From: Stenomitos frigidus ULC18
Lineage (GTDB): Bacteria; Cyanobacteriota; Cyanobacteriia; Leptolyngbyales; Leptolyngbyaceae
NCBI RefSeq assembly: GCF_003003795.1
Contig: NZ_PVWK01000155.1
Span: 1-37,044 of the forward strand
DNA: 37,044 bases
Reading direction: 5' to 3'
Below the pieces are notes generated by a model. The model was not told the origin of the DNA. It did no database searches and saw only the letters and a list, made by a program, of their open reading frames with translations. Below, piece after piece: positions 1 to 37,044 of the stretch. Both the position numbers and the translations under genes were made by a program. Every line of letters starts with the position of its first letter. Position 1 is the stretch's first letter.

Positions 1-235
1 GCTGCACCTCCAAATCGTTGAAATCGATACCTCCATCTAACTTTACATACCGGAGCTTTTCAAGCCTGATCTACTTAGCAATGCTGAGCGTTTGTTAATC
101 GCTTTCTCTTCAAAAACTAAAATGCAGTCGCTTCTGATTAAGTACGACTGCATGACTACATGTAATTTGAATATGCTTACTGAAACGTGAATCTCGACTT
201 TGTCCGAGAGGATAGCGCCACGAGTTAGGAGGTTT
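1..235. other. Array-distal flank, probable CAST right-end region
   Basis: This stretch follows the leader-distal end of the CRISPR array, where type V-K transposons carry their right end. I see no complete gene. On the minus strand a frame without stops but also without a usable start runs off the left edge (bases 1-69), encoding residues such as LEKLRYVKLDGGIDF; it could be a truncated flanking gene, but 23 codons are too few to tell. A terminator-like hairpin lies at 112-153, and a short TCTCG/CGAGA inverted repeat at 192-209. I could not recognise TnsB-binding repeats or a terminal TGT/ACA end, so the exact transposon boundary is not assigned. Confidence 0.4.
112..153 (-). terminator. Terminator-like hairpin after the CRISPR array
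   Basis: Read on the minus strand, ATGCAGTCG (153-145) pairs perfectly with CGACTGCAT (130-122) around a 14-nt loop and is followed by TTTAGTTTTT (121-112). The array is transcribed in this direction, so the hairpin is well placed to end the pre-crRNA. The stem is 9 bp and only moderately GC-rich, so its strength is uncertain. Confidence 0.55.
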
Positions 236-789
236 CTTTCAACTCGCCCCTTGCTAAAAGGGCTGTTGCGACAGTAGTTCCACTAGCAGCGTCAGTCCGG
301 CTGGGAGGCTTTCAACCTATCTCTCGCTGGAAAGGCGATCGCGACTTGAGCCGCAAGAGTTCTTACAACAAAACGCAAGCTTTCAACCCACCTCTCGTTG
401 GAAAGGCGATCGCGACACCGACTCATTCAGTGCGATCGCATAGCGCCAAGGCTTTCAATCCGCCTCTTGCTAAAAAGGCGATCGCGACCGTGCATCGCCT
501 AAAGCCGCGTTAGTGGGGGTGAACAAAGCTTTCAATCCGCCTCTTGCTAAAAAGGCGATCGCGACTCCAGGCCAAATTGAGCCACATACTCAAAGGCTGT
601 CTTTCAATCCGCCTCTTGCTAAAAAGGCGATCGCGACCCAGGAACACCGTACTTCCAGATGACAGCAATAGGAGCCTTTCAACCCGCCTCTTGCTGGAAA
701 GGCGATCGCGACTCCGCATGGTTTGATAAATCGTGTTTGACATCTAATAGTCCTTTCAACCCGCCTCTTGCTGGAAAGGCGATCGCGAC
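236..789 (-). CRISPR. Type V-K CRISPR array, 8 repeats and 7 spacers
   Basis: Eight 37-nt repeats lie at 236-272, 309-345, 380-416, 452-488, 529-565, 601-637, 676-712 and 753-789. Spacers are 36, 34, 35, 40, 35, 38 and 40 nt in plus-strand order. On the minus strand, the sense set by cas12k and the tracrRNA, the repeat starts GTCGCGATCGCC and ends GGCGGGTTGAAAG; the GGGTTGAAAG end is the hallmark of V-K repeats. The repeats fall into subtypes: two identical leader-proximal copies with CCAGCAAGAGG, three with TTAGCAAGAGG, two with further changes, and a strongly degenerate leader-distal copy (236-272) lacking the GCGATCGC core. The repeats sit next to the tracrRNA on the side expected for the leader. 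Spacer targets cannot be determined from sequence alone. Confidence 0.97.
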
Positions 790-984
790 TCTAAGGGTTG
801 AAACTTAGTCACAAAAGGCTTTTCAGCAGTGTTTTTGGCAAACCTCGCTTTAAACTCGATTTCTGGCCTTTCAGCAGTCGTTTGAGGTTGACAAGCAACC
901 TCCAAAAAAGAGTCTCAGAGCGAAATGCAGCCTTTTGGCAAACCTCCTAGGCATTTTGCCCTTGCTTCGGTTTGCCAAATTTGA
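790..984 (-). other. Array leader with repeated stem-loop elements
   Basis: No gene is visible between the array and the tracrRNA. TTTGGCAAACC occurs at 834-844 and 934-944, and its inverse GGTTTGCCAAA at 969-979, so 934-944 and 969-979 can form an 11-bp stem with a 24-nt loop that itself holds GGCATTTTGCC. A second hairpin, GAGGTTG/CAACCTC, lies at 884-902. Next to the first repeat, CTAAG/CTTAG (791-808) encloses a copy of GGTTGAAA in the opposite sense to the repeats. The element TTTCAGCAGT also occurs twice (around 831 and 869). These may end the tracrRNA or organise leader processing; that role is inference. Confidence 0.5.
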
Positions 985-1187
985 ACAGTTAAGGTGGATT
1001 CCTCCTTGCTCGGAGGTGAAGACGATAAACCATCACTGCGGTATACCCGCACCCTCTTGCTGGGAGCGCGCCCAACTTCGGGGTGGACAGTCGATCTGAG
1101 CCAGAAAGCAAGACCATCTTCCGACAGTCAAAGTAGCTCGTAATTGGCAGTAGCACAGAGACCATTACTGGCATGAACTATGGCGCA
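985..1187 (-). ncRNA. Type V-K tracrRNA
   Basis: The interval directly downstream of cas12k matches remembered V-K tracrRNAs (ShCAST type) block by block on the minus strand. These blocks are TTGCGCCATAGTTCATGCC near the 5' end, TTTGACTGT followed by CTTGCTTTCTG, GCGCTCCCAGCAAGAGGG in the middle, and a 3' hairpin CCTCC-GAGCAA-GGAGG (1015-1001). The hairpin is followed by UCCACC (998-993), which can pair with GGCGGG at the 3' end of the repeat with one mismatch, as CCCUCC does with GGUGGG in ShCAST. The RNA forms the duplex with crRNA that loads Cas12k. The 5' end is inferred from the promoter and the 3' end from the anti-repeat, so both are uncertain by 10-20 nt. Confidence 0.85.
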
Positions 1188-1192
1188 ATTCA

Positions 1193-1221
1193 TTTATACA
1201 GTACAAATGTTCTAATTACAA
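1193..1221 (-). promoter_or_regulatory. tracrRNA promoter
   Basis: On the minus strand a -35 element TTGTAA (1221-1216) and a -10 element TATAAA (1198-1193) are separated by exactly 17 nt. It lies immediately after the cas12k stop codon and about 7 nt before the inferred tracrRNA start. The shared 18-bp operator fills the -35/-10 spacer, so a bound repressor would block polymerase directly. Confidence 0.7.
1198..1215 (-). promoter_or_regulatory. Operator copy 1, in the tracrRNA promoter
   Basis: The minus strand reads TTAGAACATTTGTACTGT, an imperfect dyad built around CATTTGTACT. The same ten bases occur at the cas12k start (3153-3170) and before a small gene at 28238-28255. About 0.07 occurrences of a given 10-mer would be expected by chance in both strands of this window. 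V-K CASTs are known to use MerR- or Arc-type repressors on cas12k and tracrRNA promoters; the protein binding here is not identified. Confidence 0.65.
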
Positions 1222-1228
1222 GCAGCCT

Positions 1229-3142
1229 TTATTTTCGTGCTTGGTAGGCTGCGATCGCCAACCCTTTAGCTCTCTCTTGCGGCGTGCCTGTAAACGACTG
1301 CTTGGCTGTCTCAACTGCAATACCGATCTGAGCCGCCTGACTCTGAATGGCTTGGCTGAGTTGAGCATAGCTCCAACGATGCACACTCGACCGATAACTG
1401 AGCGCATACTGGCGCTGTCGTTCGACAGAACCGAGAATTTTTTGTTCTGCTCTAGCTTGCACTTCGCTCTGGATGATTTCTCGGAGGTCACCAACATCAG
1501 GTAAGACAATACTGCTGACCTGGTATTGTTGCGCGATCGCTACGATGGCTCCTGCGATCAAGCGATCGATGTACTCGCCCAAGTTTGACTCACCGAATTG
1601 ATTGGGTGCATTCTTGGACTGATTGTTATGCCGCTGATGGGCATTCCGCTGCTGACGGAGGCGAGATCGGTTCAGGAGTCTATAATTCTCTCCTAAAAGC
1701 TGCCGAAGGCTGCGATAAGTGATTGCTTTGCCAGTTTGAATATTGACAATTGCAAGCGTAGCGGGTTTGTCTAACCCGTAGCTGATACCAGCAAGCAGCG
1801 AAGGTTGTCCCTGATAGAGTGGATGACTTGGACGAGGATAAGCATGATTGAGTAGTGCCAGCGTTTTTTCACGTTTTTGAATAAACGCTTCCTGTTTTGC
1901 ATTGAGCTTGCCTTTGGCTTTCGTGCCAGCAATCACTTTTGTATAAGTGGCAGCTTTCTCCTGACGCACCTGATCGGTGCCTTCGGTCGTCCAAAGGCGA
2001 GTCTCTACAACGCAAGCTAAAGAGAGTCGATGGACGTTCCACGGATCGCCTTGATGTTTGCCCGCCTGCCAAGCAAGGCGTCCAGAGCGGAGGGTAAATA
2101 GGCTGCTTGAGAGCTGACCCTTACTGGCTTTTTTGGCCTCCTGATCCTCTAAAAACCGCTTGAACCAGTGAAGTTGCCTTTGGTCGCAGTAAACCTCAAA
2201 CGTGTGTTCGCCCAGACCATTGAAGCTGACGCATAGCCTTCCCTTCTCGTTGAGAAACCAGCGAAGGTCTTCATTCGTTTCATAGTTGACTGGAAAGGGC
2301 AGTATTGCAGCCTCAGTCAATAAGCTGGCTTGCCAGTCTGCCGCTTCCGTTTCATCCTGAGGAACACACTTCGCTGACTGCTCTAAGGCTTTTAACCAGT
2401 TGTGCCACGACAAATCCCTTCCTTTAGGGAGTCTTGTACGCTGAAGCGTATGCATGAGCCGTTCTAACCGGATTTCTGTTTTGCGGCGACGTTTAGCAAA
2501 CTTTTTGGCATCTTCAGGCTTGTCCGGTATCTTGCTGCCATTTTTGAGCAGGTAGGCGATCGCGCATCGCGTCAAAACATCGTCTACGGAGTCGTACAAC
2601 TTGAAAAGCTCATTAGGAATGTTGTTCTTCTTTGGCTCAAGTGTTTGTGTCGGTTGCTTCTGGTTGCGAGACTTTTTAGGTTTAGACTGACCATTGAGTA
2701 GCGTTTGGGATTGTATCTGAGCCAGTATTGCTTCAGCCTGCACTTTCAAAGCATCTAGGTCACTACCACTGGCTTCTGTTAGCTCATCGTCACTTTTGAG
2801 CATGGCGAGCCAACGGGTCTGACCCGCAATTTTGTTTCTGACGCGCTTGCGAAGGGCTAACCAGGATTTGTAGATGCGATGCACGAGGGCGATCGCAGAG
2901 CTATAGAATCGTCCTGGTTGGCCTGCAAATTGTGAGTCTTCCTTCAACTTCTCGCAGAACTGTTTAACGATCGCCACTGAGAGGTTGCCTGAGTGGCACC
3001 ATTCCTCGAAGTGATCGTCTTGAGCAACTTGTTTCAGTAGTGTATTAACGAGAGGAGTGTACTTTTCTGCCATCAGGTGCCAGAGATAGCGACGAGTGTC
3101 TTCTGTAGCAACCAATCTACACTCAATAGTTTTTTGGCTCAT
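1229..3142 (-). CDS. cas12k: Cas12k, type V-K CRISPR effector
   Basis: This 637-aa protein is the RNA-guided, nuclease-dead target-recognition subunit of V-K CRISPR-associated transposons. It follows the remembered ShCas12k sequence over its full length, including KSWLALRKRVRNKIAGQTRWL near residue 100 (in part), ISYLLKNG-type and KFAKRRRKTEIRLERL motifs, RLCVSFNGLGEHTFEVYC, QLHWFKRFLEDQ and HRWSYAQLSQAIQSQAAQ. The RuvC-I segment reads GISYGLDKPATLAIV (from residue 452), with Ser where catalytic Cas12 proteins have the first Asp, and RuvC-II reads IVLPDVGDLREIIQSE without the catalytic Glu, consistent with lost cleavage. It guides TnsC/TniQ/TnsB integration in known systems, none of which are in the window. 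There is no visible Shine-Dalgarno; the operator and a possible -10 abut the start codon. It lies 91 nt after mrr. Confidence 0.97.
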   Translation of the reverse strand: MSQKTIECRLVATEDTRRYLWHLMAEKYTPLVNTLLKQVAQDDHFEEWCHSGNLSVAIVKQFCEKLKEDSQFAGQPGRFYSSAIALVHRIYKSWLALRKRVRNKIAGQTRWLAMLKSDDELTEASGSDLDALKVQAEAILAQIQSQTLLNGQSKPKKSRNQKQPTQTLEPKKNNIPNELFKLYDSVDDVLTRCAIAYLLKNGSKIPDKPEDAKKFAKRRRKTEIRLERLMHTLQRTRLPKGRDLSWHNWLKALEQSAKCVPQDETEAADWQASLLTEAAILPFPVNYETNEDLRWFLNEKGRLCVSFNGLGEHTFEVYCDQRQLHWFKRFLEDQEAKKASKGQLSSSLFTLRSGRLAWQAGKHQGDPWNVHRLSLACVVETRLWTTEGTDQVRQEKAATYTKVIAGTKAKGKLNAKQEAFIQKREKTLALLNHAYPRPSHPLYQGQPSLLAGISYGLDKPATLAIVNIQTGKAITYRSLRQLLGENYRLLNRSRLRQQRNAHQRHNNQSKNAPNQFGESNLGEYIDRLIAGAIVAIAQQYQVSSIVLPDVGDLREIIQSEVQARAEQKILGSVERQRQYALSYRSSVHRWSYAQLSQAIQSQAAQIGIAVETAKQSFTGTPQERAKGLAIAAYQARK

Positions 3143-3152
3143 TGCGAATAAA

Positions 3153-3170
3153 TTAGTACAAATGAACTAA
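3153..3170 (-). promoter_or_regulatory. Operator copy 2, at the cas12k start
   Basis: The plus strand reads TTAGTACAAATGAACTAA, whose outer five bases are a perfect dyad (TTAGT/ACTAA). It ends 11 bases before the cas12k start codon. On the minus strand a weak -10 candidate TAATTT (3155-3150) directly overlaps its edge, so transcription would begin at about 3143, essentially at the ATG. No convincing -35 is present; TTGACA at 3229-3224 is too far from this -10. Confidence 0.65.
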
Positions 3171-3233
3171 ATGATAGGGCAATTTGCTCCAGTAAGCTAC
3201 ATTGAGTGAAAAATCGTCTTGCGTGTCAAGCTT

Positions 3234-4157
3234 CTAGAAATCAACGTCGGCAAAGAAGTCTTCGTCGAGGCGCTTGAGGTGAAAGGTTTCTTTGATGCTG
3301 ACACCAACATCGTGCTCGATCATAAATTGAGTCAGCTTCTGACCGTCAATCAGGATGATTTTGCTGTCGCGTAGTTGGGCGGCGTAGGCGATCGCCTGCT
3401 GAGTGTAGGTGGAGGTGGTGATAAATACGCCTTTGCGGGCACCAACGCCTGCTAACGCCCCTTGAAAGGCTTGAATCTTTTCTCTGCCGATCGAATTCTC
3501 CCAGCGTTTGGCTTGGATGTAGATCACATCCAGCCCCAACTTGTCTTCTTTGATAGTGCCGTCGATGCCGCCATCGGGACCACGGGGAACGCCTTCGACA
3601 TCTTTGAGGCTACCGCCATAACCCATCGCGTGGAGCAGCCTTAAGACCAACCCCTCAAAGTGTTCAGGAGCGAGTTGTTTAACTTTGTCGAGTAGTTCAT
3701 CCCGCAGTTCAGGATTGAGGATGCCAATCGCTTTGCTAATGGTCTCTTCGGGGGTTGTGGTGGAGGCTGGTGTCGCGTTGGGAGTGGTGGCAAGGGGTTC
3801 TTCAGTAGCAGACCGTTCTCTGAACTCGCGGAATTCATCAAAGCGTTGGAGATAGAGGTTATCGATCGCAGTTGGGTTTTCCGCCAGCACATCCCTTCCC
3901 CGCTGCGTAATTTGGACGGAACCGCGCTTGGGTCGAGAAAGCAAACCGGCTTTACGAAGATAGGTGTTGGCCCACCCGATGCGATTATCAAAAACGGACT
4001 GTTGACCATTGGGGAGTCTGATGGCTCGTTGTTCTGGGGTGATACCGAATTGGTGCGCGAGTTGTTCGCGCAGTGTGGCGATGGCGTGCACTCGCTCATC
4101 CTCAGCTGCGAGCTTGAGCAGTGGCAACATGAACTGATCGTAGGTGGGTAAGCTCAT
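3234..4157 (-). CDS. mrr: Mrr-like restriction endonuclease (type IV)
   Basis: This 307-aa protein has the Mrr layout. The N-terminal winged-helix region (about residues 1-95: [17 protein letters not shown]) matches Mrr_N. A C-terminal PD-(D/E)xK nuclease domain (about 165-290) carries [26 protein letters not shown] and IYIQAKRW, giving the D...QxK active site. Members cut modified DNA. An acidic, Thr/Pro-rich linker (about 120-145) joins the domains. The start codon overlaps the hsdR stop as ATGA, so the gene is probably translationally coupled to hsdR, and it lies directly upstream of cas12k on the same strand. Its role as a type IV partner of the type I system is inferred from context. Confidence 0.92.
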
Positions 4158-7100
4158 GATGCTGCCCAGTCTTTACACAGGGTTTCGGCTTGATGGATGA
4201 CGGTTTGAGTGGCTTTCTCTTGTTTGTCGGGTGGGTAGCCATATCTGCGAAGAAGTCGTTTGACGATCGTCCTCAATTTCGCCTTTACAGTTTCCCGCTC
4301 TGTCCAGTCAATGCTGACGTTGCGACGCACCGCTTCCACAAGTTCACGAGCGATCGCCTTCAAGGTTTCATCGCCCAGCACCTTTACAGCACTATCGTTG
4401 ACTTCCAGGGCATCGTAGAAGGCGAGTTCGTCTTCAGTCAGTCCCAGGTCTTCACCCCGTTGGTTGGCGGCTCGCATCTCTTTGGCGAGTTCAACCAGTT
4501 CCTGGATCACCTGAGCCGATTCGATCGTGCGGCTTTGATACCGTTGAATGGTGCTGGCCATCATTTCGGAAAAGGTGCGAGACTGCACGACATTACGGCG
4601 AGATCGCGTTTGCAGCTCGTCATTGAGCAGCTTCCGTAGGACTTCTAGAGCGAGATTCTTTTGGGGCAGGTCACGGACTTCTTCGAGAAATTCGTCTGAG
4701 AGGATGGAGATTTCGGGGTTGTTGAGTCCAGCGGAGGCAAAGATGTCGATGACGGCATCAGAGGCAACGGCACGCGAGACGATTTGGCGCACGGCAGCAT
4801 CAAGTTCCCCTTTGCTCTTTGTCCCCTCAACGGTGTGTTTGGCGAGGGTGGCTTTGATCGCCTGGAAGAAGCCAATGGCTTCTCGCAGGTCGATGGCGGT
4901 GGGTTCCGTGGCACAGAGGGCAAAGGCTTTGGACAGTTCGGTAACGGACTGGATGTAGCGCTGGATGCCGTTATCTTCCTGGAAGGCGGGGCGGAGAATC
5001 CAGTCGGTGGCTTCACGCAAGACCGTAAGGCGTTCTGGGGGTGTACCTGTGAAGAAGCGGGAGTAGTCGAAACCGTGGAACATCGCGGCGACGATCTCAT
5101 ATTTCTCCTGCATCAGGGCAACAGCTTCCTCAATCGGGATGCCAGTCTGTCCTCGATCGCCTTCGGTGTAGTCCATCAGGGCGGCTTTCAAGTCTTGGGC
5201 GATGCCGAGATAATCGACGACTAGACCACCGGGTTTTGCTCCAAAGACGCGGTTGACGCGGGCGATCGCCTGCATCAGGTTGTGCCCTTTCATGGGCTTG
5301 TCGATATACATGGTGTGGAGGCAGGGCGCATCAAAGCCTGTGAGCCACATATCCCGGACGATAACCAGCTTGAGCGGATCGTTGGGGTTGCGTAGACGAT
5401 TGGCGATCGCGTCGCGTCCCTTCTTACTGCGGATGTGGCGTTGGAGGTTTGCGCTATCCGCAGCGCTGCCCGTCATCACAACTTTGATTGCACCTTCATC
5501 ATCCTTGTCAGAGTCCCACTCTGGACGAATCTGGACGATTTGCTTGTAGAGTTCGGCGCAGATACGGCGGCTCATGCAGACGATGATGCCTTTACCTTCC
5601 AGGGCAGCAAGGCGATCGTCGAAGTGGGTGAGGATGTCCTGGGCGACGAGTGCCTGACGTTTTTCGGTGCCGACCATTGCTTCAAGCTGTGCCCACTTGC
5701 TCTTGAGCTTTTCTTTGGTGGTCTGCTCTTCCCCTTCCGTGACGGCTTCAAAGTCGGGGTCAATCTTCGGTTTTTCGTTTTCGTTCAGGGCGAGTTTGGC
5801 AAGGCGGGCTTCGTAGTAGAGGCGGACGGTGGCTCCATCTTCGACGGCACGTTGGATGTCGTAGATGTCGATGTAGTCGCCGAAGATCTGGCGGGTGCTG
5901 GCATCAGCTTTGTTGATCGGGGTGCCCGTGAAACCAATGAAGGAGGCGTTGGGCAGGGCATCGCGCAGGTATTTGGCGAAGCCGTAGGCAGTGTAGGCTC
6001 CCTCTTCGCCAGTGGCTTTATCTGTGGTTTTGACAACCCGCGCTTTGAGTCCGTATTGGGAGCGGTGTGCCTCATCGGCAATGAAGACGATGTTGCGGCG
6101 GGAAGAAATCACGTCGTAGTCGCCGCCGCGTTCGTCTGGGGCGAATTTCTGGATGGTGGTGAAGATAACACCACCGGACGCAACATCGAGTTTGGTTCTG
6201 AGGTCGGCGCGGTCTTCCGCCTGGACGGGTTGCTGGCGCAGCAAGTCCTGGCATTTGGAGAAGGTGGTAAGGAGTTGGTCGTCGAGGTCGTTGCGATCGG
6301 TCAACACAACCAGGGTAGGGTTTGCCATTGCCGGATGCTGGATGATTTTTCCGGCGTAGAATGCCATCGAGAGGCTCTTGCCGGAACCCTGGGTATGCCA
6401 GATTACGCCAACTTTCTTGTCTCCTTCAGGTGCGGTCGCCTGAACGGTAGCGGCAACGGCTTTGTTGACGGCGTGGTATTGGTGGTAGCCTGCCATCTTT
6501 TTGGTGATGGTGTCACCATCGACTTCAAAGGCGATGAAGAAGCGAATGAGGTCAAGGAAGTGCGATCGCTCAAAAACATCGCTGATTAAGACTTCCAGTT
6601 CCGGAGCATGGGGTGAAACACTAGCAGCATAGGTTCCGCCTGTTTCGGCGGCTTTGGGCTGAGTGCGATTGGGGAAGGGGAGCACCTCGGCTTGAGGACG
6701 GGGTGGAATGCGCCAGGGCATGAAGCGATCGCGATCGGCAGTGAGTGAACCAATCCGGGCAGTCATCCCATCGGAAACCACCAGCAGCGCATTAAAGGTG
6801 AAGAGACTGGGAATGTCGCGTTTGTAGGTCTGGAGTTGGTTAAAGGCTCCTTCAATATCAGCGTTTTCGCTGGCAGCGTTTTTGAGTTCGAGGACGGCGA
6901 GGGGTAGCCCGTTGATGAAAACGACAACGTCAGGACGGCGGTTCTTATGGTTCTCAACGACCCTAAATTGATTCAAGACTAACCAATCGTTGTGGTCAGG
7001 ATTCACCCAATCTATGAGCCAGACTTGATCGTGCACCATGCGTCCAGTCTCGCCTTGATAGGAGACGGGGACACCCTCTGTAAGGAGGTGATGGAAACGG

Positions 7101-7360
7101 CGATTATTTTCAAACAGGTTTTGGCTTTCAGATCGGATTACCTGCCGCACAGCATCGTCCAAGGCTTCAACGGGCACTTTTGCATTAATCTTTGCTAATG
7201 CCGATCGCAAGCGTGCCTCTAACACAACCTCAGAGTAAGTCTCCCGCTCTGCTTGAGGTTCACCAGGAGCAAGGTCAGAACCGTGTAGGGTGGTGTAGTC
7301 TAGCGCCCTAAACCAGGCAAGGGTTGCTTCCTCGATCATGGCTTCTGACATGCTGCTCAT
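4154..7360 (-). CDS. hsdR: Type I restriction enzyme subunit R
   Basis: HsdR is the translocase and nuclease subunit of type I restriction. From the chosen ATG it is 1068 aa. The N-terminal nuclease domain shows [20 protein letters not shown] (PD-ExK). The superfamily 2 helicase follows, with Walker [39 protein letters not shown] and ARVNRVF. A long helical C-terminus contacts HsdM/HsdS in known complexes. The frame stays open to a TTG at 7399, but AGGAG sits 9 nt before the ATG at 7360, which I prefer. The gene follows a membrane-protein gene by about 35 nt and overlaps mrr. It is separated from hsdM and hsdS by several accessory genes, an unusual spread for one system. Confidence 0.95.
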
Positions 7361-7395
7361 GCTTTGGTGCTCCTGCCTCTTTTGACTGCTAAAGC

Positions 7396-7899
7396 TCAAC
7401 CTGCGGTGGGGGCAGGTCGTGTATTGGTTGGTCTAGTGGCTTGAGCAGGAGGTTGTTGCCTGGGAATAGCAGGAGCATTGAGCTGGCGAGAAAGGTTGAG
7501 TAGATTGGTGCAAAAACCTTGAACGTTTTCAGATTTTTTGTAGAACAGGATGAGATGAGAACAAGGAGTATGCACTACTATCCAGTTCTGCTTGAGCACG
7601 AAGAAGAGCACAATAAACACGATGCCAATTACCCAAAGCAGAGTGGCAATACCAAGAAAGAGTAGCCACCAGAGCCGTCCTTCTACAACTTCAACAGCGT
7701 CAATGTTCTGAATCCGAGTATGAATTTCCTTCTTTTCTAAGCCATAGGAGGTTTTGGTGCTGGTATGGAGCGTATCACCGACAATTCTCATCGTTGCTTT
7801 TCCACTAGCTGGAATCACAACACTTCCCCACACCTGCCCCGGTCTACCGTGAATTTCGGGCATTACTTGACCAGGGCGGCTGAGTTGGCTATTTGCCAT
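7396..7899 (-). CDS. Membrane protein with PH-like N-terminal region
   Basis: I do not recognise a named family for this 167-aa protein. Residues about 35-70 ([20 protein letters not shown] onward) have the strand-rich, hydrophilic look of a small bacterial PH-like domain. A strongly hydrophobic stretch follows ([20 protein letters not shown] and onward, about 77-105), enough for one long or two tightly spaced membrane segments. The tail is Pro/Gln/Thr-rich and low in complexity. It is the first gene of the membrane protein-hsdR-mrr run, so it may be co-transcribed with hsdR. A defence role would be guilt by association only. Confidence 0.7.
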
Positions 7900-8327
7900 G
7901 ATTGAATTCCTTAGGTAAATGTATGGGAGCGATGCTTTACGGACTGAGACGCACCTTTCTCCTAGACTTCCTCTAGTTCATCCACAAGTAACAAGGGTCT
8001 ACCCGGTAATATCAGCGCTTGATGATATGAGCCAGGGAAAGCTGGAGATGTTGTTACAGAAAACCCTTTGTTATAGAGCTCCTAGCAGTTTAGGCATCAA
8101 AGATAAATTAGCAACTCAAGCTTGGCTCAATGTATTTGAAAGGGAGCTTTTCTTAGGATTTTCTTTGAGTTCTAGGAAATTTTGAAGTTGAGTGGCCCGA
8201 TCGTTTATGGTTCTACAGGTTCGGTTTTGCCGTTTCACTGGTATCGCCCCTACAGACACCAGGAGACACAACACTTTATTACCTGACTTTCAACGAGGCA
8301 AGCAGTCATCCCAAATTGAATGACTGG
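7900..8327. other. Gene-poor gap between two parts of the RM operon
   Basis: About 430 nt separate the DUF1828 gene from the membrane-protein gene. A rightward frame of 88 codons (7919-8185) exists but has no ribosome-binding site and no recognisable motif, and it opposes all neighbours; I treat it as chance. The gap should hold the promoter for the membrane protein-hsdR-mrr run. A 7-bp inverted repeat, CAGTCAT/ATGACTG (8303-8326), lies just after the DUF1828 stop, without a U-tract. Confidence 0.4.
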
Positions 8328-9101
8328 TTACCCTTGGGGTGCGACCAGTTCTGCAAATTGCTCTGGTCTTGACCAGTAGGCAATATCCGAAATTTGTTCT
8401 AGAAACTGGATATTGCTAGGAGTCCAGACATCCAAAGTGTCATCGAATAGAGAAATAAACTTGACGTTATCCGCGCCAACCGTCAAATAACTGATGTCGT
8501 ACCAGGTCGCAAGGGTGCTGTCTACTTTTGCATTAGCGGCGGCACGACTTCCAGTACTCAACAATTCCACAAAAGAACTTTGTCTGGGATGCCGAGTATG
8601 AAAGTCGATGGTTCGAGTACGACCAGAACGACTCCTAACTTTTTCGTTTTGGATAAAGGGAATCTTAAGCTCTGACAAGAAGTCTGCAACCTCTTCTTGA
8701 ATCGACTCAAACGCTCTTGTTCTAAACGTAAACCAGAGGTCAGAAACTCGAATGGTGGCTTGAGCCAGCCTGGTAATGGCTGAAGCCAGAGGTTCGTTCT
8801 GCTTGACCCTCAGCAACAACATGCCTCGATATTGCTCTATGCCAAGAGTCAGGCAAATATCGCGAATGAGTGCTTCTTGTTTGTCAGTCTTCTTTCGGGT
8901 AACGGTTTGCATCCGCAACCAGCGCAGCGTGTCACCCAAATCAGTCAGTGTTATCTGTCCTGCTTTTTCTTGAAAGTAGAGGTCGATAACATCCCCGTCT
9001 GGGTACAGGTAAGGGGTACGAATCCGCACAAAGCCATTGATAGGAGAGCATTCGTACATCTCCCCAACCGTGTTGGCGATTTCTGTGCAGGGACTCAGCA
9101 T
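8328..9101 (-). CDS. DUF1828/DUF1829 domain protein
   Basis: The 257-aa product fits the DUF1828 plus DUF1829 architecture. The N-terminal part has TPYLYPDGDVIDLYF and ITLTDLGDTLRWL (about residues 29-65), and the C-terminal part has SFVELLSTGS, VDSTLATWYDISYL, ISLFDDTLDVWTP and WSRPEQFAELVA (about 175-254). The family is widespread in mobile DNA and near restriction or toxin loci; no activity is established that I can cite. Its start overlaps the preceding stop (TAATG), which makes translational coupling to the 151-aa gene likely. The two probably work as a pair. Confidence 0.8.
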   Translation of the reverse strand: MLSPCTEIANTVGEMYECSPINGFVRIRTPYLYPDGDVIDLYFQEKAGQITLTDLGDTLRWLRMQTVTRKKTDKQEALIRDICLTLGIEQYRGMLLLRVKQNEPLASAITRLAQATIRVSDLWFTFRTRAFESIQEEVADFLSELKIPFIQNEKVRSRSGRTRTIDFHTRHPRQSSFVELLSTGSRAAANAKVDSTLATWYDISYLTVGADNVKFISLFDDTLDVWTPSNIQFLEQISDIAYWSRPEQFAELVAPQG

Positions 9102-9556
9102 TAGAAGAACAGGTCTAACTGTGTGGGTGGTGGAGATTTCATTTCTCCATTATGGGTGATCCGGGCTTCAGCGCAAAATTGTTGCCAAACGTTGACAGGT
9201 TCAGTGGCAGGTGCGGTGATATCTTCTGGGACGTAAGCATCTTTGTCTCGAACGTTCTCGTCCCACCGATGCTTATGTTTTTCACCAACCAATTTCCCAT
9301 CAGGATTTCGGTGATCCTGCCCTAAATCGAGTGCATAAACTCTACCAACCCCACGATGAATCAGGGCGTAGGTGAGCTTTTCAGTGAGTGGGTTGTAGCT
9401 GCCTTTGATAAAGAGGGGATAGCCAGCTTCGGAAACTATTTCTGCTCGGAATTCAACGGCTGGGGAATGGTCTTCATCCTCATCCCAAACGATGTCGCTC
9501 TCAATCCGTTTGGAATCATCATTAATGATTTCCTCAAACTCATCCTGGGGTAGCAT
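9101..9556 (-). CDS. Conserved hypothetical, RM-associated (DUF6978-like)
   Basis: This 151-aa acidic protein has a conserved-looking core: GSYNPLTEKLTYALIHRG, RVYALDLGQDHRNPDG and VGEKHKHRW, then VWQQFCAEA and a C-terminal PPPTQLDLFF. From memory it resembles DUF6978, whose function is not known to me. The gene overlaps the hsdS stop (TGATG) and the next start (TAATG), so it is tightly bound into the operon between hsdS and the DUF1828 protein. The QLDLFF end resembles short peptide tails that dock on partner proteins, but that is speculation. Confidence 0.7.
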   Translation of the reverse strand: MLPQDEFEEIINDDSKRIESDIVWDEDEDHSPAVEFRAEIVSEAGYPLFIKGSYNPLTEKLTYALIHRGVGRVYALDLGQDHRNPDGKLVGEKHKHRWDENVRDKDAYVPEDITAPATEPVNVWQQFCAEARITHNGEMKSPPPTQLDLFF

Positions 9557-10896
9557 CAGGCAACTGCCTCCACCATCTTTTCGGCATCCTTGACGCGGAT
9601 CTCGCCGGAGAGCAGTTTTGGCAGTAGGGCATCACGGATTGAGGAAAGGCTTTGAGCTTCCAAGTCGTGAATTTTAGCTTTTCGATCTAGGGATTTAACA
9701 AAATTTTGGTATGCGGATTGAATCGGTGTGGGTGACAATATAAACTTTAAGTGCCCAATCGAAGTAAAAGTTATTTGAGGAAATGTTCCTGAACGAGAAT
9801 CAGCAATTACTTGTAGCTCTGCTAAAGTCTCTGGGCGCGTTAATACTCGGTACAACAACCTCGGATGAATCTCATCGCTAGCCCGTATCACCATAAACTT
9901 GGTTGATACTACATAATCAGTTGGAGTAAAGTCTACAAACGCATATCGCCCATTTGCTGGACGAATCTCACTAATGAGAATGTCATTTTTTCGGATAGCT
10001 TTTTTAGCTTGACCGGGTAAGCCATTCCCAGATGAGTAGTTCGCGTGTAAGAATTGACCCCATGCTATGTCTCCTGTATTTAGGAATATGACATTTGAGT
10101 GAGATGCAAAATCGAAGGACTCTGACTCGTTACTCGAGATTTCTTGTAATTGCTTAACCTTCCACCCTTTTGGGATTTTGCCTAATGGCGAATCCTCAAA
10201 CGCATCAGGAAACAGAGCAGCAGTTTCAGCATCCATGCCTGCGGGTTGTCGTCCATCCAGCTTGGCACGGACGGGGTCGAAGTCGATAAACCAGGATTTG
10301 AAGAGGGCACGGGCGATACTCTCCAACGTCTGGTTCATCTGCTGGTTGAGTTCGATTTTGTCGTCGAGGGAAGAGAGGATTTGGGCGATCGCTTTTTGTT
10401 CGGCGATCGGAGGAAGTGGAATTTCTGTTGTTTCCGCAAAGTTGGTGTATTGGAAACGAGCTACTCCTGTGTGTTGAACTTGGTGCCGCTCCATCTGCCC
10501 TGTTTTATACAGGTATTGAAGAAACCAGAAGACATACTCAGGAAAGGCAAGCTCTGTGTTGACTCTTGGAAATCGACTAAAGCTTGCACACGTTATCAGA
10601 TGCTTTGCTTTCTCAAAAAGTCGAGGTTTAAGAAGTACCGTCCTTCCTGTGGGTTGGTCTTTTGTGCCTCCAGCCGTTTCAATAAGGATGTCATAGGGTG
10701 CAAGCTGCTTTCGTTTAGAAATATGTTTTGGAATAAAACGGGTAGGAACGCTAGATAGGCTACCATATCGAGCTGAAGAAAAATCAGTTCCTCGGATAAT
10801 ATGCATTTGCACACTATCTTCTACTGGTTCGGCTTTTCCCCATTCGCCATCTTTTGTGAGGATCAGCAAATCCTTTAGTGAGGCAGAATCAACCAA
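9556..10896 (-). CDS. hsdS: Type I restriction specificity subunit
   Basis: HsdS reads the two half-sites of the target and joins HsdM and HsdR. The 446-aa protein has two target-recognition domains. The first (about 1-160) ends in EIPLPPIAEQKAIAQILSSL, followed by the conserved helix DDKIELNQQMNQTLESIARA and the spacer ALFKSWFIDFDPVRAK typical of HsdS. The second (about 235-400) is followed by the C-terminal helix and LLPKLLSGEIRVKDAE. The listed start is TTG with GAGGAG 12 nt upstream; an ATG 29 codons later (MHIIRGTDF) is possible but would shorten the first recognition domain. It overlaps the next gene by one base. Confidence 0.93.
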   Translation of the reverse strand: MVDSASLKDLLILTKDGEWGKAEPVEDSVQMHIIRGTDFSSARYGSLSSVPTRFIPKHISKRKQLAPYDILIETAGGTKDQPTGRTVLLKPRLFEKAKHLITCASFSRFPRVNTELAFPEYVFWFLQYLYKTGQMERHQVQHTGVARFQYTNFAETTEIPLPPIAEQKAIAQILSSLDDKIELNQQMNQTLESIARALFKSWFIDFDPVRAKLDGRQPAGMDAETAALFPDAFEDSPLGKIPKGWKVKQLQEISSNESESFDFASHSNVIFLNTGDIAWGQFLHANYSSGNGLPGQAKKAIRKNDILISEIRPANGRYAFVDFTPTDYVVSTKFMVIRASDEIHPRLLYRVLTRPETLAELQVIADSRSGTFPQITFTSIGHLKFILSPTPIQSAYQNFVKSLDRKAKIHDLEAQSLSSIRDALLPKLLSGEIRVKDAEKMVEAVA

Positions 10897-11069
10897 AATA
10901 ACCTAATCTCCTCAAGTTATTACTAATTTCCTTCTCCAACCAAGCCGACTCTTTAAACTACTCCTCTAACATCTGCGTCGATGCTCATTTTGCCATACCA
11001 GGCGATGCTTGTTTAGAGGCATTTTGCGCTTCTCGTTCCGCGACATTCCATGAACGCTGCATCTTCTCC

Positions 11070-11387
11070 TCACGCCTCATCACTCACTGCCTGTCTCCAT
11101 CCCAAGCCCGAATTCATGAGATCACTGCTATCTAGCCCTTCAGTAGTTTGATTTTTTCCAGTTAGCGCGATCGCCATCACTTCAGGCGCGTCAGGCAGCG
11201 ATTGTCTAACTCGTTCATCGTCTGCTTTGGCATGGCTCCCATAAAACCAATCTCGATAAGCATTCAGCCGAATCTGTTCTGCTTGAACCTGGGTAATATC
11301 GTTAAATCCTTCTTCATATCCAGCAACCACCACTCGCGTTTCTGGATCAAACTGTGATAGAGCTTCTATAAGTTCACGAACGTTCAT
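11070..11387 (-). CDS. Small hypothetical protein
   Basis: This 105-aa protein begins MNVRELIEALSQFDPETRVVVAGYEEG, a pattern seen in small proteins with an N-terminal helix followed by a beta strand. It ends in a polar, probably disordered tail. I do not recognise a characterised family. It starts 7 nt after the PIN-domain gene stop and precedes hsdS by about 170 nt, so it belongs to the same leftward transcript. Genes like it are often neighbours of toxin-antitoxin pairs, but nothing in the sequence fixes a role. Confidence 0.65.
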   Translation of the reverse strand: MNVRELIEALSQFDPETRVVVAGYEEGFNDITQVQAEQIRLNAYRDWFYGSHAKADDERVRQSLPDAPEVMAIALTGKNQTTEGLDSSDLMNSGLGWRQAVSDEA

Positions 11388-11394
11388 CTGCTTC

Positions 11395-11841
11395 TTAAAC
11401 CTCCAACTCGCTGATCACCAAAACCCGCAGTTCTGTTACCTGTTTTAGTTGATCATCATTCGTCAAAAGCGCCTCACAGCCTTCTTCTAGTGCTGTTGCC
11501 ATCTGGAAGGCATCTGGTAACTTTAGGTTGTACTTTGCCCGCACCTCAGCAGCGTTTCTAGCGATCGCTGAAGTGATATTGACAAAATCAGCCGTGTCTT
11601 GAGCCGTAATGATGTCAACAAACAGTCTTTGCTGAAACAAATCATTTTGGCGAATTGGCAAGACCAAGCATTCAGCCAACGTGACTGGAGAAGTGACCAC
11701 ACGAATCTGAGCCGACTCAATGAAATCAAATATTCCATCCATAATGGCGGAATAATTAGGGTTCGCATCGACGTAATAGATGACCGGAGTTGAATCTAGA
11801 AACAATCGATTCACCTGCTGAAACGCCGCCTCAAGTTTCAT
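11395..11841 (-). CDS. PIN-domain toxin (VapC-like)
   Basis: The 148-aa protein is a PIN-domain ribonuclease. The acidic residues expected for metal binding are visible: D16 in LFLDSTPVIYYVD, E57 in TLAECL, D110 in LPDAFQMA and D129 in LLTNDDQL. VapC-type toxins cleave tRNA or other RNA to stop translation. The start codon overlaps the stop of the 83-aa gene as ATGA, the standard antitoxin-toxin arrangement. It is embedded between hsdM and hsdS; such pairs can stabilise the operon or respond when it is disrupted, which is inference. Confidence 0.88.
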   Translation of the reverse strand: MKLEAAFQQVNRLFLDSTPVIYYVDANPNYSAIMDGIFDFIESAQIRVVTSPVTLAECLVLPIRQNDLFQQRLFVDIITAQDTADFVNITSAIARNAAEVRAKYNLKLPDAFQMATALEEGCEALLTNDDQLKQVTELRVLVISELEV

Positions 11842-12089
11842 AACCCCTCAACAATTCGTTGTTCTCGCTCATCCCACTCGCTCCGTAACTGGTTGACCCA
11901 TTCCTGAGCATCCTGCCCATTTAGCACATTGGGCGCAATGCCACGCAATTCTCGCCAGCTTCGTTTAGGCTTGCTTTGAGTCACTGCCCGACGCTTTAGC
12001 TGCTCCGTCGTGTGGCTAATCACCTCCAGTTGTTCAGATGAAGTGAGTTGTTCAATTTCCTGTAATACTTGCTGTAGTAAAGGACTCAT
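11838..12089 (-). CDS. Antitoxin of the PIN-domain toxin
   Basis: This 83-aa protein has an N-terminal amphipathic helical region (QQVLQEIEQLTSSEQLEVIS), a basic middle (KRRAVTQSKPKRSWRELRG) and an acidic C-terminus (EWDEREQRIVEGL). This layout is common for VapB-like and DUF2281-like antitoxins of cyanobacteria, whose tail wraps the toxin. Its stop overlaps the PIN gene start by four bases. The identity rests mainly on position; no DNA-binding fold is obvious. Confidence 0.75.
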   Translation of the reverse strand: MSPLLQQVLQEIEQLTSSEQLEVISHTTEQLKRRAVTQSKPKRSWRELRGIAPNVLNGQDAQEWVNQLRSEWDEREQRIVEGL

Positions 12090-12133
12090 AACCCCAACCT
12101 CCTAAGATTTTCTCGAATCGCTGCATTATCTCC

Positions 12134-12358
12134 TCAAGCTGCCTGTAACGTTTGAGGCTGTGGCAATGGTCGCCCCTCAACCTGATAACTCTCAACTAGC
12201 AATTCCAGAACTTCCTGAGCATTTTTCAGCGCCTCCTCATAGGTGTCACCATCCGTAAAATAGCGTTGAATTTCCGTCGCAAACTCTGGCAATTCCACAA
12301 GATACGCCTGATCAGCTTCAGACCAGGCAATATTGACTCGATACTTAAGTTGGCTCAT
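12134..12358 (-). CDS. hicB: HicB-family antitoxin
   Basis: This 74-aa protein has the HicB core: YRVNIAWSEADQAYLVELPE, a Gly/Asp turn (FTDGDTYEEALKNAQEVLEL) and a C-terminal VEGRPLPQP, the partial RNase H fold that neutralises HicA. No added ribbon-helix-helix domain is present, so it probably does not regulate DNA on its own. Its start lies inside the 3' end of hicA with a 14-nt overlap, giving a toxin-first order as in classical hicAB. Confidence 0.9.
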   Translation of the reverse strand: MSQLKYRVNIAWSEADQAYLVELPEFATEIQRYFTDGDTYEEALKNAQEVLELLVESYQVEGRPLPQPQTLQAA

Positions 12359-12569
12359 CGTTCTGCTCCTTGTCTTCTAGCCGTTGCAACGCATCCTTAA
12401 CTAACTTCTCTAAATAAGCCTTCGCATCCTTCCCATCTTTACCTGCAACTGTAATGGGCAACTCTGGTAAAGCTGGATGAAGCCAGCGTTCATGGCTCCC
12501 TCGCACTCGGACACATTCAAAGCCAGCTTTACGCAGTGCAGCCTTCAATTCTCTAATTTTCTTAGGCAT
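12345..12569 (-). CDS. hicA: HicA-family toxin (mRNA interferase)
   Basis: From the ATG at 12569 this is a 74-aa HicA protein with dsRNA-binding fold and the motif RGSHERWLHP, where the first His is the expected catalytic residue, followed by the VAGKDGKDAKAYLEKLVKDA helix region. HicA cleaves mRNA. The frame is open further upstream into hsdM, but the family length and the MPKKIRELKAAL beginning support the internal start. It lies 19 nt after the hsdM stop, so the toxin is co-transcribed with the methyltransferase. Confidence 0.9.
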   Translation of the reverse strand: MPKKIRELKAALRKAGFECVRVRGSHERWLHPALPELPITVAGKDGKDAKAYLEKLVKDALQRLEDKEQNDEPT

Positions 12570-12588
12570 CTCCAAAAAGCACCCAGTT

Positions 12589-14175
12589 CTACATCCCCAA
12601 CGCTTTGAGATTTTGCCGGATTGCTGCTTCCAGTTTGGCACTTTCTGCAAACTGTTCCTCCAACTTCGCCGTCAACCGCTGCATCTTCTCCTCAAACGGC
12701 TCATCATCCGCTTCCAAGTCCTCCGCTCCCACATACCGTCCTGGAGTCAGCACATACCCATGCGACTGCATCTCCGCCAACGTTGCGCTCTTACAGAACC
12801 CTGGCACATCTATATAAGTGCCTGCCTCCGGTTCACCCCGCCACGCATGATAGGTTGCCGCAATCCGGGCAATCTCCTCCTCCGTCAACTCCCGGTGGGT
12901 GCGATCAACCAGATATCCCAGCTTTCGGGCATCAATAAATAGCGTCTCCCCCCGCCGATCACGCAAGGTCGAAAAGCCCTTCGACCCCACCATTCCCTTC
13001 TTATTGCGTGTTACAAACCACAAACACGCTGGAATCTGCGTCGTGTAAAACAACTGCCCCGGCAGCGCAATCATGCAATCCACTAGATCCGCCTCTACGA
13101 TCGCCCTGCGAATCTCCCCCTCACCCGACTGGTTAGAACTCATCGAGCCATTTGCCAACACAAACCCCGCAATGCCATGCGGTGCGAGGTGATGGATCAT
13201 GTGCTGCACCCAGCCATAGTTGGCGTTGCCCTTCGGCGGCGTGCCATACTGCCAGCGCACATCATCCGCCAGCGACCCCTGCCACCAATCGCTGATGTTA
13301 AACGGCGGATTTGCCAGGATATAGTCTGCCTTCAAATCCTTGTGCAGGTCATTAGTGAAACTGTCCGCTTGGCGATCGCCAATATTGCCATCAATCCCCC
13401 GAATCGCCAGGTTCATCAAACACAGTCGTCGCGTCGTCGGGTTCGACTCTTGCCCATAGATGGCGATATCGCCCTTGCGTCCCCCGTGCGCCTCCACAAA
13501 CTTCTCTGACTGCACAAACATACCGCCCGATCCGCAGCAGGGGTCATAGATCCGCCCCTTGTACGGCTCAATCATCGCCACCAGCAGCTTCACCACCGAC
13601 TGCGGCGTATAGAACTCCCCACCGCCCTTGCCTTCCTTCTCAGCAAACTGCCCCAGGAAATACTCATACACCCGGCCCAGAATATCCTTCGAGCGACTGG
13701 AAGAATCCCCCAAGCCCAGCGTGCTGATCAGGTCAATCAGTTCCCCCAACCGCTGCTTATCCAGATCCGGTCGGGCATACTGCATCAGCAACACGCCCTT
13801 CAGCCGTGGGTTCTCCTTCTCGATCGCCAGCATCGCCTCATCAATGAGCTTGCCGATCGTCGGTTGCTTCGCGTTCGCCTGAATGTGTGCCCACCGCGCT
13901 TCCTTCGGCACCCAGAAGACATTCACCCCCAGATACTCATCCCGGTCTTCCGGGTCGGTGTAGTCGGTCTCCTGCTTGGCTGCCAGGTCATCGTAGAGTT
14001 CCTGGAACGCATCCGAAATGTACTTGAGGAAAATCAGCCCCAGGGCAACGTGCTTATACTCGGCAGCATCCATGTGTCCGCGCATTTTGTCAGCGGTTGC
14101 CCACAGAGTTTGCTCAAACCCCAGATTTGCCCCGTTGCCGTTCTTCCCGTTAGTCTCGTTTTTTGTTCGTGCCAT
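12589..14175 (-). CDS. hsdM: Type I restriction modification subunit M
   Basis: HsdM (528 aa) is the N6-adenine methyltransferase of the type I system. The N-terminal helical domain ([20 protein letters not shown]) is followed by the SAM-binding segment [17 protein letters not shown] and the catalytic NPPF motif in [13 protein letters not shown], with [16 protein letters not shown] between them. The C-terminal region ends in a coiled coil for HsdS contact ([20 protein letters not shown]). It is the first gene of the leftward operon; a TATAAT-like -10 lies on the minus strand at 14251-14246. Confidence 0.96.
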
Positions 14176-14245
14176 GCTTCCCGTTCACACTCTCTGACTG
14201 CTGCCTGTTTCCAGTTTGGCTACCTGGCTTCTGCCGCAACCAGAG

Positions 14246-14251
14246 ATTATA
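14246..14251 (-). promoter_or_regulatory. Candidate -10 element for hsdM operon
   Basis: The minus strand carries a perfect TATAAT 71 nt before the hsdM start, in the divergent region shared with the small ribbon-helix-helix gene. No good -35 lies 16-18 nt further upstream, so activity may need an activator or the match may be chance. Confidence 0.35.
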
Positions 14252-14286
14252 GTTGTTCCATAGCGTAACTCACTCGTCTTTACAGA

Positions 14287-14460
14287 ATGCCCCGCCTTGG
14301 CAAACGCTACATCGAACATTTAAACGTCAGGGTGCCGACTTTAGAGATGGCACTCCTCAGACAGTACTGCGAAGCAACTCAGCGCTCTCAGTCAGATGTG
14401 ATTCGCGAATTTATTCGGGGTCTGAAGGCAGTAGTGCCAACGGCTCCAGAGCGCCCCTAA
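14287..14460 (+). CDS. Small ribbon-helix-helix protein
   Basis: This 57-aa reading frame runs from ATG at 14287 to TAA at 14458-14460. It encodes MPRLGKRYIEHLNVRVPTLE, then ALLRQYCEATQRSQSDVIRE and FIRGLK. The pattern of a short beta strand (HLNVRVP), a helix, a turn with QRSQSD and a second helix fits the ribbon-helix-helix fold of CopG/Arc regulators. It sits between the leftward restriction operon and the rightward protease-STAND operon, 40 nt before the Trypco1 start, and is well placed to regulate either. Arc-type regulators are also known in some V-K CASTs, so it is one candidate for the operator-binding protein; this is inference. Confidence 0.7.
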   Translation: MPRLGKRYIEHLNVRVPTLEMALLRQYCEATQRSQSDVIREFIRGLKAVVPTAPERP

Positions 14461-14499
14461 CAACGTTGATGTGGCAACTCAAGCGAGGAGATGAAGACC

Positions 14500-14826
14500 A
14501 TGACCTTTGCTGAATCCCGTAGTGAAACCGTGCCGGTGCAGCTTCCGAATGGGGCGATCGTCAAAGTCGAGGTCACGAATACCGGGCGAGAGGATGTCGG
14601 GTTTGACACGAAGCAGTTTCAGCCCGTAGCCGATGCGATCGAGGGTGTGGTGCAGATGATTGCTGCCCCGATTCAAAAGGTGAGACCGAAGAAAGCGACG
14701 GTGAAGTTTGGCATGGAACTGGCGATCGAGGCGGGGCAATTGACGGCAATCATTGTCAAAGGCTCCGGTAAAGCCAACCTCGAAATTACGTTGGAATGGG
14801 AACCTGGCAAAAAGCTTGAGCCATGA
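14500..14826 (+). CDS. Trypco1 (CU044_2847-family) small protein
   Basis: The 108-aa protein begins MTFAESRSETVPVQLPNGAI and ends in a Gly-flanked beta segment (VKFGMELAIEAGQL, GSGKANLEITLEWEPGK). This is the trypsin-co-occurring domain 1 described in bacterial conflict systems by Aravind and colleagues. The ATG at 14500 is preceded by GAGGAG at 9 nt, better than the ATG at 14491, which abuts that site. Its stop overlaps the start of the trypsin-NTPase gene (ATGA). The presumed role is as a partner, adaptor or substrate of the trypsin domains in the next two genes; the mechanism is not established. Confidence 0.85.
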   Translation: MTFAESRSETVPVQLPNGAIVKVEVTNTGREDVGFDTKQFQPVADAIEGVVQMIAAPIQKVRPKKATVKFGMELAIEAGQLTAIIVKGSGKANLEITLEWEPGKKLEP

Positions 14827-17771
14827 GTCACCTAGAGGCTTTGCTACAACAGTGCACGGTGAAACTGACCCTTCCAGGCCGGATCGGTTGGGGCACGGGC
14901 TTCTTTGTGGCTCCTGGCTGGATTCTCACTTGTGCTCATGTGGTGCAGGAGGCAAAGGGTGAACCTCTTCAGGTGCGGTGGCAGAAAAGAGAACTGGAAG
15001 CAGTGGTGGAGCGATCGCTACCTGATCTCTATGATTTGGCATTGCTGCGAGTGACGCTTCCTGCCGATGCCAACCCGCCCTGCGTGTATTTGGATCAGGA
15101 TATTCGATCACGAGATCCGCTGTACCTATTTGGTTATCCCGACCAAGATTTTCCCAATGGTTGCCCAGTGACGTTTAGCTGTGAAGGTTTAACGGGGGAC
15201 GAGCCAGCGTTAATCAAGTTTGTTTTGGGACAGGTGCGACCGGGGATGAGTGGGTCGCCGTTGCTGAACCAGCGCACGGGTCAGGTGTGTGGGATTGTGA
15301 AATTTACACGCGATCGCTCCTTTGACTTGGGTGGCGGAGCGGTGCCTGCGGCTGTGATTTTGGCTCAGTTTCCCAAACTGATGGAACAGCAGCGAGCGTT
15401 TCACCAAAGCGATCAGCGCTGGTTGCAATGGCTGGAAGGGGCGATCGCGGCCAATGCCACAACTTTGCCTTCGACACGAGCCACCTTATCCCTCTCCACC
15501 TACGACCCCACCACCTGGGTCGGTCGCGATACCCTTATCGCCGCCCTCTCTCGCAAGCTTCAGGAACACTACCGCATCCTCGCGATTATCGGCATCACTG
15601 GCATCGGCAAAACCGCCCTCGCCAAACGCCTCGTCTTTGATTGCCTTTCCCCTTTCTCCTCTTCCCCCACTTCTCCAACCCGCCACTTCGCCCGCCTCAA
15701 CTTCGACGATCGCGCCCTCCCTCACGACTTCATCACCGCTGCCACCACCCTGCTGCCCAAACTCGGACACGCCACCACCCCCGATGACCAGAAAGATCCC
15801 CAGCGGTTGCTGGCACGTCTACTGCAAATTTTGCGAACCACGCCCTATCTGGTACAGATCGATTCCCTGGAAATGCTGCTGGAAGGCGACGACGAACAGG
15901 GCTGGACAACCTTTAAGGACGAACTATGGCTGTCTTTCTTTCAGCAACTCCTGGCAGGCGACGAGTGCCAGAGTCAGTTCATCCTCACGTCACAGGCATT
16001 ACCCGAAGCGCTGGAGATTGCCGCCGATCGCTATCCCCGCTACTGGCACCGTCAGGAGTTGGGCGGACTGAGCGAGACCGAACAGCTAGAGATCTTTCAG
16101 AAAAACGGATTGGAGCCAGATGCAAGCGCGATCGACTACCTGAAACGCCTCGGACAGCTGTACGACGGACATCCCCTCGTCCTCCAGGTGATTGCCAAAG
16201 ACATCCTCGATCGCCCCTTTCACGGCAACGTCGCGCACTACTGGCAGCGCTACCAGGCAGAGTTTGATGCCCTGGAGCGCGATCGACCCAGCCGCCGCCA
16301 TGCTCCTCGCGCCCTGCAACTCCGCGTCATGCAGCGAGTCGAGCAATCCTTGCAGCGCTTACCTGTGGATGCCCGCAACCTGCTCTGCCGCAGTGCCGTC
16401 TATCGTCGTCCGGTGCCCGAAGCCTTCTGGCTGGCGATATTGGCAGACCTACCCGAAGACCGTCAGTGGAATGCCCTGGAGGTGTTGAAGTCTCACAACC
16501 TGGCAGAGGAAGAACTGGCGATCGGGACAGACCCTGCAGTGACCCTCCTGCTCCAACATAACTTGATCCGCCGTGTGGCAGGCGATCGCCTGCAAGCTGA
16601 CCCCACTGCCTGGAACGATGCCCACCGCATCGCCGCCCATCTCTGGCAGACTGCCTATGAACCCGCTCCCGATGCCCCGAACCTGGAAACACTACGCGGC
16701 TCCCTCGAAGCCTTTCACCACTTCTGCGAACTAGACGACTGGACAGCCGCCAGCGACATCCTGATTGCCCAAAACGTGGGGGCACAACTCGAGACCTGGG
16801 CGTATTACCGCGAAATGCTGCCGCTCTATGAACGACTGTTGGGCAAGTTAGACGTGACCATAGACGTGGCTTGTGAAATAAGTATCGGGAATGCTTTCTT
16901 TCGTCTGAGCAGCTATCCTCAAGCAGTTGATCATTATCAGCGAAGTTTAGCCATCGCCCATCACATCGACGATTTTCAGGGACAAGGGAAGATACTCAAC
17001 AACTTGGGTCTTGTTTACCAAAATTTAAGCGATTACGCCAAGTCAATTGAGTATATTCAGCAAGCGTTGACGATTGTTCGTAAACTTAGCTATCGCCAGG
17101 GGGAAGGCATCGCACTTGGAAATCTGGGACTTGCGCACTGTTGTCTAGGCGACTACCTGCAAGCAATTGAGTATCATCAGCAAAACTTGTCTATTGCCCG
17201 CGACATCGGTGATCGTGAGAGCGAAGGTAATGCACTTGGGAATCTGGGACTTGCTTACTATTTTCTGGGCAACTATCCACAAGCAATAGACAATTTTCAG
17301 CAAAAGTTGTCTATTGCTTGTGAGATTGGCGACCGTCGAGGCGAAGGCATTGCACTAGGAAGTTTGGGCAGTGCTCACCATGCTTTGGGCAACTACCCGC
17401 AAGCGATTGAGTACCATCAGCAAAACTTGTCCATTGCCCGCGAAATTGGCGATCGTCGGAGCGAAGGCATTGTACTGGTTAATTGGGGAGGAACATTACT
17501 CAAACTTGAGCGGTATACAGAGGCTCAACCCCACTTGCAAACATCCCTGGAAATCTTCAAAGCCCTGGGCGATAGAACGAATGAAGCGGAAGCCCTTTTA
17601 AGGTTGGCAGAACTCCATCACAAAACAGGTCAGCTTGACCTGGCGCGAGAGTATTGCGATGCCGCGTTGGCAATCGCCACTGAGTTAGGCATTCCCCTGG
17701 TCAAAGAATGTGAAGAACTCAGGGCATTGCTAGCAGCCGATGTAACAGTCAAGGAGCAGCATGAGGGCTAA
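14823..17771 (+). CDS. Trypsin-like protease - STAND NTPase - TPR protein
   Basis: This 982-aa multidomain protein starts with a chymotrypsin-fold protease (about 1-190). Its triad is visible: H39 in LTCAHVV, D71 in DLYDLALL and S143 in RPGMSGSPLL. A P-loop NTPase of the NB-ARC/AP-ATPase kind follows, with Walker A GITGIGKTAL at residue 257 and a Walker B-like LVQIDSLEMLL. The C-terminus (about 676-972) holds around seven 40-residue TPR units such as YPQAIEYHQQNLSIAREIGD. The layout of effector, switch and repeat sensor is that of an NLR-like receptor: binding to TPRs would oligomerise the NTPase and activate the protease. The start overlaps the Trypco1 stop and the next gene begins 3 nt after this stop. 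Confidence 0.93.
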   Translation: MSHLEALLQQCTVKLTLPGRIGWGTGFFVAPGWILTCAHVVQEAKGEPLQVRWQKRELEAVVERSLPDLYDLALLRVTLPADANPPCVYLDQDIRSRDPLYLFGYPDQDFPNGCPVTFSCEGLTGDEPALIKFVLGQVRPGMSGSPLLNQRTGQVCGIVKFTRDRSFDLGGGAVPAAVILAQFPKLMEQQRAFHQSDQRWLQWLEGAIAANATTLPSTRATLSLSTYDPTTWVGRDTLIAALSRKLQEHYRILAIIGITGIGKTALAKRLVFDCLSPFSSSPTSPTRHFARLNFDDRALPHDFITAATTLLPKLGHATTPDDQKDPQRLLARLLQILRTTPYLVQIDSLEMLLEGDDEQGWTTFKDELWLSFFQQLLAGDECQSQFILTSQALPEALEIAADRYPRYWHRQELGGLSETEQLEIFQKNGLEPDASAIDYLKRLGQLYDGHPLVLQVIAKDILDRPFHGNVAHYWQRYQAEFDALERDRPSRRHAPRALQLRVMQRVEQSLQRLPVDARNLLCRSAVYRRPVPEAFWLAILADLPEDRQWNALEVLKSHNLAEEELAIGTDPAVTLLLQHNLIRRVAGDRLQADPTAWNDAHRIAAHLWQTAYEPAPDAPNLETLRGSLEAFHHFCELDDWTAASDILIAQNVGAQLETWAYYREMLPLYERLLGKLDVTIDVACEISIGNAFFRLSSYPQAVDHYQRSLAIAHHIDDFQGQGKILNNLGLVYQNLSDYAKSIEYIQQALTIVRKLSYRQGEGIALGNLGLAHCCLGDYLQAIEYHQQNLSIARDIGDRESEGNALGNLGLAYYFLGNYPQAIDNFQQKLSIACEIGDRRGEGIALGSLGSAHHALGNYPQAIEYHQQNLSIAREIGDRRSEGIVLVNWGGTLLKLERYTEAQPHLQTSLEIFKALGDRTNEAEALLRLAELHHKTGQLDLAREYCDAALAIATELGIPLVKECEELRALLAADVTVKEQHEG

Positions 17772-17774
17772 TTC

Positions 17775-20700
17775 ATGGCTCAGCTAGAGGAATTGCTGCA
17801 ACAGTGCACCGTCCAGATCATCATCCCCGGTCAGAATGGCTGGGGCACAGGCTTTTTTGTTGCTCCAGGTTTGATCCTTACCTGTGCTCATGTCGTCAAA
17901 GCGCTGAATGTTGGTGCTACTGCTCAGATTCGCTGGCAGCAGCAGTCAGACTTTGCCACCGCAGAACTCCTTCAATGCGAGTCTCAACTCGATCTGGCGT
18001 TGTTGCAATTCACGCCAACCAATGCTGATTTGCTCTGCGTCTATCTGGATGGAGCACTTCAGACAGGGCAGGAGCTATATTTCTTTGGCTACCCGGATCA
18101 GGACTTTGATCATGGCTGTCCGGTGACGGGAAGTTGTGAGGGCTTCACCGGCGATGTGCCGCCATTGATTAAGTTCAAGCAGGCTCAGGTGCGACCGGGG
18201 ATGAGTGGGTCTGCCCTACTAAACCGACACACAGGAAAGGTGTGTGGGATGGTGAAGTTTACGCGCGATCGCTCCATCGATTTAGGTGGTGGTGCCATTC
18301 CCACCCGTGTGATTTTGCAGCAGTTTCCCCAACTACGAGAACTTCAGCAGGAGTTTCATCAACGCGATCGACGCTGGAGTGACCTGTTGCCAACTGCAAC
18401 GCACCCAAATAAGAAGCTTAATGCTAAGGCAGTTGAACCGTATTTGCGATCGCTGCTTGCAGACGAGAAGTATCAGCAGCAGTGGGGATTCTACACGCTA
18501 ACGGATGTGATCAGTAAGCTTCAGGAACCGAAAGCGAAAACAGTACTGGACATTGGGCTGATGGTGCAGTTGATGAAGCCCAAGCCGTCAGATGCTGCCC
18601 GCAATCCAGGGCAGGAAATGTCAGAAAAAACGGAACGGCTGCCTGTTCTGGATGGCATTCGCAAGTATGCGGCGGAACACGTCCTGCTGATGGGAAAACC
18701 TGGATCAGGGAAAACCACAGCGCTGCTCCGATTGCTGATAGACGAAACGAGGCAAGCTCTGACCGATTCGTCCGCCAAAATCCCAGTGTTAGTAGAGCTG
18801 AGATATTTGGATGCAGAGCGACCGTCTGTACTGGAACGGCTTGAAGCCTTTCTGCGAAGCCACAACCTATCCATAGACGAAGCCACCCTCAAAACTGCTT
18901 TGGCAGAGGGCCAGTTACTGCTGCTGATCGATGGTGTGAATGAGTTGCCCTCAGAGGCAGCCCGACGAGCTGTAGCTAGCTTTCGGCTGGACTATCCACA
19001 AACGCCGATGATTTTCACCACGCGGGATGTGGCGATCGGCGGTGATCTGAGCATTGAGAAAAAGCTAGAGATGCAACCCCTGAGTGAGCAGCAGATGCGG
19101 CAGTTTGTGCAAGCGTATTTGCCACAGCAGGGAGAGCCGATGTTGCGGCAGTTGAAGGGGCGACTGCGGGAGGTGGGACAAACGCCGTTGCTGTTGTGGA
19201 TGCTCTGTGAAGTGTTTCAGGGACTGAAGCAACTGCCCTCTAGTCTGGGGCTGCTGTTTCGCTGGTTTACTGGGGAATATGACAAGCTGAAACAGGATGT
19301 GCCTGTTTCGGATGGGTTACGACACTGGCAGTCGGAATTATTGCAACGTCTGGCGTTTACTATGATGCAGGCAGAAGAGCCAACGGAATTACGGGTGGCG
19401 ATATCGCAACAGGAAGCCGAGACTGTGCTGGCAGAGTTTTTGCACGACAAGGTTGATTACCCCACACAACGAGCCAAGGAATGGCTGGAAGATCTACTAG
19501 AACATCATCTCCTCCAACGAACTAGCCAGAACCAACTGGAGTTTCACCACCAATTGCTTCAGGAATATTACGCGGCAGAAGCTCTGCTGAAACGCCTACC
19601 TCATGTCAGCGGTGAGCAACTGCAACGAGATTACCTCAACTATCTGAAGTGGACAGAACCTATAGCATTGATGTTGGCATTGGTGAAGCAAGAGGCACAA
19701 GCAGTGCGGGTGGTGAAACTGGCTCTAGACGTAGACTGGATACTTGGGGCAAAATTGGCAGGAGCGGTCAAACCAGAGTTGCAGTTAAAAACGGTTGAGG
19801 TAATTCAGAATGCAGAGATACTTCCATCGTTGAAGTCGTGGGTTCTAGGTCACACTCGATCAGAATTTGCTATTGCGCTTCCTCTCATGGATCTCAAACA
19901 TCTAAATCCTCGGATGCGTTGGTTAGCAGTTGATTCATTAAGATTGATTGGCTCGGAGAAGGCTATTCCAGAGCTTCTTAAACTATTAGATGAAGACCCA
20001 GAAAGCTCTGTTTGTAGCTTGTCTGCTTATGCATTAGGTGAAATTGGTTCTAAATCTGCAGTTTTGGGCTTAATTAAAGCATTGAAAAGCCAAAGATGTC
20101 GAATAGATGTAGTCAATGCCCTTAAACAAATCGGCTCTGAAACTGTTATTCAAGAATTATTAGATGTTGTTGAAGATCCCTACTATCATTACCGCTCCAG
20201 CCTATCAGAGGCAATTGTTCAGATTATTTCGGAAACAACTATTCCAACAGTCACGCCTAGGCTACTCAAAGCGCTTGAGCACCCTGATAGTCGGGTTCGC
20301 CTCACTGTTGGTCAAATTCTCAACCAAATAGATTCTAAAACGGCTCTTCCAGATTTACTGCGAGCGATTGAACATCCTGATGCTCGCATACGATGGAACG
20401 GTATCAAGGCATTTGGTGGTTGCAGCGTGGAGCCTACTGTCACAACATTGCTTGAGGCATACGAAACTCAGCAAAATGCTTATATTCGTAGAAGTATTGT
20501 TACAGCATTAGGGCAAATCGGTTCAGAGGCAACAATTCCAGGACTAGTTAGAGCATTGGCAGACCCCAATGCTTCTGTTCGTTGGAGTGCAGTTGAAGCA
20601 TTGGGACATATTAATTCAGAATTAGTTATACCCTTGTTGATACAGGCTTTAAGAGACCAAGATGCTCAAGTTTGCAGGAATGCCGCGGCTGTGCTTGGAA

Positions 20701-21650
20701 AGAGCGGATCAACAATTGCTATAGATGAATTGCACAAATTGCTTAAAGAACCTGACTCCTCTAAGCGATGGATGGCTGCTGAATCGTTGGGTGAAATTGG
20801 TTCTGAAGTAGCTGTTCCAGAGTTAATTAAAGCATTAGGTGACCTAGATTCATCAGTGCGTAGAAGTGCTGCTTGGGCATTAGGTGAAATTAGTTCTGAA
20901 GTAGCTGTTCCAGAGTTAATCAAAGCTCTAAGGAATCAAGACTCTTTTGCGTTAGAAGGTGTCATTGAGGCACTAGGTAGAATTAGTTCAGATCAAGCTG
21001 TTCCACAACTTATTAAAGTTCTAGATGATCCAGATCATAGATATTCAAAACGTAAAGTCTGCCTCAAAACAATAGAGGTACTAGGGAAAATTGGCTCTGA
21101 AGAGGCTGTCCCAAAGCTTTTAGAAATATTGCAATACCCGAAAACATGGGCTGAAAATCCTATTAAACAACCGGTCTCACTTTGGGAAATTTTCCATTCT
21201 GAACAACTAATGCTGCCTAAAGCGATTGAGGCTCTAGGTCAAATTGGTACTGAAGAAGCTGCCTTAGGGTTAGTCAAATTTCTCGAATTAGAGATGGATA
21301 AAGTAGATTCTAACTATTTTATAGATGAATTTAAGGCAACAGTTAAAGCTTTGGGGCAAATTGATTCAGAGGTTGCAATTCAAGGACTGCTTAAAGCGAG
21401 TCAGCATCCACACTCTGTTGTACGCGCATGTGCAGCAATAGCGTTGGGTAGCAGTCAAAGCAACCTAATTGCTAAACAGCTTCCTTTTTTGGGACAATTG
21501 CTCAATAAGTTTAGTGGTTGGGAGGAACTCAAGGCAATATCTGGTATTCAAGCAAAGTGTCAATTCTACAACTACAACACCTTCCAAGCCGCCCAGTTTC
21601 CAGACAAACCTCCCCCACCTCCTCACCTTAATCTCAACGAAATCTGGTAA
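17775..21650 (+). CDS. Trypsin-like protease - NACHT - HEAT repeat protein
   Basis: This 1291-aa protein has the same protease module as its upstream neighbour, with H39, D73 and S144 (RPGMSGSALL). It is followed by a true NACHT NTPase: Walker A GKPGSGKTT from residue 307 and Walker B LLLLIDGVNELP. From about residue 700 it carries many 31-residue HEAT/PBS-lyase-like units of the form ALGEIGSEVAVPELIKAL up to about 1232. The tail has CQFYNYNTF and a proline-rich end. Two adjacent HEAT units (20790-20837 and 20883-20930) are nearly identical in DNA, which indicates recent expansion. As with its neighbour, an immune receptor with protease output is the best reading. One operon with Trypco1 is likely. 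Confidence 0.93.
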   Translation: MAQLEELLQQCTVQIIIPGQNGWGTGFFVAPGLILTCAHVVKALNVGATAQIRWQQQSDFATAELLQCESQLDLALLQFTPTNADLLCVYLDGALQTGQELYFFGYPDQDFDHGCPVTGSCEGFTGDVPPLIKFKQAQVRPGMSGSALLNRHTGKVCGMVKFTRDRSIDLGGGAIPTRVILQQFPQLRELQQEFHQRDRRWSDLLPTATHPNKKLNAKAVEPYLRSLLADEKYQQQWGFYTLTDVISKLQEPKAKTVLDIGLMVQLMKPKPSDAARNPGQEMSEKTERLPVLDGIRKYAAEHVLLMGKPGSGKTTALLRLLIDETRQALTDSSAKIPVLVELRYLDAERPSVLERLEAFLRSHNLSIDEATLKTALAEGQLLLLIDGVNELPSEAARRAVASFRLDYPQTPMIFTTRDVAIGGDLSIEKKLEMQPLSEQQMRQFVQAYLPQQGEPMLRQLKGRLREVGQTPLLLWMLCEVFQGLKQLPSSLGLLFRWFTGEYDKLKQDVPVSDGLRHWQSELLQRLAFTMMQAEEPTELRVAISQQEAETVLAEFLHDKVDYPTQRAKEWLEDLLEHHLLQRTSQNQLEFHHQLLQEYYAAEALLKRLPHVSGEQLQRDYLNYLKWTEPIALMLALVKQEAQAVRVVKLALDVDWILGAKLAGAVKPELQLKTVEVIQNAEILPSLKSWVLGHTRSEFAIALPLMDLKHLNPRMRWLAVDSLRLIGSEKAIPELLKLLDEDPESSVCSLSAYALGEIGSKSAVLGLIKALKSQRCRIDVVNALKQIGSETVIQELLDVVEDPYYHYRSSLSEAIVQIISETTIPTVTPRLLKALEHPDSRVRLTVGQILNQIDSKTALPDLLRAIEHPDARIRWNGIKAFGGCSVEPTVTTLLEAYETQQNAYIRRSIVTALGQIGSEATIPGLVRALADPNASVRWSAVEALGHINSELVIPLLIQALRDQDAQVCRNAAAVLGKSGSTIAIDELHKLLKEPDSSKRWMAAESLGEIGSEVAVPELIKALGDLDSSVRRSAAWALGEISSEVAVPELIKALRNQDSFALEGVIEALGRISSDQAVPQLIKVLDDPDHRYSKRKVCLKTIEVLGKIGSEEAVPKLLEILQYPKTWAENPIKQPVSLWEIFHSEQLMLPKAIEALGQIGTEEAALGLVKFLELEMDKVDSNYFIDEFKATVKALGQIDSEVAIQGLLKASQHPHSVVRACAAIALGSSQSNLIAKQLPFLGQLLNKFSGWEELKAISGIQAKCQFYNYNTFQAAQFPDKPPPPPHLNLNEIW

Positions 21651-21681
21651 AAATGCCCTCCGCATTATTCTCACCATCTAG

Positions 21682-21936
21682 GAAAGTTGCAGATACTACA
21701 ACTACAACATCATTCACAGTCTCATTTCCTCAGGTAAATCAATTTCTCTCTTCTTCTCTCATACTACAAACGATGGAAATCTGCGAAATGACTTCGCTGT
21801 GCATCTTTCCGTGTTACCCGAAAACCATGAGCCTGTAACTGCATGGAGCAAGCGAGATGAGGTCTTTTGGGCAACTGCCGAAGGAATTCGAGAAGTGGCG
21901 ATCAAATTGAGACGGACGAAAGGTGCTAATGCTTAA
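21682..21936 (+). pseudogene. Relic of a TIR-domain / STAND C-terminal gene
   Basis: An open stretch without a usable start runs from the TAG at 21679 to TAA at 21934-21936. It first encodes SCRYYNYNI, which echoes the CQFYNYNTF tail of the upstream NACHT-HEAT protein, and the shared DNA CTACAACTACAACA occurs at 21566 and 21696. It then reads ISLFFSHTTNDGNLRNDFAV, like the start of a bacterial TIR domain, and LSVLPENHEPVTAWSKRDEV followed by FWATAEGIREVAIKL, like the end of one (family pattern LPxxxxPVTSWxNxDEAF..IAxGIR). The middle of the TIR fold is missing. I read this as an internally deleted remnant of a former effector gene of the same island. Confidence 0.5.
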
Positions 21937-22169
21937 GCCTCATCCTCATCCTCTAAGAGCTTGCCAAGATTGTGCGTCTCCATTAAACCCTTGTAGCGCT
22001 GAGGCAGACCGTCCCTGAGCGTATCCTCAACAATACTGCTGACCGTTTGATCGCTCAGACCCGAGAGCGTCTTCAGCAGCCGATCCAGGTTAGGCATGAC
22101 GTACAAGCGCAATTCAGTTTTCTTTTTCCTAGCCATCAAAGGTTCTTGGTGCCTGCTCAACTTCAGCAA
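21933..22169 (-). CDS. Ribbon-helix-helix family protein
   Basis: The reading frame gives 78 aa from ATG at 22169, or 67 aa from the ATG at 22136 (MARKKKTELRLYVMPNLDRL), which I think is the better N-terminus because ribbon-helix-helix proteins begin with a short basic segment and beta strand. The two helices would be PNLDRLLKTLS and SDQTVSSIVEDTLRDGL. The C-terminus is acidic (LLEDEDEA). The gene stands alone on the minus strand, its stop overlapping the end of the TIR relic. It is a second Arc/CopG-type regulator candidate in the window and might control the nested element or the CAST operators. Confidence 0.65.
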   Translation of the reverse strand: MLKLSRHQEPLMARKKKTELRLYVMPNLDRLLKTLSGLSDQTVSSIVEDTLRDGLPQRYKGLMETHNLGKLLEDEDEA

Positions 22170-22205
22170 CCTAGCGATCGTAACCAGCTTTTAGACTAAT
22201 TCTCA

Positions 22206-22243
22206 AAATTCGGCAATTCTGTGTTGTACGAATTGCCGAATTT
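22206..22243. repeat. Perfect 14-bp inverted repeat
   Basis: AAATTCGGCAATTC (22206-22219) and GAATTGCCGAATTT (22230-22243) are exact inverse complements around a 10-nt loop. No U-tract follows on either strand. It lies between the leftward ribbon-helix-helix gene and the rightward run starting at 22306, so it could be an operator for a dimeric regulator, a transposon or integration scar, or a weak terminator. Confidence 0.75.
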
Positions 22244-22305
22244 GCCTTATATTTAAGTCGCCTTGAAACCACTCAGAGCCTCTAAGGCTTCTGGGTTGGC
22301 TTCTT

Positions 22306-23031
22306 ATGCAACTTCAAGCATCACTATCCTTGCCACCGACGCAACCAACCGCATTCAGCCCAGACGGACGCATCGGTCTAGCACTCACTCCCACTCATCC
22401 AGGAGCAGTTTTCGATCGTATGTCACCTCCTTTGATTCCCCATGAACAGGAATGTAGCCGCATTCCGCCTGCCATTCCTAAACCGTCCCATCTCACTCAA
22501 GCGTTGTATCAAACAGGCCACCAACAAGCGCTACATGATTTTGCCATCAGCGATCTGCTTCAAAGACTCAAAACCTACTCCGATCGCAGCTTCGACACCA
22601 CTTGGGTCGCGCTCAAAACTCAGGAAGCCGAAACTCTTGCGGCTGTCCTCATTCAAACCCTGACTGCTAATCTCAACGGCAACCTCCTCGCGGTCTATCT
22701 GGATGCCATCCGCTCTAAAACGCTCGATGCCTCTAAGCCCCTTTCTAGCTTGCACCTCCCACCGCCCACAACCGACTTACCCACCACCTTTCCTGATGTT
22801 GAAATGCCCCGGTTTCTCTACGGCGACCGCCTCCGCTGGCTTTCTAATGGTGAACCGACCGACTGGGGCATCGCGATCGGCAGATTCTACAGCTTTGCTC
22901 CCCACCGTTGTCGCTGGCAGTGGTGCTACCTCATCTGGCTCGACGCCGATTCTCCGAGTGGTGCCTGGGTCAAAGCGGACAGCGCCTGGGAAGACGACCT
23001 CGAACCTCTGGAAACGGAGAAAACTCTATGA
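22306..23031 (+). CDS. Hypothetical protein, first of element gene run
   Basis: I do not recognise this 241-aa protein. The N-terminus is proline-rich and low in complexity (LPPTQPTAFSPDG), a helical middle follows (HDFAISDLLQRLKTYSDRSF), and the C-terminal third contains a compact, aromatic domain (FLYGDRLRWLSNGEPTDWG, then RWQWCYLIWLD). The start is uncertain: no clear ribosome-binding site precedes ATG 22306, and an ATG at 22420 (MSPPLIPHEQE) would remove the proline-rich part. Its stop overlaps the next start as ATGA, so the HTH protein is coupled to it. Confidence 0.65.
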   Translation: MQLQASLSLPPTQPTAFSPDGRIGLALTPTHPGAVFDRMSPPLIPHEQECSRIPPAIPKPSHLTQALYQTGHQQALHDFAISDLLQRLKTYSDRSFDTTWVALKTQEAETLAAVLIQTLTANLNGNLLAVYLDAIRSKTLDASKPLSSLHLPPPTTDLPTTFPDVEMPRFLYGDRLRWLSNGEPTDWGIAIGRFYSFAPHRCRWQWCYLIWLDADSPSGAWVKADSAWEDDLEPLETEKTL

Positions 23032-23366
23032 ATCCTCGCCCTTTGACTGACCGAGAACAGCACCTGATTGACCGCTACAGCTACTGCCAGCTTGGCATGA
23101 CACCGCAGACTTTCTATGCGAAGTGGCACGTCAGCCAGGAAGCGATCGCCGCGATCTGTTCCCGTTCCACTTCTACCGTGCGCTGCTGGTTTCGTCGCGG
23201 TCGCAGCTATCGTCGCCCCACCGCGATCGACCTCCGCCACCTCGCCCTGATGGACTTTCTGCTGGAACACTTTGAGCAAATGCCCCCAGACCTCGGGACG
23301 GCACTCTGTCCACCGCAGCAGTCCAAAACCGAAGCCCAACGCCGCCAAAAGTCAATACCACCCTGA
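23028..23366 (+). CDS. Helix-turn-helix domain protein
   Basis: The 112-aa product has a clear helix-turn-helix: FYAKWHVSQEAIAAICSRST then STVRCWFRRG, resembling the N-terminal DNA-binding region of transposase-like or sigma-like regulators. The segment after it (YRRPTAIDLRHLALMDFLLE) is helical and the tail is charged. It overlaps the preceding gene by four bases. In this context it is likely a regulator of the nested element; a role in its replication or excision is possible. Confidence 0.75.
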   Translation: MNPRPLTDREQHLIDRYSYCQLGMTPQTFYAKWHVSQEAIAAICSRSTSTVRCWFRRGRSYRRPTAIDLRHLALMDFLLEHFEQMPPDLGTALCPPQQSKTEAQRRQKSIPP

Positions 23367-23429
23367 CCTGTTTTGCACAGCTCAGTCTTTATAAGGTTGG
23401 CTGTAGTGTTTTGAAAGCTTGGAAAGCCG

Positions 23430-23645
23430 ATGAGTCAGAGCGGTGTGAACTATCAGCAGCAGTTACATCCGTGGTGCATCGTCCGACTCCTGCCGAATTT
23501 AAAACGGCTCACGGTCGCTCGCTGTCGCCGTCGAGGCGACGCGGAAGCCCATCTCAAACTGCTGCATCAGCAACTTGTCCTTGCTGATTTCACCATCGTT
23601 TTCGATCCATCCCCTCACTCAGATGACTATGAACGAACCAACTGA
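23430..23645 (+). CDS. Small hypothetical protein
   Basis: This 71-aa protein (HPWCIVRLLPNLKRLTVARC, then RRRGDAEAHLKLLHQQL) is basic in the middle and ends acidic. No family is recognised. Its 3' end overlaps the next gene by 17-23 nt, consistent with a compact gene run. The region WCIVRLLPNL...RRRGDAEAH...LL is reminiscent of small cyanobacterial element proteins of unknown function. Confidence 0.55.
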   Translation: MSQSGVNYQQQLHPWCIVRLLPNLKRLTVARCRRRGDAEAHLKLLHQQLVLADFTIVFDPSPHSDDYERTN

Positions 23646-23940
23646 AAGTAAGGCGCTGACCCCGCTCCAGCAAGCCGAGTTTGCGGCTCGTCGCTTTGCC
23701 GCCTTGCAACATCGAGGCTATAGTGCCTGGAGCGTCACGCTGCGGACAACCTATGGCGTGCGATCGCTCTTCAAAGACCTCACCAGCCAGCTGGCCCAAG
23801 CCCTTGCGGTCGAGCAAACCGATGAGCCGATTCGGGAGTCCATTCACGTGACACCTGAGAGTGGCTTTATCCAGTTCACCGCTGAGGAAGCTTACCTGAT
23901 TGCCCAATCCCTGCCGTCAGACGTACCGGTTTCAGAGTAG
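23623..23940 (+). CDS. Hypothetical protein
   Basis: From ATG 23623 the protein is 105 aa (MTMNEPTESKALTPLQQAEF); an ATG two codons later is equally possible. The frame is open 16 codons further upstream, but that part overlaps the previous gene heavily and looks non-coding. The sequence is a helical N-terminal half (FAARRFAALQHRGYSAWSV) and a C-terminal segment with AEEAYLIAQSLP. No family is recognised. It is part of the rightward element run. Confidence 0.6.
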   Translation: MTMNEPTESKALTPLQQAEFAARRFAALQHRGYSAWSVTLRTTYGVRSLFKDLTSQLAQALAVEQTDEPIRESIHVTPESGFIQFTAEEAYLIAQSLPSDVPVSE

Positions 23941-23955
23941 TACCAGGAGCCTGCC

Positions 23956-24285
23956 ATGCCACTCTTTCTCATCACCAGTTTGTATGACGAAGGCATTTCG
24001 CCCAATAACTTTCGCGTTGTAGAAGCAGCATCGAAACAAGCGATCGCGCAGCACATGCTGGAGCACCCAGAGCGATGGGACTATTTCCTTCACCGTTGTT
24101 TTCATGAGGAGCAGTGGGAAGCAACCCTCACCCCAGAACAATTGCTGGAGCGCATTGAGCGGACGCAGGTGGATGGTGATTCGGTGGCGCAACTGAGGAT
24201 TAATGAAATTACCATTCAAGCGCTAGACGCAGTAAACGCCGAACCCTCTTTCCAGCGTGGCACACTGTTTTCGGATTTTGGTTAA
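23956..24285 (+). CDS. Hypothetical protein
   Basis: The 109-aa protein begins MPLFLITSLYDEGISPNNFR, a beta-strand start like that of small alpha/beta proteins, and continues VVEAASKQAIAQHMLEHPER with an acidic, helical C-terminus. No catalytic motif is evident. The ATG follows AGGAG (23945-23949) at 6 nt, a good ribosome-binding site, and the next gene starts 4 nt after its stop, indicating one transcript. Confidence 0.7.
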   Translation: MPLFLITSLYDEGISPNNFRVVEAASKQAIAQHMLEHPERWDYFLHRCFHEEQWEATLTPEQLLERIERTQVDGDSVAQLRINEITIQALDAVNAEPSFQRGTLFSDFG

Positions 24286-24289
24286 GCGC

Positions 24290-24868
24290 ATGATGCAGCC
24301 GCACTTGCTTGAGCTTGTCCTACGTGAGTTTGGGTTACAGGTCATTGAGCAGCGATCGCCGCTCGTCGTGCCACGGACTGTGTCTTGCCAGCTACTGTGC
24401 GATCGTCTGGAAGGCATGACCGCCCTTATCCATGCCCACACTAATGAGAAGACACGCGCCGCATTGCTGGTCGCGCCCATCCTGCTACACCTGGCAGTGC
24501 TCTATCAGTTGCACCTTGCTTGCGGGACAGCGTTCTATGGCTGTTCGGCTCAGGGCTTGAGTGGCACAGTGGATCACGTTGTGCGTCGGGCAACATCGCC
24601 GCGATCGCCCCTTGCTTCTAACATCACAGCGATCGTGGAGACCAAGTCATCCGATCGTGGTTTCTCTCACTGCTTGGTACAGATGGTGGTGGCACAGCAG
24701 TGTAATCAGCATCCTGGCATGATCTATGGTGTCGTCACGACTGGCTTAGTCTGGCGCTTCCTCAAGTTGGAAGGAACTATGGTCACGCTCGATCTGACCG
24801 ACTATCCGCTATTGCCCATCAAGCTACTGCTCTCTCTACTAGGGCCCATGCTCCAATCGGCACCTTGA
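24290..24868 (+). CDS. PD-(D/E)XK-type nuclease-like protein
   Basis: Starting at ATG 24290 this gives 192 aa. The order GTVDHVV (Asp), ITAIVETKSSD (E-x-K) and CLVQMVVAQQ (Gln) fits the PD-(D/E)XK nuclease core, and IYGVVTTGLVWRFLKLEG matches a large family of cyanobacterial hypothetical proteins with the pattern VEAKK...GxxQCxAQMxxAQ...IYGCVTTGxxWxFL. Activity is unproven in that family as far as I know. An alternative start at 24257 would overlap the upstream gene by 29 nt. As part of an element it could serve as a defence or processing nuclease. Confidence 0.7.
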   Translation: MMQPHLLELVLREFGLQVIEQRSPLVVPRTVSCQLLCDRLEGMTALIHAHTNEKTRAALLVAPILLHLAVLYQLHLACGTAFYGCSAQGLSGTVDHVVRRATSPRSPLASNITAIVETKSSDRGFSHCLVQMVVAQQCNQHPGMIYGVVTTGLVWRFLKLEGTMVTLDLTDYPLLPIKLLLSLLGPMLQSAP

Positions 24869-24884
24869 TTGCAGAAAGAACACC

Positions 24885-25284
24885 ATGAATGCAGAACACA
24901 CAAGTAAACTCTTTGAGGACTTTCCAGCGCTTTATGCTGGTAGACACCTGCCAGTCACAGTCAACCTGATGTCCTATGGTTTCGGCCGTGGTGATGGTTG
25001 GTTTGAACTGCTGTACGACTTGTCTCAGCAAATTCAGCGTTGGCAGCTCGAACATCCTGAAACGACTGTGATCGCAGTACAGGTCAAGGAGAAGTTTGGG
25101 GGCTTACGGTTTTATGTTGATCAGACTGTTTTGGAGATCGACGCGTCGATCGCGGCGGCAACACTAAAGTCGTTGCAGACCTGCGAACTTACAGGGCGAC
25201 CGGGCAGCCTGCTCAGGACACAACGGTTACTACCAAACGTTGTGTCCTGAGCAGGCGCGTGAGTTGGGCTTTGAGCCTGTCTAG
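24885..25284 (+). pseudogene. Frameshifted conserved protein gene
   Basis: The intact frame encodes 121 aa and stops at 25250. It contains VKEKFGGLRFYVD, then TCELTGRPGSLL, the motifs of a conserved protein family whose members continue with a W/Y..TLC..H-type ending. That ending is present one frame over: HNGYYQTLCPEQARELGFEP, closing with TAG at 25282-25284. Removing one base near 25218 would join the two. The shift sits inside a perfect 18-bp inverted repeat (25208-25255). The gene is therefore either inactivated, or the sequence has an error at the hairpin. The function of the family is unknown to me. Confidence 0.7.
25208..25255. repeat. Perfect 18-bp inverted repeat at the frameshift
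   Basis: CCTGCTCAGGACACAACG (25208-25225) and CGTTGTGTCCTGAGCAGG (25238-25255) are exact inverse complements around a 12-nt loop. No U-tract follows. It lies within the coding region of the frameshifted gene and covers the point where the frame changes. Confidence 0.9.
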
Positions 25285-25405
25285 CGCGAAGGACATGAAT
25301 CGTCCTGAAAAACCTGCGTCACGATCGATCCGGCTGACTACTCACTTTTTGCAATCGAACCGCTGCTGGCGTTGTTAGCACCAATAGATTGAAGGCAGTG
25401 CTTGG

Positions 25406-26167
25406 ATGATTCTGACCGTGCAGTCCTACAGCACCGACCCATCTGGGCAGTTTCCAACCGAAGGCTTTCACATTGCCGTTTGTACCAAGGATGGTACTTT
25501 GCCAGAGCGACGGGACTGGCATCACAAGGACGAACTCCATTTCCATGAAGTGTTGATCGGTCGGCGGGGCGAATCGACGCATGGCATTGGGGGTGATTTT
25601 CACTGGGGAATGCTGGCTAAAGTTGAGCATCTGCCGAAGCTGGGTGAGCTTTTGATGGATACACCAGAGTGGTACGTCCAGGCCATCCAGTCCTTTTCGC
25701 CAGTGGGGGAGCGATCGCTCCAGGACTATGATCAGATCTTTCTTTGCTGGTGTGATCGCAACCCCAATCCACCGCCTGCGGTCTCGACTTGGAAAATTTG
25801 TCCGGTGATTCCGCCTGACCCTTACCTCATACCGATCTATCCTCACCGCAGCCAGGTGCTGTTCTACGTCACGCTGACCGAGGTGCAGAACCTGAGCATT
25901 GCCGAGACCTTAACGTTGTTACTGGAGTTGGGTTATACGCCTCAACTGCGCTACCGTGAATGGCAGCAGGCAGACGGTCAGCGTGAGCTTGGGCTGTATG
26001 CCTTGCTGCGCTATGAGCAGCATGATTTTAACCGTCCGGTTGACCGCGACTATTTGTCTGATGAATTGGAGGCACTCTGGCAGAGAATCGTGCCCAGCAC
26101 AGCGGTGCGCTTGAGTAAAGGCTATCCGCCACGGCAAATGGTATCGCTTGCTGAGATAGATTCGTAG
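25406..26167 (+). CDS. Hypothetical protein, last of element gene run
   Basis: I do not recognise this 253-aa protein. It starts MILTVQSYSTDPSGQFPTEG and has a His/Glu-rich stretch (RRDWHHKDELHFHEVLIG), a Trp-rich middle (IFLCWCDRNPNPPPAVSTWK) and a C-terminal half with TLTLLLELGYTPQLRYREW. The start lies about 120 nt after the frameshifted gene, so it may have its own promoter. A leftward frame of 175 codons overlaps it but shows no protein-like features. Confidence 0.65.
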   Translation: MILTVQSYSTDPSGQFPTEGFHIAVCTKDGTLPERRDWHHKDELHFHEVLIGRRGESTHGIGGDFHWGMLAKVEHLPKLGELLMDTPEWYVQAIQSFSPVGERSLQDYDQIFLCWCDRNPNPPPAVSTWKICPVIPPDPYLIPIYPHRSQVLFYVTLTEVQNLSIAETLTLLLELGYTPQLRYREWQQADGQRELGLYALLRYEQHDFNRPVDRDYLSDELEALWQRIVPSTAVRLSKGYPPRQMVSLAEIDS

Positions 26168-26461
26168 TCATCGTAAGTGAATTTCTAGCATAGAAGTCCT
26201 TGAGCATCGCCCTTTCGCAATGGTCAACTGGTAGGGTTTTCCCAAGCTGCCTCAAGAAGGCTAAAAGGCTTGCCTGCAAGGGCAGTGCAAAGCTCATCAC
26301 CTGCACAGTTCACTACCTTCTTTGTTAGTGCCAGTTCTTTCGTAGCAGCGGTAACTGCACGAGCAGCAGGAACACTCACTTTACTGATGCAGAGTATATC
26401 CAATACTCTGCACCAAGAGGCTCAATAGAGGAAATTTTCGCTATATGTACACTTCCTCTAT
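26168..26461. other. Non-coding gap with tandem hairpins before the integrase 3' end
   Basis: No gene is seen here. Two strong inverted repeats lie at the right side: GCAGAGTAT/ATACTCTGC (26389-26411, loop 5 nt) and AATAGAGGAA/TTCCTCTATT (26424-26462, loop 19 nt), the second touching the recombinase stop codon. They may serve as terminators for the two converging transcripts or as part of a recombination site; neither has a long U-tract. Confidence 0.5.
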
Positions 26462-26462
26462 T
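26389..26462. repeat. Two adjacent perfect inverted repeats
   Basis: The first has 9-bp arms (26389-26397 and 26403-26411), the second 10-bp arms (26424-26433 and 26453-26462). They are only 12 nt apart and lie between the end of the element gene run and the tyrosine recombinase. Paired dyads next to a recombinase gene are a common layout for attachment-site regions, but no crossover site could be confirmed because the second att copy was not found. Confidence 0.7.
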
Positions 26463-27352
26463 CATTTCTTAGTTAGCGATTCAAACGCTTTCTTGGCGAC
26501 CGTTTCGGCTCGTTGTGACGTTACCTTTTGGTAGCGCAAAGTTGTCTGAATGTTCTGGTGTCCCATTAACGCTCGCAGTTCCTCAATGCCCATCAAGCCT
26601 ACTCGTTCGGTGGCGAAGGTGTGGCGGAGGTCGTGAATCCGAATGCCTTTCAGGGTTGGTTCCTGAGGGATGATGTCAGTCCAGTCTTGATGCGCCGTGC
26701 GGTAGCTCAAACGACTGACTTCGAGCGTAAAAGGTTGTTGCGCGGTAAAAAGAGCAGCACTGCTGCAATGCCTTTGATAGCGACAATAGCGTTCTAATGC
26801 TTTTGCGGCATCTTCACTGTAGAAACACCAGCGTTGCTTGTTGCCTTTGCCCAGCACCTGAAACTTCCGTTGTTGCAGATTCAAGTCTTGGAGGTCGAGC
26901 GCCAGGATTTCCGCAATTCTTGCGCCTGTATGATGCAGGAGATGCACCAGGGCATTCAGTCGTAAATCAGAGGCGACGGCACGATACAACACCATAAGCT
27001 GTTCCGGTGTCAGGTAACGAATGACGGTATCGTTCCGATGTTCACCTTTTGCTTGGTCGGGTTTACGGCGCTTCAGTTGGGCGATCGGGTTGGCTTTCAG
27101 ATACCCCTGCTCCACAGCGAAGTTGAACAGCGCCTGGATAATGGCTTGATGGCGATGATGGGTGGTGTAAGAAATCTCAGTTAGGTTGTTGAGATAGTCC
27201 TGTAATACCTGTCGAGTCAGGATTTCAATGGGCGATCGCCCATATTCTTGCAGTAAAGGCATCAGTGTGGATTCATAGGAACGCAAGGTCGTATGAGCCA
27301 AACCGGGGCGCTGCAAAAAGGCGGTTGTGACTGTAGCGAGTGAAGTAGTCAT
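26462..27352 (-). CDS. Tyrosine recombinase / integrase
   Basis: The 296-aa protein has the N-terminal SAM-like domain (about 1-85: LATVTTAFLQRP, RQVLQDYLNNLTE) and a C-terminal catalytic domain. The expected residues are Arg near 145 in HHTGARIAEIL, His-x-x-Arg near 240 in IHDLRHTFATE, His in ALMGHQNIQTT and the nucleophile Tyr in LRYQKV. It resembles XerC/D-like and plasmid or island integrases of cyanobacteria. It is divergent from the HTH/zinc-ribbon gene across 83 nt, so the latter may repress it. It is the best candidate for mobilising the 22-27 kb segment as an element separate from the CAST. Confidence 0.93.
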   Translation of the reverse strand: MTTSLATVTTAFLQRPGLAHTTLRSYESTLMPLLQEYGRSPIEILTRQVLQDYLNNLTEISYTTHHRHQAIIQALFNFAVEQGYLKANPIAQLKRRKPDQAKGEHRNDTVIRYLTPEQLMVLYRAVASDLRLNALVHLLHHTGARIAEILALDLQDLNLQQRKFQVLGKGNKQRWCFYSEDAAKALERYCRYQRHCSSAALFTAQQPFTLEVSRLSYRTAHQDWTDIIPQEPTLKGIRIHDLRHTFATERVGLMGIEELRALMGHQNIQTTLRYQKVTSQRAETVAKKAFESLTKK

Positions 27353-27435
27353 TTACCTGTATGAGTGTGGTCAAGATGACACCAAAACTGAACAAATAAT
27401 ATAGTCTTAAGAGAAATCGATTTGCGTCTACTTCA

Positions 27436-27912
27436 ATGCCGCTTTTACAACAGGAACTGCCTCCAAACCCTGAAGAAACCCTGGCAAATTACGTCAGGCG
27501 GGTGCGGATGAGCCTGGGTCTGAGCCAGAAGGAACTGGCAGAGCGCGCAGGGCTTCACTTACAGAGTGTAGGCAAAATTGAGCGTGGGCAGACGACTCGG
27601 TTGAAGCAAGTGCCCAAAAGTGGCTTGGCTTATGCGCTGGGACTCCCTGTGGAATACCTGGATGCGGTCTGCAAGGGAGTGGCGGTAGAAGCGATCGCGA
27701 CTCTCAAATTCTGCTCTGAATGCTGGGTGCCGGGAACACCACCCGACCCCATGTGGACACACCCACGCGCCAAGCATTGCTTCGCCTGTGGAAGTCAGTT
27801 ACGCGATTGCTGTGGGAATTGCCAGGAACCGATCGCTTCGCTCAAATTCCGCTTTTGCCCTTACTGTGGTCAAGCCTATAAGAGTAATGTTCCTAAATTC
27901 TCTTCTAGGTAA
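27436..27912 (+). CDS. Xre-family HTH protein with zinc-ribbon tail
   Basis: This 158-aa protein has an Xre-type helix-turn-helix (MSLGLSQKELAERAGLHLQS then VGKIERGQTT, about residues 26-55). Its C-terminal half has four CxxC-type knuckles: CSEC, CFAC, CGNC and CPYC, enough for two zinc ribbons. The HTH part fits a repressor of the divergent recombinase. Zinc-ribbon tails often contact RNA polymerase or nucleic acid. A likely terminator follows at 27956. Confidence 0.88.
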   Translation: MPLLQQELPPNPEETLANYVRRVRMSLGLSQKELAERAGLHLQSVGKIERGQTTRLKQVPKSGLAYALGLPVEYLDAVCKGVAVEAIATLKFCSECWVPGTPPDPMWTHPRAKHCFACGSQLRDCCGNCQEPIASLKFRFCPYCGQAYKSNVPKFSSR

Positions 27913-28237
27913 TCTATTGACTTAGACCGCTTGTAAAAATAACTTAGGCAGCTTTCCTGCAAAAACTACTACGGGGAATACCATTGCAGGTTTTTCTTTA
28001 GCGAAGCACCAGTGAATTCTTCGATAGCAACCTCCAGATTCAGCCTCTGAATGAACGTTTCCGCTCCGCTGCAAGCTTTCGCTACACCTCACACGCTTTA
28101 CGACTCGGTTCCACTCAGCACCCGGTCCGACAGCTGTGCTTCATGCGCCTCAAGCAGCGGGGAATTGACCTGTAGCGATTAAAAAAATTCAAGCAGCCTA
28201 CTTCAGCAAGATAATCCAGGAAAAAGCATAAGCATTT
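27913..28237. other. Gap with terminator and an unrecognised open stretch
   Basis: After the HTH gene there is a terminator-like hairpin, then a frame open from the TAG at about 27999 to TAG near 28173 without a start codon, encoding LNERFRSAASFRYTSHALRL and ending LKQRGIDL. This could be the 3' end of a decayed gene; I do not recognise it. The operator and promoter for the next small gene begin at 28238. Confidence 0.35.
27956..27999 (+). terminator. Terminator after the HTH/zinc-ribbon gene
   Basis: CCTGCAA (27956-27962) pairs with TTGCAGG (27984-27990) and is followed directly by TTTTTCTTT. The loop is long (21 nt), so strength may be moderate. Confidence 0.5.
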
Positions 28238-28255
28238 ATAATACATTTGTACTAT
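28238..28255 (+). promoter_or_regulatory. Operator copy 3, upstream of the small-gene pair
   Basis: ATAATACATTTGTACTAT repeats the CATTTGTACT core found at the tracrRNA and cas12k sites in the same orientation relative to transcription. TATATT (28253-28258) overlaps its right edge as a probable -10, placing the start about 8 nt before the ATG at 28273. Consensus over the three sites is WTARWWCATTTGTACTRW. Confidence 0.65.
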
Positions 28256-28272
28256 ATTGCTGGCAAAATTAA

Positions 28273-28530
28273 ATGACCCAAAGCCCTAAAGTTCCTGAAA
28301 TCATTCAAATGCCACCGAAAGAAGGACTGTTGTGTACAGTTCTGGATCTTTTCTACATGGCTAAGCAAAAAGAGTTTCCCTTAAAAGACTTGAAATCGAC
28401 CCTGGATAGCCTTCAATCATTTCTCCATAGTGCTGAGGGTCAATTTAGAGAAGATAAAGACTTATCCGATTCGATAAAACAGGCACGAGAATCTGCCACT
28501 GAAGCCAGTAAGAAGTTGAAATCAACCTGA
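28273..28530 (+). CDS. Small helical protein, CAST-operator controlled
   Basis: The 85-aa protein is not of a family I recognise. After a short N-terminus (MTQSPKVPEIIQMPPKEG) it is almost entirely helical and charged: FPLKDLKSTLDSLQSFLHSA and SDSIKQARESATEASKKL. It has no helix-turn-helix or catalytic motif. The C-terminal half aligns with that of the next gene (FP..LK..L..L...L...F....DL), so the two are tandem paralogues. No Shine-Dalgarno is visible; the leader is predicted to be only a few nucleotides, as for cas12k. Expression under the same operator as cas12k suggests a function tied to the transposon or its guide RNA, which is inference. Confidence 0.7.
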   Translation: MTQSPKVPEIIQMPPKEGLLCTVLDLFYMAKQKEFPLKDLKSTLDSLQSFLHSAEGQFREDKDLSDSIKQARESATEASKKLKST

Positions 28531-28596
28531 TGAAATTCCTGATAGGCATTCTTTTCTCCGAAGAAGTGAGTATAAATTCTCGCTTTAGGAGGTCGC

Positions 28597-28839
28597 ATGG
28601 TAACATCTTGTCCTCTAGACCAACAGTGTCCTCTAGCGAAGCAAAAGAACCCTTCAGGAATCTGCCCTTTAGGAAAGGACTGCCAAAAGTTTCCTAAAGG
28701 AAGGCTTAAGGGCGTGTTGAGGGATTTAGACGGCTATCTGGGTGCTTCTATCAACTCGTTCAGCAATAATGAAGATTTACTATATGCCCTCAACCAGCTT
28801 CAAAATGACATATCACTGGTGCTCTCTAGATTGAACTAG
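28597..28839 (+). CDS. Small Cys-rich protein, paralogue of upstream gene
   Basis: This 80-aa protein begins with a Cys/Pro-rich region: CPLDQQC (5-11) and CPLGKDC (23-29), together four cysteines in two C-x5-C pairs suited to binding a metal ion. The rest, FPKGRLKGVLRDLDGYLGAS and LLYALNQLQNDISLVLSRL, is helical and aligns with the upstream 85-aa protein. AGGAGG sits 5 nt before the ATG, a strong ribosome-binding site. It ends 83 nt from the converging caspase gene. No known family is recognised; a small adaptor or regulator is possible. Confidence 0.75.
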   Translation: MVTSCPLDQQCPLAKQKNPSGICPLGKDCQKFPKGRLKGVLRDLDGYLGASINSFSNNEDLLYALNQLQNDISLVLSRLN

Positions 28840-28922
28840 AACCAAGTATACCTTTGGTGGAACAGGGTGTTTCTACTTGAAATTTGAAGTTCCCAATTTA
28901 AGGCAAATCAGAAAAATTTCAC

Positions 28923-31697
28923 CTAAATGGATGAATTGAGATAATTAATTAAATAGTCAAGATAAAGATTAAGCTCATCGATAGCGTCTCTAGACGGTTC
29001 TTCAAAAGGCAACTCCTGCTTAAGAAAACTAAACGCCCGAGCATACAAATCTGCAGGTATAGATGATGGAGGCTTAAGTTCTGCGTCCCTCGGTTGCATA
29101 GACAGAAGGCTGCTATATAACCAGGTTATATATTTATTAAGTTCTTGAGAACTCAAGTAGAGTTCATTTTGTTCAGAAGTATGAGCAAAGATATATCTCA
29201 AAATAATTTCAGTTAGTCTTTCCTGATTGTCAATCAACCACTCTGCCATCAGCTGAGATGACTGCCTTCTTGTCTCAAAGAGTTGAAGTTCTTCTACAAA
29301 GCCGCCTATTTTTTGGTTGAAATCAGTTGGATCAGGTGTATTAGCATTAAATATTGATGCCAAACCCATAGCCTCACCAGATATATTTGAATTGGAGAGA
29401 GAAGGAGTGCTAGTTTCAGATATGTCCTGTGCAGTACTGGTTTGAGTAGTCTGCTGTATTCGATTAACTACTTTTGTCTGTAAATTCTGAAGCTGTTCTT
29501 TAATTTGACTAACTTCCCGCTCGTAGGAAGTTTTTTGTACTTCATGCTTATAACTTAGTTGGTAAAATTCTTGTTCCTCAGAACTTAGATAGAATTTAAG
29601 ATCCAAACGATTTTTATGAATCTGAGTCAGTAAGCCACCTGAAATCAAGAAATTGTCGTCGCAACCGTGGATTCTCCAAACCTTGAAATCATCATGAATG
29701 CGATCGCGCAATCGCCTTACTTCCCGATCGTCTTTGCGCCATTCGGCAAACCGTATCCATCCATCTAGCAGAGCTTCGTGCACTAAATCTACACAGGAAC
29801 CTGAGTTGGCTTGGTCTTGCCCTGTTACTAGCAAGCGCCCCCGCACCAATCCATCGTCATCCTCAAGTAATCCACGTAACAAGCCTTGAGCATCGAGATC
29901 TGCGTCTGCGATTGCCACTAGCTCATGTTTAGGGCAGCGCTGGCGGGTGTCCTTTTCTGCTTCTCCGGTTCGCACTAGCCGCAGAAAGACTCGTTTAATC
30001 CATGCCTGCTCCTGTTCAGTTCGTGTTTCTATTGGGGTGTCACGCTCAAAATCTCGAAAGTGGTAGACCTGCTCAGCATGGAGATTGAGTGCTCCGGTCA
30101 AGCCGCCCAGGTTTTCATACTGTGCCAGGGTCAGCAGTTTTTGTTCCGTGTCTCGTTGCTCCCATAGTTTAGTCAAGACAAATTCTAATAAGGGCAGGAA
30201 ACCTGGCTCTTTTCCCACATCGTCCTGAATCTTGAAGAGCAAGCGTTCCTCAACGCCGTATCCCTGCCGTTTTGCAGGTTCCACGATCGCATCTCGTAGA
30301 TCAGCGCCAGTTAATGGCGGCATGAGTACCCATTGAGATTGAATCAGTTGGTGTAAAGCCGGATAGCGCAGACAAGGTTCCAGGAAGTCTGCCCGCATCG
30401 TGATGACCACTGCCAAACGTGTATCAGGGAGATTGACCACCTGAGTCAGCAGGTCAATGAAGCGCTGGCGATCGCCTTCATTTGGGCAGAGCGTAAACAC
30501 TTCCTCAAACTGATCCACCACCAATAGAAAACGCTCTGGTGTTTCCTGATCGGCGGTAGTCGTTGCATCAGAGAGCCGCTTGACCAGGGCAGGCAGCGGA
30601 TCGGGATCAGTTTTAATGAGCTGATGGAGCTGCTGGATGTCGCGGTTGGAGCGAGGAAAAGACGGTTCAAAGACGGCTCTCAGTGCTGCCAGTGGGTCGA
30701 ATCCTGGCTTAATCGGGTCAAGTATCTGCCAACCCGTTGCCGCTAGCCAGGGCATCAAGCCAGCTCGCACGATTGAAGATTTGCCACTGCCCGAAGCGCC
30801 AATCACCGGGACGAACGGTTGTTGCTCTAACCGTTGCCGGATGTCTTCAACCGTTCGCTGCCGCCCAAAGAAGAAGGCTTGTTGCTCTGCGGTGAACGCT
30901 TGCAAGCCTTGATAGGGGCAGATGGGTTCTCCCGCTGCATCCACGATCGCCGTGAGCCTCGTCGGCTGCGGTTGATGGTTCATGAGCGTAATTAAGCCGC
31001 CATAGCCCATGCGGAGTGGTTCTTGTCCACTGCCTCTTAGCTCTCTGGCAACAGATTCAAACAAGCGATCGCCCGTCACCTGTCCATCTTCGTTGGCATT
31101 TGCCTGAGATAGCCCTCCCAGCAAGGCACCAGTGAAAATGCTGTGCTGCTCACGCTTGATGGCGTATGCCTGCTCAAAGCCTCGGCAAGCGGTGATCAGG
31201 TAATAGTCCTTATGGGTACTGAAAGCGGTAAAGGTCTTTTCAACCAGACTCCGTTCCAAAAAATCACCGCTGTGGCAGGAGTCAAACAGCATCACCAGGC
31301 TACTTAACTGTGATTCCTGAATCAGGTCATTTAGGCTATCGAGGGGCACTGCTCGCCGTGCTTCGATCACTTGCTTGCCTTCGAGGGCGATCGCGGTATC
31401 CGACGTTGCCAGGTAAGCTCTGGGTTTACCAACCACCGGATCAACCACGGGAATACCATGCCCAGTGAAGTAAAGCAACACGTCGTTCTGGGTAGCCTGC
31501 TCCAGTAGCAAGGTGCGTAATGCCTGAATCAGCTTGGCATTCGTGATGGCTCCTTTCAAGACAGTCACGGACTGAAAGTCACCCCCTTGCTCCAGCACCG
31601 CCGCTACCGCTGCCGCATCGCTGGCAGGTTTACTCAAAGGCTTGAGAGGACTCTGGTATTCTGAGATGCCAATCACAAGGGCATAGCGACGAGCCAT
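28923..31697 (-). CDS. Caspase-like protease - nSTAND NTPase - coiled coil protein
   Basis: From ATG 31697 (MARRYALVIGISEYQSPLKP) the protein is 924 aa; the frame is open further upstream but the caspase fold begins here. The C14 protease dyad is H80 in YFTGHG and C141 in FDSCHSG. An nSTAND1-type NTPase follows (PYQGLQAFTAEQQAFFFGRQ, Walker A GASGSGKSS at residue 300, Walker B LLVVDQFEEVF). The C-terminal third has a coiled coil (about 690-745: YEREVSQIKEQLQNLQTKV) and a helical domain without recognisable repeats. It is divergent from a second caspase-nSTAND gene across 155 nt. A prokaryotic immune or cell-suicide receptor is the expected role. Confidence 0.92.
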   Translation of the reverse strand: MARRYALVIGISEYQSPLKPLSKPASDAAAVAAVLEQGGDFQSVTVLKGAITNAKLIQALRTLLLEQATQNDVLLYFTGHGIPVVDPVVGKPRAYLATSDTAIALEGKQVIEARRAVPLDSLNDLIQESQLSSLVMLFDSCHSGDFLERSLVEKTFTAFSTHKDYYLITACRGFEQAYAIKREQHSIFTGALLGGLSQANANEDGQVTGDRLFESVARELRGSGQEPLRMGYGGLITLMNHQPQPTRLTAIVDAAGEPICPYQGLQAFTAEQQAFFFGRQRTVEDIRQRLEQQPFVPVIGASGSGKSSIVRAGLMPWLAATGWQILDPIKPGFDPLAALRAVFEPSFPRSNRDIQQLHQLIKTDPDPLPALVKRLSDATTTADQETPERFLLVVDQFEEVFTLCPNEGDRQRFIDLLTQVVNLPDTRLAVVITMRADFLEPCLRYPALHQLIQSQWVLMPPLTGADLRDAIVEPAKRQGYGVEERLLFKIQDDVGKEPGFLPLLEFVLTKLWEQRDTEQKLLTLAQYENLGGLTGALNLHAEQVYHFRDFERDTPIETRTEQEQAWIKRVFLRLVRTGEAEKDTRQRCPKHELVAIADADLDAQGLLRGLLEDDDGLVRGRLLVTGQDQANSGSCVDLVHEALLDGWIRFAEWRKDDREVRRLRDRIHDDFKVWRIHGCDDNFLISGGLLTQIHKNRLDLKFYLSSEEQEFYQLSYKHEVQKTSYEREVSQIKEQLQNLQTKVVNRIQQTTQTSTAQDISETSTPSLSNSNISGEAMGLASIFNANTPDPTDFNQKIGGFVEELQLFETRRQSSQLMAEWLIDNQERLTEIILRYIFAHTSEQNELYLSSQELNKYITWLYSSLLSMQPRDAELKPPSSIPADLYARAFSFLKQELPFEEPSRDAIDELNLYLDYLINYLNSSI

Positions 31698-31852
31698 ACA
31701 GTTACGTTTTCCTAGTGACAGAGGACGATGCGTGCCATACACAGACCACGCCAACGGGGCTGACCGAAGCTGGTATTGAAATTGCACCAGACGAACGGGT
31801 GCTTGATTTGAGACTATCTTAGTAGAGAATTACCAAAGGGCAGTGCTTGCAG

Positions 31853-34696
31853 ATGGCTCGTTACGCGCTGGTGATTGGAATTGGTGAAAATCAGCCCCCG
31901 TTCAAAGCGTTGACGAAAACGGTGGGGGATGCGACGGCGGTCGCGCAGGTGTTACAGGAGTATGGCGACTTTCGGTTGGAGGTGTTGACCCAACCCAGGC
32001 AGTTGCAATATAGGGCACTGGTGACTGCCATTCAGACCTTTGTGCAGCAACGGGCAGCGGGCGATGAGGCACTAATTTACTACACAGGGCATGGCTTCCC
32101 GCTGGTGAAGGACTTTGGTGAGATGGAGGCGTTTCTGGCTTCGGTGGATTGCAGCGTGACGCTGGAGGGTGGTCAGATTACAGCTCAGCGCAATGGGTTA
32201 TCGCTGGCAAGTTTGAATCGGTTGGTGGCAAAAGCACGGTTCAGTAATCTGGTGGTGCTGCTGGATTGTTGTCACAGTGGGTATTTGCTGGAGGATGACC
32301 TGTTACGGCAGACCTTTGCTGACTTTAGCCAGAAGGATTACTGGCTGATGACTGCCTGCCGCAGTTTTGAGCAAGCCTGGGCAAAGAAGCTTGACCCGCA
32401 TAGTGTGTTTACCGGAGCGATTCTGGCGGGGTTGAGCCGCGATCGCGCCGATGAGCGTGGCGTGATTACGGCAGGCAGTTTGTTTGAGTTTGTGCAACGC
32501 ACTCTGCGACGAGAACAGCAGGAAGTGTTGCAACTGGCAGTGGGTCGTCCGATCGAGTTGCTCCGGTTTCCCTTGGAACAGGCACCCGTCGAGGTGGATG
32601 AGAGCTTGGAGCCGTATCAGGGCTTGAATGCCTTCACCACCGAAACCGCGCCATTTTTCTTTGGGCGGGAGGATGAGATTCAAACTCTGGTGCAGCAGGT
32701 GCATACCCATTGCTTTGTGCCGCTGATTGGCGCATCGGGCAGTGGCAAATCTTCGCTGGTGCGGGCGGGGTTGGTGCCGCGTTTGCAGGAGTTGGGCTGG
32801 CGGGTGCTGGCACCGATCAAGCCAGGAAGCAACCCGATCGCAGAGTTGAAGCTGGCATTGCGAACGGTCTTTGCTGAGAGTGAGATTGCCGGGGTGTATG
32901 AGCGCATCGATCGCCAGGATTTGGTGACCGTCGCCACGAGCCTGCCAGAACCAGAGCGCTGGTTGCTGGTGGTGGATCAGTTTGAGGAAGTGTTTACCCT
33001 GTGTCCCGATCGCGCCCTACAAGCTGCTTTCATCCAGATGCTGACCAGTGTGATGCAGCAGGTGACTCCCAGGCTGACGATCGTTACCACTATGCGAGCC
33101 GATTTTGTCGAACCGTGGTTAGCCTATGGTGCTTTAACTCAGGCGATTCAGTCCCAGGCGGTGTTTTTGGGCGCGATGACCCGCGAGGGACTGGAAGCGG
33201 CGATTATCCAGCCTGCAAAACGGCTGCAATATCGGGTGCAAGACCGCTTGTTGGCAGAGATGCTGCACGATGTCGAAACGGAAGCGAACAGTTTGCCCCT
33301 GTTGCAGTTTGCCTTACAGCAATTGTGGGAGCAACGAGACAGGAAGCAGCGGGAATTGACCTATGCCGCCTATCAGCAGTTGGGCGGTGTGGCGGGAGCG
33401 TTGAACCAGAAGGCAGAGGCGATTTATCAGCGCCTGGAAGCAGCAGGACAGGGGGACTGGGTGCGGCGAGTGTTGCTGAAACTGGTGCGAACTGGAGAAG
33501 GCACGAAGGACACTCGCCAACGCAGGCTGAAGGCAGAATTGCTAGAAATGGGCACAAATGCTGTTACCTGTCAGACCATTGAATCAGTGCTCACGGCGCT
33601 GGTGGATGGACGCTTGTTGGTCAGCGACCGGGTGAATGACCAGGATGTGATTGACCTCAGCCATGAGGCATTGATCCAGCGTTGGCAGCGGCTGGCAACC
33701 TGGCGAGAGCAAGACCGGGATCTACGACGACTAGTGGACAGAATTGAAGATGCCCAACGCGATTGGTTACAGCAGGGCAAAAAACGGCAGGATTTGCTGC
33801 AAGGACGACTGCTCAAGGATGCCCGACGCTTGCTGAAGCAACGGTTAGAAGCTGTAGCCGCAACCAAAACCTTTATTCAGAAAAGCCTACGCTGGCGAAG
33901 AACACAACTGGTAGCAACGCTACTGGTTCCAGCCCTGGTTCTGGGAATCCCCGCCGAGTATTTCTGGCGAGAAGAATCAATCAAACGGGATTATGCTCGG
34001 ATAGAAAGTAGTGTGGGTGATCAGGGAGAGCGTGTGGCGGTACTATCGCTTGTAGGCGGTTGTTGGGCAACTGAACAATATGGTTCGATGCCAGACTATT
34101 TTAGAGAACGGGTGTTTGGCAATTGTCGATCACTTCAGTCAGCAAAGCTAGAAAAAGCCGAACTCATCCGTGCTAATTTGAGTAAGGCTGACCTTTACGA
34201 GGTGAGTTTGAGCGGTGCCGAACTTGGTTTTGCGAATTTAAGCGATGCCGAACTTAGTTATGCAAATTTGAGCCGAGCCAACTTCTACAACACAAATCTG
34301 AGCGATGCCAACTTCCTTGAGGCGAATTTGAGCAGTGCTAAACTTTTCATTGCAGATTTAAGCAGAGCCAGCTTCACCAGGACGAATTTGAGCGGTGCCG
34401 ACCTAAAAAATGCGAATTTGAGTAGTGCCAACTTCCTCGATGCAAATTTGAGGGGTGCCCAGCTTATAGGTGCGAATTTGAGCGGTGCTGGGCTTCATGG
34501 TGCGAATTTGGAGAATGTTCAATTCGGATGTTCTGAATTACCTGACGCTGGGTACGGAAAGATAAAGATGCGGCGTAACTGCCCTAATCTAAAAGACATC
34601 AAATGGGATAAAGATACTAAATGGAAAGGCATAAAAGGTTGGGATCAGGTGAAGAATATTCCCCCAGCGTTGAAGCAACAGTTGGGGTTGCGGTAG
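31853..34696 (+). CDS. Caspase-like protease - nSTAND NTPase - pentapeptide repeat protein
   Basis: From ATG 31853 this is 947 aa; a TTG two codons upstream is less likely. The caspase dyad is H80 in YYTGHG and C140 in LDCCHSG. The nSTAND1 domain has PYQGLNAFTTETAPFFFGRE, Walker A GASGSGKSS at residue 293 and Walker B WLLVVDQFEEVF. A hydrophobic segment (QLVATLLVPALVLGIPAEYF, about 686-706) suggests a membrane anchor. About 24 pentapeptide repeats of the A(N/D)LS type follow (residues about 770-890: ANLSKADL, ANLSRANF, ANLSGAGL). The sensor therefore sits on the far side of a membrane segment, unlike its divergent partner. Confidence 0.92.
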   Translation: MARYALVIGIGENQPPFKALTKTVGDATAVAQVLQEYGDFRLEVLTQPRQLQYRALVTAIQTFVQQRAAGDEALIYYTGHGFPLVKDFGEMEAFLASVDCSVTLEGGQITAQRNGLSLASLNRLVAKARFSNLVVLLDCCHSGYLLEDDLLRQTFADFSQKDYWLMTACRSFEQAWAKKLDPHSVFTGAILAGLSRDRADERGVITAGSLFEFVQRTLRREQQEVLQLAVGRPIELLRFPLEQAPVEVDESLEPYQGLNAFTTETAPFFFGREDEIQTLVQQVHTHCFVPLIGASGSGKSSLVRAGLVPRLQELGWRVLAPIKPGSNPIAELKLALRTVFAESEIAGVYERIDRQDLVTVATSLPEPERWLLVVDQFEEVFTLCPDRALQAAFIQMLTSVMQQVTPRLTIVTTMRADFVEPWLAYGALTQAIQSQAVFLGAMTREGLEAAIIQPAKRLQYRVQDRLLAEMLHDVETEANSLPLLQFALQQLWEQRDRKQRELTYAAYQQLGGVAGALNQKAEAIYQRLEAAGQGDWVRRVLLKLVRTGEGTKDTRQRRLKAELLEMGTNAVTCQTIESVLTALVDGRLLVSDRVNDQDVIDLSHEALIQRWQRLATWREQDRDLRRLVDRIEDAQRDWLQQGKKRQDLLQGRLLKDARRLLKQRLEAVAATKTFIQKSLRWRRTQLVATLLVPALVLGIPAEYFWREESIKRDYARIESSVGDQGERVAVLSLVGGCWATEQYGSMPDYFRERVFGNCRSLQSAKLEKAELIRANLSKADLYEVSLSGAELGFANLSDAELSYANLSRANFYNTNLSDANFLEANLSSAKLFIADLSRASFTRTNLSGADLKNANLSSANFLDANLRGAQLIGANLSGAGLHGANLENVQFGCSELPDAGYGKIKMRRNCPNLKDIKWDKDTKWKGIKGWDQVKNIPPALKQQLGLR

Positions 34697-34703
34697 GGAC
34701 TGG

Positions 34704-34769
34704 AGATCCCCGGCTTCTTGAGTGAAGCTCATTGTTACTAATTCAAACCATCGCAGAAACCGAGGATCT
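34704..34769. repeat. MITE/REP-like imperfect inverted repeat
   Basis: AGATCCCCGGCTTCT (34704-34718) pairs with AGAAACCGAGGATCT (34755-34769) at 13 of 15 positions, with a 36-nt loop that itself contains GCTTC/GAAGC. Elements with AGAAACCG...CGGTTTCT arms are familiar as small dispersed repeats in cyanobacterial genomes. It lies after the pentapeptide gene, where it may also act as a 3' end. Confidence 0.5.
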
Positions 34770-34851
34770 GATCATGCGGGCTGAGGTAGGGGACAGATCT
34801 CCAATGTCTTGAAGAAGTTAGAGGTCTCAGAAGTTGGATGTCTCAAAGGTT

Positions 34852-35457
34852 TTACTGCGCCACTTGAAATAGCTGCATTGCAGTCAGTTGCAAATCAGGG
34901 AACATGGGTGAACCAATGTTTTTGTTCCCCTGAAACCGCCCCACTTCGCCGTAGCTGCCATTCTGCAATTGCAGCACTGTCACCGTTTGTGCTTCTGGAT
35001 CAACCAACCAGTATTCTGGAATGCCCCGTGCTGCATACTGATCGCGCTTGCGAACCAAGTCCCGATCGCGGTTCTGCTTACCGGGACTTAAGACTTCTGC
35101 CACCAATTGAGGCGGCGGCATATCCAGGGTAATCGTCAACCGTTTTTGGGTCAGAGTCAGGTGAACGGCTTCCAGAATCACTAGATCAGGATACCGATTG
35201 GCTGGATCTCTCGGTTGCAGGACAGGTACTTGAACTTCGCATTGACCGGGATGAGCCAGTTCCAACGGGACGATACCAGCAGCTACCAGCAAGAAAAAAA
35301 GCCGATTGGCGATCGTCCGATTCAACCCTGATTCTGGTGGCACTTCTACTAGCTCCCCATCAACCAATTCAAACCGCCCCTCCAAATAGTTTTCAGGGTC
35401 ATCACTCCATGCCAGATACGCTTCAAAGCTGGCAAATTTTACCTTGGCTTGAGTCAT
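34852..35457 (-). CDS. Uma2-family nuclease (DUF820)
   Basis: The 201-aa protein is a typical cyanobacterial Uma2 protein of the PD-(D/E)XK fold. Visible motifs are EGRFELVDGELVEVPPES, NRYPDLVILEAV (active-site Asp), LVAEVLSPG (Glu) and RKRDQYAARGIPEYWLVDP (Lys region). The biological role of the family is not settled; many copies occur per genome and they are often near mobile DNA. It faces the pentapeptide gene across 155 nt and is probably transcribed alone. Confidence 0.93.
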   Translation of the reverse strand: MTQAKVKFASFEAYLAWSDDPENYLEGRFELVDGELVEVPPESGLNRTIANRLFFLLVAAGIVPLELAHPGQCEVQVPVLQPRDPANRYPDLVILEAVHLTLTQKRLTITLDMPPPQLVAEVLSPGKQNRDRDLVRKRDQYAARGIPEYWLVDPEAQTVTVLQLQNGSYGEVGRFQGNKNIGSPMFPDLQLTAMQLFQVAQ

Positions 35458-35625
35458 CTTCCCACCTCATCCAACGCTCTGCGATCGCACCATCTTGACT
35501 CTAGCTTAAGCGAATTCACTACGAGGGCAGCGCAAGCCGCCACAAGGTTAAGTTTTCCGGGTTAGGACGGACGATCGCGGGCTTTCGGTACTAAGATAGC
35601 CTCGAATTTTCCCTCAGGTTACTAA

Positions 35626-36015
35626 ATGGCAGACGTACAACCCGTGCTCCTTCAGGACGAAGACGGCACCACTTACACAATCTATGTCGAATCGACTACG
35701 CCTGCTATCTTGCCGCCCGATCTGCCCTCACCGGGAGAAGTGGATGAGGATGAGCGAGAGTCCATGGGTATCACCGACGATGCGATCGCCAAGCTCAAAG
35801 AGATCCACGGGACGATTCGCGCCTACGCCTGGTATGCGATCGGTGCCTTCAAAAACTTTGGCGGTGCGGAGGTGGAGGAACTGAACCTGAAGTTTGGACT
35901 GAAGATTGGCGGTAAAACGGGAGTACCGATTGTCACCGAAGGCTCTGCCGAAGCGAATTTTGAAATTTCGGTTAAGTGCAAGTTCCCTGATAAATCGAAA
36001 CCAGACGTGAGATAA
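35626..36015 (+). CDS. Orphan Trypco1-family protein
   Basis: This 129-aa protein has the same core as the Trypco1 protein upstream of the trypsin operon. It starts with a short strand (VLLQDEDGTTYTIYVEST), contains the helix DDAIAKLKEIHGTIRAYAWY and ends with the strand pair LNLKFGLKIGGKTGVPIVTE and SAEANFEISVKC, matching VKFGMELAIEAGQL..GSGKANLEITL. No trypsin gene lies next to it in the window; its nearest conflict genes are the caspase-nSTAND pair about 1 kb away. It may serve one of those or a gene beyond the right edge. Confidence 0.8.
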   Translation: MADVQPVLLQDEDGTTYTIYVESTTPAILPPDLPSPGEVDEDERESMGITDDAIAKLKEIHGTIRAYAWYAIGAFKNFGGAEVEELNLKFGLKIGGKTGVPIVTEGSAEANFEISVKCKFPDKSKPDVR

Positions 36016-36059
36016 GAAAAAGTTAACTCATCGTTTTCTCAGTGCTTGTCTTCTTTAGG

Positions 36060-36086
36060 GTGCAAAAACTGCAACTAGCTTTGCAC
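36060..36086. terminator. Possible shared terminator of converging genes
   Basis: GTGCAAA (36060-36066) pairs with TTTGCAC (36080-36086) between the converging Trypco1 and histidine-kinase genes. The stem is short and lacks a clean U-tract on either strand. Confidence 0.3.
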
Positions 36087-36091
36087 GCCCC

Positions 36092-36961
36092 TTAAACTTC
36101 AGCAATCGAGTTGCTTCCTGAATTCACTGGTAATTGAACCCAAAAGCTAGTCCTACCTGGTCTCGATGTGAACTGAACCCTACCGTGATGGCGAGCTTCT
36201 ATAACTCTACGGACTATTTCTAAACCCAGACCAAAGCCTCCGTCTCCCTTTGTAGTGAAAAAGGGGTCAAAAATGTGATTTTGGATTTCGACAGGAATAC
36301 CTTGTCCGAAATCAGTAATTCCTACTTCGATGTAGCCAGAATGAGATGTAGTAGTAATCTCAATTTTTCCATTACCCTTCATAGCATCAATCGCATTGTC
36401 GATTAGATTTAGCCATACCTGATTCAATTCGCTTTCATAAGCAAGAATTTTCGGGAGCTGTTGCTCATAGTGTCGTTCCACCTGGATGCCGTGTTTTATC
36501 TTATGAGCAAATAACCGTAAAGTATCTTCTAACCCTTGATGCACCTCTACTTCTTGTTGAGGAGCTTGATCAAGGTAAGAATATGATTTCATTGCTTGCA
36601 CTACATTTGCAATGCGTTCTCCTCCACGCAAACTATTTTGGAGCATCCATGCTACTTCAAGGGAGAGCACTAGCCAATGCAAGCCCGTTTTCCACATTTC
36701 GGTCGCATCACTCTGCCATTGTTTTGTGATGTGTTCCAGGGCTTCTACCTCAATACCGCCTACGGCTAATGGTTCTGCTAGCTTCCAAGCCTCTTCAACC
36801 TCGTAGTCTTCTAGCCAATTCAACAGAGCATCTTCTCGATTGCTCAGTGTTATAGGATCAACGCAATCGTTGAGTATTACGTCATACCCTTGGTCACGTA
36901 ACTGTAACCACTGCTGCAAATGGGTTTCTTTAATCTGATGCTGCCCCAAAAACAAGCTCAT
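36092..36961 (-). CDS. Histidine-kinase-like ATPase protein
   Basis: The 289-aa protein ends in a HATPase_c domain (about 170-278): the N box NQVWLNLIDNAIDAMKGNGK, the G1 box TDFGQGIP, the F box FDPFFTTK and the G2 box GFGLGLEIVRRVIEA. A helical region with GGERIANVVQAMKSYSY precedes it, like a degenerate dimerisation domain, but I see no clear phospho-accepting His motif. There is no N-terminal sensor or membrane segment; about 150 helical residues lie there instead. An in-frame TGA lies 30-40 bases upstream, so the ATG at 36961 is plausible, but a frameshifted or missing N-terminal sensor cannot be ruled out. It could act with a response regulator outside the window. Confidence 0.85.
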   Translation of the reverse strand: MSLFLGQHQIKETHLQQWLQLRDQGYDVILNDCVDPITLSNREDALLNWLEDYEVEEAWKLAEPLAVGGIEVEALEHITKQWQSDATEMWKTGLHWLVLSLEVAWMLQNSLRGGERIANVVQAMKSYSYLDQAPQQEVEVHQGLEDTLRLFAHKIKHGIQVERHYEQQLPKILAYESELNQVWLNLIDNAIDAMKGNGKIEITTTSHSGYIEVGITDFGQGIPVEIQNHIFDPFFTTKGDGGFGLGLEIVRRVIEARHHGRVQFTSRPGRTSFWVQLPVNSGSNSIAEV

Positions 36962-37044
36962 CCGCTGTAAGTAGCTGAGGGTTACAAAGCTCAGGTATGT
37001 AACGGTTCATGAATGAGCCAATTTCGAGGGAAACCGAAATCGTT

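Follow-up and report, generated by a model that had tools for sequence, protein, structure and literature searches.

Two small genes, here called ORF1 and ORF2, lie in a single locus of the cyanobacterium Stenomitos frigidus ULC18 on the same contig as the cas12k gene of a V-K CAST, and the first of them carries at its promoter the operator that is found at the cas12k promoter. What are these genes, which protein would read the operator, and does the pair serve the element or only travel in it? Our answer, to which we give an even chance, is that ORF1-ORF2 are orphan damage-induced accessory genes in the variable cargo of the V-K CAST, with a LexA-type box over their promoter as over those of the element.

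The V-K CAST regulators described in the portion of PMC9938897 considered here are CvkR, a MerR protein encoded divergently to cas12k whose site is AnnACATnATGTnnT, and two Arc-type repressors, Arc_1 and Arc_2. Control by these proteins resembles the arrangement reported below in that one operator lies at both the cas12k and the tnsB promoters. Unlike the CvkR case, the operator here is a 14-bp LexA-type box, cas12k lacks an adjoining regulator of that kind, and a cargo operon is also covered; unlike the CvkR and Arc genes, ORF1-ORF2 lie 25 kb from cas12k and are not its divergent neighbours. The main text of PMC9938897 mentions neither LexA nor SOS, and we found no report of LexA or SOS control of V-K CAST or Cas12k in the open-access literature.

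Two small paralogous genes

The window, by which we mean the whole stretch of DNA analysed, spans one entire contig, C54, of 37,044 bases; the genome totals 6.98 Mb in 167 contigs. The genes and the array that the argument needs first are these:

231..789, no strand assigned: CRISPR array of eight repeats with a spacing of 71-77 nt
1229-3142, minus strand: cas12k, 637 aa (NCBIfam V_Cas12k, 921 bits)
28273-28530, plus strand: ORF1, 85 aa, ATG start, predicted helices at residues 15-32, 37-57 and 62-83, without a recognisable Shine-Dalgarno sequence
28597-28839, plus strand: ORF2, 80 aa, ATG start with AGGAGG upstream, predicted helices at residues 34-54 and 59-79
28923-31787, minus strand: caspase gene, converging on ORF2

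A preliminary description of this DNA had placed tandem small paralogues at 28273-28839, and both the coordinates and the relationship proved right. ORF1 and ORF2 are read from the plus strand with a gap of 66 nt, and their C-terminal halves are 24% identical over 51 aa (E 6e-05 in one pairwise comparison). The Smith-Waterman score of ORF1 against ORF2 was equalled by 1 of 5000 shuffles of ORF2. AlphaFold2 models from single sequences, of modest confidence (mean pLDDT 71.9 for ORF1 and 65.8 for ORF2; pTM 0.53 and 0.41), place matching helix pairs in the two proteins, residues 37-57/62-83 of ORF1 corresponding to 34-54/59-79 of ORF2. The four-cysteine N-terminal region that had been ascribed to the second protein only is indeed confined to it: cysteines 5, 11, 23 and 29 (C5-x5-C11-x11-C23-x5-C29) stand N-terminal to the helices of ORF2, where both CPLDQQC and CPLGKDC are found, and ORF1 is without the four. 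ORF1 and ORF2 are real, orphan, paralogous small genes.

That the two proteins belong to no recognised family was borne out in Pfam, NCBIfam, PHROGs, PADLOC and PDB sequences, the libraries searched. In Pfam, ORF1 scored 21.5 bits against Rx_N (PF18052), below the curated cut-off of 27.7, and ORF2 scored 15.7 bits against Nab2p_Zf1, below the cut-off of 25. NCBIfam returned no match to either protein, and neither there nor in Pfam did a MerR or ribbon-helix-helix DNA-binding domain match them. The best PHROGs match of ORF1 was one family of unknown function (E 0.29), PADLOC gave weak matches only (E 0.006-0.02), and among PDB sequences ORF1 had four matches at E 0.36-0.68 and ORF2 none. A CCCH zinc finger of the Nab2p_Zf1 kind was rejected for ORF2, given the sub-cut-off score and the fact that C-C-C-H is impossible without histidine, of which a reading of the sequence counts none. 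ORF1 is likewise not favoured as the missing repressor of the element, no DNA-binding family having been matched.

Modelling the two proteins alone, which the preliminary description had proposed, yielded the matching helical hairpins and, as fold matches, generic helical bundles only. Foldseek returned no match at E <= 0.001 in the PDB for either model, nor in BFVD for that of ORF1. The top VIA-align hit was a designed heterodimer at Z 9.8, in a range that VIA-align itself calls common for helical bundles. Ferritin/Dps, MIT and 14-3-3 were rejected as fold relatives, Foldseek and VIA-align having given nothing more specific than such bundles.

Relatives were sought in 388 genomes of the class, 93 of which, the window's genome counted, carry cas12k. 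ORF1 found its own window and one match with three internal stops (G053, E 0.0038), and ORF2 its own window, G229 (E 9.5e-4) and G043 (E 0.0054). Against 42 genomes of the order, ORF2 gave itself and eight weak matches (E 0.022-0.075), and within their own genome the two ORFs yielded, apart from themselves, a single match (E 0.33). The weak ORF2 matches in G043, G237, G229, G105 and G073 were set down to chance, being partial, out of gene frame or within an unrelated 392-aa frame. No credible relative of either ORF was found among the 387 other cyanobacterial genomes, 92 of them carrying cas12k, a result to be read with the low sensitivity of single-sequence searches for proteins so short, which may escape them if fast-evolving. 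Searches of plasmids and of phages by tblastn gave nothing at E <= 1, and six-frame phmmer across 1.04 Mb of DNA gave no relative. A pattern-based locus search, in which ORF2 was absent from genome contigs and both ORFs from viral contigs, carries little weight, Cas12k having been missed too. Because no credible relative was found in genomes, plasmids, phages or family libraries, ORF1-ORF2 is, as judged by these searches, an orphan pair and not a conserved V-K CAST component.

A LexA-type operator at ORF1, cas12k and tnsB

The claim that ORF1 is under the same operator as cas12k was borne out. The sequence CATTTGTACTAWWTT occurs in the window with zero mismatches only at 3150-3164 (minus strand) and 28244-28258 (plus strand), that is, at these two promoters. 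The window was scored with a matrix made from 48 published LexA boxes only, from lexA, recA, ssb and uvrA promoters (training median 16.67 bits), and the three highest sites were the following:

1200..1213, no strand assigned: LexA-type box AGTACAAATGTTCT, immediately 3' of cas12k; 18.99 bits, best of the window
28240..28253, plus strand: LexA-type box AATACATTTGTACT, ORF1 promoter; 18.87 bits, second best
3155..3168, minus strand: LexA-type box, cas12k promoter; 16.35 bits, third best

The fourth site reached only 11.15 bits. None of 400 shuffled windows held three sites of at least 16 bits, and 4% held at least one. Because a matrix of published boxes puts the sites at 1200, 28240 and 3155 at the top of the window, the operator common to ORF1 and cas12k is best read, from its sequence, as a LexA-type (SOS) box. 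The box AGTACAAATGTTCT fits RGTACNNNDGTWCB exactly; this motif and AGTACWNWTGTACT are the forms given for the cyanobacterial LexA box near promoters in the portion of PMC3091678 considered here, and the operator consensus TTAGTTCATTTGTACTAA resembles both. The ORF1 box begins 33 nt before the ATG and overlaps a TATAAT-like -10 element. The box 3' of cas12k precedes the presumed tracrRNA, which would start there. That the operator might be a CvkR site was rejected, the CvkR motif being absent within 150 nt upstream of the cas12k gene of the window.

Across the genome, the related 14-mer is found with at most one mismatch at 21 places, three of them in the window contig and a fourth on contig C150. 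There it is the best site of the contig (14.98 bits), lying 19 nt before the tnsB start and ending five bases before the ATG. A looser genome-wide count of the 14-mer showed no excess (187 versus a control of 201), and one exact copy outside the CAST, on contig C27, is without a good palindrome. Against an 18-mer derived solely from cas12k and tnsB, the ORF1 site matches at 14 of 18 positions; sites of this type arise by chance at least once in 22% and at least twice in 2.7% of shuffled windows, and when only the ORF1 upstream region was shuffled, in 45 of 5000 cases.

The genome encodes LexA on contig C147 (192 bits), with a box of its own, GGTACAAGTGTTCT, at -41 of its promoter; a second lexA copy has a weak box only (9.1 bits). 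Each of the 30 lexA loci examined from the order has, in the 150 nt upstream, a site scoring 11.1-17.0 bits. The recA gene of the genome is without a box, its best site within 900 nt upstream scoring 6.5 bits; recA is without a box in some published genomes too, the portion of PMC3091678 drawn on giving sites for only part of the genomes. The case thus resembles the cyanobacterial LexA regulon in that lexA carries the box, and is unlike it in that recA does not and that the list in the same portion of PMC3091678 consists of host genes; the string 'transpos' is absent from the main text of that article.

Boxes in other V-K elements

Seventy cas12k loci were sampled, 30 from the search and 40 picked since the match reached the gene start. 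An upstream box of at least 12 bits was present at 17 of the 70 (200 permuted matrices: mean 1.02, maximum 5), leaving 53 without one, and at 13 of the 54 non-redundant loci (500 permutations: mean 0.75, maximum 5); the coding-window control at 12 bits gave 1 in 486. Directly 3' of cas12k, sites of at least 13 bits were found at 10 of the 70 loci (permuted mean 0.34, maximum 4). For tnsB, a box of 15.0-17.6 bits stands 15-21 nt upstream of the start in four of nine loci, namely that on C150 and the three next closest to it (57-74% identity); of the remainder, one (56% identity) reaches 11.5 bits at -86 and four reach 1.7-10.4 bits. The boxes recur, then, at cas12k and tnsB of other elements.

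For the cargo side, 20 stretches adjoining such cas12k genes were surveyed, which together amount to 313 kb. Only 19 sites reached at least 13.5 bits: 12 at cas12k, in loci partly chosen for having them, 3 at tnsB, 2 at a PD-(D/E)XK gene and 2 elsewhere. The ORF1 box, at 18.9 bits, exceeds all 19, the highest of which has 17.6. The preliminary description had put the pair forward as CAST-associated factors; the box common to cas12k, its 3' spot and tnsB speaks for such an association, whereas as conserved factors they find no support, with no credible relative in the 92 other cas12k genomes.

Two further genes were seen in this survey. The PD-(D/E)XK gene (PDDEXK_1, 30.2 bits; 609-1307 of stretch L162 and near 19482, in reversed coordinates, of L169) has its own box of 14.1-15.7 bits and, in some V-K elements, stands next to the divergent HTH gene. 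At 16877-17692 of L162 (G197:C1), about 0.5 kb upstream of a CAST tnsB, lies another LexA-like gene, the third (LexA_DNA_bind, Peptidase_S24), which is possibly a CAST-linked LexA copy.

The slot that holds ORF1-ORF2

The element genes of contig C150 are tnsB, tnsC, another tnsC-like gene and tniQ, the last being assigned through Pfam and the others in part through tblastn; beyond this support, the family names are those we take the genes to bear. The tnsB of C150 (408-2103) is broken into two frames, 408-1079 and 1096-2103, either through decay or through an error of assembly, and the two tnsC-like genes (2118-2930 and 2954-3787) stand after it and before tniQ. The genome contains three cas12k matches, one on C54 and two places on C80, one of these with a stop, as well as a second tnsC-tniQ pair on C149; there are therefore at least two V-K elements or remnants.

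ORF1 shares its contig with cas12k, and tnsB is on C150. In eight other loci with both genes, cas12k and tnsB are 13-31 kb apart; the 25 kb between cas12k and ORF1 fits this range, but the 33.9 kb of contig beyond the cas12k start, which hold no tnsB, speak against it. The slot of ORF1-ORF2 may well lie inside this V-K CAST. Immediately before it stand two genes:

26462-27352, minus strand: tyrosine recombinase, forming a recurrent divergent module with an XRE/double-zinc-ribbon gene
27436-27912, plus strand: XRE/double-zinc-ribbon protein, the divergent partner of the recombinase

The recombinase and XRE genes have plasmid matches in 48 and 50 records, respectively, and a Tn3-family transposase adjoins the pair in three of eight plasmid regions viewed. 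In the CAST-side DNA of two genomes of the same genus the pair is 85-88% identical, and the similarity stops at 27870-27872, before ORF1. Elsewhere the variable slot behind the pair holds a Tn3 transposase, CHAT-TPR, Hpt and nSTAND-TIR proteins and others; here it holds ORF1-ORF2. The pair resembles a resolution module of the Tn3 type that is followed by a variable slot. That ORF1-ORF2 belong to the Tn3-like module itself is not favoured, the DNA similarity ending before ORF1, and no Tn3 transposase remnant was detected in 27901-28290 by comparison with the eight plasmid regions, the one match (E 0.097) being to a non-transposase. On the other side, 28923-34696 is occupied by two caspase-nSTAND1 genes in divergent orientation, of 954 and 949 aa, of which one has pentapeptide repeats; a P-loop region common to both is inverted and about 83% identical as DNA over 65 nt. 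ORF1-ORF2 are surrounded by genes for restriction, STAND and caspase proteins.

This setting bears on a reading that we place just short of an even chance, in which ORF1-ORF2 are orphan genes of a toxin, immunity or SOS-related kind, unconnected with transposition, which either the recombinase/XRE module or a defence island carries as ordinary passengers. SOS boxes are common in mobile DNA, the content of the slot varies among plasmids and relatives, the surrounding genes are of the restriction, STAND and caspase kinds, and relatives are absent from the other cas12k genomes, all of which a passenger would lead one to expect. Against it, the ORF1 box equals or beats the cas12k and tnsB boxes in strength, and boxes of at least 13.5 bits at non-core genes are rare, 4 of the 19 in 313 kb of cargo-side DNA. 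As to functional role, passenger and modulator of the element are about as likely as each other.

Host LexA or an element-encoded repressor

The 18-mer, with at most one mismatch, is found in 78 of the 388 genomes, 47 of which have no cas12k match. In addition, a conserved host gene of 169 aa (C70:1945; L096, G039), 72% identical between this genome and one without cas12k, has a LexA-type box about 30 nt upstream in both. Because of the 47 cas12k-free genomes and this boxed host-gene ortholog, the box is taken to belong to a host regulon. The divergent neighbours of cas12k that accompany the box differ as well: among the 20 stretches, eight have an HTH gene, two (L165, L170) a MerR-type gene, and two (L155, L164) neither. 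Its presence in cas12k-free genomes, at a host gene and beside differing neighbours favours, on comparative grounds, a host protein, LexA, over the HTH protein as the binder.

The HTH protein is nonetheless an unlikely but serious candidate. In that case the box would be the site of an element-encoded repressor, a small HTH protein with the signature WFSQGEHRR encoded divergently to cas12k, and not of host LexA. Its gene is the divergent neighbour in the eight stretches just mentioned, a distant homolog lies in the window at about 23031-23366 (37% over 68 aa), and CAST elements with their own divergent regulator are known, CvkR, Arc_1 and Arc_2 being those described in the portion of PMC9938897 considered. 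The opposing evidence is that a similar box stands beside a MerR-type neighbour or neither kind, that it occurs in cas12k-free genomes and at lexA promoters, and that it fits a matrix derived from lexA, recA, ssb and uvrA. The window region 22306-23366, comprising a gene for 241 aa and the HTH gene, has counterparts in CAST-side DNA from other genomes and also on contig C149.

Lesser alternatives

Improbable, as we see it, is the most far-reaching version of LexA control, in which host LexA would be a further, undescribed V-K CAST regulator that represses tracrRNA, cas12k and tnsBC-tniQ together with a dedicated ORF1-ORF2 operon, the latter tuning RNA-guided transposition or shielding the damaged host.

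Quite improbable is the view that one or both ORFs are untranslated and that the box drives a non-coding transcript or a decayed remnant. It would account for the lack of relatives, for the missing Shine-Dalgarno sequence of ORF1 and for its G+C per codon position (0.48/0.35/0.39), which is unlike that of the neighbouring genes; it is opposed by the two open frames with a common hairpin, the ATG and AGGAGG of ORF2, the gene-like distance of the box, and the result of an Rfam search, which gave no match in the window.

The preliminary description had also offered the idea of a pair of helical adaptors for the neighbouring caspase-STAND protein, which we dismiss as very improbable: adjacency, helical folds on both sides and the sub-threshold match of ORF1 to Rx_N, a plant NLR domain, speak for it, but the caspase gene is convergent and separately transcribed, ORF1 and ORF2 resemble its C-terminal part no better than shuffles do (363 and 233 of 500, respectively, score as high), and the matrix scan of the window found no LexA box at the caspase genes.

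A model of damage-induced expression

In the damage-induced accessory reading that we prefer, ORF1 and ORF2 would share one transcript, whose promoter a LexA-type (SOS) box overlies, a similar box covering the promoters of cas12k, tnsB and, presumably, tracrRNA. LexA would bind and silence all four units, and DNA damage would release them jointly. The two proteins may pair through their common helical hairpin, and the cysteines of ORF2 may bind metal or form disulfides. Their most likely role, at the level of a guess, would be a damage-induced accessory activity during expression of the element, which modulates the transposition machinery or the damaged host cell.

Small SOS-induced proteins such as DinI, SulA, TisB and Tum are controlled by SOS boxes and often lie on mobile DNA. 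In distinction from these, ORF1-ORF2 have no library match and are tandem paralogs, one with four cysteines. Integrons, prophages and SXT-type elements are the SOS-controlled mobile elements named in the portion of PMC12452197 considered here, and the present case would resemble them in that DNA damage would release mobility genes. The same portion reports that the genes of an I-F3 CAST did not respond to mitomycin C, and for Tn7 it cites no such response; beside both, LexA control of a V-K CAST would be exceptional. In a different system, that of VchCAST in E. coli, efficiency is raised by DNA damage, as stated in the portion of PMC12757027 considered.

Significance

The switching-on of V-K CAST in nature is so far known only for CvkR-type repressors. 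Through LexA-type boxes at cas12k, at tnsB and 3' of cas12k, present in a recurrent group of elements, RNA-guided transposition would be coupled to DNA damage. If this is true, ORF1-ORF2 would be the first cargo operon on the same switch and an obvious candidate for a modulator; if it is wrong, they are ordinary orphan passengers. Should the regulatory part alone be right, it would still explain when these elements move.
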